Source: an uncultured Pseudothermotoga sp.
GTDB lineage: Bacteria > Thermotogota > Thermotogae > Thermotogales > DSM-5069
DNA length: 64,000 nucleotides
Assembly: GCA_937995655.1 (NCBI GenBank)
Contig: CALKJI010000004.1
Span: 1 to 64,000, forward strand
Direction of reading: 5' to 3'
The position numbers and the translations under genes were made by a program. This document shows positions 1-64,000 of the stretch, one piece after another; the stretch's first letter is position 1; every line of letters begins with the position of its first letter. Under the pieces are notes generated by a model. It saw only the letters and a program-made list of their open reading frames with translations, had not been told where the DNA came from and ran no database searches.

Positions 1-902
1 GTGTCATTTGGTGTGTATACAACAATATGTAGTGGAATTGTGACATCTTGAAACCTTCTTATATCCAATAAGCCAGTGATGAATTCGTATGTATCTTGTG
101 CAATAGTCTCGCGAGCTAATGCGCTTGGTACGTAATCAAGGCCTATGTATGCAACATTGATTAGTGTATCGCTCTGGACACGCACTTTTATGAAGTCGGA
201 GGTTATGGTCGTCGCCTCTGGGTCTGGTATAACGTTGCCCATCACATTGAGCACTTGTACTGTGAGGTTGGGAATAGTGTCGTTGTCTGTCATGGCCCTT
301 CGAGAGAGGGTTTCAATTTTCTCGATGATCGTTGGATCATAATTGTAAATCATACTTGTTGCTTTGTTCTGACCTGTGATTTTGATGTCGTACCTGCCAT
401 CGGGTAGGTAAAATTCTACATTTCCATCTTCATTAGTGAAGTCTGAGATCACAACCGAGGTGTTTTGAAGAACCTCCACCCTTGCACCCACCGTTGCTGG
501 TCCTGTGGTGAAATCAACCACCTTGATCAGTGAGTGATTTTCTCCTACGGTGAAGCTCCACACAGGACTTTCTACAGAGCCTATTCCATCTGAAACTACA
601 ACCTTCCAATAGTAAGTTTGCCCTGGGGTTAGGTTGCTAACGGTATACTCAGGTTGTGAGGTCTCACCAACTTTAGGCAGATCTGCCGGATTTGTTCCCA
701 GATAGATACTGAAACTCAAAGGCTGTCCCTCTAGATCCGTTGCTTGTGACCTGAGTGTCACTGCTTTTGTGGAAGCTAGGACCGCTACTTGAGCTCCATT
801 TTGTGGTGAAATCAGAGATACATTTGGTAAAGTGTTCGTCATCAAACATCCGTAAAGTACGAAGGCAAGAGCCGCAAATACAAATAGCCACTTTACTTTC
901 AT
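1..902 (-). CDS. Exported lipoprotein with Fn3-like domain (3' end off window)
   Basis: The ATG at 900-902 opens a frame that stays open to base 1, so the C-terminus lies outside the window. The protein starts MKVKWLFVFAAL and carries a lipobox ending in LYGC at about residue 19, so it should be a lipid-anchored exported protein. Residues of about 25-110 resemble a fibronectin type III domain (the segment QTYYWKVVVSDG is typical). The next segment (VGARVEVLQNT, then EDGNVEFYLPDGRYDI) resembles carboxypeptidase-regulatory-like beta-sandwich domains. No catalytic motif is seen, and a role in surface binding or scaffolding is only inferred. A related Fn3 lipoprotein lies at 53715-55751. The leader has a GGGTGTGAGG ribosome site and a good promoter at 988-1016. 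Confidence 0.85.
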   Translation of the reverse strand, partial: MKVKWLFVFAALAFVLYGCLMTNTLPNVSLISPQNGAQVAVLASTKAVTLRSQATDLEGQPLSFSIYLGTNPADLPKVGETSQPEYTVSNLTPGQTYYWKVVVSDGIGSVESPVWSFTVGENHSLIKVVDFTTGPATVGARVEVLQNTSVVISDFTNEDGNVEFYLPDGRYDIKITGQNKATSMIYNYDPTIIEKIETLSRRAMTDNDTIPNLTVQVLNVMGNVIPDPEATTITSDFIKVRVQSDTLINVAYIGLDYVPSALARETIAQDTYEFITGLLDIRRFQDVTIPLHIVVYTPND

Positions 903-987
903 CCTCACACCCCCTTATTTGTATTTATTTGAATTATTTCGAAAGATCAATTTTAGGATTGGAAAAATTTGAAGGTTTTATTTACAT

Positions 988-1016
988 GTTATAGCACTCC
1001 AATAGGCGTTGGTCAA
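988..1016 (-). promoter_or_regulatory. Sigma-A type promoter for the lipoprotein at 1-902
   Basis: On the minus strand, TTGACC (1011-1016) is followed by a 17-base spacer and TATAAC (988-993). It points to the lipoprotein start at 902, giving a leader of about 75 nt. Confidence 0.7.
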
Positions 1017-1058
1017 GAATATGATCATATCGATGTTTAACAATCAAAGAATAAGGAC

Positions 1059-1592
1059 TTATTTCAAAAGATTTTTTCTTTCTAATACCACTATTTCTGT
1101 ATCGCCATATTTTTTTAACTTGACCAATAGAAACTGTTCAGGTAAGGTGAATTTCTCCGATGCTGCCTTTTCTATGATGATCATCTTTCCAATGTAATCC
1201 TTTTTGCTCAGTGTGTCGAGAAGTTTTTGAACAAATCCCTTGTTATATGGCGGGTCTGCAAAGGTTATATCAAAGGATTGATTGCAAGAAGTTAGAAACC
1301 TTCTGAAATCTGAATTTACAACCTTTACTTCTACGCCGATTGCTTTTGAATTTTCTATGGCTGTAATGATGGCCTTTCTTGATATGTCAACGGCTGTAAC
1401 ATTTATGGCACCACGACTGATGGCTTCAAAGGACACAATGGCACTGCCACAAAACAATTCCAGGAAACTCTTGCTTGAGACATCTATCATATTAAAGATT
1501 GCCTGTCTTACGATCGATGTGGTATATCTTGTCCTATTGTCTGGAACAGGTTTTAACTCCCTACCTTTGAAGATCCCACCTGTGATTTTCAT
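1059..1592 (-). CDS. rsmD: 16S rRNA (guanine-N2) methyltransferase RsmD family
   Basis: This 177-residue protein is a Rossmann-fold SAM-dependent methyltransferase. It begins MKITGGIFKGRELKPVP, the standard RsmD N-terminus. It then has the SAM-binding segment LELFCGSAIVSFEAISRG and the catalytic DPPY motif within ADPPYNKG. The known family role is methylation of G966 of 16S rRNA during small-subunit assembly. The frame is open 33 codons further upstream, but that stretch is unlike the family, and an AGGAAGGG site sits just before the chosen ATG (1590-1592). It lies downstream of the PIG-L gene on the same strand, about 170 bases away. Confidence 0.9.
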   Translation of the reverse strand: MKITGGIFKGRELKPVPDNRTRYTTSIVRQAIFNMIDVSSKSFLELFCGSAIVSFEAISRGAINVTAVDISRKAIITAIENSKAIGVEVKVVNSDFRRFLTSCNQSFDITFADPPYNKGFVQKLLDTLSKKDYIGKMIIIEKAASEKFTLPEQFLLVKLKKYGDTEIVVLERKNLLK

Positions 1593-1765
1593 CTTTCTTT
1601 CTCTCGCCCTTCCTTTGATATCCTTAAGATAAGACCACCTTAAATACAGAGCACGGTGATTGTAAATGGTTAAATGTGTTCTTTTATTCATACAATGTGG
1701 CGAAGACGCATATACTTTCCAGAAAAACTATTTCAACATCCGCCTTTTGGACAAAGTCTATTGCT

Positions 1766-2509
1766 CTAAAATTTGATAGCCTCTGGCATCACATGAAGCA
1801 TCGTAGGAGGAAGAACTTTGAATGGTTCAATCAGCTTTCCATCATGTTTTGATCTCTCTGAAAGATAAAGGGATAAGATCTTTAGAGCTTTTTCATCGAA
1901 CTGACTCTTGTGCTGCGAAATGGCCATTAACTTCTTTTCAAAATGCCTTTGTTCGATCTCATAAAAGGTATTTGGATGGGCTGTATTGAAAAAGGCTATG
2001 GCTTTTACCTCGTGATCTGTACTGCCAGGGTAAAGTTTTGGTAGCCTGTACAAGCTCGTAGCCTGTGAAGCTGCCATGCCGGTCTTTATATGATCAGGAT
2101 GAACTTCATAGTCAAGGAATGGATCCACGGTGAAGACGATATCAGGTCTAATTTTTCTTATGTATTCAACTGTTTTGGCTCTCACTTGTTCCACCGTGTA
2201 ATCTCCAAGATCTTCAAAATCAAGCCAAATCAATTCATGAACGCCCAAGATCTGTGCAGCTTGCTGCTGTTCTTGCTTTCTTAGTTGGCTGAGTCTTGGG
2301 CCAATGATTTCTTGATTTTTTGACCCTGCTCCACCGTCTGTAACGGTCAAATAGTAGACCTTGATGCCTTTCTCTGAAAGTTTTGAAACCGTGGCACCCA
2401 TGCTTATATCTGCGTCATCTGGGTGAGGTTGAATGCACAAGATTTTTTTACACTCTTCAAAATCAGGGGTCACAAAAAACTCTCTCAGTTTTTGTAATAG
2501 ATCTACCAC
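1766..2509 (-). CDS. PIG-L / LmbE family deacetylase
   Basis: This 247-residue protein carries the zinc-binding motif HPDD (in QPHPDDADISMG) near residue 28 and a later HPDH motif (in DYEVHPDH). These are the signatures of the PIG-L/LmbE fold, which removes acetyl groups from N-acetylglucosaminyl or similar sugar-linked substrates (for example MshB, BshB and chitobiose deacetylases). The substrate cannot be read from the sequence. The start chosen is GTG at 2507-2509, because GAGAGGAG lies 8 bases before it. An upstream in-frame TTG at 2527 would place that ribosome site inside the gene. Confidence 0.85.
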   Translation of the reverse strand: MVDLLQKLREFFVTPDFEECKKILCIQPHPDDADISMGATVSKLSEKGIKVYYLTVTDGGAGSKNQEIIGPRLSQLRKQEQQQAAQILGVHELIWLDFEDLGDYTVEQVRAKTVEYIRKIRPDIVFTVDPFLDYEVHPDHIKTGMAASQATSLYRLPKLYPGSTDHEVKAIAFFNTAHPNTFYEIEQRHFEKKLMAISQHKSQFDEKALKILSLYLSERSKHDGKLIEPFKVLPPTMLHVMPEAIKF

Positions 2510-2765
2510 AAAATTCACTCCTCTCAATTGAATATTCTATCTCATAGTATCACTGAATGACGATTATAAAACCTATTTGACTGCGTTTTTCAGACAGTTC
2601 TTCAAGGTTGAATTTTTTGACTTCTTTACTGTGGTCTTTTCATTGTTACAGTTCGACATCGGTATCCAGGGAAGTTTATGTAAACATAAGGTTACTGACA
2701 AACATAGTGTCGCAAATGATCTTATCATGCTTATTAGAAAACGTTTGCTTCTAAGCTATTTTTGC

Positions 2766-2794
2766 TTGAACATTTTGAGGCATGACTATATAAT
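2766..2794 (+). promoter_or_regulatory. Sigma-A promoter of the rsmH-ftsL-ftsI cluster
   Basis: TTGAAC (2766-2771), a 17-base spacer and a perfect TATAAT (2789-2794) lie 30 bases before the rsmH start. The upstream intergenic sequence (2510-2765) shows no gene I can support. Confidence 0.85.
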
Positions 2795-2824
2795 AAAAAT
2801 ACCATTATCAGCGGAGCGGTTTGA

Positions 2825-3703
2825 GTGAACTGGATTCATGTTCCAGTCATGGCAAAAGAAGTACTCCATTATTTCAGTAATTTGAATGGTATTTTTGTTG
2901 ATTGTACTGTGGGTGCAGGTGGACATTCAGAAGCTGTTCTTAGCAATATCGTTGGCAGCGTGGTCATAGGTTTTGACGTAGACGATGATGCTTTACAATT
3001 AGCGAAGCGAAGACTGAGTGAATTTGAAAAACAAGGAAGGTTCTATTTAGTAAAATCTTCATATGTACATGTGAGGGATGTACTAAAGCAATTGGGAGTA
3101 TCATCAGTAAGTGGAATACTCATGGATCTTGGTATGTCCACGCTGCAGCTAACGAATAGCGAGCGTGGTTTTGCGTTTTCTATGGATGGCCCACTAGATA
3201 TGCGTATGAACAGGGATCAAAAATTGACAGCCTATGATGTTGTCAATTTTTGGACAGAGGAACAGCTCAGGAAACTGTTCTTTGAATATGCTGAGGAAAA
3301 GCGTTATGCTAAAAGAATAGCCAGTTTCATCGTCAAGCACAGACCTATAGGAACAACGCAGGAATTAGCCAAAATAGTGGCAAGAGCTTTGCCAGAATCT
3401 GAAAAAAGGACCCGAAAGCGACACTTTGCGACAAAGGTATTCCAAGCAATTAGAATTGCTGTAAACAACGAACTCGACAATTTGAAAAACTTTTTGTCCT
3501 ATGCTCCAGAATTGTTGTGTAACGGCGGGAGAATCGTAGTTATATCTTTTCACTCTTTGGAAGACAGGATTGTGAAAGAAAGTTTCAGATCGAGTGAGCT
3601 TTTAAAAGTTGTGACAAAAAAACCAGTCAGACCGACAGATGAGGAGATGGCAAGTAATCCAAAATCCAGAAGTGCAAAGATGAGAGTAGCGGAGCGAAGG
3701 TGA
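2825..3703 (+). CDS. rsmH: 16S rRNA (cytosine-N4) methyltransferase RsmH (MraW)
   Basis: This 292-residue protein is full length for RsmH. It shows MNWIHVPVMAKEVL at the start, the SAM-binding DCTVGAGGHSE, the MDLGMST segment and the C-terminal FHSLEDRIVK, all diagnostic. The enzyme methylates N4 of C1402 in 16S rRNA. The GTG start at 2825 has GGAG 8 bases upstream. It is the first gene of a short division cluster. Unlike the usual order, no mraZ lies upstream. Confidence 0.96.
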   Translation: MNWIHVPVMAKEVLHYFSNLNGIFVDCTVGAGGHSEAVLSNIVGSVVIGFDVDDDALQLAKRRLSEFEKQGRFYLVKSSYVHVRDVLKQLGVSSVSGILMDLGMSTLQLTNSERGFAFSMDGPLDMRMNRDQKLTAYDVVNFWTEEQLRKLFFEYAEEKRYAKRIASFIVKHRPIGTTQELAKIVARALPESEKRTRKRHFATKVFQAIRIAVNNELDNLKNFLSYAPELLCNGGRIVVISFHSLEDRIVKESFRSSELLKVVTKKPVRPTDEEMASNPKSRSAKMRVAERR

Positions 3704-3717
3704 GAGGAGGAGGGGGT

Positions 3718-4005
3718 TTGGCCCTCGTAAGAACTCAAGCGAAGCGAAGTTCAAGGGTCGTTAAGCGTACTGCTGTTTTTGATCTTAGCAAGGTGCTTCT
3801 CCTTGTTCTTTTCATCGTAGTGACAGTTGCTGTGGCCTTCCCGGTAATACGACTTGCAAGACTTTCCGCTCAGTTGTCGCAACAAAACAGGGTCTTGGAG
3901 ATGAAGATCTTAGAGCTCCAACAACAAATTGAACAACTTGAGAATCAACGATCTTTGATCCTTTCTCGTCACGAGCTTGTAAGAACAGGAGAGCATGAGA
4001 AATAG
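3718..4005 (+). CDS. ftsL: FtsL-like divisome protein
   Basis: This small bitopic protein has a basic N-terminus (about 25 residues), one membrane segment (VLLLVLFIVVTVAVAFPV) and a C-terminal coiled coil rich in Q, L and E. Its size, topology and position between rsmH and ftsI match FtsL, which joins FtsB and the FtsI/FtsW pair at the septum. FtsL sequences are poorly conserved, so the call rests on architecture and context. The start is TTG at 3718, following GGAGGAGGGGG. A GTG at 3700 overlapping the rsmH stop is the alternative. It overlaps ftsI by 11 bases. Confidence 0.75.
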   Translation: MALVRTQAKRSSRVVKRTAVFDLSKVLLLVLFIVVTVAVAFPVIRLARLSAQLSQQNRVLEMKILELQQQIEQLENQRSLILSRHELVRTGEHEK

Positions 4006-5767
4006 TTTTCTTGAGCTGCGTGCAAAGTTGATAATTCGAATAGCAGGTGTCGTGGCAGTTGTGATGATATTGTCCTTTTGTTTTCGCGGCACATCGTTGC
4101 ATGTTGCTCCAACTTGGAATCTACGCATACCTGCAATGCGTGGTAAGATAATTGATACCAACGGTCGTTTCTGTGCTGTCGACGAGATCTACTATGTTGC
4201 CTATCTGGATCTTCGTTTTCTCAGATCACACTATTCTGACAGATTATCTCCACAACTTACACTCCTGCTGAGAAATTTCAATCTTTCACTCACTGCTGAG
4301 GAGGTTCTAAAGGGATCATCAAGTTTTGTGAAATTGGCACAGGAAAAAAGTCGAGATTCCATCGTCTTGAAAATTCCTACCTCCCTCATGCCCTATGTAT
4401 CTATTGAGATGAAAACCAGCAGAAAACAAGTAAAGGAATATGGCCTTGACAAAGTTCTTGGAAGAGTCATCGATGATCGAGGAGTCGGAGGGATAGAAGA
4501 AAAGCTTGATGACCTGCTTTCAAAAAAAACTGATGGAAAGTTACTTCTAAGATACCAAGGATTTGTCACCCTCTCACCCAAGATAGAGAAAATTATAAAA
4601 CCAGTTGATGGGCAAGATGTTAGATTAACAATCGATATAGACTTTCAAAGGATATGCTATGAGGAAATACAAAAGGCCGTCGAACAGAACAAAGCACTTG
4701 CCGGTGGCGTGATCATGATGGAGACAAAGACCGGCAAGATCAGAGCGATGGTCACAACCAGGGACTGGAACGATACTATTTTAGGTTATTTTGAGCCTGG
4801 ATCTGCTATAAAGCCTATCGTCTATTCAATAGCTTTGGAGAATGGTATCATTCGCCTTAATGATACCTTTAACTGTCTGGGAAGTATTAAACCTGTCCAG
4901 GAGCTTGACGTAACTGTGAGGGATCTTGAGGCTCATGGAAGCGTTGATGTCACAAGAGCGCTTGCTGTTTCATGTAATACCGCAACAATTTTGATTGCAC
5001 AAAAGATCAAAGATCAACTTGGGATTTATCATTATTATGAATGGCTCAAAAAATTTGGTTTAGGTGAGAAAACAGGTGTAGAGATCGCAGGTGAGATATC
5101 GGGAGTTCTGAGAAAACCTCAACAATGGTCCAAGATCGATTTTGCCATGATTTCCATTGGACATGGCATAGGGACTCCTGCCCTGCAGTTCTTGGCGGCC
5201 TTCAATACTATTGCTAACAATGGAGAATATGTTTTTCCAAGGATAGTCGAGTCCGATGTAACAAAAAAAAGAAGGGTTATAAGTGAAAAAACAGCCGATG
5301 ATGTCTCGAAAATACTGCATCAGGTTGTCCAAGATGGTACAGGTTTCAGAGCACAGGTTCCAGGTTTGAATGTGGCAGGCAAGACAGGTACAGCACAGAA
5401 AATAGCCTTCGGCGAAGGGAAATATTCTTCCATTTTTGTTGGATTTTTCCCCTATGAGGACCCAAAGTATACTATGATAGTGTACATTGACGAGCCATCA
5501 ACGGATAAATACCTTGCCGGAGAAGTTTCAGCACCTGTTTTTGCGTCAATCGTGAAAAGGCTGAAAGAACTTTACAAAGAGAATGTCATCAGGTATCCCA
5601 AGGGCATCATTCCAGATCTGAGAGGTATGAGCCTGAGAGATGCTCTCATTATTCTGAAGGATATCGGCGTGAAAGATATAGATGTGAAAGGTTCAGGCGT
5701 GGTTGTAAAGCAGTACCCAGAAGCAGGTTCTACAGATTTGAGTAAGGTTTTGTTGGTTTTACAATGA
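3995..5767 (+). CDS. ftsI: Penicillin-binding protein 2 / FtsI transpeptidase with PASTA domain
   Basis: This 590-residue class B PBP has an N-terminal membrane anchor (about residues 12-30), a dimerisation region, and a transpeptidase domain with all three catalytic motifs: SAIK (Ser270), SCN (residue 326) and KTG (residue 463). One PASTA domain (from PDLRGMSLRDAL) ends the protein. It should cross-link septal peptidoglycan. It follows ftsL directly. The murE, murF, mraY, murD and ftsW genes that often come next are not here. The ftsI/pbpB identity rather than a sporulation or elongation paralogue is inferred from the cluster. Confidence 0.93.
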   Translation: MRNSFLELRAKLIIRIAGVVAVVMILSFCFRGTSLHVAPTWNLRIPAMRGKIIDTNGRFCAVDEIYYVAYLDLRFLRSHYSDRLSPQLTLLLRNFNLSLTAEEVLKGSSSFVKLAQEKSRDSIVLKIPTSLMPYVSIEMKTSRKQVKEYGLDKVLGRVIDDRGVGGIEEKLDDLLSKKTDGKLLLRYQGFVTLSPKIEKIIKPVDGQDVRLTIDIDFQRICYEEIQKAVEQNKALAGGVIMMETKTGKIRAMVTTRDWNDTILGYFEPGSAIKPIVYSIALENGIIRLNDTFNCLGSIKPVQELDVTVRDLEAHGSVDVTRALAVSCNTATILIAQKIKDQLGIYHYYEWLKKFGLGEKTGVEIAGEISGVLRKPQQWSKIDFAMISIGHGIGTPALQFLAAFNTIANNGEYVFPRIVESDVTKKRRVISEKTADDVSKILHQVVQDGTGFRAQVPGLNVAGKTGTAQKIAFGEGKYSSIFVGFFPYEDPKYTMIVYIDEPSTDKYLAGEVSAPVFASIVKRLKELYKENVIRYPKGIIPDLRGMSLRDALIILKDIGVKDIDVKGSGVVVKQYPEAGSTDLSKVLLVLQ

Positions 5768-5769
5768 TC

Positions 5770-5799
5770 TTGACCGTCTATCCCCCTCAATGATATAAT
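5770..5799 (+). promoter_or_regulatory. Promoter of tRNA-Gln
   Basis: TTGACC (5770-5775), an 18-base spacer and TATAAT (5794-5799) lie 10 bases before the tRNA. A TG dinucleotide one base before the -10 also gives an extended -10. The promoter starts right after the ftsI stop. Confidence 0.8.
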
Positions 5800-5809
5800 T
5801 GACTGGCAT

Positions 5810-5883
5810 TGGGAGGTCGTCTAATGGTAGGACAGCGGACTCTGGATCCGCCGGTGGAGGTTCGAGTCCTCCCCTCCCAGCCA
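5810..5883 (+). tRNA. tRNA-Gln (anticodon CTG)
   Basis: A complete cloverleaf is visible. The acceptor TGGGAGG pairs with CCTCCCA. The anticodon stem GCGGA/TCCGC encloses loop CTCTGGA, giving anticodon CTG. The T-arm is GGAGG-TTCGAGT-CCTCC, and CCA is encoded. The gene has its own promoter and is followed by a terminator hairpin. Confidence 0.96.
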
Positions 5884-5888
5884 AGTTT

Positions 5889-5911
5889 GCAGGCGAAAGC
5901 CTGCTTTTTTT
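5889..5911 (+). terminator. Intrinsic terminator after tRNA-Gln
   Basis: The stem GCAGGC/GCCTGC with a GAAA tetraloop is followed by seven T. It separates the tRNA from tig. Confidence 0.93.
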
Positions 5912-5917
5912 GTGTCG

Positions 5918-5926
5918 TGATATAAT
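5918..5926 (+). promoter_or_regulatory. Extended -10 promoter of tig
   Basis: TGATATAAT fits an extended -10 element. The -35 region falls inside the terminator stem and has no good hexamer. It lies about 30 bases before the tig start. Confidence 0.6.
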
Positions 5927-5956
5927 GTAACAGAAGACATTCAAGGAGGTCGTAAG

Positions 5957-7246
5957 ATGCAAAAGAATATCAAGGCGCAAGAGAAAAATCTGGAGGTCTA
6001 TGAATACATTTTCACCAGGGATGAAACTGCGGAGGCTGAAGACGTTGCCATCAAAGAAGTTGCTAATAGGGTGGAGATCCCTGGATTTAGAAAAGGAAGG
6101 GCACCAAAACATTTACTGAGGCTGCGTTACCCTGAAACGATTAAGTCCGAGATGCTTGAGGTACTCTGGCAGAAGGTTACTGAAAAAATTGAAAACGATG
6201 AAGAACTCCTCCTGCCGCCAATTTTAGAAGATTTCGATATGGACGAAAATGGTGCAAGATTGGTTCTACAGATCCATAAGAAGCCAGAGATTGTCACAAA
6301 GCCCTTTGAAGAGTTTGAATTGAAAAGGCTTGATAAACCATCGATTCTGGCAGGTTACGTCGAGAAAAGGCTTAAGGAGTTACAGGAATTTCATGCCATA
6401 TTGGAACCCAAAGACGGGCCTGCTGATTACGAAGATATGGTGAGAGTTAAAATGACAGTAACAATGAATGGAAAGACAGTGATGAACCAGAAAGTTAATG
6501 AGTATGTTCTTTATAAAGAAGATGACAGGCCTATTGTAACGGAAGTCATCGGTAAAAGAGCGGGCGACGTAGTTGAGTTTGACAGAGATTTTGGAAAAGA
6601 TAAAGTCTACCATTACAAAATAGAGATTGAACAGGTCAATAAAAGGAAACTGCTTGACATTTCCGATGAACTTGCAAAGGCTGTTGGTTCTGAGTATGAA
6701 ACACTCCAACAACTGAAAGATGCACTCGAAAAAGAAGGTTCCGAGCTCTATGAAAGGGATATGAAGGAATTTCTGAGAAATCAAGTGATCGACATTTTAG
6801 CAAACGAGTCGCAGCTACTGATATCAGAACGCACGGTGACTGAACTTGTAGAAAGAGCCTTTGAGAAGATCAAACAAGACAGTCAGGAGTATGAAAAGTT
6901 GCTCAAAGATCATGAAAACGATCCTGAGAAACTCAGAGAGGCTCTCAGAAACTATTATGTAACAGACTTCAAGAGGAATCTTTCTATAGAAAAAGTTGCA
7001 AAGGAAAACAGCTTGGTGGTGACCGATGAGGAAGTAGAAGCACAATCGCAAGATTTGGCAGTTGCATGGGGGATTTCAGTTGATAGGGCTAAGTCGATCT
7101 TGAAGTCACGCCAAGATATTTCCAACGATGTTCGTTGGGAGCTTTTGAAGAGAAAGGTGGCGGATTTAGTTCTCCAAAAGGCAAAGATAGTCGATGTCAC
7201 ACCAGACGAACTGAATAAGGGGGGAGAGAAAGATGAAGATAAATGA
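5957..7246 (+). CDS. tig: Trigger factor chaperone
   Basis: This 429-residue protein has the ribosome-docking signature GFRKGRAP near residue 45, within the N-terminal ribosome-binding domain. A central FKBP-like domain (about residues 150-230) and a long helical C-terminal arm follow. Trigger factor binds at the exit tunnel and protects nascent chains. An AAGGAGGT ribosome site precedes the ATG. The 3' end overlaps clpP by 14 bases, so the two are likely co-transcribed, as in many bacteria. Confidence 0.95.
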
Positions 7247-7832
7247 TCAATTGATCCCAACTGTGATAGAAACCACTGGTAGGTATGAGAGAGCCTATGA
7301 TATCTATTCAAGGCTCTTGAAAGATCGAATTGTCTTTCTTGGTTATCCCATAGATGACCATACGGCAAATCTTGTGGTGGCACAGCTCTTGTTTCTCGAA
7401 GCCGAGGATCCAGACAAGGATATACAGCTTTATATAAACAGCCCAGGTGGGTCTGTGACCGCTGGCCTTGCAATATACGACACTATGCAGTATGTGAAAT
7501 GTGATGTAACCACAATCTGTGTAGGTCAAGCCGCTTCCATGGCTGCAGTATTGCTCACAAGTGGCACTAAGGGAAAACGATTCGCATTGCCTAATGCCAG
7601 GATAATGCTGCACCAACCACTTGGCGGTGCCGAAGGACCTGTCAAAGATGTGGAGATAATCACCAAGGAACTTCTGCGAATAAAGAATTTGATAAATACC
7701 ATCCTGAGTGAGAAAACAGGTCAGCCATTCGAACAAATAGAAAAAGATACAGACAGAGACTTTTTCATGGACGCCTATGAAGCTTTAAAGTACGGGCTGA
7801 TAGATAGGGTGATCGAGCCAAAGAGAAGGTGA
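7233..7832 (+). CDS. clpP: ATP-dependent Clp protease proteolytic subunit
   Basis: This 199-residue serine protease subunit starts [20 protein letters not shown], as typical ClpP does. The catalytic Ser102 sits in [11 protein letters not shown] and His127 in MLHQPLGG, with an Asp near residue 176 (DTDRDFFMD). The protein assembles as two heptameric rings capped by a Clp ATPase. No clpX is in the window. It begins inside the last codons of tig. Confidence 0.96.
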
Positions 7833-7838
7833 GATCAT

Positions 7839-10274
7839 TTGAAACTCACACCAATGATGCAACAGTACATGCAAATAAAGTCACGACACAAAGACGCAAT
7901 ACTACTTTTTCGCCTCGGTGATTTCTACGAGGCGTTTTTTGAAGATGCCCAACTCGTATCCAGAGTTCTAGATCTGGTACTGACACATAGGCAAGGTGCA
8001 CCAATGGCTGGTGTACCATATCACGCTTTGAATGTTTATCTAAAGAAATTGGTCCAAGCTGGGTACAAGGTTGCGATATGTGATCAGCTTGAAGATCCGG
8101 CCGTTGCAAAGGGACTTGTCAAGAGAGAAGTCACCAGAATCGTCACACCTGGCACAATTCTTGAAGATGAATTGCTTGAACAAGAATCTAACAATTATCT
8201 TGTTTCCCTTTGCAAAACTTCTCAGTATGCAATTGCAGGTGTAGATGTTTCAACAGGTGAGAGTTTTGCGGTGTCCTTCAATGATCTTCATGCAGCGTTG
8301 GACTTTCTTGAATCAATAAAGATTTCTCAGATAATCTGTGAATCGTCGATGCGAAATGAACTGGAACAAAGATTTAAGAACGTTATGATAGAGCCTCTCT
8401 TAGATTGGCATCTGAGTGATACCAACATGGAAAGAGATATTGCCCAAGCTTTTGGAATTTCCACTATAGATCATTTTGAACTTAAAGAAGCTGTCAAAGC
8501 CTTTGGTGCTTTGGTGAGGTATCTTCGTTTCACTCTCATGGTTGATAATGTATTTCTCAAACCACCAAAGATTTTCAGAGATCAATCTTATGTCTTTCTC
8601 GATCCTTCAACTATAGAACACCTTGGCTTGTTACCGCAGGAAAAGGGCAGAAGTCTCTTTGATACGCTCAATTTTACGAAAAGTCCTATGGGTGCAAGGC
8701 TTTTGAAAAATTGGATCCTACAACCACTGAGAGATATGAACAGAATCACAGAAAGATTGGATAAAGTCGAAGCTTTTGTCAATGATCAACTCTTATTAAA
8801 TGAAATCAGAGAGTATCTCAGTGCAGTCAAAGACCTTCAACGAGTTGCAGGTAGAATTCGTTATAACAAAGCTTCACCAAAGGATCTTGTTGCTTTGCGC
8901 AGTACTTTATCAATTTGTCCGTATATAAGGGAAGTCTTATTAAGCAATGAGCGTTTTACACAAATGGCTCAAATAGATTGTCTTGAAGATCTATATGAGA
9001 AACTCGAAGGAGCTATTGAAGAAGAACCATCTATGGTTTTAGGAGAAGGTAGAGTAATAAAGGTTGGCTATGATAAAGAGCTCGATGATCTTAGAGAACT
9101 TGTTTATCATTCAGAAGAGTTTTTGAAAGACTTCGAAGGACGAGAGAGGTTGAGAACCAATATACCAAATTTGAAAGTTGGTTACAACACGGTCTTTGGT
9201 TACTACATCGAAGTAACTAAATCACACCTCTCAAAGATCCCAAAAGATTATGTTAGAAAGCAGACCCTTGTGAATGCAGAAAGGTTCATCACAGAAGATT
9301 TGAAAAGATTCGAGGAAAAGATACTGACAGCCAAAGAGAAACTGGAAAGGCGAGAGAAAGAACTTTATGAGAAGTTGTGTTCCCAAATAATTCAAAAGAT
9401 AGAACCAATCATGAAATTGGCTGATTTTCTTGCTTCTGTTGATGCTCTTTCATCGTTAGCTTATGCAGCCAGACGTTACGGATATACCAAACCGAACTTT
9501 CAATCTGATGGGACTTTGTATTTGAAAAACTCGAGGCATCCTGTGGTAGAAAAACTCATCGACGACTTTGTTCCTAATGATTTGGTCATGGACCAGTCAA
9601 AGAGTTTTGTGATATTAACCGGTCCAAACATGAGTGGTAAATCAACTTTCATACGCCAGGTGGCTTTGATTGCTTTGATGGCACAGATTGGCAGTTTTGT
9701 CCCAGCCGATGAGGCTGTTTTGCCAGTCTTTGACAGAATTTTCGTAAAGATGGGCGTGCGTGACGATATAGGATCTGGTAAGAGCACCTTTTTGGTCGAA
9801 ATGAATGAGGTGGCAAAGATAATTCACCAGGCGACAAAGGACAGTTTAGTTGTCTTGGATGAAGTAGGCAGAGGCACAAGTACATTCGATGGTATAAGTA
9901 TAGCCTGGGCTGTCTCTGAGTACATACACAACCAGATTGGATGCAAATGTATTTTTGCCACACATTTTACTGAGTTAACAGAACTGGCTAAATTTTATGA
10001 GGGTATAGAAAACAAAACGATACAAGTGATTGAAGAAAAAACTGGTGTAGTTTTCTTGCACAAGGTGATCGATGGAATAGCAGACAAGAGTTATGGCATT
10101 GAGGTTGCTGAGATAGCAGGACTTCCCAAAGAGGTTGTTCAAAGGGCAAAAGAAGTACTTGATGTTATTGCTGCCAAGAGTGAACTTGAAGACAAGTTGA
10201 GAGTCGTTAGCTTAGAAAAACTCAGGAAGTTGAGAAGAAAGAAGGTACACCCAGATCAGTCGGCATTGTGGTGA
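7839..10274 (+). CDS. mutS: DNA mismatch repair protein MutS
   Basis: At 811 residues this is a standard MutS. It has an N-terminal mismatch-recognition domain with the FYEAF motif in GDFYEAFFED (residues 27-36), connector and clamp domains, then the ATPase with Walker A GPNMSGKST at about residue 595 and a Walker B ending in DEVGRGTSTFDG. The C-terminus has the helix-turn-helix dimer region. The TTG start lies 7 bases after clpP. No mutL is present in the window. Confidence 0.97.
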   Translation: MKLTPMMQQYMQIKSRHKDAILLFRLGDFYEAFFEDAQLVSRVLDLVLTHRQGAPMAGVPYHALNVYLKKLVQAGYKVAICDQLEDPAVAKGLVKREVTRIVTPGTILEDELLEQESNNYLVSLCKTSQYAIAGVDVSTGESFAVSFNDLHAALDFLESIKISQIICESSMRNELEQRFKNVMIEPLLDWHLSDTNMERDIAQAFGISTIDHFELKEAVKAFGALVRYLRFTLMVDNVFLKPPKIFRDQSYVFLDPSTIEHLGLLPQEKGRSLFDTLNFTKSPMGARLLKNWILQPLRDMNRITERLDKVEAFVNDQLLLNEIREYLSAVKDLQRVAGRIRYNKASPKDLVALRSTLSICPYIREVLLSNERFTQMAQIDCLEDLYEKLEGAIEEEPSMVLGEGRVIKVGYDKELDDLRELVYHSEEFLKDFEGRERLRTNIPNLKVGYNTVFGYYIEVTKSHLSKIPKDYVRKQTLVNAERFITEDLKRFEEKILTAKEKLERREKELYEKLCSQIIQKIEPIMKLADFLASVDALSSLAYAARRYGYTKPNFQSDGTLYLKNSRHPVVEKLIDDFVPNDLVMDQSKSFVILTGPNMSGKSTFIRQVALIALMAQIGSFVPADEAVLPVFDRIFVKMGVRDDIGSGKSTFLVEMNEVAKIIHQATKDSLVVLDEVGRGTSTFDGISIAWAVSEYIHNQIGCKCIFATHFTELTELAKFYEGIENKTIQVIEEKTGVVFLHKVIDGIADKSYGIEVAEIAGLPKEVVQRAKEVLDVIAAKSELEDKLRVVSLEKLRKLRRKKVHPDQSALW

Positions 10275-10284
10275 GTTACCAATA

Positions 10285-11088
10285 TTGCATTTGACGCATG
10301 TGAATGCAGACGCTGATAGTTTCGCAAGTGCCTATTGGGGATATCGAACAATAGGTGGGGGAATCTACGTTGACAATCCGGATCTGACTGTCTTGAATTT
10401 GATGAAAAGATTGAATGTCAAGAATCTATTTCCAGAGCAAATTCACTGTTTTTACGTGTATGATACATGTGAGCCTCAAAAGGTACCCTTCAGTATTTAT
10501 AACTACAGAATTTTCGATCACCACAACAACTGTTCCTTAGATTTTCTGAGCGAAGCAGATTTTGCGTACGTGCGACCCAGAACGGCAAATGTGATGAACC
10601 TCTATGACTTGAGTGGAGAGACTCAGCTGGATGAGAAGGTTCTCTTTGCTTTCGCTGTTGCACTTGTCACCGACACGGCCTTTCTAAAGACAGCCAAAGC
10701 TGAAGAAGCAGAATATCTGGCAAAATTTTTGAATGACCATACTCTGGAAGAGGTCTTTGATGTCATACTTTTTGGCAGAGTTAAGAATAGTGAAAGACTC
10801 CTCGATATGATTTCAAAGATGCGAGTCATTGATCGAAAATTCAAGATAGGTTTGGTGGAATGTGAAAATGATGATGAATTTCTTTGTGTTGTTGATCTAC
10901 TCATGTTCCCATTGGGTTTTTCAATAATAATCGGAAGACTCCCGTGGGGGATCTGGATTTATTGTAAGAAGAATCTTGTTCAGAAGGTCTATCAACATGT
11001 ATTGAAAAACTTTCCAAACCGTGAAGCCGGTAAACTGCTCGGTTTCTACAATTTTGACTTACTCATAGATCTGTTGGGAAAATTGTAG
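10285..11088 (+). CDS. DHH-type phosphoesterase-like protein
   Basis: This 267-residue protein has two motifs of the DHH superfamily: HVNADADSFASA near the N-terminus (a form of the metal-binding D-x-D motif) and FDHHNN near residue 75. A later CVVDLLMFPLG segment is followed by a C-terminal half with no clear DHHA1 signature. Related enzymes hydrolyse cyclic dinucleotides, nanoRNA or pyrophosphate, and I cannot assign a substrate. The TTG start lies 11 bases after mutS, suggesting co-transcription. Confidence 0.7.
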   Translation: MHLTHVNADADSFASAYWGYRTIGGGIYVDNPDLTVLNLMKRLNVKNLFPEQIHCFYVYDTCEPQKVPFSIYNYRIFDHHNNCSLDFLSEADFAYVRPRTANVMNLYDLSGETQLDEKVLFAFAVALVTDTAFLKTAKAEEAEYLAKFLNDHTLEEVFDVILFGRVKNSERLLDMISKMRVIDRKFKIGLVECENDDEFLCVVDLLMFPLGFSIIIGRLPWGIWIYCKKNLVQKVYQHVLKNFPNREAGKLLGFYNFDLLIDLLGKL

Positions 11089-11241
11089 TCTTCACCTGTC
11101 CAAAAGAAAATCTTGGAAACAATGTCAAATGATAAAATACTGTTTAATGAACACATGGAAGCGTAGTTATCAGTGCGCTTTTGACTCATTTTGTGCACAA
11201 GAGTGATTGGGTAATTGTAAATGGAAAAAGGGGGGACAGTC

Positions 11242-11571
11242 GTGATCAGATACATTTATGACCACTTACCTGGTTTTGTGAAAAAGCCTCTCGCTCATGT
11301 TTTTTATTATTCAATACCTTTTCCCTACAACAGAGGCATATGTTATGCGAATATATATAGGGAACTATTAAGGACACAATGGCTTGATGAACAAAGTCTC
11401 TTGTCACTTCAGTTTGAGAGATTGAGAAGATTGTTGCTACACGCCTATGAGAATGTACCCTATTATAAAAAACTCTCATCCAAGTCAATAAGAAATGGAG
11501 GGTCACTGTTTCAGAGATTGCAGATTCTCATAAAGATTGTTGATTCTTATAAAGATTGTAATACTGTGTAA
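11242..11571 (+). pseudogene. Truncated CapK / phenylacetate-CoA ligase-like gene
   Basis: The 109 codons from GTG at 11242 (GGGGGGA ribosome site 6 bases upstream) encode only the N-terminus of the CapK/PaaK family. The recognisable part is YRELLRTQWLDEQSL followed by LRRLLLHAYENVPYYKK. Intact members are about 430-450 residues, including an adenylation domain that is absent here. Homology stops near residue 75, and the rest includes a 19-base tandem duplication. No downstream remnant of the ligase was found before udg. I judge it a decayed relic, although a small expressed product is possible because the start signals survive. Confidence 0.6.
11523..11560 (+). repeat. 19-base imperfect tandem duplication
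   Basis: Two adjacent 19-base units (11523-11541 and 11542-11560) differ at two positions. The unit is not a multiple of three, so its creation shifted the reading frame at the end of the CapK-like relic. Confidence 0.8.
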
Positions 11572-11736
11572 GAGTCTGTTCAAGTATAATGATTCACGTT
11601 TTTTGTACTGGTTATATTAGTTGAACTTTAATCATGATTGGAAAGACTAAAATGTAGTACTTGTGATAAAATAAAAATAGAAAAAATCTATTCAGATAAA
11701 ACAGTGTTTTACATTGATTTTCAGGGGGAATACGAA

Positions 11737-12324
11737 ATGACTCGGGAACAACTTATGGAAGTTGTTGCTGAACGAGCAGCTAGATGTACCGCGTGCGCAC
11801 TTCATACAAGTCGGACCAATGTAGTTGTTGGTGAAGGTAGTTTGAATACACCAATAATGTTTGTTGGGGAAGGACCCGGTGAAGAAGAAGATAAAACAGG
11901 AAGACCCTTTGTTGGAAAAGCAGGGCAACTTCTGACAAAAATCCTTGAGTCGGTTAATATTAATCGTGAAGATGTTTACATATGCAACGTTGTGAAATGT
12001 AGACCACCAAACAACAGGACTCCCAAGCCTGATGAGCAAAAAACTTGTGGTCATTTTCTCCTTGCACAGATAATGATCGTAGATCCAAAGATCATAATTC
12101 CGCTTGGTAGCACTGCTTTATCTTTCTTTCTCAATCAAAATTTTTCAATATCAGAGTATAGGGGCAAAGAAATAGATTGGAAAGGTGGCATAAAGCTCTT
12201 TCCAATGTTTCATCCAAGTTTCCTGCTGAGGAATCCTTCAAAGGAAAAGGGATCGCCCAAGGATCTTACCTGGCAGGATATAAAGAAGGTAAGAGCGTTC
12301 TTCGATCAGTACAAAAGGAGGTAA
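11737..12324 (+). CDS. udg: Family 4 uracil-DNA glycosylase (4Fe-4S)
   Basis: This 195-residue protein closely matches the thermophilic family 4 UDG as I remember it from Thermotoga maritima. Motif A is VGEGPGEEEDKTGRPFVG and motif B contains HPSFLLRN. Four cysteines (C17, C20, C88, C104) are placed to bind the 4Fe-4S cluster. It removes uracil produced by cytosine deamination, which matters at high temperature. The ATG at 11737 has GGGGGA upstream. The frame continues upstream to an ATT and another start at 11638, but that extension is not family-like. It is 4 bases from the next gene. Confidence 0.95.
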   Translation: MTREQLMEVVAERAARCTACALHTSRTNVVVGEGSLNTPIMFVGEGPGEEEDKTGRPFVGKAGQLLTKILESVNINREDVYICNVVKCRPPNNRTPKPDEQKTCGHFLLAQIMIVDPKIIIPLGSTALSFFLNQNFSISEYRGKEIDWKGGIKLFPMFHPSFLLRNPSKEKGSPKDLTWQDIKKVRAFFDQYKRR

Positions 12325-12328
12325 GATT

Positions 12329-12853
12329 ATGGCAAGGGGCAGAAAGAAGATTTTAACACCCGCACTTGAGGATTATTTGACTATCATTTACGAAATTCAG
12401 CAAAAGCAACCAGCCGCAAGAATCAGCACCATTGCTCGTAAGGTGGGAGTAAGTCTTCCCAGTGTTACGAACGCTGTTAGACGTTTGGCAGACCTTGGTT
12501 ATGTGGAGTATGAAAAATATGGACTCATAGTCTTGACGAACAAAGGAAAAAGAAAGGCACAAATCATGCGTGTTCTACAGCAAAGGATCTGTAATTTCTT
12601 CTATTATGTCTTGGGAGTGCCCATGGACGTCTCTGACAAAATTTCTAAGCACTTGTCACACTATCTCACAGCTCGAGCACGGGAAAGGGTAAAAGAATTC
12701 TACAGATTGATCCTCGATTTTGATGAGTCAAAAGCAAAAGATCTTAGAGGATTCATTGAGCAGAGTAGAAAGCTGATTAATGTGCAACAACTTCCACAAG
12801 AAGTACTTGAAGATATAAAAGCAGCCGAGGCTGAGGAAGAAGAGGGTGACTGA
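12329..12853 (+). CDS. DtxR/MntR-fold transcriptional regulator, metal site degenerate
   Basis: This 174-residue protein has an N-terminal winged helix-turn-helix of the iron-dependent repressor family (LEDYLTIIYEIQQ, then VSLPSVTNAVRRLADLGYVEYEKY and LTNKGK). A helical dimerisation domain follows. There is no SH3 or FeoA domain. Compared with remembered MntR, the positions of His77, Glu102 and His103 are not conserved here (QIMRVLQQR and KISKHLSHY), so classical metal control looks lost. The acidic tail (AEAEEEEGD) is odd. It sits between udg and the epimerase in one operon. Confidence 0.8.
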   Translation: MARGRKKILTPALEDYLTIIYEIQQKQPAARISTIARKVGVSLPSVTNAVRRLADLGYVEYEKYGLIVLTNKGKRKAQIMRVLQQRICNFFYYVLGVPMDVSDKISKHLSHYLTARARERVKEFYRLILDFDESKAKDLRGFIEQSRKLINVQQLPQEVLEDIKAAEAEEEEGD

Positions 12854-12855
12854 TA

Positions 12856-13776
12856 GTGCCCAATATTCTCGTCACTGGTGGAGCTGGATTCATAGGATCG
12901 CATTTGGTGGATGGATTGACCCAAGAAGGTTACAAAGTTGTTGTGGTGGATAATCTTTCTACTGGAAGGGTAGAAAATCTGAACCGAAATGTTTTATTTT
13001 ATCAACAAAGTATCGAGGATGACGAGATGATGGAACGAATTTTCATGCTGCATAAATTTGATTTTGTGTTCCATCTTGCCGCTCAAGCGAGTGTCAGTAT
13101 TTCTGTGAAAGACCCAGTAAAAGATGCCAAAGTGAATATCTTGGGAAGTCTTGTTCTTTTAGAAAAGAGTGTGAAATACGGTGTTAAGAAATTCATCTTT
13201 TCTTCGACGGGCGGAGCAATCTATGGAGAGAACGCACCAGTACCAACCAATGAAACTACGGTGCCCTGTCCAATATCTCCCTATGGGATAGCTAAAAGAT
13301 CTGTAGAGATGTATCTTGATTTCTATAAAAAGGAGAAAAATTTGAATTATGTGTCCCTCAGATACGGAAATGTTTACGGTCCCAGACAAGACCCAAATGG
13401 TGAAGCAGGCGTCGTTGCAATATTTTCTTCGAGGATGATCAAGAATGAGGAAGTCTTCATTTTTGGAGATGGTGAATATGTGAGGGACTATGTGTACGTA
13501 AAAGATGTTGTTCGTGCCAACTTACTTGCCATGAAAGAAAATGCTAGTGGAATATACAACATAGGGACAGGTATTGGTACCACCGTTAACGAACTCTTTA
13601 AAATTCTCGCTCAGATAACAGGATACAAGAGGCAACCGACCTATGCTCCTCATCGAAAGGGAGATATACGCAGGAGTATTCTTGACTCATCAAGGGCGAA
13701 CTCTGAATTGGATTGGTCTCCAACGACGACACTTATGGAAGGATTGGCGGCAACCGTTGAATTCTTTAAAGTCTGA
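12856..13776 (+). CDS. galE: NAD-dependent nucleotide-sugar epimerase (GalE-like)
   Basis: This 306-residue extended short-chain dehydrogenase has the NAD-binding VTGGAGFIGSHL at residues 6-17, the catalytic YGIAK (Y-x3-K) near residue 148, and SSTGGAIYGE ahead of it. NVYGPRQDP and the C-terminal RKGDIRRS are typical of UDP-glucose 4-epimerases and close relatives. Its exact sugar substrate is uncertain. The GTG start at 12856 follows the regulator stop by two bases. A weak hairpin (GATGGG/CCCATC, 13775-13801) covers its stop codon. Confidence 0.9.
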   Translation: MPNILVTGGAGFIGSHLVDGLTQEGYKVVVVDNLSTGRVENLNRNVLFYQQSIEDDEMMERIFMLHKFDFVFHLAAQASVSISVKDPVKDAKVNILGSLVLLEKSVKYGVKKFIFSSTGGAIYGENAPVPTNETTVPCPISPYGIAKRSVEMYLDFYKKEKNLNYVSLRYGNVYGPRQDPNGEAGVVAIFSSRMIKNEEVFIFGDGEYVRDYVYVKDVVRANLLAMKENASGIYNIGTGIGTTVNELFKILAQITGYKRQPTYAPHRKGDIRRSILDSSRANSELDWSPTTTLMEGLAATVEFFKV

Positions 13777-13815
13777 TGGGTGGGTTAGTAGCCTGCCCAT
13801 CTTGGGGGTCCTAAA

Positions 13816-15126
13816 ATGGTCTTTGACCCGCAGATGGATGAAAACAAACCTCTTGCAGAAAGGGTCAGACCGAAGAACATCGAAGATTTGGTTGGTCAAA
13901 ATCATGTGATGGGAAAAGATGGAATATTGCGTAAAGCCCTCGAAAAAGGGACCATATTTTCCTGTATTCTATATGGCCCACCTGGTTGTGGAAAAAGTTC
14001 GATTGCAGAGCTTATAAGAAAATACGTCAATGCTGAATTCTACTCTTTCAGCGGAGCTCTTCATGGTGCCGCCGAGATCAAACAAGCGATGAATCGTGCT
14101 CAAGAAATGAGGCGATACGGAAAACAGACGGTAGTTTTTATAGATGAAATTCACCGTCTTAACAAAGCTCAACAAGATTTGTTACTTTCCAGAGTAGAGG
14201 ATGGAACAATAACACTGGTAGGCGCGACGACAGAGAACCCTTCTTTTGAAATTATTCCCCCTTTGTTATCAAGGTGTAGGGTGATTTTTCTTAAGCCTCT
14301 TTCCAACGAAGATTTAGTGAGGATCATGAAGAAAGCTTTGATAGTAGACCAAAAGATTGCAAACTATGGAATATCAGTGAAAGAAGAAGTCTTTGAATCG
14401 ATAGCTCAACTTTCTCAAGGTGATGCACGCTTTGCATTGAATGCGCTTGAAATGGCCATCGAAACCGCTAAGAACATGAATGAAAAAGTCCTTGATTCGA
14501 AGGTTTTACAAGCCAGCACAAGCTATAAACCACAGGGATACAGAAGTGAGGAACACTACGATTTCGCTTCTGCCTTTATAAAAAGTTTGAGAGGTAGCGA
14601 TCCTGATGCTGCTTTGTATTATATGATGAGAATGGTCGAAGCAGGAGAGGACCCAAGGTTCATAGCAAGGAGAATGGTAATTTTAGCAAGCGAGGACATC
14701 GGTCTGGCTGAACCTATGGCTTTACTTGTTGCGGTAGCTGCAGCTCAAGCTGTTGAGTATGTAGGCCTACCTGAGTGCATCTTAAATCTTGCTCAAGCCG
14801 CAATTTATCTTGCTGCGGCACCGAAAAGTAATTCAGTCTACTTGGCAGCCCAAGCGGCTAAAGAGATTGCGAAGCGATGGGCAAATCTTCAAGTTCCACT
14901 TTTTCTAAGGAACCCAGTTACCAAGATGATGAAAAATGTTGGTTATGGTGACGGGTATATCTATCCTCATGAAGTCGGAGGTTTTGTGAAAAGAAGTTAT
15001 ATGCCCGATGAACTGAGAAAGATCAAAATCTACGTACCCAAGGAAATTGGGAAAGAAGTAAATATCAAAAAAAGGCTTGAAGAACTTTGGGGTAAAGAAA
15101 AATATTCACAGGAGGAAAGAAAATGA
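13816..15126 (+). CDS. rarA: Replication-associated recombination AAA+ ATPase RarA (MgsA)
   Basis: This 436-residue clamp-loader-like ATPase starts with the RarA signature LAERVRPKNIEDLVGQ. It has Walker A GPPGCGKSS, Walker B FIDEIHR, a sensor 1 region (GATTEN) and the C-terminal tetramerisation part (ASEDIGLAEP, then YPHE). RarA acts at stalled forks. The GGGGG-containing leader precedes the ATG. The 3' end overlaps the acetamidase gene by four bases (ATGA). Confidence 0.95.
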   Translation: MVFDPQMDENKPLAERVRPKNIEDLVGQNHVMGKDGILRKALEKGTIFSCILYGPPGCGKSSIAELIRKYVNAEFYSFSGALHGAAEIKQAMNRAQEMRRYGKQTVVFIDEIHRLNKAQQDLLLSRVEDGTITLVGATTENPSFEIIPPLLSRCRVIFLKPLSNEDLVRIMKKALIVDQKIANYGISVKEEVFESIAQLSQGDARFALNALEMAIETAKNMNEKVLDSKVLQASTSYKPQGYRSEEHYDFASAFIKSLRGSDPDAALYYMMRMVEAGEDPRFIARRMVILASEDIGLAEPMALLVAVAAAQAVEYVGLPECILNLAQAAIYLAAAPKSNSVYLAAQAAKEIAKRWANLQVPLFLRNPVTKMMKNVGYGDGYIYPHEVGGFVKRSYMPDELRKIKIYVPKEIGKEVNIKKRLEELWGKEKYSQEERK

Positions 15127-15992
15127 AAGTGGTCAAATCATCGAATTGTATCTATGCATTTTCACCTTCAATGCAGCCTGTGGAAATGATCGAACCAGGA
15201 GATACAGTTATCTTTGAAACTATCGATGCACTTGGAGGGCAAGTCAAAAGCGAAGAGGACACAGCAAATCTTGATTTTTCTAAAGTTAATCCTGCGACAG
15301 GTCCTATATTCGTTAAGAAGGCACAGACTGGGAAGACGCTTGAAGTTAAGATCTTGGACATAGAAATTCTTGACAGAGGTATCATAGTTGCCGAGGAAGG
15401 TTTTGGAGTATTGCCCGATGTTGCCAGGGGGTTTGAGGCAAAGATTCTCCAAATCAAGAATAATTTTATTCATTTTAATAATTTTAGACTTCCTGTAGAT
15501 CCAATGATCGGTGTCATTGGTGTAGCACCACAAGATGGTGAGTTTCCGACTGGTACAGCTCATAAGCATGGTGGAAATATGGATACTAAGCATATTAAGC
15601 CAGGAAATATTCTCTATCTACCGATTTTCCAAGAAGGTGCCCTCTTGGCCTTGGGCGATGTGCACGCACTGATGGCAGATGGTGAGGTTTGCGTTTCTGC
15701 CTGTGAAGTTGGTTCAAAGGTGACAGTGAGAGTAAAGGTTGTTGACATGGAGCTTGAATGGCCTGTTGTTGAAACAAAGGAAGGTTATTTCATACTGGTT
15801 TCCTTGCCAGATATAAATGAAGCATTCAGGGAAGTGACGGCTCAAGCGGTCAGGTTTCTGTCCGATCGACTAAAGATTTCATTTGCTGAAGCTTATATGT
15901 TATCCAGTCTTGTGGTAGATATTCAGGTGAGTCAACTTGTCGATCCCAATAAGACGGTGAGGGCCTTCATACCAAAGGTGATTTTCCATTGA
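15123..15992 (+). CDS. Acetamidase/formamidase family protein
   Basis: This 289-residue protein belongs to the FmdA/AmdA family. It shows the N-terminal PGDTVIFETIDALGG, NPATGPIFV (binding region), HGGNMDTKHI and the DVHALMADGEV segment. Family members hydrolyse short amides such as formamide or acetamide to ammonia, and many uncharacterised members exist. AGGAGGA lies just before the ATG. Tight coupling to rarA shows it is part of the operon but gives no obvious functional link. Confidence 0.9.
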   Translation: MKVVKSSNCIYAFSPSMQPVEMIEPGDTVIFETIDALGGQVKSEEDTANLDFSKVNPATGPIFVKKAQTGKTLEVKILDIEILDRGIIVAEEGFGVLPDVARGFEAKILQIKNNFIHFNNFRLPVDPMIGVIGVAPQDGEFPTGTAHKHGGNMDTKHIKPGNILYLPIFQEGALLALGDVHALMADGEVCVSACEVGSKVTVRVKVVDMELEWPVVETKEGYFILVSLPDINEAFREVTAQAVRFLSDRLKISFAEAYMLSSLVVDIQVSQLVDPNKTVRAFIPKVIFH

Positions 15993-16013
15993 GCAATTTG
16001 GAGGATGATCGCG

Positions 16014-16844
16014 ATGGATCTATCGATAGTTGTTGACAGCAGTATGGATCCCCCGAAAGATTACAAGTGGCAAGTACCGGTTCACATACTTCCTTTGAGA
16101 TTGTACATAGATGGGCAAGAATACAGGGACAAATACGACATAAATGAAGAACAGGTATATCAATATATTCTTGAAGGGAAGAAGATCGTGACATCTTTAC
16201 CGAACATGAAAGAAACGGCTGAACTTCTTTTGGATCTTAGTAAGAAATACAGCAAGGTCATCGTGCTTACGCTTTCTCAAAAGCTCAGTGGAACTTTCAA
16301 CATGGTTAAAAGTGTAGTTGAAAACTTTGATCTTAAGGACAAGGTAGATCTTTACGATTCAAGAAGTGTGAGCGGAAAATTTTTCTATGTTCTAACTAGA
16401 CTCACCAAAGACTTGGTCAACGGTAGGAGTATCTCTCAGAAAAATATTGATGAATACAACAAGGATGCGAAGATCTTTATGTTTTTGAACAACTTAGAAT
16501 ACCTCAAGAAAGGTGGTAGAATAGGTAAACTCAGTGCCTTTATTGGTAAAGTCTTTAATATGAAACCAATCATTTCGTTGAATAAAGATGGTGAGCTTTA
16601 CAAAGCAAAAATTGTGAGAAACGATAAAGATTTAGTCCAAAGTATGGTTTCATTAGCGAAAAAATTCACAGCTACGATGCAGGATTATGTTCTTTATGCA
16701 GGATACGGTCAAGAAAACATGAAGAGGTACCTTGATGAGATAATCTCCATTTTAGGTAAATGCGATGGTTTGGCTCGCGTTGGCCCAGCAGTGGCTGTTC
16801 ATGCTGGTCCGGAAATCTTTGGGATTTTGGTTGGCAAACCATAG
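16014..16844 (+). CDS. degV: DegV family fatty acid-binding protein
   Basis: This 276-residue protein starts MDLSIVVDSSMD, as DegV proteins do. It has the lipid-head contact segments TSLPN and SQKLSGTF, then GGRIGKLSAF and KPIISLN in the second lobe. Known members (such as FakB) hold fatty acids for a fatty acid kinase, but no fakA is present here. Two ATGs are in frame, at 16005 and 16014. GGAGG at 16000-16004 is 9 bases before the second and abuts the first, so the second is chosen. Confidence 0.9.
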   Translation: MDLSIVVDSSMDPPKDYKWQVPVHILPLRLYIDGQEYRDKYDINEEQVYQYILEGKKIVTSLPNMKETAELLLDLSKKYSKVIVLTLSQKLSGTFNMVKSVVENFDLKDKVDLYDSRSVSGKFFYVLTRLTKDLVNGRSISQKNIDEYNKDAKIFMFLNNLEYLKKGGRIGKLSAFIGKVFNMKPIISLNKDGELYKAKIVRNDKDLVQSMVSLAKKFTATMQDYVLYAGYGQENMKRYLDEIISILGKCDGLARVGPAVAVHAGPEIFGILVGKP

Positions 16845-16890
16845 TCAAGTTTTGTCAAGCAATTTTCAATTTTTTTGAACATTCAGTACC

Positions 16891-16918
16891 TTGATAACCG
16901 ATTTCGTTGTGGTAATAT
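16891..16918 (+). promoter_or_regulatory. Promoter of tRNA-Pro
   Basis: TTGATA (16891-16896), a 16-base spacer and TAATAT (16913-16918) lie 15 bases before the tRNA. Confidence 0.55.
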
Positions 16919-16933
16919 ATTAATTAGTTGTGT

Positions 16934-17011
16934 CGGGGCGTAGCGCAGACGGCTTAGCGCGCCTGCCTTGGGAGCAGGAGGTCGCTGGTTCAAGTCCAGT
17001 CGCCCCGACCA
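16934..17011 (+). tRNA. tRNA-Pro (anticodon TGG)
   Basis: The acceptor CGGGGCG pairs with CGCCCCG. The anticodon stem CCTGC/GCAGG encloses CTTGGGA, giving anticodon TGG. The T-loop is TTCAAGT and CCA is encoded. The D-arm is 18 bases long. Confidence 0.96.
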
Positions 17012-17111
17012 TTTTTTATTTTCTCTGGTATTCCAACATCTTAAGAGAAAGTCCACAGAAGGTTTCGGAATTCTTTTAGAAGTTGTTGCCGTAATTTCAC
17101 AGAAAGAGTTG

Positions 17112-17117
17112 TATAAT
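17112..17117 (+). promoter_or_regulatory. -10 element of the arsR-ferredoxin cassette
   Basis: TATAAT at 17112-17117 places transcription start near 17124, just before the AAAGGA ribosome site of arsR. No good -35 is seen at 16-18 bases (nearest TTGCCG has a 20-base spacer). TTGTA is repeated directly at the -10, a possible operator feature. Confidence 0.5.
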
Positions 17118-17143
17118 TGTACATGAATGAAAGGATGGCTTTC

Positions 17144-17413
17144 ATGGATGTAGAGAGAATTTTTAAAGCTTTGGGGTGTAAGTGGAGAATAGAAATCATA
17201 AAGCAAATAGCAAAGCAAAGTCAGTGTATGTGTGATCTTGAAGTTTCCAATCATATTGATAAAACCACGCTTTCAAGACATATGTCTATCTTGCAAAATG
17301 CAGGCATCGTTGACTTACAAAGAGAAGGTCAAAAGAAGAGGATTGTACTCAAAGATTTCAGAGTTCTTGAACTCATAGATCTAGCGCAACAGATTGCCAA
17401 AAATCGTGAATAA
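17144..17413 (+). CDS. ArsR/SmtB family transcriptional regulator
   Basis: This 89-residue winged helix protein has the recognition region KTTLSRHMSILQNAGIV and a wing (REGQKKRIVL). Cysteines 28 and 30 form CMCDL at the alpha3 position, resembling the metalloid-sensing CVCDL of ArsR, and Cys12 lies near the N-terminus. It could sense a soft metal, arsenite or a redox state. The ATG at 17144 is chosen because AAAGGA lies 8 bases before it. The earlier TTG at 17117 falls inside the -10 hexamer. A ferredoxin and an HdrA-like gene follow, which it likely controls. Confidence 0.88.
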   Translation: MDVERIFKALGCKWRIEIIKQIAKQSQCMCDLEVSNHIDKTTLSRHMSILQNAGIVDLQREGQKKRIVLKDFRVLELIDLAQQIAKNRE

Positions 17414-17431
17414 CCAAAAGGAGGAGTTAGA

Positions 17432-17644
17432 ATGGCAAGGAACTGGTATCCAGTCATTGACTACACTAAGTGTGTTGGTTGTCTATCTTGTGCTAATTTT
17501 TGCCCCCATGGAGTCTACACAATCGATGATGGTAAACCAAAAGTTAGCAATCCTATGGAATGTGTAGAGTTTTGCAGAGGATGTCAAAAACTATGCGATT
17601 ATGCTGCAATAAATTATGCCGCGGAGGTGAAGGTCCATGGGTAA
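17432..17644 (+). CDS. Small ferredoxin with two 4Fe-4S sites
   Basis: This 70-residue protein has cysteines C14, C17, C20 and C24 in the standard C-x2-C-x2-C-x3-C-P arrangement. A second set, C44, C48, C51 and C55, is spaced C-x3-C-x2-C-x3-C. The second motif has one extra residue between its first two cysteines and no following proline, so it differs from clostridial ferredoxins. AGGAGG precedes the ATG. It overlaps the HdrA-like gene by 8 bases, which points to partnership. Confidence 0.9.
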   Translation: MARNWYPVIDYTKCVGCLSCANFCPHGVYTIDDGKPKVSNPMECVEFCRGCQKLCDYAAINYAAEVKVHG

Positions 17645-17993
17645 GAAGGGATTGTTACTGTGTGTCTGTCAAGGTTCATGTCCGTCTTTTCATCAAATGA
17701 ACGTTTTTGAGGTGCTCAATGCCATAAGGAGAGAAGGTCTGGTAGACTTCGTCGCACTCCATCCACAGCTGTGTGCAGATGACGGAGACAAATATTTGCA
17801 AACTTTGACTAATGATGATCAGATAGAAAAACTGTACGTGGCAGGTTGTGATCCAGCTATGCAAAAGAAGATGTTTCGCGATGCCTTTGAAGCGAGTGGT
17901 TTTGACAGGTCAAAACATCTTGGCGTAGACATAAGAAACATGACTACAGAACAAGCAGTTGAAGCTATTAAAACCTTGATCAAAAATAGTTGA
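17637..17993 (+). CDS. HdrA N-terminal-domain-like iron-sulfur protein
   Basis: This 118-residue protein resembles the N-terminal domain of HdrA, the flavin subunit of heterodisulfide reductases. It has C-x-C-x3-C at residues 9-15, then LCADDG (C46), VAGCDP (C71) with the AMQKKMFRDAF continuation, and VDIRNM near the end. The FAD domain of HdrA is missing, so it stands alone. It may hold an iron-sulfur cluster and exchange electrons with the ferredoxin that overlaps it. The similarity is recalled, not computed, and a different thiol-transfer role is possible. Confidence 0.65.
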   Translation: MGKKGLLLCVCQGSCPSFHQMNVFEVLNAIRREGLVDFVALHPQLCADDGDKYLQTLTNDDQIEKLYVAGCDPAMQKKMFRDAFEASGFDRSKHLGVDIRNMTTEQAVEAIKTLIKNS

Positions 17994-18022
17994 ATTTTTT
18001 CCTCTAATTTTGGTGATGAAGT

Positions 18023-18670
18023 ATGTGTAGAATGATCGGTTTTTCTTTTGAAAAAGAACGAAGCGTCGATGTGTTTTTTGAACATTTGCAATTGATGGCT
18101 CAGAGTGGTAAAGGTGCCCCCCACAATCATGGGTGGGGGGTTTATGCTCTTAAAGACAGTGCAGTGGTTTACTATCGTTCGCCAAAACCTGTATATGAGG
18201 AACAGATAGTAACATTTTCTGCAAAAGTTGGCATTTTTCACGCAAGAAAGGCTTCAGAGCACCTGCCCATAACCTTTTTACAACTTCATCCATTCATAGA
18301 CAACAGGGGAAAGGCATTTTGTCACAATGGAACTATATATGATATCAACTATTCCTCGATAGATAGCGATACCTACTCTTATTTTGTGAAGGTCAAAGAT
18401 TTTTCAACTTACGAAGATCTCGCCCTTAAGGTTGCAAAAGTGGCTGAGGAATATAGACATACAGGAATGAACTTTCTGATGATCAACGACGATGAACTGA
18501 TTGTCTACTGTGGCTACAGTGATAACAAAGATTATTATACTCTCTGGTACAATGACAAAGATGGTTTTGTAGTCAGTTCAGAGCCCATGAACGAAAGTTT
18601 TAAACCCATGGACAACAGAACGATCTTTGTTGTAAAAAAGGCAAAGATAGAGAAAACATTGAAAATGTGA
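18023..18670 (+). CDS. Class II glutamine amidotransferase (stand-alone)
   Basis: This 215-residue protein begins MCRMIGFSFE, so Cys2 would be the N-terminal nucleophile after Met removal. GAPHNHGWGVY, IFHARKAS and FCHNGTIYD match the YafJ/Gn-AT II fold. There is no synthase domain, so an acceptor partner is unknown. It follows the HdrA-like gene by 29 bases. A bidirectional terminator hairpin closes the unit at 18729-18750. Confidence 0.88.
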   Translation: MCRMIGFSFEKERSVDVFFEHLQLMAQSGKGAPHNHGWGVYALKDSAVVYYRSPKPVYEEQIVTFSAKVGIFHARKASEHLPITFLQLHPFIDNRGKAFCHNGTIYDINYSSIDSDTYSYFVKVKDFSTYEDLALKVAKVAEEYRHTGMNFLMINDDELIVYCGYSDNKDYYTLWYNDKDGFVVSSEPMNESFKPMDNRTIFVVKKAKIEKTLKM

Positions 18671-18678
18671 CGTCGTCC

Positions 18679-18694
18679 CCTCAATGGATTGAGG
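18679..18694. other. Unexplained short palindrome after the amidotransferase
   Basis: CCTCAA and TTGAGG flank TGGA, followed by AGGAGGATTAC and a C-rich run up to 18720. No T-run follows, so it is not a normal terminator. Composition is more GC-rich than the neighbours. Confidence 0.45.
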
Positions 18695-18728
18695 AGGATT
18701 ACTGCCCCGCCCACTCCCCTATTTCTCT

Positions 18729-18750
18729 AAAAGGGGCTTTTTCCCCTTTT
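18729..18750. terminator. Bidirectional terminator between amidotransferase and trxB
   Basis: AAAAGGGG and CCCCTTTT pair around a six-base loop. Both strands end in a T-rich tail, and the two genes converge here. The hairpin reaches the trxB stop codon. Confidence 0.85.
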
Positions 18751-19696
18751 ATACAAAATAATTCTCTGCTGCGTGCATAGCTGCTATTGCTCCGTCTGAA
18801 ACTGCTGTTATTATCTGTCTTATATTCTTTTTTCTCACATCTCCGATGGCGTATACCCTTGGAATGTTCGTCTGCATAAATTCATCGGTGATGATGTATC
18901 CAAATTCATCGGTCTTGACTATATCTTTTACAAAGTCAGAGTTCGGTGTGAGGCCAATGGCTATAAAAACACCTTCCACCTTCATGTTACTCAATTCACC
19001 TGTTATTGTGTCTTTTAGAATGACCTCCTCTAATTTTTTTGTTCCTAAGAAGCGTTCCACAACTTTGTTGAACTGAAATTTGATCTTTTGGTTAGAGAAG
19101 GCTTTATCCTGAAGGATCTTAACGGCTCTCAGTTTTTCGCGTCTGTGTATTACAGTTACTGATTTTGCTATCTTGGAAAGGTAAATAGCGTCGTTTATAG
19201 CCGTATCTCCACCGCCAACTACTGCAACGTCTTTATCTTTGAAAAAATATCCATCACAGGTTGCACAGTAAGAAATGCCTTTTGCTGTTAGTTCTCTTTC
19301 GCCAGGTACACCCAGTTTCTTTGGATCTGCTCCTGTTGCTATCATAACAACGCCGGCTCTTATGATCGTTCCATCATCTATTTCGATCTTTCTTTCTTTG
19401 CCTTCGATGAGTAGTCTCATTACCTGTGCATTTAGGAACTTTGTTCCAAGCGAATGGGCATGCTCTTTCATTCTTTTAGCAAGTTCTTGTCCCTCTATGG
19501 TGGGGAAACCAAGATAGTTATCTATGTGAGTGGTCAAATTCAGTTGACCACCTTCTAGAACCTTCTCCACCACCAGTACACTTAAGCCGGCACGAGTTGC
19601 ATAGACAGCTGCACCAAGCGCAGCTGGTCCACCACCGATCGTAACGACATCATAGTAATCTCTAAACTCATTTTTCAAACCTAAGTCAAAGAGCAT
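18749..19696 (-). CDS. trxB: Thioredoxin reductase
   Basis: This 315-residue flavoprotein has the FAD-binding VTIGGGPAALGAAVYA near residue 18, the redox disulfide CATC (C144, C147) and the NAD(P)-binding VVGGGDTAINDA. The C-terminal AIGDVRKKNIRQI closes the FAD site. In T. maritima the neighbouring PDO-like protein is, from memory, the electron acceptor of this reductase. The same adjacency here (2-base gap to PDO) supports a two-gene thiol system, with PDO transcribed first. Confidence 0.95.
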   Translation of the reverse strand: MLFDLGLKNEFRDYYDVVTIGGGPAALGAAVYATRAGLSVLVVEKVLEGGQLNLTTHIDNYLGFPTIEGQELAKRMKEHAHSLGTKFLNAQVMRLLIEGKERKIEIDDGTIIRAGVVMIATGADPKKLGVPGERELTAKGISYCATCDGYFFKDKDVAVVGGGDTAINDAIYLSKIAKSVTVIHRREKLRAVKILQDKAFSNQKIKFQFNKVVERFLGTKKLEEVILKDTITGELSNMKVEGVFIAIGLTPNSDFVKDIVKTDEFGYIITDEFMQTNIPRVYAIGDVRKKNIRQIITAVSDGAIAAMHAAENYFV

Positions 19697-19698
19697 AT

Positions 19699-20361
19699 TT
19701 ATTTATCACCAACAGCTTTGAACAATTCTTGTATGAATGCATTCTCTGGGTATGCACCAACAAAATCGTGTCTGTCATTTATGAAAGTGTGAGGTACCGA
19801 GGAAACACCATAGTTCATGCTCAGTTCTGGGAACTCATTTGCCTCTATCATCTCTGCAGTAATATTTGGGTTTACCATTGCGGCACTGTGAGCCATCAAG
19901 ACGGCCTTGGGACAATAAGGACAGGTTGGTGTCACAAAAACTTTTATTTGAACAGGAACTTTTATAGAACGGATCTTCTCGATTTGTTCTGTGTTGAAGA
20001 ATGGCGGTTTACCTGTTGAGACTGCTATCACATCCTGTATCAAGGTTGAGAACTCATGACCGGACGGTATCCCATAGAATCTTACCCCTGTATCTTTGCC
20101 GTCTTTGTCAAGAAGTATTATTGCAGGTGTCATAGTTATTTTGTGCTGTTCTGCCAGTTGTTTTTCCTTTTTCACGTGATAAGCATACATTTCAATCTTA
20201 CTGTCGATCGAAGAAAGTTCTTCAAGAACTTGCTGTGTGAGATCACAATATTCACATTCACTCTTGTCATCAACAAAGATCAAGACTTTCACGGGATCTT
20301 TGAGTTGTTCTGCGAAGATTTTTTGAAGATATCTTGCGTCTTTTTCACTTATCAATGCCAT
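19699..20361 (-). CDS. Protein disulfide oxidoreductase (double thioredoxin fold)
   Basis: This 220-residue protein has two thioredoxin folds, each with a CxxC: CEYC (C36, C39) and CPYC (C147, C150). This is the PDO/glutaredoxin-like architecture of hyperthermophiles, which makes and shuffles disulfides in the cytoplasm and is reduced by TrxB. The start at 20361 is preferred over 20367, because AGGAGG lies 7 bases before the former and 1 base before the latter. trxB follows directly. Two TTAGTC repeats lie upstream. Confidence 0.92.
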   Translation of the reverse strand: MALISEKDARYLQKIFAEQLKDPVKVLIFVDDKSECEYCDLTQQVLEELSSIDSKIEMYAYHVKKEKQLAEQHKITMTPAIILLDKDGKDTGVRFYGIPSGHEFSTLIQDVIAVSTGKPPFFNTEQIEKIRSIKVPVQIKVFVTPTCPYCPKAVLMAHSAAMVNPNITAEMIEANEFPELSMNYGVSSVPHTFINDRHDFVGAYPENAFIQELFKAVGDK

Positions 20362-20402
20362 TTTCATACCTCCTCAGCTCTTTCCATTTATATTTTACTA
20401 AA

Positions 20403-20419
20403 TTAGTCTACATTTAGTC
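20403..20419. repeat. Direct TTAGTC repeats upstream of PDO
   Basis: TTAGTC occurs at 20403-20408 and 20414-20419, so the copies start 11 bases apart (one helical turn) in the PDO upstream region. The second copy overlaps the stop of the upstream gene. It could be a regulator site or chance. Confidence 0.35.
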
Positions 20420-20926
20420 ATTTCTATCCAGTAAAGACGATGTAAAACCTAGCAAGATAAGCAGTATTCCCAAGGAGAGTTTACTCAGTTCATAGCCAGC
20501 TGAGATTCTGTTAAAAACAAAGACCATAGTGAATATGCCCCAACAGATCAAAATAGATGCTATATTTCGCTTTGTAGACCTTCTCAAAAGGTAAGTGGTT
20601 ACGTATTCTCTTTTGGTAAAACCCATGGAAAGGAAGAGTACACGGAATCTCTTATCTTCCTTTTCAAGATAAACAGATAACCGGCCTATGTGAAAAAAGA
20701 AAGCGATCAGCGAGCATATGAAGAAATCCCTGACACCGTATTGTCCAAAAGTTGATGTGTAAGTGACCAAAACACCTAATGTAGCAACTATATTTATAGC
20801 GGACAATGGTGCAAGGGTCATGTTGGCCGTTCCAGAAAAATTAGCCCAGACCACCGGTAGAGCGGAAGATATACCAATCGCCGAGTAAGTAAGACCAAGT
20901 ATGAAATCTTTGAGAAAATCACTCAC
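20414..20926 (-). CDS. Small integral membrane protein, function unknown
   Basis: This 170-residue protein has about four hydrophobic segments (near residues 5-30, 40-60, 65-85 and 120-165). Between them, FLSMGFTKREYVTTYLLRRS recalls the cytoplasmic loop of FtsX/ABC-2-type permeases. It is too short to be a full permease and no ABC ATPase is adjacent. I do not recognise the family. It starts 2 bases after the SPFH gene stop, so it belongs to the NfeD-SPFH operon. Confidence 0.75.
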   Translation of the reverse strand: MSDFLKDFILGLTYSAIGISSALPVVWANFSGTANMTLAPLSAINIVATLGVLVTYTSTFGQYGVRDFFICSLIAFFFHIGRLSVYLEKEDKRFRVLFLSMGFTKREYVTTYLLRRSTKRNIASILICWGIFTMVFVFNRISAGYELSKLSLGILLILLGFTSSLLDRND

Positions 20927-20928
20927 GT

Positions 20929-21849
20929 CTATGTTTGCCCCTCTCCTTGTGGTTCCTTCTTCAAAACTTCTGCTATACCCGCTAAGCTTGAAAGAATAGC
21001 AGAGGCTTCCATAGGTAAGAATATTTTTGTTGCTTTACCATTGGCAATTTCCTTGAGTGCATCAAGGTATCTGATTGCTATCAAGTCACTCGTGGGTGCA
21101 CCCTCATGTATGGCTTTGAAAACACTCAAGATTGCGTCGGCTTGACCTTGGGCTTCTGCTATGAGTTTAAATCTGTTGGCTTCTGCAACTTTCTTGATTG
21201 CTTCTGCTTCACCTTCTGCTTTTAAGATAGCTGCGTTTCTCTCACCTTCTGCCTTGAGTATTTCTGCCTGTTTTATACCTTCTGCTTCAAGAATCGCCGC
21301 CCTTTTGGTTCTCTCTGCCTTCATTTGTTTGCTCATTGCATCAGTTATATCCTTAGGTGGGTCTATTTTCTTGATCTCAACCCTTGTAATTCTCACACCC
21401 CATTTGTCTGTGGCATCGTCCAAAACAGTTCTCAATCTTGTGTTTATCTTCTCTCTTGAAGTGAGCGTCTGATCCAGCTCAAGTTCTCCTATGACGTTTC
21501 TCAAATTTGTCTGTGCAAGTTTGAGAGTTGCAAACTGAAAGTTGTTGACGTTGTACACTACCTTGTATGCATCGGTAACTTCATAATATATCACGGCATC
21601 TACCGTGACTACGACGTTATCTTTGGTTATAACCTCCTGTGGTGGCACATCTATCACCATTTCTCTGAGATCAACTCTTGTCATCCTGTCAAAAAATGGG
21701 ATGATAAAGTGCAAACCTGGTCCGGCTTCTTTGTGGAATTTACCAAGCCTTTCGATCAATCCTCTTTGATAAGGTCTCACAACCTTGATACCGGTTGCAG
21801 CTATTATCAATATCAAGACAGCAACTACGTAAAGGGCAATCGTCATCAT
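20929..21849 (-). CDS. SPFH/band 7 protein (stomatin-like, QmcA type)
   Basis: This 306-residue protein has an N-terminal membrane anchor ([18 protein letters not shown]) followed by [16 protein letters not shown] and the band 7 domain ([21 protein letters not shown]). A long Ala/Glu-rich coiled coil comes next, then [13 protein letters not shown]. Such proteins form membrane cages and commonly pair with NfeD, as here, where the genes overlap by 4 bases. Either of two adjacent ATGs could be the start. GGAGG lies upstream. Confidence 0.93.
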
Positions 21850-22286
21850 TGTTCACCTCCTTTTAATTTCTCCACGATAACATGTGCACCTTCTACTTTC
21901 AAGATCTTGACCTTCTCTCCTTCTTGAATGATTGAATCATCGTTGGAATAGGCTCGCCACATATCACCATTGATCTTGACTAGACCCTTACCTTGTTCGT
22001 TGTTGATAGTTTCAATAACCGAACCGATCTTCCCTATTATTTCATCAATATGTATCTTACGTGGTTGCTCTTTAGTTAATTTCTTAGTCAGTGGTCGGGT
22101 TAGAATAACAAGAAGACCGGAGACTATAATAAAACTAGCAACTTGAACCAGTGTGCCAAAGGCAATACTAATCGCAGATGCTACAAATGCACCTATTCCA
22201 AACCAGAATAAGAAAAATGTTGGAGTGAGTATTTCTCCTATTATAAAGATCACACCCAAAATCAACCATACCACAAAGGGTTCCAC
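21846..22286 (-). CDS. NfeD-like membrane protein
   Basis: This 146-residue protein has several membrane helices ([15 protein letters not shown] and later hydrophobic runs) and a C-terminal OB-fold domain ([27 protein letters not shown] contains the GxVKI pattern). It is the short NfeD1b type without the protease domain. It partners the SPFH gene that overlaps it. The start is GTG at 22286, 5 bases after GGGGTGA. A GTG at 22295 overlaps that ribosome site and is less likely. Confidence 0.9.
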
Positions 22287-22300
22287 TCGTATCACCCCTT

Positions 22301-23149
22301 TCAGAGCGTGAATACAACTTCTGGGTCCACATAGTTGATCTGAAAGCTGATAGTTTCTTTTATGTTTCGCAGATATCTGTCAATCTTACCACTGTATCTA
22401 GATGAAATGTGATAGAGAATCAATTTTTGAACGTTAGCCTGAGATGCTATCTCGATGACTTCTTCGAGTGAAGCATGTGCATTCATCTTTCTATCACTGG
22501 TTTTAAGAAATGTGCATTCATGTAAGAGAATCTCACTGTCTTTTGCATCATTTGGATCGATACCAAAAGTATCACCTGAAACAGTTAAAATCTTCTTTTC
22601 ATAAACTTCTGTTATTTGGTCTGAGCCCAATTTCTTAGATAATCTACTTATTTCTTCCTGTGAAAAATCTTTGTACTCTTGTTTGAGCCTTCGCCGTGTT
22701 TCAATTACATTATACCCGAGACTGAAATCTTGAACTGTGTGTTTCACCTTGAAGGGCACTATATATCTTGAAAATCCACCTGCCTGTCTTAGAAAGATCT
22801 TTTCTTGGGTTGAGATGGGCTGAGCAATTAAATCAAATCTCAGATCGTCGTTCGCCTTCTTTATGAAATCCAACCATTCTTCAACTGCTGTGTTTCCTCT
22901 TGGATAATAAACTATCAACGGTTTTTCTCTATCACCCATGGAATTGTTCCTTGTATTCACTATGGTCCAAAGTCCTGAGATATGATCGATATGACCGTGT
23001 GTCAGAAAGATATACTTGATGGCGTAAATTTTGTTTGACATCGTTAAGGAAACGCCTTCACCAGCATCAAAGAGAATCCTTTCTGGTGCGTAATAGATCC
23101 ATGTTGAATACAAAGCCTTAGAGTATATCTGAAGTATCAGCCTACTCAC
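22301..23149 (-). CDS. rnz: Ribonuclease Z (tRNA 3' processing)
   Basis: This 282-residue metallo-beta-lactamase protein carries THGHIDH (HxHxDH) near residue 51 and FDAGEGVS upstream. It is very like the T. maritima tRNase Z as I recall it, including SKALYSTWIYY at the start and NNSMGDREKPL. It lacks the usual flexible arm region of bacterial RNase Z, as the T. maritima enzyme does. All four tRNAs in this window encode CCA, for which that enzyme is known to cut after CCA. The GTG start overlaps rplI by 4 bases. Confidence 0.94.
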   Translation of the reverse strand: MSRLILQIYSKALYSTWIYYAPERILFDAGEGVSLTMSNKIYAIKYIFLTHGHIDHISGLWTIVNTRNNSMGDREKPLIVYYPRGNTAVEEWLDFIKKANDDLRFDLIAQPISTQEKIFLRQAGGFSRYIVPFKVKHTVQDFSLGYNVIETRRRLKQEYKDFSQEEISRLSKKLGSDQITEVYEKKILTVSGDTFGIDPNDAKDSEILLHECTFLKTSDRKMNAHASLEEVIEIASQANVQKLILYHISSRYSGKIDRYLRNIKETISFQINYVDPEVVFTL

Positions 23150-23601
23150 CCTTTCTCTTCGCCCAATATTTCAAGTTTTACAATGCCTTTGACACCTCCA
23201 GGCAGATGCATTTCAATGTCATACATTCCAATCTCTTTCAAAGGTTTCTCAAGATGGATCCATTTTTTGTCTATTTCCATGTTTGCATTCTTCGAAAGGA
23301 TCTCTGCCAAATTCAGTGGTGTCAAAGCTCCAAAGAGCTTGCCGCCACCTCCGACCTTGACGTACACTTTATGAACCTGGCGTTGCAGGGTTTTGAGTAT
23401 TTGCTCACTCTTTTTTCTGGTGAGATCTTCTTTGTGGCTTTTCATAATTTTCTCGTTTTCGATTCTTTTTACCTCGCCCTCCGTTGCTGGTTTCGCAAGT
23501 CCTCTTGGTATAAGGTAGTTTCTTGCGTACCCATCTTTGACCTCTTTGAATTCGCCACTCTTGCCCATACCAGGTATATCTTTGAGCAAAACGACTTTCA
23601 T
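23146..23601 (-). CDS. rplI: Ribosomal protein bL9
   Basis: This 151-residue protein starts MKVVLLKDIPGMGKSGEFKEV, followed by GYARNYLIPRGLA, both diagnostic of L9. It has the long connecting helix and C-terminal domain (PLKEIGMYDIEMHLPGGV). GGAGGAG precedes the ATG. A TATAAT at 23625-23630 on the minus strand probably serves as its -10, but no convincing -35 is seen. It leads the L9-rnz unit. Confidence 0.97.
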   Translation of the reverse strand: MKVVLLKDIPGMGKSGEFKEVKDGYARNYLIPRGLAKPATEGEVKRIENEKIMKSHKEDLTRKKSEQILKTLQRQVHKVYVKVGGGGKLFGALTPLNLAEILSKNANMEIDKKWIHLEKPLKEIGMYDIEMHLPGGVKGIVKLEILGEEKG

Positions 23602-24085
23602 TCTACGCTCCTCCTCTCATTTTCATTATATTCTAACATTGTGTCGAAAATTGATTTGACAGGAAGTTATAAGATTTTATGTCAAAATCGTGTTGCACAA
23701 GATCTAAATCTTTGGAAACACTATTTTTATGTTTTCCTGTTTTTTGAATGGTCGTTACCGATTATGTCATTGATTCTTTGATCTTTGGAAAAATGAAGTT
23801 TGTATGGCACCAGGACTTTTCAACGTCGTAATCAGTCTGTGTGATTATACTAGTGAGGAATGTAGGGATTAACCTTGATGGTAATTCAGAAGACAGAGCA
23901 GGCGATCTTTTCCTGTTGCCAAGTATTATGTGAGAATTTTTTTTGACAAGATAAGATTTGTATTTTCTTATCCTCGAAATCTTGATATCATAGGTTATAA
24001 ACGCTGGGGACAGTACAAAGGTTTTTCAAAGAAATATGACAAAATGTAAAGCTTCTTAGATATACTTGACACAAGGAGGAATCAA
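23602..24085. other. 484-base intergenic region between divergent units
   Basis: It holds the probable rplI -10 (23625-23630, minus) and an inverted repeat TTTGACA...TGTCAAA near 23654-23685. No ATG-initiated gene is convincing. A plus-strand frame is open from 23885 to 24049 (54 codons, including IGYKRWGQYKGFSKKYDKM), which I do not recognise and which may be a decayed gene end or chance. Confidence 0.5.
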
Positions 24086-24313
24086 ATGGAATACGATGTG
24101 TATTTGAGAATCAAAAGGGAAGATGTTCACAAACTTGGTTATATTCTCGAAGTAGAGGACAATCTGGTGAACATGAGAAAGTACGAAGATGGTCTGTTGA
24201 GAATATTGGTCCCTGCAGATTTGTTGCAAGAACTTCTAGATTTTCTTGGTTCAGTCAAAGAGCATATCAACTTTGAAATAGTGGAATTGAGAGAAAACGA
24301 TGGGCATATTTAG
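24086..24313 (+). CDS. DUF4911-like small protein
   Basis: This 75-residue acidic protein (MEYDVYLRIKREDVHKLGYILE, then LLRILVPADLLQELLDFLGS) resembles the DUF4911 family, small alpha/beta proteins of unknown function often next to YqeG-type genes. AAGGAGG precedes the ATG. It overlaps yqeG by 14 bases, so translation is probably coupled. Confidence 0.75.
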   Translation: MEYDVYLRIKREDVHKLGYILEVEDNLVNMRKYEDGLLRILVPADLLQELLDFLGSVKEHINFEIVELRENDGHI

Positions 24314-24782
24314 CATGATCTTACCAAGGGAGTTTGTCGAAGATTTAACCAATATTGATGTTGAAAGGTTTCTCAAGGATGGCAGAGATTATTTCATCTT
24401 TGATTTTGATAACACGCTTGGTCTGTGGAGAACTTCCCTTGTCGAGAAAAGGTTCGAATCTGTCTTGAAAAAAATATTAGATGCTAATGGAAAAATCCTC
24501 ATAGCTTCTAATGGCAGACCAAGGCAGATTTCAATCCATGGTGTGAAAATAATGTGGCGTGCAAGGAAACCATTAACTTACAAAATAAAAAAGATACTCA
24601 TCTCAGAGGGTGTTGATATCAAAAGAGTTGTGATGATAGGCGACCAGATCTTTACAGATGTTCTTGCTGGAAATTTGCTTGGGGTATATACTATCAAGGT
24701 GAAACCATTGAGTAAAGAAGAATTCCTTGGAACGAAGGTCTTGAGATTCCTTGAGAAAATCGTCCTAAAAATCGCTAGGTGA
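24300..24782 (+). CDS. yqeG: YqeG family HAD phosphatase
   Basis: This 160-residue HAD IIIA protein has motif I DFDNTLGLWR, motif II ASNGRP, and motif III/IV around MIGDQIFTDVLAGN. It lies directly before yqeH as in Bacillus, where YqeH acts in 30S assembly. Family members are HAD-type phosphatases with unclear substrates. The yqeH gene starts just after it. Confidence 0.9.
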   Translation: MGIFSMILPREFVEDLTNIDVERFLKDGRDYFIFDFDNTLGLWRTSLVEKRFESVLKKILDANGKILIASNGRPRQISIHGVKIMWRARKPLTYKIKKILISEGVDIKRVVMIGDQIFTDVLAGNLLGVYTIKVKPLSKEEFLGTKVLRFLEKIVLKIAR

Positions 24783-24787
24783 TAGTT

Positions 24788-25894
24788 GTGAAATGTGAAG
24801 GTTGTGGTGCCCAAATTCAACATGAGGACGAAAGGAAACCTGGTTATATCCCCTTAGAGGTCTATACAAAAAGGAAAGCAGAGGGAAAACAGATACTCTG
24901 TCAGAGATGTTTCAGAGCAAGACATTATGGTAAATTAGAACCCATTAAGGTTTCTAAAGATTTTGCGCAGGAAGTGTTAAGGATTGTTGAGGATTTCGAG
25001 AGAGTAGTCTGGGTCTTTGATATCACAGACTTTGATGGAAGCTATGATCCATTTTTGGCCGAAACTTTGAAAAATAGCAAAAAAATAATTGTAGTGAACA
25101 AGATAGATCTGCTTCCAAGGGCAGTGTCGGTTCAAGAGATAAAAGATTGGGTTCGTAAGAGATTCGAAAATGAAAAGATCGAAGGGATTTATCTTACAAG
25201 CACGATTAGAATCTATGGTTTAAGAAAATTAGCGATCCATTTGAGTAATTTTCACAAGGTTCTCTTTGTTGGCGCAACAAATGTCGGTAAGTCCTCTCTT
25301 GTTCATGCCTTAACTGGGGCTGATTTGAGCATCACTCCCTTTCCTGGTACCACAATTAGCTTGATAAAGACAAAAATGGACAGAACTTTTATATATGATA
25401 CACCAGGAATAGTGACTGAACATAGAATTATAGATTTCCTACCGCCCGATTGTCAAAAAAAGATCACCGTCCAGAAACACTTGAGCAGAAAGACCTTTAA
25501 ACCCGAGAAAGACAAGGTACTTTTCATCGGTGGAATGTGTCGTCTTGAATTTGATTTTGACACAGAACTTTTACCGATCTTTCAGATATTTGCAAGTCAA
25601 GGTGTGAGATTTCATTTAACTGATCATAAGAAGGCAGATGAACTGTGGAAGAGGCATTATGGCAAACTCTTAGTCCCCCCCTGTCGACCAAAGGAGCCGT
25701 CTTTTGAATCTTTTAAGTGGCACGAGCGAGAGTTTGATCTTGATGTAGGTGAAGAGCTTGCTATCGCAGGACTTGGATGGATCAGTGTTAGGAGAGGTCC
25801 ATTCAAGTTAAAGGTGAGTTTACCAAAACAGATTATGGTGAAAAAGAGGATAGCCCTTGTCAACCCCTATAGAGGAGGTATGCAAGATGAATAG
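24788..25894 (+). CDS. yqeH: YqeH-type circularly permuted GTPase
   Basis: This 368-residue protein has an N-terminal treble-clef zinc finger (CEGCG ... CQRCFRARHY). A GTPase domain follows in permuted order: G4 NKIDLL, then G1 GATNVGKSS, then G3 DTPG. This order defines the YqeH/YlqF group, which acts in small-subunit ribosome assembly. GTG at 24788 is chosen since AGGTGAT lies 4 bases before it. A GTG at 24779 is possible. It overlaps pduL by 8 bases. Confidence 0.93.
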   Translation: MKCEGCGAQIQHEDERKPGYIPLEVYTKRKAEGKQILCQRCFRARHYGKLEPIKVSKDFAQEVLRIVEDFERVVWVFDITDFDGSYDPFLAETLKNSKKIIVVNKIDLLPRAVSVQEIKDWVRKRFENEKIEGIYLTSTIRIYGLRKLAIHLSNFHKVLFVGATNVGKSSLVHALTGADLSITPFPGTTISLIKTKMDRTFIYDTPGIVTEHRIIDFLPPDCQKKITVQKHLSRKTFKPEKDKVLFIGGMCRLEFDFDTELLPIFQIFASQGVRFHLTDHKKADELWKRHYGKLLVPPCRPKEPSFESFKWHEREFDLDVGEELAIAGLGWISVRRGPFKLKVSLPKQIMVKKRIALVNPYRGGMQDE

Positions 25895-26471
25895 AAAGGA
25901 ACCAGGCATCGTTGTCGGTGTGAGTAACAGACATGTACACCTCTCTAGAGAGGATCTGGATATTTTGTTTGGTAGAGACTACGAACTAAAACCAATTAAA
26001 GATCTTGGACAACCTGGTCAATACGCCGCTGACGAGAAAGTGATTATAGTAGGTCCAAAAGGGGCCATCGAACAAGTAAGGGTTCTTGGACCGGTGAGAA
26101 ATCAGACACAGATTGAAGTTTCCAGAACCGATGCCTTCAAACTTGGTTTAAATCCACCTGTAAGGGATTCTGGTGATATAGAGGGTACGCCAGGTATAGT
26201 CATAGTAGGACCAAAAGGTACGGTTGTAAAAAACAAAGGAGTCATTCTCGCAAAGAGGCATATTCACATGCATACGAAGGATGCAGAGCACTATGGAGTT
26301 AAAGACAAGGATATCGTGAAAGTTATTTGTGAAAAGAATGGGCGAAGACTTATCTTTGATGATGTTCTCATTAGAGTCAGTGAGAAATTTGCACTGGAGT
26401 TCCATGTCGATACAGATGAGGCGAATGCCTCTTTGTTGAACAACGGTGATCTTGTGTGGATAGTCTTGTGA
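25887..26471 (+). CDS. pduL: Phosphate propanoyltransferase PduL type phosphotransacylase
   Basis: This 194-residue protein has the PduL metal-binding motifs VSNRHVHLS near the N-terminus and KRHIHM in the second half, within the paired beta-barrels (RVLGPVRNQTQIEVS, then FALEFHVDTDEAN). It interconverts acyl-CoA and acyl phosphate, and in fermentative bacteria it can replace Pta to make acetate with ATP gain. No microcompartment shell genes or targeting peptide are present, so a free cytosolic role is likely. The ATG at 25887 follows GAGGAGG by 8 bases. Confidence 0.92.
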   Translation: MNRKEPGIVVGVSNRHVHLSREDLDILFGRDYELKPIKDLGQPGQYAADEKVIIVGPKGAIEQVRVLGPVRNQTQIEVSRTDAFKLGLNPPVRDSGDIEGTPGIVIVGPKGTVVKNKGVILAKRHIHMHTKDAEHYGVKDKDIVKVICEKNGRRLIFDDVLIRVSEKFALEFHVDTDEANASLLNNGDLVWIVL

Positions 26472-26656
26472 AAGTGATTTATCAAGGAAAGGGGTATCAT
26501 TTTGAAAAATCTTTGACAGTGAGAGAGCTTTTGAAAAAACTGAATCTAAATCCAGAGGAACACGTAGTTGTTGTCGATGGACAGGTTTATACAGAGGACA
26601 GGGTGATCAAAAAAGGTTCAGAGGTTGTCATACATAAAGTTACTTCTGCTGGATAG
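26456..26656 (+). CDS. ThiS/MoaD-like ubiquitin-fold protein
   Basis: This 66-residue protein has the beta-grasp pattern LTVRELLKKLNLNPEEHVVVVDGQ of sulfur carriers. It ends in TSAG rather than the GG needed for thiocarboxylate formation, so a carrier role is uncertain. GGTGAT lies 5 bases before the GTG at 26456. It overlaps the pduL end and the stop overlaps the next start (TAGTG). Confidence 0.8.
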   Translation: MDSLVKVIYQGKGYHFEKSLTVRELLKKLNLNPEEHVVVVDGQVYTEDRVIKKGSEVVIHKVTSAG

Positions 26657-27867
26657 TGGGTGATATGGTGATAAGTCCCGAGGTACTGGCGTACAAAAAG
26701 GAACTAATAGATTTGAGAAGGGAATTTCATATGTATCCAGAGGTTGGATTTGAGCTTTATAGGACCTCACAGAAAGTACAAGAGTATCTCGAAGATCTTG
26801 GACTGGAAATCAAACGAATAGCAAAGACAGGTGTTGTAGGGCTTTTGAAAGGTTCAAGGCCCGGAAAGACTATAATGCTTCGTGCCGACATGGATGCTTT
26901 GAATTTACAGGAATTGAACGATGTACCTTACAGATCGAGGGTTGATGGATTCATGCATGGATGTGGGCATGATGGCCACACAGCCATGCTTTTGGTTGCT
27001 GCCAAAATTTTGAAAAGTCATCAGGATAAGTTGTGTGGTAACGTAAAGTTTGTTTTTCAACCTTCGGAAGAAAAGTTTCCTCCAGGTGGAGCTATACCAA
27101 TGATTCAAGAGGGAGTTTTAGAAGATCCCCACGTTGATTATGCTTTTGGAATTCACCTGTGGAACTCTCTTGAATGTGGGCAGATAGGTTTGAGACCAGG
27201 GGCCATGATGGCTGCAGCCGATGAGTTTAGAATAACTCTGAAGGGTAAAGGTGGGCATGGTGCCTTACCTCACCAATGTAAAGATCCAATAGTTGGAGCG
27301 GCTCAACTGATCTTGGCTCTGCAGACAGTTGTGAGCCGCAAGATAGATCCATTGCAAAATGCTGTACTAAGTATTGGAAAAGTTCAATCAGGTAGCGCTT
27401 TCAATATCATACCCGAATACGCTACCATAGAAGGCACTACCAGATCACTCGACGAAACGGTGAGACAGACTATCAAGCAGGAGATACAGCGTATCACCCA
27501 TGGAGTAGCCATTGCAAACGATCTTGATTTTGAAATCGAGCATAAGCAAGGTACGGCTGTTCTTCAAAACGATGAGAGTTTGAGTGAGATTGTTATCGAA
27601 GTGGCTAAAGAGGTAGTGGGAGAAGGAAATGTAATCCTTGTACCCCCAACTATGGGCGGTGAAGATATGTCGTTCTTTTTGCAAAAGGTGCCTGGTGTCT
27701 TTTACTTGGTAGGGTCTGCTAACACAGAAAGAGCAATAAACAAACCCCATCATTCACCTTATTTTGATATAGATGAGCAATCCCTTCTGGTAGGCGTACA
27801 GATGCATGTCGAACTGGTTCTCAGATTCTTGAGGAAGCAAGATGATAGTTTTTCAAAAAATAGCTGA
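26656..27867 (+). CDS. M20 family amidohydrolase/peptidase
   Basis: This 403-residue protein has the M20D features RADMDALNLQE, HGCGHDGHTAML and PSEEKFPPGG, the lid domain (GKGGHGALPHQCKDP), and the late metal ligand region PTMGGEDMSFF with HHSPYFDIDE. Relatives deacylate N-acyl amino acids (hippurate or N-acetyl-diaminopimelate hydrolases). The substrate is unknown. The start is GTG at 26656 or possibly ATG at 26665. The 3' end overlaps the YdcF gene. Confidence 0.93.
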   Translation: MGDMVISPEVLAYKKELIDLRREFHMYPEVGFELYRTSQKVQEYLEDLGLEIKRIAKTGVVGLLKGSRPGKTIMLRADMDALNLQELNDVPYRSRVDGFMHGCGHDGHTAMLLVAAKILKSHQDKLCGNVKFVFQPSEEKFPPGGAIPMIQEGVLEDPHVDYAFGIHLWNSLECGQIGLRPGAMMAAADEFRITLKGKGGHGALPHQCKDPIVGAAQLILALQTVVSRKIDPLQNAVLSIGKVQSGSAFNIIPEYATIEGTTRSLDETVRQTIKQEIQRITHGVAIANDLDFEIEHKQGTAVLQNDESLSEIVIEVAKEVVGEGNVILVPPTMGGEDMSFFLQKVPGVFYLVGSANTERAINKPHHSPYFDIDEQSLLVGVQMHVELVLRFLRKQDDSFSKNS

Positions 27868-28591
27868 ATCCTTTTTGTTGCCACCTGGGTTCTTCGTAAC
27901 ATTATTCGTCCTTTTGGGTATCCTTTGGTACAAGAAGGCCAAAGGAAAAGCTTTATTAATGTTTCTTTTAGCTGCTGTATTTTACTTTTTGAGTAGTTTT
28001 ATTGGAGTCTATTTGCTTTTGTATCCACTTGAAAGAGCTTACAGTTGCATTGATTCTCAAGATGTCGAAGCGGTTGTTGTGTTGGGTGGAGGAATTGTGA
28101 AAACCCCTGATGGCTATCAGTTGTCGATTTACAGTATGGCTCGTTTGTTGAAAAGCCTGGAGCTCGCTAAAAAGCTGAATTTGCCTTTGATTATAACCGG
28201 TGGCAGACTTCCTGGGGTTGACCACTTACCCGAAGCCGAGGTTATGAAACAAGAAGCAGTTTCTCTCGGTTTTGATATTGATAGAATCTTTGTTGAACCA
28301 TCGGCGAGAACAACCAAGGAAAATGCCTTTTATACCAGCGCACTCCTCAAAAAAATGGAATTAAAGAAGGTTTTCCTTGTAACCTCGGCTGTTCACATGG
28401 TGCGCGCTGTTTATTCTTTTGAAAAGGCAGGAATATTGGTGGTACCATGCCCAACGGCTTTTTTGTATGATCATTCAAAGATCAAGTGGATTGATCTTTT
28501 GCCCAACAGAGAGGCTTTGAATGCAAACCTTTCAAGTATTCACGAATATTTTGGATTGATTTGGTACGAAGTCACTGACCTTTTCCATTGA
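27842..28591 (+). CDS. YdcF/DUF218 (ElyC-like) membrane protein
   Basis: This 249-residue protein has two N-terminal membrane helices (about residues 13-55) followed by a DUF218 domain: VVVLGGGIVKTPDG, ITGGRLPG, EPSARTTKENA and VTSAVHMVRA. Proteins of this type (ElyC, SanA) affect envelope and lipid carrier metabolism. It overlaps the M20 gene by 26 bases. It is the last gene of the unit starting at 24086. Confidence 0.88.
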   Translation: MIVFQKIAESFLLPPGFFVTLFVLLGILWYKKAKGKALLMFLLAAVFYFLSSFIGVYLLLYPLERAYSCIDSQDVEAVVVLGGGIVKTPDGYQLSIYSMARLLKSLELAKKLNLPLIITGGRLPGVDHLPEAEVMKQEAVSLGFDIDRIFVEPSARTTKENAFYTSALLKKMELKKVFLVTSAVHMVRAVYSFEKAGILVVPCPTAFLYDHSKIKWIDLLPNREALNANLSSIHEYFGLIWYEVTDLFH

Positions 28592-28593
28592 TC

Positions 28594-28622
28594 TTGATTT
28601 TTCATCGCACTGTTTGTATAAT
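28594..28622 (+). promoter_or_regulatory. Promoter of tRNA-Thr(CGT)
   Basis: TTGATT (28594-28599), 17 bases, then TATAAT (28617-28622), 25 bases before the tRNA. It may also drive tilS. Confidence 0.8.
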
Positions 28623-28647
28623 CTTATTGCAAAATACAGTCAAGTGA

Positions 28648-28723
28648 GCCAGCGTAGCTCAACCGGCAGAGCGGCGCATTCGTAATGCGTAGGTTGGGGG
28701 TTCGAGTCCCTTCGCTGGCTCCA
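28648..28723 (+). tRNA. tRNA-Thr (anticodon CGT)
   Basis: The acceptor GCCAGCG pairs with CGCTGGC. The anticodon stem GCGCA/TGCGT encloses TTCGTAA, giving anticodon CGT. The T-loop is TTCGAGT and CCA is encoded. tilS starts 23 bases later without an obvious terminator between. Confidence 0.96.
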
Positions 28724-28746
28724 TATTTTTATTAGAAGGTGTTGTT

Positions 28747-30084
28747 GTGCCCCTTGACCAATTTGAACTTGAAGTTCTCAAATTTATTGAACGCCACCAG
28801 CTGATCACTCCCAATTCAAAGGTATTAGTAGCCATCTCTGGTGGTCTAGATTCTGTGAGTCTTCTATATGTGATGGTGAGACTCCGCAGATTTCTTAATA
28901 TCGAAGTGTATGCAGCTCATCTGAATCATATGATTCGTGCAAACGCCACGAGAGATGAAGAATTTGTGAAGGACCTGTGCAATAGAATGGGTATAAAGCT
29001 CTATACAAGTAGAATAGACGTACCAGCCTTTTGTGCAAAGGAAAAGACCAGTATAGAAGAGGGAGCTCGCATTTTACGTTATGAGTTTTTGGAAAAGGTT
29101 TTACGAGACTCTGGCTCTGATTTTCTGGCCCTTGGGCACAATTTGAATGATCTTGCCGAGACTATTCTGTATAGATTGATAAGAGGAACGGGTTTAACAG
29201 GTCTTGTGTGCATGTACCCAAAGGATGGATACAAGATTAGACCCTTTTTGTACTTTAAAAGACAGGAAATAGAGTCTTATGCAAAGAGAAACTCCGTTCC
29301 CCATGTTGAAGATGAGACTAATCTTGACTTGATTTACACGAGAAACTATATACGTCACAAGATATTACCTATGCTCAAAGATCTGAACAACGATATGGAA
29401 AACACACTCAAGCAGGTGCATTTTTCGGCCATGCTGCTCAAAAAGCACGTTTCCAACATCATAGAAAAATACAAAGATAGAGTGTACACTTTCGAAAACA
29501 GAATTGTTTTTGACTCAAGTAGGATGGACGAATTCGAAATAGTGGAAATTATCAAATCTTGTCTTGAAAGATTTCATGTGCAGGTCAACTACAGGCAAAT
29601 AGAACAAATAGTATCGAGTTTGCACAAGAGTTCATGGACTATTCATGTTGGGAAGGGAGTCATGGTCAGAAAGGGCTTTGAGTTCATAAGTATTGAGACG
29701 GCACATTCTGTTGTTCAGAGTCTGGAAGTTGCACAAGAAGGTACATACAGTTTCAATGGATGGCTCTTTGAACTGGCAAGGAAGGTCTTATCAAATAAAT
29801 ATATTTTCGTTGATCCACTCTCTACGACGATAAGAATTCGCCATAAAACTGATAGGATATTAGGCAGAAAGTTGAAAGACATTTTCATAGATTGTGGAAT
29901 ACCACAGTTCTTGAGGGATGAGATACCTATTGTTTGTGTACAAGATCGGATAGCCTGGATTCCTGATATCTATCTAAACAATAGTTTCAAAGAAAAGAAA
30001 AATAATCTTCTTGTTTTGAATTTGCTGAATGATCCATACAGTTGTATACTTAAAGAGAGAAGTGAAAGGAGGAAAAAAGTTTGA
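28747..30084 (+). CDS. tilS: tRNA(Ile)-lysidine synthase
   Basis: This 445-residue protein has the PP-loop SGGLDSVSLL near residue 30, AAHLNHMIR, and the ALGHNLNDLAETILYRLIRGTG segment typical of TilS. A helical middle and a C-terminal TilS domain (KLKDIFIDCGIPQFLRDEIPIV) complete it. It modifies the wobble C of tRNA-Ile(CAT) to lysidine. GTG at 28747 is the start. It overlaps ftsH by 4 bases, the tilS-ftsH linkage common in bacteria. Confidence 0.96.
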   Translation: MPLDQFELEVLKFIERHQLITPNSKVLVAISGGLDSVSLLYVMVRLRRFLNIEVYAAHLNHMIRANATRDEEFVKDLCNRMGIKLYTSRIDVPAFCAKEKTSIEEGARILRYEFLEKVLRDSGSDFLALGHNLNDLAETILYRLIRGTGLTGLVCMYPKDGYKIRPFLYFKRQEIESYAKRNSVPHVEDETNLDLIYTRNYIRHKILPMLKDLNNDMENTLKQVHFSAMLLKKHVSNIIEKYKDRVYTFENRIVFDSSRMDEFEIVEIIKSCLERFHVQVNYRQIEQIVSSLHKSSWTIHVGKGVMVRKGFEFISIETAHSVVQSLEVAQEGTYSFNGWLFELARKVLSNKYIFVDPLSTTIRIRHKTDRILGRKLKDIFIDCGIPQFLRDEIPIVCVQDRIAWIPDIYLNNSFKEKKNNLLVLNLLNDPYSCILKERSERRKKV

Positions 30085-31961
30085 ATGGAAATCGTCCAAA
30101 TTATATATCTTTGATCTTTGCAGCTTTAGTAATACTCTCGCTGTTTTGGCTTGTGAGATCTTTTTATTTTGAAAGCTCAGCACCATCAAAGATGAGCTTT
30201 AGTGATTTCATACAAATGGCTTATGAAGAACCAACAAAAATCGCAGAAGTGATCATAAGAGACGACGGTATGCTCAGGGTTACAACCAAACGTGGTGAGT
30301 ATTATGAAATATACGCTCCTTGGTTCAATCAAGATTCACAAACTATAAAAATTCTCAGTCAGAAAGGTGTTCGAGTAACTGGCGAAAAGGGTGTAAGCAG
30401 TTCCTTTTGGATCAATGTAGTTGGTAATGTGATCTTCATTGGTTTTTTGCTTTTCATGTTTTTTTTCATGATGCGAACGGTCTCTGGCAGAAATAACCAA
30501 GCCTTCACTTTTACTAAGAGTAGAGCACAGATGACTAGACCAGGACAGGGCCGTGTTAGTTTTAACGATGTCGCTGGCGTGGATGAGGCAATAGAAGAGC
30601 TTAGGGAAACGGTCCTCTTTCTAAAAGACCCGAACCGATTTGCAAAAATAGGTGCGAGGATGCCAAAAGGTATTCTGCTTGTTGGACCACCCGGTACGGG
30701 TAAGACCTTGCTTGCTAGAGCTGTTGCAGGAGAAGCAAATGTACCATTTTTTCACATCAGTGGTTCAGATTTTGTTGAGCTCTTTGTCGGAGTGGGTGCC
30801 GCTCGCGTTCGCGATTTGTTCAACCAAGCTAAGGCAAGTGCACCATGCATAGTGTTCATAGACGAAATAGATGCTGTTGGAAGGCACAGAGGAGCAGGTC
30901 TTGGTGGAGGCCATGATGAACGTGAACAGACTCTAAACCAGCTATTAGTAGAAATGGATGGTTTTGATATAAGACAAGGAATCGTTGTAATGGCTGCTAC
31001 AAACAGGCCTGACATTCTGGATCCGGCCTTGTTAAGACCTGGGAGATTTGATAAAAAGGTAGTCTTAGACACACCGGATGTGAAGGGAAGAGAAGCTATA
31101 TTGAAAATTCACATAAGGAACAAACCTTTGGCGGACGATGTAGATGTGAAGGTTTTGGCTCAGAGAACAACGGGATTTGTCGGTGCAGATCTTGAGAACC
31201 TTGTGAATGAAGCGGCGTTACTGGCAGCAAGGGATGGCAGAGAGAAGATAGTTATGGCAGATTTTGAAGAAGCCATAGATCGAGTCATTGCTGGACCGGC
31301 AAGAAAATCTCGCGTGATAAGCCAAAGAGAAAAAAGAATAGTAGCATATCACGAAGTGGGACACGCTATTGTATCGAGTCTTTTGCCAAATGCGGATCCT
31401 GTGCACAGAATATCTATCATTCCAAGGGGCTACCGAGCTCTTGGTTACACGCTTCAGCTGCCTGCAGAAGATCGCTACCTTGTGACAAAACAAGAACTTC
31501 TGGATCAGATAACAAGTCTTCTTGGTGGAAGAGCCGCTGAAGAACTCATTTTTCAGGAGGTTACAACCGGTGCGGCTTCAGACATTGAAAGAGCAACAGA
31601 GCTTGCGAGAAGAATGGTCTGTCAATTCGGTATGAGCGACAGGCTAGGACCTCTGGCTTGGGGTAAATCAGAGCAAGAGATATTTCTAGGTAAAGAGCTT
31701 ACAAGGATGAGAAATTACAGCGAAGAGGTTGCAAGTGAGATCGATGAAGAAGTGAGAAAAATGGTCAGTGAATGTTACGACAAGGCAAAAGAGATGCTGA
31801 CTAAGTACCGTAAACAACTTGACAAATTGGTTGAGCTCCTTCTTGAGCGTGAGGTTCTTGAGGGTGAAGAACTGCGAAGAATTTTGAAAACCGAACTTGG
31901 GGAGGAAATGGTGAATCATGACGAACTTGGAGCAACTACGCGGAAAGAGCAAAACAGTTGA
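30081..31961 (+). CDS. ftsH: ATP-dependent zinc metalloprotease FtsH
   Basis: This 626-residue membrane protease has two N-terminal membrane helices flanking a periplasmic loop (about residues 8-130). The AAA domain has Walker A GPPGTGKT (202-209), Walker B FIDEID and the SRH ([18 protein letters not shown]). The zinc site is HEVGH (His424) with the later acidic ligand region [12 protein letters not shown]. It degrades unstable cytoplasmic and membrane proteins. AGGAGG lies before the TTG start. The thioesterase gene begins inside its last 44 bases. Confidence 0.97.
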
Positions 31962-32319
31962 TGTTGTAATCGATGAATCATGCCGCTGGGATGAAGATCA
32001 TGAAATGAGCTTGCTTTCTCTTGCCAGTACGTCTGGTCTGAGTGCATTGGTTTTTCACACTGCGTACGAATTGATACAGCCGTTCTTGGGGAAAGAAGAG
32101 ATTTCGGTGCTAGTGGAAGCAAATATCCGTCACATCACACCAGTACACATTGCACAGAGATTGGCGGTTGGTGTTAAAGTGATCGATGTTGTGAACAACA
32201 AAATTAAGCTGCGTGGAGTTATCATGAAGGGAGAGACAAAGGTACTGGAAGTTGAGTTTGTCAGAGCGGTGATTTCCAAGAACTACCTCAGGAGGATCCC
32301 TATTGAGAAGACCCCGTGA
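31918..32319 (+). CDS. FlK-like hot-dog thioesterase
   Basis: This 133-residue protein resembles the fluoroacetyl-CoA thioesterase (FlK) group of hot-dog proteins. HTAYELIQPFL contains the conserved Glu, NIRHITPVHIAQRL the conserved His, and the C-terminal half forms the expected beta-strands. Most bacterial members have unknown acyl-CoA substrates. The ATG follows GGAGG and GGTGA-like sequence inside ftsH. It overlaps ftsH by 44 bases, which implies coupled expression. Confidence 0.85.
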   Translation: MTNLEQLRGKSKTVDVVIDESCRWDEDHEMSLLSLASTSGLSALVFHTAYELIQPFLGKEEISVLVEANIRHITPVHIAQRLAVGVKVIDVVNNKIKLRGVIMKGETKVLEVEFVRAVISKNYLRRIPIEKTP

Positions 32320-33751
32320 CAGAAAATCCTATGGTGAGTTCTACATCGTTAAAGAATTTAAGTCTACTGAAAGAACCGTTGAAGACATAAATCTTGAGGG
32401 CGACCTGAGGGTTGCCCTTATTTTTCCAAATACTTATGAAGTGGCAGCCTCGAGTCTTGGTTTCAATCTGGTGTGGAAATGGTTCAACAAAATCTCACAA
32501 GTACGATGTGAAAGATTTTTCTTTGACAAGACTTTCGACAAGTTCTATTCACTGGATACACAAACGCCACTCGATGAGTTTCCTGTATGGGCATTTATCA
32601 TGCATTTTGAAAACGACCTTCTCAACGTCCTTTGGCTGTTAAAGAAAAAGGCAGTACCTGTTTTCAACACAGAGAGGAGAAACTTTGACCCACTCATCAT
32701 CTTTGGGGGAGCCTTGACGTACACCGATCTTCCCATTTTCAATGCAATAGCAGATGTCATCTTGCATGGTGATTTCGAAGCTATGATGAAGGACTTACAA
32801 GAAGTTCTTGCTTACGAAAGTCGTGAAAGACTTGTTGAGAAAATCTCACGGCTTGATTTTGCTAGTGTGCCAGTACTCAGAAAGGATCCAAGAACAGTAG
32901 CTTTATCTGATAACATAAATTTCTTGGTACCTTCGAGCCCTTTGATCTGTACAAAAGGAGAGTTTGCCAACCGCTTATTGGTAGAGATAGAACGTGGATG
33001 CCCTTGGAATTGCAATTTCTGTATGATGGGCGCATTGAAAAAACCGGTGAGGTTTCTTGATCCTCAGATCCTCAAGGAAATATTAAAAGATCACAGATTC
33101 GTTGGATTGATTGCTTCCAACGTCACAGATTATCCATGGTTGGATGAAATAATTCCTTGGTTTGAAAAGCAAAAAATACAGCTTTCCTTTTCTTCATTGA
33201 GATTAGACAAATTGAATGAAAATTTCCTAAGATTCTTGAAAAAGAATCAACAAAGCTTCACCATAGCCCCAGAATCGCTGAGCAGTAGAATTCGAAAGAT
33301 ACTGGGCAAGAACTTTACCGATGAACAAATATTAGATGTTCTATTGCGAGCAAGAAGGATAGGTTTTGACGAAGTCAAAATGTACATGATCTATGGATTA
33401 GACGAAGAAAATGATCAAGATCTAAATCAGATTGCAGATTTTGTTAATGAAGTGAGAAGGATGGGCTACAAGCAGATTAAACTCTCTTTCAATCCCCTGG
33501 TTCCAAAACGTGGTACGAAAATGGAAGTACGTAAGATGCAAGATCTCAAGATTCTCAAGGATAAAATGAAGGTGATAAAAAGACTTTTAAGCCGGAATGC
33601 TAAGGTTCTTTTTGAAAACCTAACAGCATCTTATTTGCAGTATCGAATAAACAGTGCCGATGAATATAATTCTTGTGAATTGATTCAGAGGCTCGAGGAC
33701 TTGTCGATGAACAACAATCTGATGAGAAGTTCACTGGATTATTCTCTCTGA
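32303..33751 (+). CDS. B12-domain-type radical SAM protein (TIGR03960-like)
   Basis: This 482-residue protein has an N-terminal cobalamin-binding-like domain (VALIFPNTYEVAASSLGFN, then IIFGGALTYTD). A radical SAM core follows with CPWNCNFC (C233, C237, C240). APESLSSRIRKILGK and FDEVKMYMIYGLDEENDQD are typical of the core. It resembles the uncharacterised family whose members are often joined to a DUF2344 domain. Here no DUF2344 part follows. The TTG start has AGGAGGA upstream. Its end overlaps the convergent patatin gene by 21 bases. Confidence 0.88.
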   Translation: MRRPRDRKSYGEFYIVKEFKSTERTVEDINLEGDLRVALIFPNTYEVAASSLGFNLVWKWFNKISQVRCERFFFDKTFDKFYSLDTQTPLDEFPVWAFIMHFENDLLNVLWLLKKKAVPVFNTERRNFDPLIIFGGALTYTDLPIFNAIADVILHGDFEAMMKDLQEVLAYESRERLVEKISRLDFASVPVLRKDPRTVALSDNINFLVPSSPLICTKGEFANRLLVEIERGCPWNCNFCMMGALKKPVRFLDPQILKEILKDHRFVGLIASNVTDYPWLDEIIPWFEKQKIQLSFSSLRLDKLNENFLRFLKKNQQSFTIAPESLSSRIRKILGKNFTDEQILDVLLRARRIGFDEVKMYMIYGLDEENDQDLNQIADFVNEVRRMGYKQIKLSFNPLVPKRGTKMEVRKMQDLKILKDKMKVIKRLLSRNAKVLFENLTASYLQYRINSADEYNSCELIQRLEDLSMNNNLMRSSLDYSL

Positions 33752-34966
33752 ATGATGTACCCTGCTATTCTTGTACAGAAAAATTAGAAAATCAAGCACT
33801 CTTCTGTATCTGGTTTTGTAGATGATAGTATCCAGAAAACCTGAAGGAGTTGAAGCGTGTACTATAGCTTCCAACAGATCATAGGATGTGTAGATCTTTA
33901 GCCTTTCAACTTTCAGAAACTTTGCCAGATCTTCGAGCAACTTTCTACAGACTACTTCTGGCTCAGCAAAAGGTGAGAGTGTTTCCAATCTCAATCTGGG
34001 TAAGATATATTGCTCATATTGCGTCTGTGCTGATAAATTGAGTGGCAACTGAACTCCAAGCAGTGAACCCGCTATGTCTCTTTCCATTTGTCCCATCTGC
34101 GTGAACAATTCTTTTATCAAATCTTTCCTATCACTGATATAGTAACTCTCACCAAAAAGCTTCCCAAAGTGAGAAAGAGTATCTAAATAACCTTCTGTTA
34201 AGTACTTCCTCGAAACTTCTTGGTCAAAGGTCAGTACTGTTCCAAAGTGTTCTCTCGGTCTTAAGTAGAGTATTCTGCCCTGGTTGCTGAATATTCTTAT
34301 GTATTCAAGTATATCAGCTATGCCAATCGTACCTATATCCACCACTATAATATTTTCGTAACCCTTTTCTATGGCCATCTTGACCGGTATGTTACTGTAT
34401 ACTCCACCATCAACAAAGAGTCTGCCTTTGATCTCTTCTCTCTTGAAAAGGGGAAAGTTAGCGCTCGAGAGAATATAATCAGCCAACATTCCCTTTGGGA
34501 TTTCTTCTATGTAAAGCATGTATGGTTTCAATTCAGAAAGGGAATATGCAACAAGACCATAGTGAACCTTCGAAGTACGGATTTTTTCCTCTGGAAGCAA
34601 GCTTTTCACCTTCTCTCTCAAAGGTGTTATGTCTATTCCTCCTTCACTTATCAACTGTTTTGCGGCATCTATCGCTTCAGGGATGCTCAGATCTGTGAAT
34701 CTACCAGTTATCACCTTTTTCACACTCTCAGGTATGTCCATCACGTCTTCGAAGGTAACATCAAGCCAACTTCTTTCAGCAAATTCAAAATCACCAAGGG
34801 CTATCAGGGCACCATTGATAGCCCCTACAGATGTGCCGTAAACGCCACTAATTTCGATTCCAAGCTCATTTAGAGCTTTCCAAACACCTATTTGATAAGC
34901 TCCTCTTCCTCCCCCGCCTGAAAGAACAAGTGCCACACTCGTCGCAGCAGCAAGAAGGATATTCAC
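33731..34966 (-). CDS. Patatin-like phospholipase
   Basis: This 411-residue protein has the oxyanion motif LSGGGGRGAYQIG near residue 20, the nucleophile GTSVG and the catalytic Asp in DGGVYSN, which form the Ser-Asp dyad of patatins. A further 200 residues follow with no recognised domain. The N-terminus (NILLAAATSVALVLS) is mildly hydrophobic but merges with the core strand, so a signal peptide is doubtful. GTG at 34966 follows GGGTGAG. GTG at 34975 is the alternative. Confidence 0.9.
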   Translation of the reverse strand: MNILLAAATSVALVLSGGGGRGAYQIGVWKALNELGIEISGVYGTSVGAINGALIALGDFEFAERSWLDVTFEDVMDIPESVKKVITGRFTDLSIPEAIDAAKQLISEGGIDITPLREKVKSLLPEEKIRTSKVHYGLVAYSLSELKPYMLYIEEIPKGMLADYILSSANFPLFKREEIKGRLFVDGGVYSNIPVKMAIEKGYENIIVVDIGTIGIADILEYIRIFSNQGRILYLRPREHFGTVLTFDQEVSRKYLTEGYLDTLSHFGKLFGESYYISDRKDLIKELFTQMGQMERDIAGSLLGVQLPLNLSAQTQYEQYILPRLRLETLSPFAEPEVVCRKLLEDLAKFLKVERLKIYTSYDLLEAIVHASTPSGFLDTIIYKTRYRRVLDFLIFLYKNSRVHHSERIIQ

Positions 34967-34986
34967 AACTCTCACCCGCTAGAATG

Positions 34987-35017
34987 ATTATAAACTTTTG
35001 GACTCCTTTTGGGTCAA
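34987..35017 (-). promoter_or_regulatory. Promoter of the patatin gene
   Basis: On the minus strand, TTGACC (35012-35017) precedes TATAAT (34987-34992) by 19 bases, or TTTATA by 17. Confidence 0.55.
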
Positions 35018-35037
35018 GAAATACTTTCATAGGGCTC

Positions 35038-35066
35038 TTGAAATGAAGGCCTATTTCTGATATACT
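35038..35066 (+). promoter_or_regulatory. Promoter of tRNA-Thr(GGT)
   Basis: TTGAAA (35038-35043), 17 bases, TATACT (35061-35066) with TG one base upstream. The tRNA begins 10 bases later. Confidence 0.8.
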
Positions 35067-35076
35067 GACACTGTAA

Positions 35077-35153
35077 GCAGGCGTAGCTTCAAGAGGTGGA
35101 GCGCCGCCTTGGTAAGGCGGAGGGTGTGGGTTCGAGTCCCACCGCCTGCTCCA
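35077..35153 (+). tRNA. tRNA-Thr (anticodon GGT)
   Basis: The acceptor GCAGGCG pairs with CGCCTGC. The anticodon stem CCGCC/GGCGG encloses TTGGTAA, giving anticodon GGT. CCA is encoded. The convergent amidohydrolase stop codon begins at the very next base. Confidence 0.96.
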
Positions 35154-36503
35154 TCATCTTTCCCATACAAGCTCGCCCGAAACATAAACAGCGACGGGAT
35201 CATCTTCAAGTTTCAATGGATTTCTTTCATAGATTGCAAAATCAGCCAAGTATCCTTCTTTGATTTCACCAATGATATCAAAACCTGCGATCCTTGCTCC
35301 AGACACTGTGTAAAGCTCGATAGCTTCTTTCAGGCTAAATCCCATTCTTAAGGCTTTTTCGATCACATACTTTGGATCTTCTGGTGAAACAGGTGCATCG
35401 GTGGAAAAACTGATTTTGAAACCTTGTTTGAAAAGATTGAGAAAATCGTATTTGAGAACGTCAAGGTCTTTTGGTATTCTTTTCACAATCAGCTCCTGAT
35501 CCTCGAAAGCAAAATGAGGTTGAATGCTGAAATAGCTTTCTTTCAGTAAAGGTAGGTCATCTCTGTTCACAAGCTGTGCATGAATAATTCTGTTACCCGG
35601 ATATCTCTGATATACGGTTGCCACTTGGTGAACAGCGGCATCTCCAATTGCATGAACTGAAAGTTGAACCTTTTTTTCACCGCATATTCTTGCAAAATCT
35701 TCTATTTTATCAGTTTCAAGAACTCTAATACCCCTGTATTGCTCTTCGCCAGGATATGGCACACTCAAATAGGCCGTCTTACCACCTAGCGAGCCGTCTG
35801 CGAAGATCTTCACACCCTTCACATGAACTTTCTCTGTGAGATCGCCGAATTCATCAAATTCAACCAAATCCTCTACATTGGCAAAATAAAGTTTCTCAAA
35901 TATTCTGATCCTTGCCTTCATGAGTATTTTCTTCAATTGTTCCCAACTGACCCCATGAAGGTCATCGGAATGGACAAAGGTGACGCCATGTTTCAGGAAC
36001 TGATCTTCACCCATGGCGAAAAACTTTTCTGGATTTTCATCTTTTAATTTATCCTCTACCATGTCCAGTTCCTTTTCTTTGAAGACACCGTCTGGTTTGT
36101 ATATTCCGACAATGTCCATCGCAGCTTTGTTGAGCACTGCTACATGACCACATCTTCTTTTTAGTACGATGGGCTTATTTATTTGATTGATCAACTTCCA
36201 ATCTGGATATCCTCCAAGGACTTGTTCACTCCATCCTCTACCCTTGATAATTGTGTCATTACAATTTTTTATTACATCGAAGAGTTTTTCTTGTGAATCT
36301 ATATGTTCCAGATTTAAATAGCCATACTTGTGACCGACGCCCAGTACGTGAGCATGAGAATCAACAAAGCCAGGCATCAGATACATACCACTCAGATGGA
36401 GAAAAGGTCCCGAAGAGTTGAGAGCAAAGAACTTCTCCTGGATATACAAATCTTTCTTGATGAACTCACCATTTTGATAAATGAGTGCATTCTTTATGAC
36501 CAT
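35154..36503 (-). CDS. Amidohydrolase family protein (YtcJ-like)
   Basis: This 449-residue metal-dependent hydrolase has GFVDSHAHVLG (metal ligands HxH), the GRGWSEQ segment of Amidohydrolase_3 proteins, LSVHAIGDAAVHQV, IHAQLV, and the late Asp region FSTDAPVSPEDPKY. Substrates in this family are mostly unknown. The ATG at 36503 is chosen, as GGTGA lies 4 bases upstream and includes the stop of the HerA gene. The earlier ATG at 36518 is poorer. It is the last gene of a long minus-strand operon. Confidence 0.9.
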   Translation of the reverse strand: MVIKNALIYQNGEFIKKDLYIQEKFFALNSSGPFLHLSGMYLMPGFVDSHAHVLGVGHKYGYLNLEHIDSQEKLFDVIKNCNDTIIKGRGWSEQVLGGYPDWKLINQINKPIVLKRRCGHVAVLNKAAMDIVGIYKPDGVFKEKELDMVEDKLKDENPEKFFAMGEDQFLKHGVTFVHSDDLHGVSWEQLKKILMKARIRIFEKLYFANVEDLVEFDEFGDLTEKVHVKGVKIFADGSLGGKTAYLSVPYPGEEQYRGIRVLETDKIEDFARICGEKKVQLSVHAIGDAAVHQVATVYQRYPGNRIIHAQLVNRDDLPLLKESYFSIQPHFAFEDQELIVKRIPKDLDVLKYDFLNLFKQGFKISFSTDAPVSPEDPKYVIEKALRMGFSLKEAIELYTVSGARIAGFDIIGEIKEGYLADFAIYERNPLKLEDDPVAVYVSGELVWER

Positions 36504-36507
36504 TTTT

Positions 36508-38391
36508 TCACCGCCCATAAAGCTTGTCCTCTATTTGTCTGATTTTGTCTTCGTTGAGTGTGTAATATCCGTCTTCTCTTGTACACCATGCAGGTAGCGG
36601 AAAGTTGACGGTTATTGGTATTCTCATGAACGGTTGGTCAACGATCACTTCTCCCTGTTGCAGTAGCGCTGCGCGTTCTTTTTGCTCGATGGTCAGATGG
36701 GCATACTCGGGTTTTTCTAACTCTGCACCTTTCTGTCTTCCAACAACAGTTGTCGATGACTGGGTTACTATTCTGTAATCGACCTCGGAAGCCGTTTGTT
36801 CTGCGCCAATCATTATCACTCTGAAAGAGCGACCACGTTCGGCTATATCCCTGAATAGGTTTCCAAGCGGTCCCCCGCCGTGTCTGGGGGCGTATTTGTT
36901 CAGTTCATCGAGAAATATGAAGACGGGATCTTGGTCGGTCTTTTCTTCACGAGAACGCATCACTTCAATGAGCACGGCGCCAACGACGAATGACTGAATT
37001 CTCGGTCTGAGTTTTGAAATGTCAACTACGGTGATCTGACCAGGATGATCCCAGTTTATCCTGTGATCTTGATTTACTCCGGTTTTTGCCGAAAGGAAAC
37101 TTGTTGGAATCCAAACTAGATCCATGCCGATATTTTTGATGGACTTGAGCCTTCTTACCATTGCCATGACCGTCGACTTTCCTCTCAGTTCTTGTTCTAT
37201 TTTGTCTGAAAATTCTTTGTCTGACTCCTTTGAAAACATTCTTTTTATTAGATCATCAATCCCTTCGGGAAGTTGAGCTTGTGCCACAACGTCAAATCCA
37301 TTTGCAATGGCAGTTCTAAGAATTATCTCTTCATCTGTCGTTGAAGGGAGGCAAGAGTTCTTACGACAGAACTCGTTAGCTATTTCAATAGCTCTTTCAA
37401 GCCTTTCATAGAAAAATTCCTGTACGGTAGTCACTGCCAATTGGAGGTTTTGATTAAGCTCAAGTTCTTCTGGGTCAAACATGAGCTCAAATAAACCCAT
37501 CTTGAAGATATCTATGCAATCCCAACCATATGAAAAGATATTATCGTATCTCTTATTTGACCATGGTTTCATGTTTTCCTTGGATCTTCTTGGTGCATAA
37601 AATACCACCTTTTCAAATGGTTTTGGCTCTATACCCATCGATTCGTACATCTTCTTCCAGTGTTTTCCTTGTTCTTCCTTTTCAAGGTTCTTCCAGTCTT
37701 TGGACCACTTGTCTAAGAAGAGCAACCCTTCTCCTTTAACGTTGAATATAATGAATCTTGAGCGTGAAAGATACCCCATGAGTTCACTGTGTTCCTTTAA
37801 TTTTCTACCTGTATCAAGGAATGATTTGATCAAGAAAGTCGCGTAAGAAGTCTTTGATGCTACACCGGACTGTCCTGAGATATTTATGTGTGCACCATTC
37901 TCTCCGAGGATGTACCTGACGTCTGCGTAAGCTGGCCTTCCGTTCTTGAAAGTACCAATTGGCACGGCAACCTTTTGTTTGATTAGATCATCAAACCCAA
38001 GGGCGATATCTATTTCTTCCCCTTCAGCTAGCATAACTTCTGTGCCTGGTGGCGGGGGTACCTGTGGAGCCTCTGGCAACAATTTATTCTCTTCAATCTT
38101 GAGCATACGTGTCGTTGTCACCGTGGCAATGTACACAGGATAAGCTGGGAGTAATCCTTTTAGTGCTATTTCCTCTTCATAGCCTGAAGTGAGACCAAAA
38201 TCCCATTGAGCATTTACATCTGTCACTATGCCGTAGTAGACGATTTTGCCATAAGGTCTGTAGGAAAAGACAACTTTGACCACGTCATCTATCTGTACCA
38301 TGTGCAAAGGTCGATTATTCTCTTGATGAAGTCTAACGGAGAAGTTATATGGACTTGAGCTGTTTGTGCCTGTTACAACCCCGATCGTCAT
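36508..38391 (-). CDS. HerA-like (DUF87) ATPase
   Basis: This 627-residue protein has an N-terminal HAS-barrel-like domain (GVVTGTNSSSPYNFSV, VKVVFSYRPYGKIVYYGIVTDV). A FtsK/HerA ATPase core follows. Its Walker A is variant, GQSGVASKTS, with Ser where Gly normally precedes Lys. I recall similar GVxTKTS forms in a bacterial DUF87 subgroup. Walker B is FIFLDELNKYAP and the arginine-finger region is DIAERGRSFRV. Archaeal HerA works with NurA in end resection, but no NurA is present here. The gene overlaps ribF by 4 bases. Its role is unknown. Confidence 0.85.
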   Translation of the reverse strand: MTIGVVTGTNSSSPYNFSVRLHQENNRPLHMVQIDDVVKVVFSYRPYGKIVYYGIVTDVNAQWDFGLTSGYEEEIALKGLLPAYPVYIATVTTTRMLKIEENKLLPEAPQVPPPPGTEVMLAEGEEIDIALGFDDLIKQKVAVPIGTFKNGRPAYADVRYILGENGAHINISGQSGVASKTSYATFLIKSFLDTGRKLKEHSELMGYLSRSRFIIFNVKGEGLLFLDKWSKDWKNLEKEEQGKHWKKMYESMGIEPKPFEKVVFYAPRRSKENMKPWSNKRYDNIFSYGWDCIDIFKMGLFELMFDPEELELNQNLQLAVTTVQEFFYERLERAIEIANEFCRKNSCLPSTTDEEIILRTAIANGFDVVAQAQLPEGIDDLIKRMFSKESDKEFSDKIEQELRGKSTVMAMVRRLKSIKNIGMDLVWIPTSFLSAKTGVNQDHRINWDHPGQITVVDISKLRPRIQSFVVGAVLIEVMRSREEKTDQDPVFIFLDELNKYAPRHGGGPLGNLFRDIAERGRSFRVIMIGAEQTASEVDYRIVTQSSTTVVGRQKGAELEKPEYAHLTIEQKERAALLQQGEVIVDQPFMRIPITVNFPLPAWCTREDGYYTLNEDKIRQIEDKLYGR

Positions 38392-39140
38392 ATCTTGGCC
38401 TCCTTCTGATGATCAGACAAGACTATCTTTAAAATACTACAAGGGGGCGCTTGAAGATCTTTTGAGATGAAGATCACTTTGTCATCAAATTTTATCAAAC
38501 CATTCACTCTGAAGTTTCTTTCAAATGATTCGAAAATACCGTCCTTTGGCCTTACGATCTTGTCATTGATATGGATGACAAAACCCTTTTCTGATCCTTC
38601 GATTATTTTTTCCACAGATCCACAAATGCAAAACTCTCTGCCAAGTAGTTTTGAAGCCTCATCGATATGGCCATTCAGTATGAGTTTCCTTATCAGGGAG
38701 CTACTCACTCGCCTATTTTGAGAATCCAAGACCTCTGGAAAGATTTCAAGCTCAATCCCATTCTCGTCGCACATTTTTTTCAGCCTTGTTACATCAGCTG
38801 ACGCGTCCTTGCCAAATCTGAAATCCCTTCCAACTATTAGGGAAGAGCAGTTTTTCAATAAATATCTATCGAAGAAATCCTCTGCTGGTATATCCTTGAT
38901 TTGAAGAAGATCAAGAACTTCAACTTCATCAACAAATTTTGACACCTGCAGAATTCTGTCGGTCAATGGTATTATTAGACCATCGAATTCGTTCAAGAAA
39001 TATTCAAAAGGATAAGAGATAACGTATGCCTTGCTTTTACAACTGAGCTTGTGCGAACTTTCTTTCACCCGATTGAGCAGTTGCTGGTGCCCTATATGGA
39101 CGCCGTCGAAAACACCCACAGTAATCACGTACCTGTTCAT
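38388..39140 (-). CDS. ribF: RibF: FMN adenylyltransferase with eroded kinase domain
   Basis: The N-terminal two thirds are a normal FAD synthetase adenylyltransferase: VGVFDGVHIGHQQLL, VGRDFRFGK and VSSSLIRKLI (the SSTxxR-type motif). The C-terminal riboflavin kinase part is short and lacks the GFPTAN nucleotide-binding motif and the expected downstream Asn/Glu motifs. Total length is 250 residues rather than about 290-310. It may only make FAD from FMN, or the kinase half may have lost its activity. It overlaps truB and the HerA gene by four bases each. Confidence 0.88.
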   Translation of the reverse strand: MNRYVITVGVFDGVHIGHQQLLNRVKESSHKLSCKSKAYVISYPFEYFLNEFDGLIIPLTDRILQVSKFVDEVEVLDLLQIKDIPAEDFFDRYLLKNCSSLIVGRDFRFGKDASADVTRLKKMCDENGIELEIFPEVLDSQNRRVSSSLIRKLILNGHIDEASKLLGREFCICGSVEKIIEGSEKGFVIHINDKIVRPKDGIFESFERNFRVNGLIKFDDKVIFISKDLQAPPCSILKIVLSDHQKEAKI

Positions 39141-40069
39141 TCTTGGTTCCCCTTCAAGACTTTGACAGGTTTGAACAGCGGTTCGTTCCGGTTTTGCCTG
39201 ATCAACGTTCTTGTGAACGTAGAACTGCGTTGAGTCCTTGCTATGGCAATGAGTTGATCTTGGTAGATCACTTGCACCAAAGAATTTTTAGAAAAATCTT
39301 CAAAATTCTCTACATCTTGAACTCTAAGTGTGGCACCATCCATTATTTTCCCAAAGCCAGAGGTTTTCACATAAATCCTTGGCATGTTCAACACTCTTGA
39401 CAGATCCAGCAAATGGTTAAGTATTTCATGGTGGCTAACCTTGAAGATATCGATTGCGTCATCAACTTTGAATGGTCCTATGGAAACTCTTCTAAGCTTT
39501 AAGGTTGTTGCACCACAGCCCAGTGCATAGCCGATATCCATACAGAGCGAGCGTATGTACGTACCGGGTGAGACTTCTGTCCTGAAAGAAACATCGTTCC
39601 CATCGATTGTAATGTCTTGTATTTTGTATATTGTCACTTCTCTTGGGGGCAACCTGATTATTCTGCCTTTTCTCGCAAGTTCGTAAAGTCTCTCTCCTTT
39701 GTATTTTCTGGCACAGTAAGCGGGAGGAATCTGTGTGTATCTTCCAATAAAAGACTTGATTACACCCAGTATCTGGTCTATTGAACAGTCGACAGGTCTC
39801 TCTTCCATGACCTGCCCTGTGATATCAAAAGTATCGGTGATGATACCGAGACGCATTTTCACATGGTAGACTTTGCTATGGTTCATCAAGTACTCAAGAA
39901 CTCTGGTTCCGCTACCTACTCCAACCAACAGTAACCCGCTGGCGAACGGGTCGAGTGTTCCTGCATGCCCAACTTTCTTAAGTCCCAATTTTCTTCTAAC
40001 TTCACCGACGATATCGTGTGAAGTTGGTCCTTCGGGTTTATCTATTAGCAGAACACCAGATATATTCAC
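39137..40069 (-). CDS. truB: tRNA pseudouridine-55 synthase TruB
   Basis: This 310-residue protein starts SGVLLIDKPEGPTSHDIV and has the catalytic Asp in HAGTLDPFASGLL. PPAYCARKYKGERLYELAR and the SPGTYIRSLCMDIG segment are diagnostic. It makes pseudouridine 55 in the T-loop of tRNAs. A C-terminal PUA domain is present. It overlaps rbfA by 4 bases, as in the standard rbfA-truB-ribF order. Confidence 0.96.
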   Translation of the reverse strand: MNISGVLLIDKPEGPTSHDIVGEVRRKLGLKKVGHAGTLDPFASGLLLVGVGSGTRVLEYLMNHSKVYHVKMRLGIITDTFDITGQVMEERPVDCSIDQILGVIKSFIGRYTQIPPAYCARKYKGERLYELARKGRIIRLPPREVTIYKIQDITIDGNDVSFRTEVSPGTYIRSLCMDIGYALGCGATTLKLRRVSIGPFKVDDAIDIFKVSHHEILNHLLDLSRVLNMPRIYVKTSGFGKIMDGATLRVQDVENFEDFSKNSLVQVIYQDQLIAIARTQRSSTFTRTLIRQNRNEPLFKPVKVLKGNQE

Positions 40070-40425
40070 TCAGTCTTTTCCTCCTTGATCTTATCCAGGA
40101 TCTGTTGTATTTTTACACTCGCTTCTATACCTGGATCTTCTTTGAATCTCACCTGCGGAACCGTGTACAGATCCAAATTGTTAGCTAGATAGGTTCTGAA
40201 ATATCCTTTAATTTTATTCAAATACTCGACAATTTTGACTCGTTCTTCTTTGTCTCCCATGACACTCACGTAAACATCAGCGAATCTTTTGTCGTTGGAG
40301 AGCTCCGAGCGAGAGATGGTTATCAACAAATCTTTCAGCTTGGGATCTTTAGCTTCACGCAATGCCTCGGTGATTAGTTTTGTAATTTGGGACTCCAGCA
40401 TAGCCTTTCTGTAATCAGGTCTCAT
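40066..40425 (-). CDS. rbfA: 30S ribosome-binding factor RbfA
   Basis: This 119-residue KH-fold protein starts MRPDYRKAMLESQITKLITE. It contains DPKLKDLLITISRSELSNDKRFADVYVS and ends with VPQVRFKEDPGIE plus a short coiled tail. These are the standard RbfA features. It assists late 16S rRNA maturation and cold adaptation. AGGAGGT lies before the ATG. infB and nusA do not precede it. Confidence 0.95.
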   Translation of the reverse strand: MRPDYRKAMLESQITKLITEALREAKDPKLKDLLITISRSELSNDKRFADVYVSVMGDKEERVKIVEYLNKIKGYFRTYLANNLDLYTVPQVRFKEDPGIEASVKIQQILDKIKEEKTE

Positions 40426-41286
40426 TTAAGATACCTCCTGTTCTATTTTTAGAAAATCTTCAGCTTCTATCAAGCGAAGTCTCAGTTTTTCTGTCAAATT
40501 TGTTAGAAAACTTGGTTTTATTCCCAGTACATTCAGAGCAAAGGACGACAATGTCAAGCCACCGTATGTATAAGAGTCACCGTATCTCATCAGATTTATG
40601 AGGAAATCGACTATGTGAACTATAGCTACTACATCTGAATAAACAGATTCCGAAAAATTGTTTGGTGCATGGTGTCCGCTCGCTGAATAAACCACAATTT
40701 CTGGAAGATTCCACTTTTCTATCATCTTCCCACTTATAATGGGATGATTCGGTAGATTCAGTTTTTCTTCAGCTTGCATGAAAGAAATTTGCAAGTTCTT
40801 AGTGAGTTTTGTAACAGCCGCAAAGGCCTCAGGGAATATGTAGTCGAGTGCTACTTTTCCTATATCATGGAGTAATCCAGATATAAAGAGCTCTTCTTTG
40901 TTTGGGTATCCCACCATCTGTGCCAGTAGTTCACAACCAACAGCAGTACCTATAAAGTGTTTCCACAACTGATAATGGTCAACGGTAGATTTCTTGTTTT
41001 TCACAACAGAACTGTATGTGAAGATACTCAAGGCTATGTTTCTCACCGTTTTGAAACCAAGTATCATTATGGCTTCGTTCAGTGCCACTATCTTGCGTGG
41101 AAGACCATAGTAAGCCGAGTTCACCAGTCTGAGTATGCGCGCCGTTAGACTCGCATCCAACTTAATCACCTGTGCCAAGTCTTTTGCAGAGGCATTGGGG
41201 TCCGATGCGACCGATACAATCCTTTGAACTATTGGATCAGGCGTTGGAAGTTCATCTATCTTTAATAGGATTTCTTGCAATTCCAT
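40426..41286 (-). CDS. HDOD domain signalling protein
   Basis: This 286-residue protein is almost entirely an HDOD domain: LPTPDPIVQRIVSVASDPNASAKDLAQVIKLD, LTARILRLVNSAYYGLPRKI and ISGLLHDIGKVALDY. The HD pair is present but the complete phosphodiesterase ligand set is not evident. HDOD proteins act in signalling, often with cyclic dinucleotide or kinase partners. It follows the histidine kinase by 3 bases, so it may be its output or adaptor. Confidence 0.9.
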   Translation of the reverse strand: MELQEILLKIDELPTPDPIVQRIVSVASDPNASAKDLAQVIKLDASLTARILRLVNSAYYGLPRKIVALNEAIMILGFKTVRNIALSIFTYSSVVKNKKSTVDHYQLWKHFIGTAVGCELLAQMVGYPNKEELFISGLLHDIGKVALDYIFPEAFAAVTKLTKNLQISFMQAEEKLNLPNHPIISGKMIEKWNLPEIVVYSASGHHAPNNFSESVYSDVVAIVHIVDFLINLMRYGDSYTYGGLTLSSFALNVLGIKPSFLTNLTEKLRLRLIEAEDFLKIEQEVS

Positions 41287-41289
41287 CTT

Positions 41290-42756
41290 CTATTCTCCCA
41301 AAGGCAACTGCACATAGAATACACTTCCTTCATCTACCCTACTTTCTAACCAGATCTTTCCACCGTGCAACTCGATGATCTCTTTTGTTATTGTCAAGCC
41401 TATTCCGGCACCTTCTGTTCTATAATCGAGTGCCGAGCCTACTCTGAAGAATTTCTCAAAGACCTTCTGTTGATATTCTTGGGGTATCCCTATTCCGTTA
41501 TCAGAGACTGAAACTACAACAGATGTGCCATTGAGCTTTGTCGATACTTTTACGAACTTATCTTCATGATTTTCTTTAGAATACTTCACGCCGTTACTTA
41601 TGAGATTTATCAATACCTGCCTGATTCTCTTTTTGTCAGCAAAGATGAAAATTGGACCATTTGTGTCTTGTTCGAGCCTTACATTCTTACTCTTTGCCAA
41701 TTCTGACATCGACTGTGTAACCTCTTTGATGAGTTCTGTTAGATCGAATCTCACTTTATCGAGAACCATAGCTTTTTGTTCGATCTTTGCAAAATCGAGT
41801 AATTCATCCAGTAAACTTTCCAAGTGCAAGCTTTCCTTGTATACAGTCTGAAGAAAGTCACTGAGCGTATCCTTATCAAGATCGTTGAGACTTGAGAGCA
41901 TAGTTTCTGAATAAGCCTTGATGGCTGCAAGTGGTGTTCTGAGTTCATGAGAGATACTTGCAACAAAGTCTGTTTTGAGCTTGTCAATTTCTTTGAGTCG
42001 TTCTAATTCCTTGGTGTTCGTCACGTCTGTGATAGACAACAAGACCTGCGTTTCACCTTCGTATTCGATCTTTTCTGCAATCAATGAATAAAAGGTACCT
42101 TCCGACTCGACTTCCTTCACCTGTCGAGAACCGGTTGTTAAGACGTTCCTTGCAACCTTTTCTATTGCTTCAACCAACTTCGGTTCTTTTTCGCGCTCCA
42201 AGTATTGAAGGTTAGAAAAAACAGGATTCAATTGAGAGTTCAAAACGACCACAATCTGTGGGAAGGAATTGAATATCTGTCGCATATAATTCATCGTTTC
42301 TTCAACTATGGCATGTTGTTTCTCAAGTGACCTATAAAGGTCAAGGTTTTCCAGTACGACCGCCGAAAGGAAAGCAAGAGTACTGATAAGCTCGAATACT
42401 TCAAAGACTGGTTCTTCCTCTGTTTTTGCAAGCAAGACACCTAAGACCTTGTTAGTTTTCATCAGTGGAAAGACCAAAGTTGTCGATTGGTCCTTCACCA
42501 AGGAAGTTGGTGACATCTTTTCCATGGACCATTTGATCATCTCAAGTAAATCTTGTTCAATCTTTATGTCATTCAAATCGGACTTTCTTACGTTAAGATC
42601 TTTGTCTAATATGGCAATCCACTCGCAGTTGATGAATTTTTGAACTATCTTTATGAGAGAAAGAAGGAGCGAATCTGGGTCTTTTACATTACTTGATTCT
42701 CTTATAAAACTTGAGATGAACATGTGAATCCTATTTGAGGACATTTGAAGCGCCAT
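41290..42756 (-). CDS. Soluble sensor histidine kinase with GAF-type input
   Basis: This 488-residue protein lacks obvious membrane helices. A GAF-like region (about residues 15-165) and a PAS-like region (FNSFPQIVVVLNSQLNPVFSN) precede HisKA (SHELRTPLAAIKAYSETML, His270) and the HATPase domain (ISNGVKYS, SDNGIGIPQEYQQKVFEKFF, GAGIGLTI). No response regulator is adjacent. The ATG at 42756 has AGGAGGAGG upstream. The frame extends 51 codons further, but that stretch overlaps the promoter region and the divergent GNAT leader. Confidence 0.92.
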   Translation of the reverse strand: MALQMSSNRIHMFISSFIRESSNVKDPDSLLLSLIKIVQKFINCEWIAILDKDLNVRKSDLNDIKIEQDLLEMIKWSMEKMSPTSLVKDQSTTLVFPLMKTNKVLGVLLAKTEEEPVFEVFELISTLAFLSAVVLENLDLYRSLEKQHAIVEETMNYMRQIFNSFPQIVVVLNSQLNPVFSNLQYLEREKEPKLVEAIEKVARNVLTTGSRQVKEVESEGTFYSLIAEKIEYEGETQVLLSITDVTNTKELERLKEIDKLKTDFVASISHELRTPLAAIKAYSETMLSSLNDLDKDTLSDFLQTVYKESLHLESLLDELLDFAKIEQKAMVLDKVRFDLTELIKEVTQSMSELAKSKNVRLEQDTNGPIFIFADKKRIRQVLINLISNGVKYSKENHEDKFVKVSTKLNGTSVVVSVSDNGIGIPQEYQQKVFEKFFRVGSALDYRTEGAGIGLTITKEIIELHGGKIWLESRVDEGSVFYVQLPLGE

Positions 42757-42810
42757 TGTGGATTGCTCCTCCTCCTTGTATGAGAAAACGGTCAGCGATC
42801 TTCGGTATTT

Positions 42811-42816
42811 ATTATA
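42811..42816 (-). promoter_or_regulatory. -10 element of the histidine kinase operon
   Basis: A minus-strand TATAAT lies 55 bases before the kinase start. No clear -35 is seen at 16-18 bases, only weak matches. Confidence 0.4.
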
Positions 42817-42901
42817 ACGCAGAATCAAGACTGAATGTGATTCGTGATATGCTGTAGTAAAATTTGAATTGGCGATGTGTTCCTTCGAGAGGAGGTGTGA
42901 C

Positions 42902-43894
42902 GTGGGCATAAGTTATCTATTATTATCCAAGGATATGGAAGGAGAAATTACAAGGCTATGGAACAAAGAACTGGGTAGAGAATTCCCGCTCAGGAAGGAG
43001 CTGTTTCGTCAAAATAGTCTTGAGGATGAGAATGTACTCATAGAAGGTTCATGGATAGCCCTAGAAAAGGATAGATTGGTAGGATTTGTAATTTCAAAGA
43101 TGTGGAAAGAGGATTTGGAATGTGTAAGAAATAGAAAAGACATAGGATACATACAAGTGATCCTGGTGGATTCAGAATATAGAAATAAAGGCATAGGGAG
43201 TGAATTATTGATAAGAGCCGAACAATCTTTGAGGACAAAAGGAGCAAAAACAGTGGTTTTAGGGCAGGATCCTTGGCATTACTTTCCTGGTGTTCCTTCT
43301 GAATACATAGACACGGTAGAGTGGTTTAAGAAAAAAGGTTACGTAGAATTTGGAGAACAGTACGACCTATATTGCCGAATAAATGGTGAGGACAAAATTA
43401 CCTTACCTGCCCTACCCGAAGTAGAGTTTAAAATCTTGAGTGATGTGCAAAAAGATAGTTTTGTTGAATTCTTAAGCAAATGCTTTCCTGGCAGGTGGGA
43501 GTATGAGGCGTTGAAGTATTTTGAAAAAGGAGGAACAGGGAGAGAGTTCGTAGTAGCAGAGAAGAAAGGAAAAATGATTGGATTTTGCAGGATAAACGAC
43601 AGCAAATCTCCTTTTATTGCTCAAAATGTTTACTGGGCTCCATTGTTTGAAGAGGAACTTGGAGGAATAGGGCCATTAGGCATAGATCCACATGAAAGAG
43701 GAAAGGGATACGGTTTAGCCATTGTCCAGGCAGGCATGTATTTTCTGAATCGGAGGGGAGTAAGAAATATAGTGATTGACTGGACAAATCTTGTAGATTT
43801 CTACGGAAAGTTGGGCTTTCAGATCTGGAAGAAATACCTTGAACTTAAGAAAACGATCTTAAATGATAAATCGAATCGGAACTGCTCGATTTAA
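42902..43894 (+). CDS. Double GNAT-domain acetyltransferase
   Basis: This 330-residue protein has two GNAT domains in tandem. The first has the acyl-CoA loop RNKGIG (in VDSEYRNKGIGSELL) and the second RGKGYG (in DPHERGKGYGLAIVQ). Both loops look intact. Paired GNATs include aminoglycoside, mycothiol and peptide acetyltransferases, but the substrate is unclear. The GTG at 42902 is chosen as GAGGAGGTG lies 4 bases upstream. A small inverted repeat (TAAATCGA/TCGATTTA) straddles the stop. Confidence 0.85.
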   Translation: MGISYLLLSKDMEGEITRLWNKELGREFPLRKELFRQNSLEDENVLIEGSWIALEKDRLVGFVISKMWKEDLECVRNRKDIGYIQVILVDSEYRNKGIGSELLIRAEQSLRTKGAKTVVLGQDPWHYFPGVPSEYIDTVEWFKKKGYVEFGEQYDLYCRINGEDKITLPALPEVEFKILSDVQKDSFVEFLSKCFPGRWEYEALKYFEKGGTGREFVVAEKKGKMIGFCRINDSKSPFIAQNVYWAPLFEEELGGIGPLGIDPHERGKGYGLAIVQAGMYFLNRRGVRNIVIDWTNLVDFYGKLGFQIWKKYLELKKTILNDKSNRNCSI

Positions 43895-43949
43895 AGGCTT
43901 TTGAATTTCCTAAAAGATCTATGATTTGAACAGGTGAGGAGGATTAAAG

Positions 43950-44729
43950 TTGTCTAAGTTGCTCATCATACAAATTATTCAGTCTGCGGTGCTGATTGTG
44001 GTTAGTTATGTTGTTTATCGTGTTTTGTATGGGATCATAATCAAGAGTATTGAAAAGCTTGGTAAAGAATTCAAGATGAAGAACACCGTCAGGCTCATTC
44101 TTGGCACAATAGTATCATTGATAGCCTTGATGGTGTTGTTGAATATTTGGCGTATAAGTTTGCTACCGTATCTAACGGCTTTCGGTGTAACAGGCTTCAT
44201 AGTTGGTTTAGCCTTTCAGGAGCCTTTGTCGAACTTGATGTCTGGAATCTTGGTGCTTCTCACACGGAAGTTGAAAGAAGGAGATGTCATAGAAATAGAT
44301 GGTACAACTGGTATAGTGGAAGTTGTTAACTACAATCATACCGTTTTGAAAACTTTCGATGGAAAGAGTGTCATCATTCCCAACAGGCAAGTTTGGAGTC
44401 AAAAGGTAACAAATTATTGGCCAGGACCTGTCAGAAGGGTTTCAATGAAGGTTTCAGTTTCATACAGTTCAGATCTATCAAAGGTCCTCGGAGTAATTAG
44501 AAAATGCATCGACGATGAACCATTGGTTGAAAAACAAGGTGTCAGCAATTTCGTAGCTTTCAGTGGTTTTAGCAATTCTTCAATTGATTTTGATGTGCTT
44601 TTTTGGGTCAAAAGAGAGAACTATTTTGACGCCATAAACGCACTCGCAGAAAGGATCAAAAAGGAATTCGAGACACAGGGAATCACCATTCCATTTCCAC
44701 AGATTGATGTACATTTGAAAGGAAGATAA
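43950..44729 (+). CDS. MscS family mechanosensitive channel
   Basis: This 259-residue protein has three membrane helices, the last being the pore-like AFGVTGFIVGLAFQEPLSNLMSG. A beta domain (GDVIEIDGTTGIVEVVNYNHTVLKTFDGKSVIIPNRQVW) and an alpha/beta C-terminal domain follow, matching the MscS core. It would open under membrane tension to release solutes. GAGGAGG lies before the TTG start. The exonuclease gene begins 2 bases after its stop. Confidence 0.93.
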   Translation: MSKLLIIQIIQSAVLIVVSYVVYRVLYGIIIKSIEKLGKEFKMKNTVRLILGTIVSLIALMVLLNIWRISLLPYLTAFGVTGFIVGLAFQEPLSNLMSGILVLLTRKLKEGDVIEIDGTTGIVEVVNYNHTVLKTFDGKSVIIPNRQVWSQKVTNYWPGPVRRVSMKVSVSYSSDLSKVLGVIRKCIDDEPLVEKQGVSNFVAFSGFSNSSIDFDVLFWVKRENYFDAINALAERIKKEFETQGITIPFPQIDVHLKGR

Positions 44730-44731
44730 AA

Positions 44732-45298
44732 TTGGCTTTGCATGATAGCCTCTTTTGTGTGATGGATACAGAGACAACTGGTACCGACCCTTTAGGCGGA
44801 GACAGAATCATTGAAATTGCCATAGTGCCAGTGTACAAACAAAAGATTTTGTACAGATCCATATATAGTTCACTTGTCAACCCGAGGATAAGAATACCAG
44901 CCGTCATCGAAAAGGTCCATAAAATAACAAATCAAGATATAGAGAATGCACCTACTATTGATGAAGTGTTTGAGAAGATGAGAACCTTCATGAGAAAGTC
45001 CATAATGGTCTTTCACAAAGCTGAGTTCGACTTGACCTTTGTAGATATCTCAGCCAAGGAAATAGGGGTTTTTCCTCCCATGATTAATTACATAGATACA
45101 CGTGAAATGTCAAAGGTTTTGTTTGGAGAGGAAAAAACTCTCAATTGGCTCGCGCAAAGGTTTGGATATGAAAAACCAACTCACAGGGCTTTAGATGATG
45201 CGCTTGTTACTGCTAGGATATTTATAAAGATGTTACATCAGCTTACTGAACCTCAAATTTTAGAGCTTCTTCATGTTTGGAGGGGGCAGGAATGGTAA
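44732..45298 (+). CDS. DnaQ-like 3'-5' exonuclease
   Basis: This 188-residue DEDDh exonuclease has motif I VMDTETTGTD, motif II in VFHKAEFDLTFVD, and motif III HRALDDALVTARIF. It is the stand-alone epsilon-like type. It could proofread for a polymerase or act on RNA ends. The TTG start lies just after mscS. It overlaps the PhoH gene by 7 bases, which suggests a nucleic acid processing pair. Confidence 0.9.
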   Translation: MALHDSLFCVMDTETTGTDPLGGDRIIEIAIVPVYKQKILYRSIYSSLVNPRIRIPAVIEKVHKITNQDIENAPTIDEVFEKMRTFMRKSIMVFHKAEFDLTFVDISAKEIGVFPPMINYIDTREMSKVLFGEEKTLNWLAQRFGYEKPTHRALDDALVTARIFIKMLHQLTEPQILELLHVWRGQEW

Positions 45299-46530
45299 AA
45301 AATTTCGTTCTTGATACCAACGTTTTGGTACACGATCCTCAAGCTATTTATTCTTTCCAGGACAACAATATTGTATTACCTCTGCCAGTGTTGGAAGAGT
45401 TGGACAAACTAAAAAGAAGATCTGATTCTGTTGGTAGGTCGGCAAGAGAGGTCATAAGAGAATTAGACAAGCTCAGGGGTATCGGCGATCTTTCAAAGGG
45501 CATAAAATTGCCAAATGGAGGATCCATAAGCGTGATGACCATAACAGATGGTCGTAGAGAAGCACCAGAATTTCTCTTTGAGAAATATATCGATAACTGG
45601 ATCTTAGCCTATGTCTTGAGGCTGGGGCGAACTTCGTCGATACCAACGATTCTTGTTAGTAAAGACATAAGCCTTAGAGTAAAGGCATCGGCACTGGGTA
45701 TCTTGGCCCAAGATTACTTAACAGACAGATCAGACCTTGCATCTTTACCTACAGGATACACTGAATTGAATCAACAGATTGAAGAAGGTCAAAGGGTCGA
45801 TACCAGAGAAAATGAGTACATAAAAGCGATAAATGGGTATTTCAAAGTAAAGAACAAGTCCGCAGTAGGACTTTTGATGGATCAGTCTACAATCGTTTGG
45901 GGAATAAGCCCTTTGAATGAACAACAGCTCTTTGCAATGGATGCCCTGCTCGATGATACTGTGAATTTGGTAACGCTCGTTGGAATAGCAGGGACCGGTA
46001 AGACATTGATAGCACTTGCATGTGCCCTTGAAAAAACTGTGAAAGAGAAAAAATACAAAAGAATTATAGTTACACGTGCACTGATTCCAATGGGTAAAGA
46101 TGTCGGGTATCTACCCGGTTCATTGGAAGAGAAGCTCGAACCGTGGATGCAACCAATCATGGACAACCTTGAATTCCTTTTCGATTGTGTCCAAATGAGT
46201 CTCAAAGAGTTTCTAAAAAGAGAGTTGATGGAATTAGGTGCACTGAGTTTCATAAGAGGGCGCAGCATACCTAATCAATATATCATCGTTGATGAAGCAC
46301 AGAATTTGACACCTCATGAGGTTAAAACAATTCTCACAAGAGCTGGGAGAAATACAAAGGTTGTACTTCTTGGCGATCCCTATCAGATTGATACACCATA
46401 TTTGGACAAAGACAGCAACGGTCTTGTTTACGCAGCCTCAAAAATGATTGGCGACCCGCTGGTCGCACATATTACACTAACCAAAGGAGAAAGGTCAAAA
46501 CTGGCGACTTTGGCAGCAGAAAAGCTGTGA
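45292..46530 (+). CDS. PIN-PhoH family ATPase (PhoH2-like)
   Basis: This 412-residue protein has an N-terminal PIN RNase domain (FVLDTNVLVHDP, LPVLEELDKLK, VSKDISLRVKASALG). A PhoH ATPase follows with Walker A GIAGTGKTLIA and the DEB-like IVDEAQNLTPHEVKTILTRAG. Known PhoH2 proteins are RNA helicase/RNases, sometimes in a toxin-antitoxin setting. No small antitoxin gene precedes this one. ATG at 45292 follows GGAGGGGG. It is downstream of a DnaQ-like gene. Confidence 0.93.
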   Translation: MVKNFVLDTNVLVHDPQAIYSFQDNNIVLPLPVLEELDKLKRRSDSVGRSAREVIRELDKLRGIGDLSKGIKLPNGGSISVMTITDGRREAPEFLFEKYIDNWILAYVLRLGRTSSIPTILVSKDISLRVKASALGILAQDYLTDRSDLASLPTGYTELNQQIEEGQRVDTRENEYIKAINGYFKVKNKSAVGLLMDQSTIVWGISPLNEQQLFAMDALLDDTVNLVTLVGIAGTGKTLIALACALEKTVKEKKYKRIIVTRALIPMGKDVGYLPGSLEEKLEPWMQPIMDNLEFLFDCVQMSLKEFLKRELMELGALSFIRGRSIPNQYIIVDEAQNLTPHEVKTILTRAGRNTKVVLLGDPYQIDTPYLDKDSNGLVYAASKMIGDPLVAHITLTKGERSKLATLAAEKL

Positions 46531-46566
46531 ACTATACATGAATCATTGAAGATAGGAGGCCACAAA

Positions 46567-47328
46567 ATGAGCGTTACTATTGAAGCAAAGAATCTAATCA
46601 AAGAGTTTGGCGGTTTTAAAGCCGTCGATGGTGTAAATTTATCAGTAAACCAAGGAGAGGTATATGGGTTTTTGGGTCCCAACGGTGCTGGAAAGACAAC
46701 AACCATAAGGATGCTTACAGGGACATTGAAGCCAACTGGCGGGGAAATCAAAGTACTCGGCCTTGATCTGAAAAAGCATGAACTGGAGATAAAAAGGCGG
46801 ATCGGAGTTGTCCCGGACGAACCAAGAATTTATTCCAATTTGAAAGGATTTGAATTCTTGGATTTTGTAATCGAAATTTACAGGGTTGACAGAAAAAAAA
46901 CCAAAGAACGAATCGATGAACTCTGTGATGTCTTTGGAGTGAACTATCTTGAAAAGACAATTTCTGACATGTCTCACGGAATGAAGCAGAAACTCTATCT
47001 TGTGAGTGTTTTGATGAGGAAACCAGAGATTCTCTTTCTTGATGAACCAACGGTAGGATTAGACGCGAAATCGGCAAAGATTCTGAAAATGCTTTTGCAA
47101 AAGTATTCTTCTGAGGGCAGTACGGTCTTCATGACCACCCATGTCCTTGAGATTGCTGAAAAGATGTGTACTAGGATAGGAATAATCAACAAAGGTAGAC
47201 TCATTGCAGAAGGCACCCTTTTGGAACTTAAAAATGCCGCAAACAAAACTCAAGCAAGTCTTGAAGACATCTTTCTCCAGCTGACTGCCGACGGTGAAGA
47301 TATCGAAGCCGTTATAAAGGAGCTTTGA
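46567..47328 (+). CDS. ABC transporter ATP-binding protein
   Basis: This 253-residue ATPase has Walker A GPNGAGKTT, a Q-loop region (IGVVPDEPRIYSN), the signature variant MSHGMKQK, Walker B ILFLDEPTVGLD and the His switch TTHVLE. It is of the ABC-2 exporter type. ATG at 46567 has AGGAGG upstream. The permease follows by 3 bases. The exported substrate is not known. Confidence 0.94.
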   Translation: MSVTIEAKNLIKEFGGFKAVDGVNLSVNQGEVYGFLGPNGAGKTTTIRMLTGTLKPTGGEIKVLGLDLKKHELEIKRRIGVVPDEPRIYSNLKGFEFLDFVIEIYRVDRKKTKERIDELCDVFGVNYLEKTISDMSHGMKQKLYLVSVLMRKPEILFLDEPTVGLDAKSAKILKMLLQKYSSEGSTVFMTTHVLEIAEKMCTRIGIINKGRLIAEGTLLELKNAANKTQASLEDIFLQLTADGEDIEAVIKEL

Positions 47329-47331
47329 AAA

Positions 47332-48879
47332 ATGAGAGAGCTAATAGTGCTTTTAAAATACGGTTTAGCAGGTTCTACAAGCTTTTTACGTAAGAGCCGT
47401 GGCGAAAAGAAAAGATCCATATCAACTTTGTTTTTCCCCATCATAGCCGTGAGTGTATACGGCTTACCGCTTGGATTTCTTTTCACTGGTTTTTTCAAAG
47501 CAGTGAAAGACATTGCTGTAGGTGAGACTAATCTTGCTGCCCTTTTCGTCGCAGGTTGGTCTGTTTTAATGGCTGGTATGTTCATTCTCTCCTTTGTACC
47601 GAGCTTGGTAAGTTCTTTTGTGAAGAACGAAGAGATACAACTTCTTCTGACAATGCCCGTAAGACGATCGACGATAATGTTGTATCAAGCAGTTCTCACA
47701 TTGATTTTGCAGTCTTTTGCGGTGGTTATGTATCTTTTTATTGTGCCTGCCTATGCAGTAGCAACGGAGAAAAATCTGTTTATGTCTGTACTTACTTCCT
47801 TTTTGATGTGCTTTGTGCTCTTTTTGGTTTCCCTTTGTCTTGCAGCTCTTTTGGGCATTTGGATGGAGAGATCAACGGCACGGAGGATGAATATTCTATC
47901 ACTTCTTCTTACAGTGATTTTGTTTCTTATCATAACTCAGTCTTTACCTAATATGGGAAACACAAGTACAGCTGTTCAGTCTATCTTGACTCAGACAGGT
48001 ATGAAAGTGTTCTCTAAATTCAATCCCTTGATCTGGCCAGTACTTGCCCTTGATAATTTTTTCTATGTGATACCGCTTTTTGCCACAGGGCTCGTACTTT
48101 GGTTCATTTCACTGAAGATATCAGAAAAGATCGCCTTCGAGAATAGAGAGAAAACCCGTGTCATGAAACGTGAAAAGACCGTTGCCCGATCTGGAGTTTT
48201 TTCAAAGGATCTTAGGATCCTCTTTAGATATGAACAAGGTATATTCATGTTGATCTACCCAATAGCTGTCAGCTTGATTTTTGCGTTCACAACTAAGTCT
48301 TTTGTAAGCCCTCTTTTTGTGTCAATAATCATAAGTACCATGTATGTCTCTATGAGTTCCGCAATGCTTATAAAACAGGAATTCATGGCTTGGCCTTTGG
48401 CGAAGATCATGCCTCTAACTAGTTCACAAATTTTGATGCCAAAGATGATTATCCCTGCAAGTCTTTATTCGTTGATATTGACCATTCTTGTATTGTTTTT
48501 GAAAGTATACTTTGCCCTTTCATGGACATTTTACTCAGTTGTCCCCATTGTCTTTGTGATGTACGTATTTGCATCGATTTTGGGTATACATTTCTTCATG
48601 AAGGAAAAACAAAAAGGCATGATCAGTAATCCATCCAGAGTATTGAATACACCGCATGTTTTTGCCGTTGAAGGTATAGTCCTTGCAACAACCTTTGGAT
48701 CTGTCTTGCCCTTGATCATGTATATGTACAGTAGACAGTTACTCTTTGTGATCTTCAAAAAAGAGATATTCGTTGATCTAATAGGTATTGGTTTGCCAAT
48801 ATCATTGACCTTCATTTTAATTTTCCTCATCAGAAAATATTTCAAACAGTTGTTCTCGGTTATTGATGAAATTGAATGA
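47332..48879 (+). CDS. ABC-2-type exporter permease (large)
   Basis: This 515-residue protein has about 12 hydrophobic segments in two halves, with a charged region (about residues 262-300, rich in K, R and E) between them. It looks like a fused exporter permease, similar in layout to EcsB or bacteriocin-type ABC permeases. Its ATPase is the gene immediately upstream. No precursor peptide gene is visible. Confidence 0.88.
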   Translation: MRELIVLLKYGLAGSTSFLRKSRGEKKRSISTLFFPIIAVSVYGLPLGFLFTGFFKAVKDIAVGETNLAALFVAGWSVLMAGMFILSFVPSLVSSFVKNEEIQLLLTMPVRRSTIMLYQAVLTLILQSFAVVMYLFIVPAYAVATEKNLFMSVLTSFLMCFVLFLVSLCLAALLGIWMERSTARRMNILSLLLTVILFLIITQSLPNMGNTSTAVQSILTQTGMKVFSKFNPLIWPVLALDNFFYVIPLFATGLVLWFISLKISEKIAFENREKTRVMKREKTVARSGVFSKDLRILFRYEQGIFMLIYPIAVSLIFAFTTKSFVSPLFVSIIISTMYVSMSSAMLIKQEFMAWPLAKIMPLTSSQILMPKMIIPASLYSLILTILVLFLKVYFALSWTFYSVVPIVFVMYVFASILGIHFFMKEKQKGMISNPSRVLNTPHVFAVEGIVLATTFGSVLPLIMYMYSRQLLFVIFKKEIFVDLIGIGLPISLTFILIFLIRKYFKQLFSVIDEIE

Positions 48880-48880
48880 A

Positions 48881-48909
48881 TGTTCACTCTACGAACAAAT
48901 TGGTATAAT
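48881..48909 (+). promoter_or_regulatory. Promoter of the M42 peptidase gene
   Basis: TGTTCA (48881-48886), 17 bases, TATAAT (48904-48909). It lies 18 bases before the GTG start at 48928 and rules out an earlier start at 48880. Confidence 0.6.
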
Positions 48910-48927
48910 ACTTCTGGGGTGATCTTA

Positions 48928-49920
48928 GTGCAAGAAAATACTCTTGTGAAAGAACTGATAGAACTTTGTTTGGCAAGAGGTATTTCTGGCAGGGAAGAGA
49001 GGGTGAGAGAACTCATAATCTCACGTCTTCCCAAGGATGTTAACTACGTAATCGACAACATAGGGAACCTGATTGTTCGGATGGGTAGCGGTAAAGAAAC
49101 GGTTGCTCTCATGGCTCACATGGATGAAATTGGCTTGATGGTTACAGGTATTACACCCGATGGTTCAATCATGTTCAAAAAGATTGGGGGATTCGATGAC
49201 AGGTTACTTTTGGGTGCACACCTTGATGTTGTTACAGAAAGAGATATTATCGATGGAGTGATTGGAACTACCCCACCGCACCTTGGTGCGAATCAGCCTA
49301 CAGAAAATCTAAAAATAGACATTGGTGCTCATAGCAAGCAGGAGGCAGAAAGTCTTGGTGTGAAGGTGATGGACTTTGCCGTCTTCAAAAAACATGTAAG
49401 CCTTTTGAACAATAGATATTTGTCTGTAAGGTCTCTCGATGATAGATTTGGTTGCCTTGCTTTGTTGCATGTCCTCAAGAATGTGAAAAGGAGAGATCTC
49501 AAGAGAACGATCTTTTTCGTCTGGACAGTGCAAGAAGAAATAGGCCTAAAAGGTGCAAAAGCCTTTGTCTCTAAAAATACCATAGACCTTTGTTACGCAA
49601 TAGATTCTTTCGCTTGCTGTTCTTCTCTAACGGGTGATGTTGCCTGTGGGAAGGGACCTGTCCTAAGGATGGTCGATAACAGTGCGATAGCAAGCTATGA
49701 CATAATGAAGAAAGTTCTTGACACAGCCCGAGAACATAACATACCTATCCAGGTAGGTATCACGGGCGGTGGCACAGATGGATCTGTGGCGATGGAAGGC
49801 GGTGCTAAGATGGTGCCTATAACTTTGGCAGTAAGGTATCTACACTCTCAAGCAGAATACATATCTTTGGAAGATTTTGAAAACCTTGTAAAGCTTCTCA
49901 CAATGCTTGTGGAACAGTAG
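48928..49920 (+). CDS. M42 family metallo-aminopeptidase
   Basis: This 330-residue protein has the M42 metal and catalytic residues: MAHMDEIGLMV, LDDRFGCLALLH, TVQEEIGLKGA, and CYAIDSFACC followed by the late HSQAEY. Members form large tetrahedral dodecamers that trim peptides (TET and FrvX types). GTG at 48928 has GGGGTGATC just upstream, a near-perfect match to the anti-Shine-Dalgarno. TauE follows by 8 bases. Confidence 0.93.
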   Translation: MQENTLVKELIELCLARGISGREERVRELIISRLPKDVNYVIDNIGNLIVRMGSGKETVALMAHMDEIGLMVTGITPDGSIMFKKIGGFDDRLLLGAHLDVVTERDIIDGVIGTTPPHLGANQPTENLKIDIGAHSKQEAESLGVKVMDFAVFKKHVSLLNNRYLSVRSLDDRFGCLALLHVLKNVKRRDLKRTIFFVWTVQEEIGLKGAKAFVSKNTIDLCYAIDSFACCSSLTGDVACGKGPVLRMVDNSAIASYDIMKKVLDTAREHNIPIQVGITGGGTDGSVAMEGGAKMVPITLAVRYLHSQAEYISLEDFENLVKLLTMLVEQ

Positions 49921-49928
49921 GTGATATT

Positions 49929-50657
49929 GTGTTGTACTTTCTTGTTTTCTTGTCGGGTGTTGCTTCTGGATTTTTGAATGTTGTTGCCGGTGGCGGGAGT
50001 CTTTTAACTCTTCCACTTCTTTCTCTTCTGGGAATGGGCATAGATGTTGCGAATGGTACTAACAGAATAGCAATTTTGCTCCAAAATATAGTGGCAGTGA
50101 GGAATTTTCAAAAAGGGAAAGTACTGCCCTTGAAGCTCTCACTTTTATGCGGCATACCGGCAGCCATAGGTTCCATCGTAGGCACGCTGGTTGTGGTAGA
50201 TTTAGATCAAAATCTGTTGAAAAAGATAGTTGGCGTCTTACTTTTGATCATGGGACTTTTTCTTTTCATGAAACCAAAAATGTGGGTCGGAGAACCCGGT
50301 AAAAAGATCAGTGTTCCTTTGGTGGCTGTTAGCTTCTTTGGTATAGGTTTCTATGGTGGTTTCATACAAGCTGGTGTTGGTTTCTTTTTCATATTCTTCA
50401 CCGCGACACTGTTGGGATTAGATCTTGTTAGAAACAATGCATTGAAAGTTTTCATTGTACTCTTGTACACGCCTATATCGTTGATCATCTTTCTTTTAAA
50501 TGGAAAGGTTATATTCTTGGCTGGTCTGGTTCTTGGCTTAGGTAGTATGATAGGAGCATACTTGGGTGTGAAATTCGCCTTGAAAAAGGGCGTCAATTGG
50601 TTGAGGTATATCATTTTTGCTACTATTCTCGTGAGTGGTATCAGTTATTTGATTTGA
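49929..50657 (+). CDS. TauE/SafE family anion exporter
   Basis: This 242-residue membrane protein has about eight hydrophobic segments and the motif FLNVVAGGGSLLTLPLL near the N-terminus, repeated as FGIGFYGGFIQAGVGFFF. Both are typical TauE/SafE half-repeats. Family members move sulfite, sulfoacetate or related anions. The GTG follows GGTGAT. It overlaps the convergent MFS gene by 17 bases. Confidence 0.9.
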   Translation: MLYFLVFLSGVASGFLNVVAGGGSLLTLPLLSLLGMGIDVANGTNRIAILLQNIVAVRNFQKGKVLPLKLSLLCGIPAAIGSIVGTLVVVDLDQNLLKKIVGVLLLIMGLFLFMKPKMWVGEPGKKISVPLVAVSFFGIGFYGGFIQAGVGFFFIFFTATLLGLDLVRNNALKVFIVLLYTPISLIIFLLNGKVIFLAGLVLGLGSMIGAYLGVKFALKKGVNWLRYIIFATILVSGISYLI

Positions 50658-51870
50658 GTCTCTGGGGTTGATTGTTTAAGTATCTTCTCAGTACAAAGTA
50701 AAGTATCATGGCTACACCTAGTATAGTATAAGAACTTTTGATTCCTATAGCACTACCAACTAAGCCGAAAACAAATGCACCTGTTGGAGATACACCGTTG
50801 TTTATGAGTGCATACAAAGACATGGTTCTACCTCGCATATTCTGTGGTGATAAAAATTGAGTTCTGCTGTTGGTGATGTTGAAAAACATTGTCTGGCACG
50901 CACCGTTCACAAAAGACATTACATAGGCAGCCTGAGGGTATATGGAAGTGATCAGGGTACTCATACCAATGGCTAATATAAGATACTCTTCTTTGATGGA
51001 TGTAACATGTTCTGGTTCCATCCCACCCGCAAACAGAGCTCCTATGAGTGCCCCCAGACCCATAGAGCCCATCGTCAAACCATAACCTACCAGTCCTGTT
51101 TTCACTGCGCTCCTTGCAAAGGCCTGCATCAACATGCTGTAAGGCATACCAAAGAATGCATAGACAATCAGTGAATAGAAGGTCAAAGTCATTGTTCTGC
51201 TCTTTGAGACAAAACGTACGCCTTCCACAAGATCTCCAAAAAAGGATCTACTTTTTCCATTTTTTACTTGATCTTTCAAAGGTATCATTGGTAAGACTAT
51301 CAAAAGCGGTACAAATGAGATTGCGTTGACCAAAAATCCAAAGCTTAGACCGTAGTATTTCACAACAAAACCCGCTATCGACGGTCCTATCATTCTTGCC
51401 ATATTGAATATCATGGAATGAAGAGCAAGGGCATTTGGAAGATGATTTTTCGGAACGATATTGCCTATAAAGGTATTTCTTGAAGGAAGATAGAAGGAAG
51501 CTGAAATACCCATCAAGGTACTTAGTACGAGTAGTTGAATGGGTGTTAAGATGTTTTTGTAGACAAGATAAGCCATAAAACAGGCGTTTATCGTGTCGGC
51601 CAGCTGAGTGAAGAAGAGTACCTCCTTAGGTCCGAACCAGTCGATGAAAACACCGCCGACGGGAGAGAGTACCACAGTGGGAAATCCCTTCAAGAAAGCG
51701 ATCAAACCAATAAAACCCGCCGCCTTGTTCTCGGGCAGGATATTCACACCAACCCAACCACGCAAAGTTGTGTCGATCCATGTCCCGATCAACGATATAC
51801 TCTGGGGTATCCAGAACATAAGGTAACTTCTGTTTCTTAGTGCTCTGAAAGGGTTTGAATATTTCGTCAT
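50641..51870 (-). CDS. Major facilitator superfamily exporter
   Basis: This 409-residue protein has 12 predicted membrane segments and the EntS-like MFS layout (FRALRNRSYLMFWIPQSISLIGTWID at the start, GGVFIDWFGPKEVL for motif A). The probable role is efflux of an unknown compound. No Shine-Dalgarno is visible before the ATG. A minus-strand TATAAA ends 7 bases before it, so the mRNA may be leaderless. It converges with TauE. Confidence 0.9.
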   Translation of the reverse strand: MTKYSNPFRALRNRSYLMFWIPQSISLIGTWIDTTLRGWVGVNILPENKAAGFIGLIAFLKGFPTVVLSPVGGVFIDWFGPKEVLFFTQLADTINACFMAYLVYKNILTPIQLLVLSTLMGISASFYLPSRNTFIGNIVPKNHLPNALALHSMIFNMARMIGPSIAGFVVKYYGLSFGFLVNAISFVPLLIVLPMIPLKDQVKNGKSRSFFGDLVEGVRFVSKSRTMTLTFYSLIVYAFFGMPYSMLMQAFARSAVKTGLVGYGLTMGSMGLGALIGALFAGGMEPEHVTSIKEEYLILAIGMSTLITSIYPQAAYVMSFVNGACQTMFFNITNSRTQFLSPQNMRGRTMSLYALINNGVSPTGAFVFGLVGSAIGIKSSYTILGVAMILYFVLRRYLNNQPQRLKSNN

Positions 51871-51935
51871 ACTAACTTTTATACACCAAATGTGTTAAAT
51901 ATCCTGGTACGGATTTTTAAAGATCAACAAAATAA

Positions 51936-51954
51936 GGGTGGGGCATTCCCACCC
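51936..51954 (-). terminator. Terminator of the exported-protein gene at 51994
   Basis: GGGTGGG and CCCACCC form a 7-bp stem with a 5-base loop. On the minus strand it is followed by CTTATTTTG, a modest T-rich tail. Confidence 0.75.
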
Positions 51955-51993
51955 AGTTTCAGAATGGTTCGTCTATTCATAAAATGTTTCTAC

Positions 51994-53415
51994 CTAGAAC
52001 GTATATGTACCACTCGCAAGTGTTCTGCTCCATTCCCAAAAGTCATAGCTCACAGATGGTATGCCCCCACACAGATCCTTCAGCCATCCAGCCATCTGAA
52101 CACCACCGGAGGCTGTCAAACCTCCTGTTATTGTGTAACCCACCTGATTTGAACTTCCAACAGATGTCGAAGTTGTTCCCTTTATCCATGGAGTTAATTT
52201 CACAAAGGGTCCTGCAACATAGTAGACGTATGCACAGAGTGTGAAAGGCAAACTTCCTTGAGCCTCAGCACCAATTTTTGCATTGGCTTGGAAATTCACA
52301 CCAGAATAGCTAGTTGAATAACTTGGTGTTTTGTTCCAAGAGCCATTTTGATAGGTTACCTTCAGCGATGTTGTCACACTGAGTGTAGCCCAAGTTTTGA
52401 AACCGATGGAACCATAGATCTTAGCTATGGCTTGGGCATCGAGCTTTGCCTCTAAGTTCAGAACAACAGGCACACAACCTACCCAGAAACTCACAGTTTT
52501 TGACCTTGTAAAAAGGTTCCTGGACCAGTTTTTTTCGATAGTTCCTCCTGATGATACTTCTAAAGAAGGGGTAAGAGAAGGCGTCAATGAAACAACACTC
52601 TCAAATTTTTTGAACTTGTAACTCCAGCTGAACAAGCCCGTTTTCACCCACTCATGTTCCCACAAAAGCGATGTTGTAAAGGTGAGCGTGACGGTAATCA
52701 TTGGTGTCACAGAAAGTGTTTGATAAGTAAATGTGTAAGACAACGATTCACCAGAAGAAACACTAAAATTCCATGAACCAGAAAAATCACTTGCTATATC
52801 GTGTGCAACAGGTTTGGTTAAATGGTCTAAATTCTTTTGGTTCATCATCTCTTTGTTAGAGAAGAACAAGTTGAATGAAGTATAGTCTCTCAGGTTTTGC
52901 AAAACTTCTGTACTCTTCTTTTGGTCTAAGAGATATTTCGGTGTGCCACCGTTTGTTATGATTTTTTCATTTATCAAGACACCCTTTTTGGTTTTTTCAA
53001 GCTTGGCTTCATAGGTTGTACCACCGCCCACGTCTACAAACCACCTGCTTGGTTCGATCTTTGAAAAGAAGGTCGGTTTTATGCCTTCCAAATTGGATCC
53101 CTCTGGTAGTACAATTTCAACCTGTCTTTCTGTCAAAAGTGAGTTTTTTTCTGACTGTAAGAAAGCTGATTCAAAGAGTTTCCCGTCGATCTCATTCTCG
53201 AAGTACTTTGGCATAAGTTTTTCTGCCATTTTCTCGTTCTCAAAACCTTTCCGGGCTATCAAAAATAGATCATCTTGCAGTCTCACAAAACCAGGTACTT
53301 TCATCGTTGTGATGAAGGTGTAACCTCCTGAATCCTTTGTCATCTCTACATCCTTGGCAGTGAATGAGGGTGTTGTACCATAGAGTAGATAGTAATGTTT
53401 AGTTAGTTCAATCAA
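51994..53415 (-). CDS. Exported beta-rich protein, 3' part of a probable frameshifted gene
   Basis: This 473-codon frame begins at a TTG overlapping the stop of 53412-53630. There is no ribosome site. The protein is rich in Ser, Thr and aromatic residues with many predicted beta strands (for example SVSSGESLSYTFTYQTLSV), but has no signal peptide of its own. The signal peptide sits on the adjacent short frame, and its in-frame extension upstream (QSFKNYLIELTKHYYLLYG) reads like continuous protein. I think the two are one exported protein interrupted by a -1 frameshift near an A5 run around 53440-53450. I do not recognise the family. A terminator follows at 51936-51954. Confidence 0.7.
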   Translation of the reverse strand: MIELTKHYYLLYGTTPSFTAKDVEMTKDSGGYTFITTMKVPGFVRLQDDLFLIARKGFENEKMAEKLMPKYFENEIDGKLFESAFLQSEKNSLLTERQVEIVLPEGSNLEGIKPTFFSKIEPSRWFVDVGGGTTYEAKLEKTKKGVLINEKIITNGGTPKYLLDQKKSTEVLQNLRDYTSFNLFFSNKEMMNQKNLDHLTKPVAHDIASDFSGSWNFSVSSGESLSYTFTYQTLSVTPMITVTLTFTTSLLWEHEWVKTGLFSWSYKFKKFESVVSLTPSLTPSLEVSSGGTIEKNWSRNLFTRSKTVSFWVGCVPVVLNLEAKLDAQAIAKIYGSIGFKTWATLSVTTSLKVTYQNGSWNKTPSYSTSYSGVNFQANAKIGAEAQGSLPFTLCAYVYYVAGPFVKLTPWIKGTTSTSVGSSNQVGYTITGGLTASGGVQMAGWLKDLCGGIPSVSYDFWEWSRTLASGTYTF

Positions 53416-53630
53416 GTAATTCTTGAAACTTTGTTGTCTTTTTGTATCTCTTCATAATGGCTTATATACATTTTCGCCAACTCTGACTCTGGTAAGAACT
53501 CCTTTCTTGTTATGATTGCTGAACCATCCTGCATTACTTCGATACGCTCTTGAATATTCCTTTTGAATTGTGTCCCAAAGATTGCAATAGTCAATACTAA
53601 AAGCAAAACCAAGACAATCCTTTTGATCAT
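53412..53630 (-). CDS. Signal-peptide-bearing 5' part of the same exported gene
   Basis: These 72 codons start at ATG 53630 with GGGGGA 6 bases upstream. They encode a clear signal peptide (MIKRIVLVLLLVLTIAIFGTQF) followed by VMQDGSAIITRKEFLPESELAKMY and then HYEEIQKDN. The frame ends at TGA 53412-53414, one base off the following frame. Its domain looks truncated and continues in the other frame. Unless translation shifts, the product would be a short secreted fragment. Confidence 0.65.
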   Translation of the reverse strand: MIKRIVLVLLLVLTIAIFGTQFKRNIQERIEVMQDGSAIITRKEFLPESELAKMYISHYEEIQKDNKVSRIT

Positions 53631-53714
53631 CTTCAATCCCCCTTAGATGGATCAGATCTATAAGGATTGTCTGGCACGCCTATTAAAATCCTATTAGAAA
53701 GACTTGTTCCAAAG

Positions 53715-55751
53715 TCATCTTAGTAAAAGAATCTCTCTTATACCCATTAAATCTAAAGACTTACTCTGTTCCAGATTTATATCAAAAACTTGGATGCCTT
53801 GTTGCGTTGCCACATAAATATAACTTCCACTGACAACGATAGAATGTGCATTCAGGTCAATTTCTTTCAACTTTGAAAGCTCTTCATCGTATTTTACGAG
53901 TTTCTGATCACTCAATACATAGACAAAACCAGAATCAAAATAGATCCTCTTTCCATTGATCAAACTGGTTGACTTAATCTCTGACAGATCATTAGAGCCG
54001 AGTCTGTAAACCTTTGAATCACTCAACAGATAGACCATGTTATCCACTACATACACATCTTTTGCCCTACAGCTGAAGCTGTTTTTCAGAACAGGATTAG
54101 ATGGGTCCAATGCATCGTACTTTTTCAGGCCATCGTTGTCACAAACATAGATGTATTGGCCGAGAATAAAAAGTGAAGAAGGTTCATTCAGTGGGATCGA
54201 CGATCTTTGATCAACGCTCTGATCTGATATTCCTAAAATGAGTAAAGTTGCATCGTTTGTTATACACGCAAAGACTTCTCCTGCTACGATTTTTTGAATA
54301 GGCACCAAAGCATCTACCCAGATGCTGTTGCCGGCAAAGGATGCTGTTGCCACGCCACTCTCACTTATGATAGAAAATTCATTTCCAATGACAAAGATAT
54401 TTTCTTCATAGTAGAAAAAGTCATTACCTGTTATGGTAGAGATCTTTGTATCTGATGCAGGTTCTTGAGTGAAATCGATCTGGTAGATGCCGTCTTCACA
54501 CAGTGCCAGTAGTTTACTATAAGTTGTTTGAACGCCTGTGTAAAAGTTCCAAACAGGCCCTTCGGTTGAGGTATTTCCATCTTTTGCTACAACTTTCCAG
54601 TAATATTTCTTGTTTTTCTCAAGGTTTTGTATCAACATATTTGAACTGGACAGATTTTGTCTTATCAGGGGTGGATTTGAACCTTCCCCAAAATACAGAT
54701 CATAAAAGAGTAGATCTTCATCTGGATCTGATGACACCCAGCTCAAAAGAACATCTGTTTCGAAAACCGATGCATTGTTCTCAGGCGAAGGATTTGTAGG
54801 CATCGATGGGGCACTGTTGGCTAAACCCTTTGTGGTGAAGGTCCATTTGGGTCCAACGGTCAGGTTGGTTCCATCAGATGCTTTTATATACCAACTGTAG
54901 GTTTTGTTTGGTGAAAGATCACTCAGTACAAATCTAGATTGATTGGTATCTGTTTTTTTCACTTCATTCAGATAAACTTCAAAATTCAGTGAATCTCCAT
55001 CGGGGTCGGAACATTCCCATTCCAATGTAACCGGTATGTTCACAGATTGAGCACCATCTGGGGGCGAAATGACCTTTGGAACATATGGTGCGCTGTTTTG
55101 CCCAACTTGAGCAGTTGTGAAAGTTGCTGGGTCACTTTGAATAGTATATTCACCGTCAAAGGCCTTCACAAACCATGTGTATGTCTTTGATGGTTGAAGG
55201 TTGTACTTTGTGTACTGGTAGTTTGTGGTTGTCGCTAAAAAGGAGCCATCCAGATACAGCTCGAACTTCAGAGGATCTTGATCCGGATCGGTGCACCTCC
55301 ATTGAAAGACAACCTGTTTATAATCAACGTTCCCTGAAGATGGAGCAGGCGACAAAAGTTCTGGCTTTTTTGGAGCTCTGTTGATCTTTTTGGTAGAAAA
55401 GCTCAACCAATCTGAATCTGTTTTATTATTTCCATCGTTTGCAATCACCTTCCAGTAATAGGTTTTACTCGGTTCAAGTTCTTCTCTGTGAAAATTGTTG
55501 AGGCCTTTATAGACTAATTTGGTGTTCATCTTGCTTTCTCCAAAGAATACTTCATATGTTAGGGCATCATTCTCAGGATCGGTAAAAGTCCATCTGAGAG
55601 TTGTGTTAGTGCCAACGTCGGTGGCGCCGTTCTCTGGAGTTGATGAAACAAATTGTGGACGGTTGTTGGTGGCCACAGAAGGCCCACTACAGGCTGTCAA
55701 GAATAATATGAAAGTAAGAAATGTAATTGTTAACATGCTGGGGTATTTCAT
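53715..55751 (-). CDS. Lipoprotein with four Fn3-like domains and a C-terminal propeller-like region
   Basis: This 678-residue protein starts MKYPSMLTITFLTF with a lipobox ending in LTAC. Four tandem domains of about 95 residues each carry the PENGATD-type start and a tYYWKVxAxDG core. The last 270 residues have repeated short strands (SLFILGQYIYVCDNDGLKKYD, DVYVVDNMVYLLSDSKVYRL, IVVSGSYIYVATQQGIQVFD) like LVIVD or beta-propeller repeats. Surface binding is a likely role, with no enzyme motif seen. ATG at 55751 follows GGAGGGG. The frame upstream to 56168 is antisense to another gene and is ignored. Confidence 0.85.
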   Translation of the reverse strand: MKYPSMLTITFLTFILFLTACSGPSVATNNRPQFVSSTPENGATDVGTNTTLRWTFTDPENDALTYEVFFGESKMNTKLVYKGLNNFHREELEPSKTYYWKVIANDGNNKTDSDWLSFSTKKINRAPKKPELLSPAPSSGNVDYKQVVFQWRCTDPDQDPLKFELYLDGSFLATTTNYQYTKYNLQPSKTYTWFVKAFDGEYTIQSDPATFTTAQVGQNSAPYVPKVISPPDGAQSVNIPVTLEWECSDPDGDSLNFEVYLNEVKKTDTNQSRFVLSDLSPNKTYSWYIKASDGTNLTVGPKWTFTTKGLANSAPSMPTNPSPENNASVFETDVLLSWVSSDPDEDLLFYDLYFGEGSNPPLIRQNLSSSNMLIQNLEKNKKYYWKVVAKDGNTSTEGPVWNFYTGVQTTYSKLLALCEDGIYQIDFTQEPASDTKISTITGNDFFYYEENIFVIGNEFSIISESGVATASFAGNSIWVDALVPIQKIVAGEVFACITNDATLLILGISDQSVDQRSSIPLNEPSSLFILGQYIYVCDNDGLKKYDALDPSNPVLKNSFSCRAKDVYVVDNMVYLLSDSKVYRLGSNDLSEIKSTSLINGKRIYFDSGFVYVLSDQKLVKYDEELSKLKEIDLNAHSIVVSGSYIYVATQQGIQVFDINLEQSKSLDLMGIREILLLR

Positions 55752-55850
55752 TAATGACCCCTCCTTGTTGATAGTTAAATAGTCATTAACTTTGACCCTT
55801 TTGATGCTATTATATACCATGAGAACTCTCAAGCCATGGGAGGAGTTTGG

Positions 55851-56423
55851 ATGGATGAAAGAGAGGAATTGTTGAAAAAGATCAAGATTCTTGAGGATCA
55901 ACTTGACTACTATCGCATGCGTGACGCACAAATGGAACAGATGCTTCAAGAATACAACCAGTTTATAAAAAGACAGTTTGAACTGTATGATGATTTTGTC
56001 AAAGACATAGGCACCAGCAGAATTGTAGATCCAATTACGCGAGTTTATTCTTCGGAACACATGAATCGTTTGATAGCTTATTACCATCAAAAAGCCTTTG
56101 AAGAAAACAGAGGTTACGCGATCGTGATGGTTAGAGTGTGTAAGCAAAATGAGGAATTTGAGAAACATCTTGTGTTGGTTGGAAAAATTCTAAAAAATGC
56201 AGTGCGTGTTCCAATGGACAGTGTGGGAAAGATTTCTGACGATACCTTTGTTATTCTCCTGACGGACGTGAACAGGGAAAACGCACAAAAAGTTGTAGAA
56301 AGAGTTAGGGACTCACTCAAAAGGAGCTTAGAAGTCGACACAAAGGTGTCTTTTAAAGTCTATCCAAGCGATGGAGAAGACTTGGAAAAGATTATTCATC
56401 AGCTTCAATCGGAGGTATCGTAG
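55851..56423 (+). CDS. Coiled-coil protein with degenerate GGDEF domain
   Basis: The first 60 residues form a charged coiled coil (EELLKKIKILEDQLDYY). The rest (from DPITRVYSSEHMNRLIAYYHQKAFEENR) follows the GGDEF fold, but the active site GG(D/E)EF is replaced by ISDDTF, so diguanylate cyclase activity is not expected. It could be a c-di-GMP or GTP binding regulator. ATG at 55851 follows GGGAGGAG. It is directly joined to murA (no gap), suggesting a link to wall synthesis. Confidence 0.8.
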   Translation: MDEREELLKKIKILEDQLDYYRMRDAQMEQMLQEYNQFIKRQFELYDDFVKDIGTSRIVDPITRVYSSEHMNRLIAYYHQKAFEENRGYAIVMVRVCKQNEEFEKHLVLVGKILKNAVRVPMDSVGKISDDTFVILLTDVNRENAQKVVERVRDSLKRSLEVDTKVSFKVYPSDGEDLEKIIHQLQSEVS

Positions 56424-57683
56424 GTGGGTAGTTTGATCATTGAAGGGCCCGCCAAGCTAAGTGGGGCGGTCAAAATCTCTGGTTCCAAGAACTCTGCTTT
56501 ACCTATTCTTGCAGCTACTCTCTTGTTTGATGAAAGAGTTATCTTGGAAAATATACCAGACTTGATGGATATTCACACGATGATTGAGATACTAAGTGCA
56601 GCCAGGTGTAAGGTTATCTTCAGCAACGGTGTTGCTACGATTGATCCCCCAACCAATCCTAATACTGACATACCATATGAACTTGTCAGAAAGATGAGGG
56701 CTTCTTTCAACGTACTGGGTCCGTTAGCTGCGAAATTTCAAAAGGCTTCCGTTTCACTACCTGGTGGTTGTTCCATAGGCGTCAGGCCGGTAGATTATCA
56801 TCTCGAAGGTTTGCAAAAGCTTGGCTTTTCAACGAATATAGAGCATGGTATCGTAACCGCCAAGTTGGAAAAAAAGGTAGATGAGGTCATTATATCCCTA
56901 CCATTTCCAAGTGTTGGAGCCACAGAACATATAATGACAACGGCAGCCATTCTCGATGGGACTCACACAATCATAGAAAATGCCGCGATGGAACCAGAGA
57001 TAGAAGACCTAGCCATCTTTCTGAACCAAGCAGGTTGTAAGATTTTGGGTGCCGGTACAAGACGCATAGAGGTCTTTGGTGTTAAAAAAGTATATGGCTG
57101 TGTCCATAGGATCATACCGGATCGAATCGAAGCAGGGACTTATATAATTGCGATCGCAGCTACCATGGGAGATGCTTTGGTGGAAAACTTGAATGTATCA
57201 CATCTAATATCGTTGTTCGATGTACTGAGAAGTTCTAAAGTGAATCTATCACAAATATGTGAAGACAAGGTAAGGGTTTCCATGAACCAAAGACCAGACC
57301 CTGTGAAAATTCAGGTGACCCCGTACCCAGGTTTTCCAACGGATTTGCAACCTCAGATCATAGCCTTTCTTTCGAGAGCACAAGGCACATCGACTGTTAC
57401 AGAAACTGTTTTCAAATCACGGTTTCAGCATGTTGATGAACTCAGGCGTTTTGGAGCAAGGATAGAGGTCAGCGATGGAACCGCCATCGTTCATGGGGTT
57501 GAAAAACTCAGTGGGACGCAAGTGAGTGCCACTGATTTGAGAGCTGCCGCAGCACTTGTGATCGCTGGCTTGATGGCAAATGGTACGACTTTGATCAGCG
57601 AAGTGGACCAAATATTCAGAGGTTATGAAAAGGTTGTTGAAAAGCTTTCAAGTCTTTCGGCGGTGATTCAATATCGAGAGTAG
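56424..57683 (+). CDS. murA: UDP-N-acetylglucosamine 1-carboxyvinyltransferase
   Basis: This 419-residue protein has the EPT fold with KISGSKNSALPILAATLL at the start and the catalytic Cys in PGGCSIGVRPVDYHLEGL (Cys rather than Asp, so fosfomycin-sensitive by family rule). DRIEAGTYI and the C-terminal DLRAAAALVIAGL are standard. It makes the first committed precursor of peptidoglycan. The GTG start follows the preceding gene without spacing. Confidence 0.96.
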   Translation: MGSLIIEGPAKLSGAVKISGSKNSALPILAATLLFDERVILENIPDLMDIHTMIEILSAARCKVIFSNGVATIDPPTNPNTDIPYELVRKMRASFNVLGPLAAKFQKASVSLPGGCSIGVRPVDYHLEGLQKLGFSTNIEHGIVTAKLEKKVDEVIISLPFPSVGATEHIMTTAAILDGTHTIIENAAMEPEIEDLAIFLNQAGCKILGAGTRRIEVFGVKKVYGCVHRIIPDRIEAGTYIIAIAATMGDALVENLNVSHLISLFDVLRSSKVNLSQICEDKVRVSMNQRPDPVKIQVTPYPGFPTDLQPQIIAFLSRAQGTSTVTETVFKSRFQHVDELRRFGARIEVSDGTAIVHGVEKLSGTQVSATDLRAAAALVIAGLMANGTTLISEVDQIFRGYEKVVEKLSSLSAVIQYRE

Positions 57684-58611
57684 ATTTTCAGAGATCACTT
57701 CAAAGCTCAAAGAAAAACTTACACACTGTGATCTGTGCCCTGTTCAATGTGGGGTGAATAGATACCACAAGACTGGTAAATGTAAGGTTGGTGCTCTGGC
57801 CAAAGTAATGAATGTCGTTCTGCATTTTGGCGAGGAACCTCCAATCAGTGGTGAAAATGGTGCGGGTACGATCTTTTTCAGTGGCTGTAACCTTCGTTGT
57901 GTCTATTGTCAGAACATGAATTTCAGTCAGTTAGCGAGGGGTGTCGAGATAACCTCTGGAGAGCTTGCCGAAATCTTTCTGGATTTACAATATCACGGTG
58001 CTGAGACGCTGAATCTTGTTACGCCCACACCACATCTTCCTTCAATAGTTCAAGCCCTTGAAATTGCCAGACAGAAAGGTTTGAACTTGCCTGTTGTTTT
58101 CAATACGAGCAGTTATGAATCTGTTGAAACTCTTAAACTGCTTGAAGGAATCGTTGATATCTACTTGGCGGATTTGAAATATGGTGATGACCAGTCGGGT
58201 TATATTTACTCCGGTGTGAGAGATTACTACACGGTTGCTACTCAAGCTCTCATTGAGATGCATAGACAGGTCGGGGCATTCAAAGAAGGAGGTAAAAAAG
58301 GTCTCATAGTTAGACATCTTGTACTTCCCAATGATGTAGGAGGTACCCAGAGGGTAATGGACTTTGTTTTTTACTCTCTATCGCCATTGGTACCGATTTC
58401 ATTGATGTCTCAGTATAATCCATTGTTTGGAGCCAGAACCGATCCGTTGATTGCAAGAAAGATCACCAAGGAAGAATATGAAAAGGCAATAGAAAGGGCC
58501 GTTGAATTGAATATGTTTGGTTGGATCCAGACCGATGAAAAAAAGAGAGTAACGGCAAAACCAGTCAAATCAACTTATAAAATCATAAGCCTGATGAAAT
58601 CAAGAACATGA
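57673..58611 (+). CDS. PflA-like radical SAM enzyme with non-canonical start
   Basis: The radical SAM core has CNLRCVYC (C-x3-C-x2-C). It shows the family segments GEEPPISG, NGAGTIFFSG and NLVTPTPHLPSI. Relatives carry N-terminal cysteines in a CDLCPxxCGVNR pattern. Here that pattern is encoded at 57727-57765, upstream of the first ATG, GTG or TTG that keeps it (the first canonical start is GTG 57754). The frame is open back to 57667. ATC at 57673 lies 5 bases after GGTGAT, so I suggest it as the start. The starting codon is inferred. The end overlaps the convergent gene by 29 bases. Confidence 0.8.
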   Translation: MESRFSEITSKLKEKLTHCDLCPVQCGVNRYHKTGKCKVGALAKVMNVVLHFGEEPPISGENGAGTIFFSGCNLRCVYCQNMNFSQLARGVEITSGELAEIFLDLQYHGAETLNLVTPTPHLPSIVQALEIARQKGLNLPVVFNTSSYESVETLKLLEGIVDIYLADLKYGDDQSGYIYSGVRDYYTVATQALIEMHRQVGAFKEGGKKGLIVRHLVLPNDVGGTQRVMDFVFYSLSPLVPISLMSQYNPLFGARTDPLIARKITKEEYEKAIERAVELNMFGWIQTDEKKRVTAKPVKSTYKIISLMKSRT

Positions 58612-59455
58612 ATAACAAAGCCCCAAGTGCTATGAAGGTCGTTGTCAGTATTATTTCTTTCGTGTTAGTATAGTGAGATCTATCTATCTTCACAGATTCG
58701 GTCGCCACGAAGGTTTCTTTCTCTGTCTGGGCAACGGCTTTGACTGTGTACTCACCATCTGCTACACCTTTTCCGTCCCAGGAAATCTGATTTGAACCGG
58801 CTTTGGCTTTTCCCGTCCACTGCCAAAGGACGTTTTGATTATTATCTACAACGCTGATCGTCAACTGTGCAGCCTTTGAAAGGTATACATAGAAGGTCGT
58901 GTAATCATTGTACCAGTCACCATTAGGAGAAAATTCCTTTGGTTCTACCTTCAAATTTATGGACAGGACTTCCTCTATTAGATTTATATTGACACTTGTT
59001 TCCTTCAAGTATGAGATATTCAAAAGCCGAGTTTCTGGTATGTACCCGCTTGCTTTAAAGGTGATGTACACACTGCCTTCGGGTACATATACAGTGTCTT
59101 TTACACTGTTTAACTTTCCAAGGAATCTGTTTTCAGAATATACTTCAACCGGATAGACATTGGAATATACCCTTAAATTACCAGCCCTAGTGAGAGGAGC
59201 ATAAAAGATCACTTGACCTGGTTGCGATAGGTAAACGACACTATCAAAGACAAGATACCAATTTTTGCTCACAGTTATCCTGTGTTCACCTGATGAAGCC
59301 AAGGTTATTTGCAAAACACCGTTTATATCAGAGATGCCCGCGAATATCCCGTTCACATATACATTAGCAAAAGGTTCTGTTCTAATAATGACAACATAAC
59401 TTGCGCTAACTAGCACAACAAGGAACAGAAAGATCAAAACGATCAATTTCTTCAT
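58583..59455 (-). CDS. Exported PEGA/FlgD-Ig-like protein with C-terminal membrane anchor
   Basis: This 290-residue protein starts with a signal peptide (MKKLIVLIFLFLVVLVSASY). PEGA-like domains follow (RTEPFANVYVNGIFAGISD and VYVPEGSVYITFKASGY). An FSPNGDWYND motif begins a FlgD-type Ig domain (VLWQWTGKAKAGSNQISWDGKGV), and a membrane helix (ILTTTFIALGALLFMFLISS) ends it. It is probably a cell-surface or periplasmic-side protein. ATG 59455 follows AGGAGG by 6 bases. It is the last of three minus-strand exported genes. Confidence 0.85.
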   Translation of the reverse strand: MKKLIVLIFLFLVVLVSASYVVIIRTEPFANVYVNGIFAGISDINGVLQITLASSGEHRITVSKNWYLVFDSVVYLSQPGQVIFYAPLTRAGNLRVYSNVYPVEVYSENRFLGKLNSVKDTVYVPEGSVYITFKASGYIPETRLLNISYLKETSVNINLIEEVLSINLKVEPKEFSPNGDWYNDYTTFYVYLSKAAQLTISVVDNNQNVLWQWTGKAKAGSNQISWDGKGVADGEYTVKAVAQTEKETFVATESVKIDRSHYTNTKEIILTTTFIALGALLFMFLISSGL

Positions 59456-59471
59456 GCTAAACCTCCTCATT

Positions 59472-60173
59472 TCACCAATCTGTTGTTGTGTAAAAATCGA
59501 CGATATTCTCTATAATCCAGATTTCACCACTCTGGTAATATTCTACACCGATCACAATAGGTTCAGTTGATCTAATATCGACCACTCCAGAAGTTTGAGA
59601 GTTCAACTCTTTTGTCAGATCAACATAAGCGGAAGCCTTGGGTGAGATATTTCCTGACAACTCTTTTACGACACTCCCTGTGTAGTCATATACCCAGACG
59701 TAAACTTCCGTTTCTTTATTGGAAATGTTTATCAAAGAAAAAGCAGTCTCGGCACTACCGAAATTTGTATAGCTGATACCATACCAGTAATACTTTGCAT
59801 CGGGAGAAGTTTGTACTGGTTCTATCACGTGGTTTCGGCAAAAGAGCATTTCACTGTCCTTGTAGAGAACAGAGATGTATAAAAGTTGGTCACTTTGGAG
59901 TAACACTAATCCCCAGTTTTTATCACTTTGAGGTACCTTCTGTACAAGATCTATGTGAACCGTCTCGTAGGGTTTTGATCTGAAGGTATCTTTCCAGATC
60001 TCTTTACCATCACAGTTGTAAACTACTACTCTAAAGTACGCATTTTCGTCGCTCAGATTTGAGACGAGCAGTGCAGTGTTCTTCCCTGGTGTCGAATCAT
60101 GATAGAGACCGTAGTTGGCAGAAAAGACAATTACCGAAAGGAACATTGTGAAAATCAACAAAATTTTCTCCAT
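59472..60173 (-). CDS. Exported protein of unknown function
   Basis: This 233-residue protein has a signal peptide (MEKILLIFTMFLSVIVFSANYG). Two similar beta-sandwich-like halves follow, with NLSDENAYFRVVVYNCDGKEIW in the first and NISNKETEVYVWVYDYTGSVV in the second. They suggest an internal duplication. It is not a known enzyme. ATG 60173 is preferred as GGGAG lies 8 bases upstream. It overlaps the upstream lipoprotein stop region. Confidence 0.75.
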   Translation of the reverse strand: MEKILLIFTMFLSVIVFSANYGLYHDSTPGKNTALLVSNLSDENAYFRVVVYNCDGKEIWKDTFRSKPYETVHIDLVQKVPQSDKNWGLVLLQSDQLLYISVLYKDSEMLFCRNHVIEPVQTSPDAKYYWYGISYTNFGSAETAFSLINISNKETEVYVWVYDYTGSVVKELSGNISPKASAYVDLTKELNSQTSGVVDIRSTEPIVIGVEYYQSGEIWIIENIVDFYTTTDW

Positions 60174-60178
60174 CCATC

Positions 60179-60652
60179 TCACTCCCTTAACATAGGATAA
60201 GAGACGATCGTTGTACCTGAAGCATAAACCGTTAGAAGATAAGGCTTTCCTTCAATCAAAAGCATTGGACATGAGCCTGGTTGTACCTGTTGAGCACTTT
60301 TCATGAGCAAATTCATGGTGTATACCTTGTCAACCCAGCTTGGAGGCCTTTCTAAACTGAAGAACTTCAACCCAGTGTCGCCATAGGAAACAAGGCTGAC
60401 CTCACTTGCATTTTTACTAAAAAGTTCAAGCAAATCAGTGGTGTAAGAAGAAGCATCGGTGGTCGTTGCAGATTCATGAATGTGAACATAGTGTGATACA
60501 AAATATTGCATACCAACCTTGCCTTGGAGATAATCATTGATATCTTTGACGATCTCTTCAGAGAATTTTCCTACATTTGGCTCAAAAAGTGATAGACAGC
60601 CACCTAATGCAAGAACAACAATGATTACAAGTAGATACAAAACTTTACCCAT
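60179..60652 (-). CDS. Small lipoprotein, function unknown
   Basis: This 157-residue protein has a lipobox ending in LGGC (MGKVLYLLVIIVVLALGGC), so it is likely lipid-anchored. The rest is a mixed alpha/beta domain with no recognised motif (EEIVKDINDYLQGK, PSWVDKVYTMNLLMKSAQ). AAGGGGGA precedes the ATG. It leads the three-gene exported unit 60652-58583. Confidence 0.8.
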   Translation of the reverse strand: MGKVLYLLVIIVVLALGGCLSLFEPNVGKFSEEIVKDINDYLQGKVGMQYFVSHYVHIHESATTTDASSYTTDLLELFSKNASEVSLVSYGDTGLKFFSLERPPSWVDKVYTMNLLMKSAQQVQPGSCPMLLIEGKPYLLTVYASGTTIVSYPMLRE

Positions 60653-60686
60653 ATTATATTCCCCCTTGGTATTTTACACCAGATGA

Positions 60687-61130
60687 TCATTTTGTGTGAC
60701 GGTGTGCTATCTTTGTTGCAGCAAAAGCCCAGGGTTTTAGTTTGTAGGAATATCCCATTCCTTTGACGTATCCTACGACCGCTGAAAGGACCTCCCTACT
60801 TGCACCATCGTAACCAACATCTAGATGTATCTCTGGACTTGTCAGATTGAGCATCTGTTTTGCAAAATTAGCCATTTCCAAGCTCATATGAGTTTCTTGA
60901 AATAGGCGAGTGAACATATCGTAATGCTTGTACTCTCGTTTGAGGGTATACAGATAGGTTGCACCAACACCGACTTTGTAGACTATCAAGACTGTCGCAA
61001 AAGTAACTACGCCATCTCGGGCATCACTATCAGTCCCTATGTATATCTTGAATGGACTGTGGTCTTTGAAATTGAAAATGATCCTCTTAGCTGTTTCAAC
61101 GTCTATACTGCCGTAGGTCGGACTCCTCAA
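60687..61130 (-). CDS. DUF458/YkuK family RNase H-like protein
   Basis: This 147-residue protein has RNase H-fold acidic motifs IYIGTDSDA and LDVGYDGASRE, with a late Asp/His region. The family is uncharacterised, sometimes linked to sporulation or stress. The TTG start at 61130 uses AGGAGGTGA, located inside the end of the upstream gene. It is 10 bases from that gene's stop, so co-transcription is likely. Confidence 0.82.
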   Translation of the reverse strand: MRSPTYGSIDVETAKRIIFNFKDHSPFKIYIGTDSDARDGVVTFATVLIVYKVGVGATYLYTLKREYKHYDMFTRLFQETHMSLEMANFAKQMLNLTSPEIHLDVGYDGASREVLSAVVGYVKGMGYSYKLKPWAFAATKIAHRHTK

Positions 61131-61140
61131 TAAGAATTAA

Positions 61141-62325
61141 TCACCTCCTAAAGAGGATCAGAGGAACGATTAACTCATCAAGGCTCAGTCCACCATGTTT
61201 TGACTTCAAACTCTCTTCCCTACCTGTGAACTTAAAGTAAAAAGAATAGTTCCATCTCGCTATTAAAATGATATCACCGATTCTTTCAAGACTCTCCTTT
61301 TTACAGTGAGTATCACCGAACAGTCTCATCTGTATAGCCTCGTCTCTGGTAAGAACCATCGCCTTGTCCGAATATATCTCTCGTATATATTCTATCACTT
61401 CTCTTGGTTGGCGTGTGTATATATGCATCATTCGCATCTCACCACCAGGTGGAAGGGTGAAAAAAGTTGAGATTTCATCCTTCCAGGACCACCAAATCTC
61501 ATTCTCCCATGGTGTTGCGATTTGCCCATGATCCCCCATAATCATTAATAAAGTATCATTTTCTATGAATGGAATAACCTGTTTTTGAATCATTTTCAAA
61601 AGCCAGTAGAGTTCGTTCTCAAAGGCTTCTGAATCTACACCCATTTTATGCCCAATTGAGTCAAGCAATCCCCAGTAAACAAATCCAAAGACTTTGCCAT
61701 CTTCTTGAAGAATTTCTTTGAGTTTGAAGAACAAATCTCCAAAGCTTTGATAACTTTTGATCGAAGCACCTGTATGGATTAAATTTGAAAAACCTGAGCT
61801 ACGTATATTCTTCGAGGTTAGTACGCATCCTTTAACGCCAGCAGTGAGGATCTTTTCAAAAATGGTTTCACTCAAGAGAATCTCTTTCGATGCAAAATTT
61901 GTTGAGACTTTTCCTAATGTTGGTGAGGACAGTTCTATCATGTTGACCAGGGCACCAACTTCCTTTAGATACAAAATATAACCTAAGATACCATGTTCGA
62001 TCGGGGTAGTTGCAGTTAGTAAAGAGGAAATAGAAGCACTCGTTGTCGTTGGAAAAACAGAGGTTGCGTACAAAATATTCTTTTGATCAAAAAAATCCTC
62101 TTTGCGAAGAACTCTCTGCAAACTATGTAGACCAAGTGCATCTATGAGAAAGATGATGACCTTGTTTATGTTGTCGAACAAACCTGGTATCCATTTTTCA
62201 AACGGATAAACAGGGTGAAGAGTCCGGCAACCGAAGTGAGCCAAGATTGAATTTGATACATTCACAAGGGACAGCTTCTCATAGTCGGGTTTGAAGACAT
62301 CTTCGGTTATTTTGTCTATTTGCAT
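61141..62325 (-). CDS. Type I phosphodiesterase / alkaline phosphatase-fold protein
   Basis: This 394-residue protein resembles nucleotide pyrophosphatases and phosphodiesterases. It has the metal and nucleophile segments IIFLIDALGLHSL and TTTSASISSLLTATTP (nucleophile Thr), then HGILGYI, GLLDSIGHKMG, and MGDHGQIATPW with a late SKHGGLSLDE. There is no signal peptide, so it would act in the cytoplasm. ATG at 62325 follows GGTGA by about 5 bases, and alternatives lie at 62331 and 62334. Confidence 0.88.
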   Translation of the reverse strand: MQIDKITEDVFKPDYEKLSLVNVSNSILAHFGCRTLHPVYPFEKWIPGLFDNINKVIIFLIDALGLHSLQRVLRKEDFFDQKNILYATSVFPTTTSASISSLLTATTPIEHGILGYILYLKEVGALVNMIELSSPTLGKVSTNFASKEILLSETIFEKILTAGVKGCVLTSKNIRSSGFSNLIHTGASIKSYQSFGDLFFKLKEILQEDGKVFGFVYWGLLDSIGHKMGVDSEAFENELYWLLKMIQKQVIPFIENDTLLMIMGDHGQIATPWENEIWWSWKDEISTFFTLPPGGEMRMMHIYTRQPREVIEYIREIYSDKAMVLTRDEAIQMRLFGDTHCKKESLERIGDIILIARWNYSFYFKFTGREESLKSKHGGLSLDELIVPLILFRR

Positions 62326-62516
62326 TTTCATCACCAATTAGAGTATAAAGCCAAAGATTGATTTTGAAAAGATGAAGGTTGTGAGATGTGAGAAAGATGA
62401 TAAAATTGTTGTACCAAAATTATTTAAAAAATTGGTCATACACGGAGTAATTAATGTAATTTGAAAGTTCTTTTCAAAATTTCTGCTTATATGTGGCTAC
62501 AATTAAACTTTGAATG
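62326..62516. other. Intergenic region upstream of the rubredoxin leader
   Basis: AT-rich sequence with no gene. An inverted repeat TTTGAAA/TTTCAAA (62460-62478, 5-base loop) could be an operator. Otherwise I see nothing in it. Confidence 0.5.
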
Positions 62517-62525
62517 TGGTACAAT
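62517..62525 (+). promoter_or_regulatory. Extended -10 of the rubredoxin transcript
   Basis: TGGTACAAT at 62517-62525 fits an extended -10 of the TGN(TATAAT) type. The -35 is weak. Confidence 0.45.
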
Positions 62526-62531
62526 TTCGGT

Positions 62532-62659
62532 AGGAAATCCGTTCTCAGACACATCTTTGGTTGGAGATACGGAGTGCTTCTTGTAGAGTGAAAGTACCTT
62601 GTTGGAGCAAGGGTAGCAGAGTTTTTCAATTATTCGTTCAGTTCACCTTTGGAGGAGGA
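62532..62659 (+). promoter_or_regulatory. Structured leader of rubredoxin
   Basis: The leader of about 130 bases contains pairing potential. TCCGTTCTC (62538-62546) pairs with GAGATACGGA (62564-62573, one bulge). TGCT (62575) pairs with AGCA (62615), enclosing a second stem ACCTTG/CAAGGGT (62596-62614, one bulge). A T5 run follows. It could be an attenuator or riboswitch-like element. This is by eye only. Confidence 0.4.
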
Positions 62660-62665
62660 ATGAAG

Positions 62666-62830
62666 ATGCAAAAGTACAGGTGCATAATTTGTGGGTATGT
62701 TTATGATCCAGCCGAAGGAGATCCTGACAACGACATTCCAGCAGGAACATCCTTTGAAGATCTTCCAGATGATTGGGTCTGCCCGGTCTGCGGTGCTTCT
62801 AAGGAGGATTTCGAGCCGGTAGAAGAGTGA
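62666..62830 (+). CDS. Rubredoxin
   Basis: This 54-residue protein is a classic rubredoxin: [18 protein letters not shown], then [17 protein letters not shown]. It has the CxxC and CPxCG pairs that hold one iron. It is nearly identical in layout to the T. maritima rubredoxin as I recall it. It shuttles electrons, for example in oxygen or peroxide detoxification. ATG 62666 is chosen (AGGAGG 7 bases upstream); the frame's other ATG at 62660 abuts the ribosome site. No partner oxidoreductase gene is adjacent. Confidence 0.97.
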
Positions 62831-62849
62831 ACCCCTTTGTGGGGTTCAC
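62827..62849. terminator. Hairpin between rubredoxin and bioY
   Basis: GTGAACCCC and GGGGTTCAC form a 9-bp stem with a 5-base loop over both stop codons of the convergent genes. No T-run follows on either strand, so it may be a weak terminator. Confidence 0.5.
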
Positions 62850-63409
62850 CTCACAAATTTCTTGAGGACAGAATAAGCCCCGCCGACTAAGAAAATTTTC
62901 ACTAAATCCCCTGGAATGAATGGTAGAAAACCCATAGAGAGCAACTTTGGAAAGCTCAACTGAACGTCCTTGATTAAAAACCACAGGTAGAGCTGCAATA
63001 AACCAAAGCTGTATATGATCCCAAAGTTGGCAATGCAGAGTATCATCATAACTTTTAACATTTTGCCTTCAGCCGACTTGAAAATTCGGCTCAAAAAGAA
63101 TGATGCAAAGATGAAACCTATGAGATAACCACCCGTTGGACCAACCAACGCATGAAAGCCGGAATTATTTCCTGAAAACCAAGGAACACCAAATACACCC
63201 AACAGCACATAGAGTATCTGGCTGAGCACAGCCAACCTGCCGATCAGCAATGGCGCTAATAGGACTACGAAGGTCTGTCCAGTCACGGGAACTGGGCTGA
63301 AAGGGAGTGGAATTCTTATCTGGGCTGCGATGCCAGTTAAGACTGTGAAGATAACTGTTCCCAAAACTCTGTACCAGAGACTTTCCTTTGAAAGTGTTTC
63401 TTCTCTCAC
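62846..63409 (-). CDS. bioY: Biotin transporter BioY
   Basis: This 187-residue membrane protein has about six helices and the BioY signatures LPFSPVPVTGQTFVVLLAPLL, GPTGGYLIGFIFASF and MGFLPFIPGDLVKIF. It is the S component of an ECF-type importer or acts alone. No ATPase or EcfT gene is present here, so a shared module elsewhere is expected. GTG at 63409 follows GGAGGTGAT. It is 24 bases downstream of the transporter gene at 63434. Confidence 0.93.
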   Translation of the reverse strand: MREETLSKESLWYRVLGTVIFTVLTGIAAQIRIPLPFSPVPVTGQTFVVLLAPLLIGRLAVLSQILYVLLGVFGVPWFSGNNSGFHALVGPTGGYLIGFIFASFFLSRIFKSAEGKMLKVMMILCIANFGIIYSFGLLQLYLWFLIKDVQLSFPKLLSMGFLPFIPGDLVKIFLVGGAYSVLKKFVR

Positions 63410-63433
63410 TGTATCACCTCCAAGATAGGATAC

Positions 63434-64000
63434 TCAGTTTTTGTCCAAGATTGTTTCTTTTTTCAGCATTCTGACCCCAACATAAACAACCCATGTATCA
63501 ACATAATCAAGTGCAAATTCAATGATTGTGGTCGTAAGGTATATGTTCATTAGCGTCCTTAGATCATATATCCCCGTGAATGCCACAGTTACAAAAATGG
63601 TATTATCCAGAATTTGCCCCAATTTCGTTGCAATGTTGTTTCTCATCCACAGTTTTGTCCTAAGTTTTAATTTCTCATGTATCCAAACGGCGAAATACCC
63701 TGAAAGAATATAAGCAGCCCAACTGGCGAGAGCTATTCTTGGGGTAAAGGCAAAAGCATTAGACAGATAGTTCTGTGCCACATCATTTGTAGAAGGATTA
63801 TAACCTACATAGACAAGCCCAAGCAACACAAAGGAAAACTGGGCAAAAAAACCTATCCAGACGGCCTTTCGTCCTTCCTTTTGTCCATAGATTTCTGTGA
63901 TGATCGAATAAACAGCAAAAGCTATTCCCATGCTCATATTTGCTGCTGTCACTTCAAAATTTAGAAGATCAAAAAGTTTTGCTACCCCCAGATTAGATGC
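63434..64000 (-). CDS. Queuosine-precursor transporter (YhhQ/VUT family), 5' end off window
   Basis: The frame is open from 64000 (ASNLGVAKLFDLL) to the stop at 63434, so the start lies outside. The protein has membrane segments and the family motif YSIITEIYGQKEGRKAVWIGF, then APRIALASWAAYILSGYFAVW and FDYVDTWVVY-like end. These mark the YhhQ/VUT family, which imports queuosine precursors. At least 188 residues are in the window. It is transcribed toward bioY. Confidence 0.9.
   Translation of the reverse strand, partial: ASNLGVAKLFDLLNFEVTAANMSMGIAFAVYSIITEIYGQKEGRKAVWIGFFAQFSFVLLGLVYVGYNPSTNDVAQNYLSNAFAFTPRIALASWAAYILSGYFAVWIHEKLKLRTKLWMRNNIATKLGQILDNTIFVTVAFTGIYDLRTLMNIYLTTTIIEFALDYVDTWVVYVGVRMLKKETILDKN

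Follow-up and report, generated by a model that had tools for sequence, protein, structure and literature searches.

Programmed −1 frameshift genes include dnaX and those of transposases. A survey of frame transitions (PMC3711429) deals with the programmed frameshifting of dnaX and, in the legend to its Figure 5, regards singleton frameshift genes as likely indel mutations or sequencing errors. The locus described here—a pair of frames that we call ORF A and ORF B—is like the programmed −1 genes in that its frames overlap and are offset by −1; unlike them, it lacks both a slippery heptamer and a marked stimulatory structure, and its layout is not conserved. With the GeneTack-type frameshift pseudogenes, or singleton indel genes, as treated in that survey (PMC3711429), it shares a frame change confined to one genome, intact homologues and the lack of a recoding motif, and it differs from them in nothing essential. 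We read the event as an ordinary one, a recent break of frame in the gene of an exported protein that is unnamed and elsewhere under constraint, with sequencing error as the chief alternative.

The locus lies on the minus strand of a 64,000-nucleotide stretch of DNA from an uncultured, heat-loving Pseudothermotoga sp. (the window). ORF A (53412–53630) encodes the N-terminal piece, 72 amino acids from an ATG at 53630, with a hydrophobic N-terminus that may be a signal peptide or an anchor, and ORF B (51994–53415) encodes the C-terminal piece, 473 amino acids from a nominal TTG start. The TGA stop codon of ORF A (53414–53412) and the TTG of ORF B share bases, in the arrangement TTGA. Upstream of the TTG, a further 12 codons are open in frame (485 versus 473 amino acids), and the two frames overlap over 13 codon positions, anywhere within which a ribosome could in principle switch. 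Both frames and their TGA/TTG overlap, reported in a preliminary description of this DNA, were located in the sequence. The same description held that ORF B has neither a ribosome site nor a signal peptide, and here, too, our observations concur: a Shine-Dalgarno-like AGGGGG (53638–53643, minus strand) was recognized by eye seven bases before the ATG of ORF A, inspection by eye of the bases preceding the ORF B TTG found no such motif, and no signal peptide was seen at the start of ORF B, with a peak 15-residue mean hydropathy of 3.2 at the N-terminus of ORF A versus 0.2 at the ORF B start. Just 3′ of ORF B, a hairpin with a T-rich tail (51936–51954, minus strand) resembles an intrinsic terminator; this is a pattern match only, and five such sites were found in the region versus 3.0 expected from shuffles.

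The genome of the window (G000) was compared with those of three other species from the same genus (G001, G002, and G003) and with more distant relatives. When ORF A and ORF B served as separate queries against 61 genomes (its own and those of relatives), their matches in the relatives lay side by side, in one protein and one frame. ORF A is 66% identical to residues 1–68 of the G001 protein and ORF B 80% identical to residues 64–541; judged from this ordered alignment of both pieces with a single protein, the two-frame layout is more than chance. A wider search found a family match in 23 of 103 Thermotogota genomes, with a full-length unbroken frame at 14 other loci plus one long form, and an intact single-frame gene was present in all three of the other species compared from the genus. 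The eight intact homologues that we read span 533–550 codons at their nominal starts and are 78 to 40% identical to the first sequence in the alignment. In the wider search, G000 itself yielded no second copy, its two matches being ORF A and ORF B, and the two-gene layout at their junction was absent from all relatives examined. Since the same protein is encoded unbroken at 14 other Thermotogota loci, ORF A and ORF B derive from a single ancestral gene. The preliminary proposal, that a one-base frame change divides a single exported protein, is thereby backed by unbroken single-frame homologues, and the comparison with relatives that it had recommended found the protein in one frame and no homologues encoded as two separate genes.

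Where within the junction the frame changes was addressed by alignment and by a switch-point scan. The gap in a five-sequence DNA alignment sits at a run of three T (53426–53428, minus strand), some 12–17 bases downstream of the run of five A (53439–53443, minus strand) named in the preliminary description. In the scan, the switch point V68|F scored best for three of the four references (G001, G003, and G002), and a switch at the A run cost 5 for G001, 4 for G002 and no fewer than 8 for G003. For G009, the best point lay three codons before V68, which fell outside its top five, and the A run scored 1 lower. The T run is thus the best-supported candidate site, favored by a small margin over the A run, which is less likely; the earlier choice of the A run is weakly contradicted.

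Searches of curated collections gave the protein no name. None of ORF A, ORF B, and the eight intact homologues exceeded the curated Pfam cut-off (the best match of ORF A was DOT1, at 16.9 bits versus a cut-off of 23), and there was no NCBIfam match above 0.01; PHROGs returned weak one-member matches only (best E 0.0094), and no solved structure matched at E up to 10. A structural model of the intact G003 homologue, built from a two-row alignment, reached a mean pLDDT of 36.5, too poor for a fold search. Within the titles and abstract openings of the literature searched, we found no mention of the gene or family. The family, as we read it, is specific to Thermotogota and has no name in Pfam or NCBIfam.

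Upstream of ORF A and on the same strand lies a gene for a 678-amino-acid protein with a lipoprotein-like N-terminus and Fn3 and LVIVD repeats (53715–55751), probably the partner of the ORF A/B gene in a two-gene unit. The order of an Fn3/LVIVD lipoprotein-like gene followed by the family gene is common to G000, G001, and G003; in G002, G009, G029, and G037 the neighbor differs or is not of the Fn3/LVIVD kind. In G001, this neighbor (L041 3950–5985, minus strand) is itself split into two frames by a one-base-type change near an A-rich stretch, the G001 copy of the ORF A/B gene being intact; the window and G003 both carry this Fn3 gene unbroken. Other family relatives are fused to further domains. 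A long form in G079 (L172 3–3632) carries the N- and C-terminal parts of the family followed by PKD domains, and in G052 (L171 4575–10001) a match to the C-terminal part lies inside a large Fn3-repeat protein (Fn3 assigned by Pfam). The C-terminal-part matches in G052, G064, and G065 (E 4e-11 to 4e-9) all fall inside open frames of 1666–2003 codons, and Fn3 repeats were noted in the portions read of the G052 protein and of the G064 or G065 protein. Given the export signal, the long beta-rich C-terminal part, the Fn3 lipoprotein neighbor and the relatives that are PKD-fused or Fn3 giants, our best inference is that the protein normally acts at the cell surface or outer envelope.

We next turn to the age of the break. 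In the comparison with G001, dN/dS was 0.063 for ORF B, where dS (1.83) approached saturation, and 0.133 for ORF A; in most other pairs, silent sites were saturated. ORF B contains no further stop in its 473 codons; under simulated unconstrained substitution, the probability of its having none was 0.033 after 0.05 substitutions per site and fell to 0.003 after 0.10. Because ORF B combines a low dN/dS with the lack of any further stop, the break is, as far as these comparisons tell, either recent—young relative to the split from G001, at about 1.8 at silent sites—or absent from living DNA. A dN/dS still at 0.06 is what would be expected of a very recent lesion. Lineage-unique amino-acid changes numbered 34 in G000 versus 23 in G001 for ORF B (chi-square 2.1, not significant) and 8 versus 4 for ORF A (leaning to G000, not significant); counts of unique changes thus give no independent sign of relaxed selection in G000.

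Breaks were also found in other members of the family. The tally comprises 20 resolvable copies, of which 14 are unbroken, one is the long form in G079 and five are broken; excluded beforehand were G055 and G076, which run into a contig end, G078 C4, which matched weakly and in the N-domain alone, and three genomes in which the C-domain lies within larger proteins (G052, G064, and G065). The lesions differ in kind: one base in G000, one stop in the second copy of G007 (L046), frame changes and stops in G008 (L047), a frame change and one stop in G053 (L051), and a large internal loss in the second copy of G010 (L048 5561–6391). The different lesions in these other copies show that the gene can be lost. 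The G010 and G053 assemblies are fragmented (290 and 260 contigs), and assembly faults may explain those two breaks. As a control, a neighboring transporter gene was broken in 0 of 53 cases versus five of 20 for the family (Fisher p 0.001), this control being a single gene, probably more conserved, and chosen after the data had been seen. We treat the excess breakage of the family as a lead only.

Among the explanations for the split frame, we consider it probable that a recent loss-of-function frame change struck a previously intact gene whose exported, beta-rich product belongs to this Thermotogota-specific family. A ribosome would start at ORF A, lose the frame close to the T run and end translation at the TGA (53414–53412), releasing a 72-residue peptide; the predicted truncation falls after 72 of about 541 residues, and the remaining ORF B has no export signal. 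For ORF B, weak reinitiation at the TTG that overlaps the stop is the most that could be expected, and because any such product would have no export signal, the exported protein would not be made. The preliminary description had offered three explanations, of which fresh inactivation fits best, a programmed −1 frameshift finds no support and sequencing error is the main rival. That a one-base sequencing or assembly error produced the split, the gene being intact in the living strain, strikes us as distinctly less likely, if to be taken seriously: G000 is a draft of 14 contigs, the rest of the gene is constrained (dN/dS 0.06, no further stop), and a base error in a draft assembly would look the same as a fresh mutation. 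However, single-base errors were uncommon in the part of the assembly checked, where the 293 matched genes (94,939 codons) held a single clear mid-gene break of frame, and the favored site, with just three T, is no long homopolymer. This survey set 387 kb of G000 (a 2.11-Mb genome) against 1.2 Mb of G001, from which 1098 queries were drawn, 293 of them matched in G000; a tally that counted overlapping and antisense ORFs had flagged 45 and 57 ORFs and was set aside. Five of the 293 were flagged. Of these, the ORF A/B gene alone had its frame clearly broken at mid-gene; two of the others differ within the first 36 residues only (start choice), and two have one in-frame stop each, one of them overlapping opposite-strand ORFs. 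The other, at G000 C4 85657–86265, outside the window, is a shorter counterpart of a 235-codon G001 gene and may be a second real lesion; in all, up to two G000 genes besides the ORF A/B gene may carry lesions. In the reverse direction, 288 of 362 were matched, and the five flagged were the Fn3 gene, an N-terminal difference at C4 143164–144072 that may be real, one extended start, and two that were unclear or noise. Because frame breaks are rare in matched genes and the run at the site is short, we lean toward a real mutation rather than an error.

With a programmed −1 ribosomal frameshift, or with slippage during transcription, the full-length protein would still be made, and the 13-codon overlap with the A run inside it would offer room for this. 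Yet the 72 codons of ORF A contain no in-frame slippery heptamer of the form X XXY YYZ, the RNA just downstream, folded without pseudoknots, is little more stable than its shuffles (z −1.34, with 18 of 200 at least as stable), the gene is in one frame in G001, G002, G003, and others, and the 72-residue product has no plausible use. For want of a heptamer, an outstanding structure and a common two-frame layout, we set programmed frameshifting aside and regard recoding of either kind as very unlikely. Two separate functional genes are less credible still, to the point of being negligible: the TTG overlapping the ORF A stop could permit reinitiation, but the homologues are single genes and ORF B has neither a signal peptide nor a ribosome site. 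Long repeats are typical of slipped-strand switching. Phase variation, or another reversible switching of a surface protein, would accord with the five broken copies among 20 versus none among 53 for the transporter control, a comparison picked post hoc, and with the one-base change that breaks the adjacent Fn3 gene in G001. The runs at the site are short, however (three T and five A, the latter the longest mononucleotide run in ORF A), and the lesions of the other copies differ in kind and place, those of G008 and G053 being multiple and seemingly irreversible; we therefore hold switching to be improbable, and a fresh loss of function remains our preferred reading.

As a single case, the locus is one more broken gene, and its use lies in annotation, in that ORF B should not be taken for a separate gene starting at the TTG. 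A wider, more speculative scenario, which we would not expect to prove correct, is that loss of this envelope family and of its Fn3 lipoprotein neighbor has been selected repeatedly, perhaps by phage or during growth in culture, with intact and broken alleles alternating between lineages; the window would then hold an event caught very early, and G001 a case in which the partner gene was hit. Were the repeated breakage indeed selected, the locus would gain in importance, as a pointer to a phage receptor or another exposed structure in Thermotogota.
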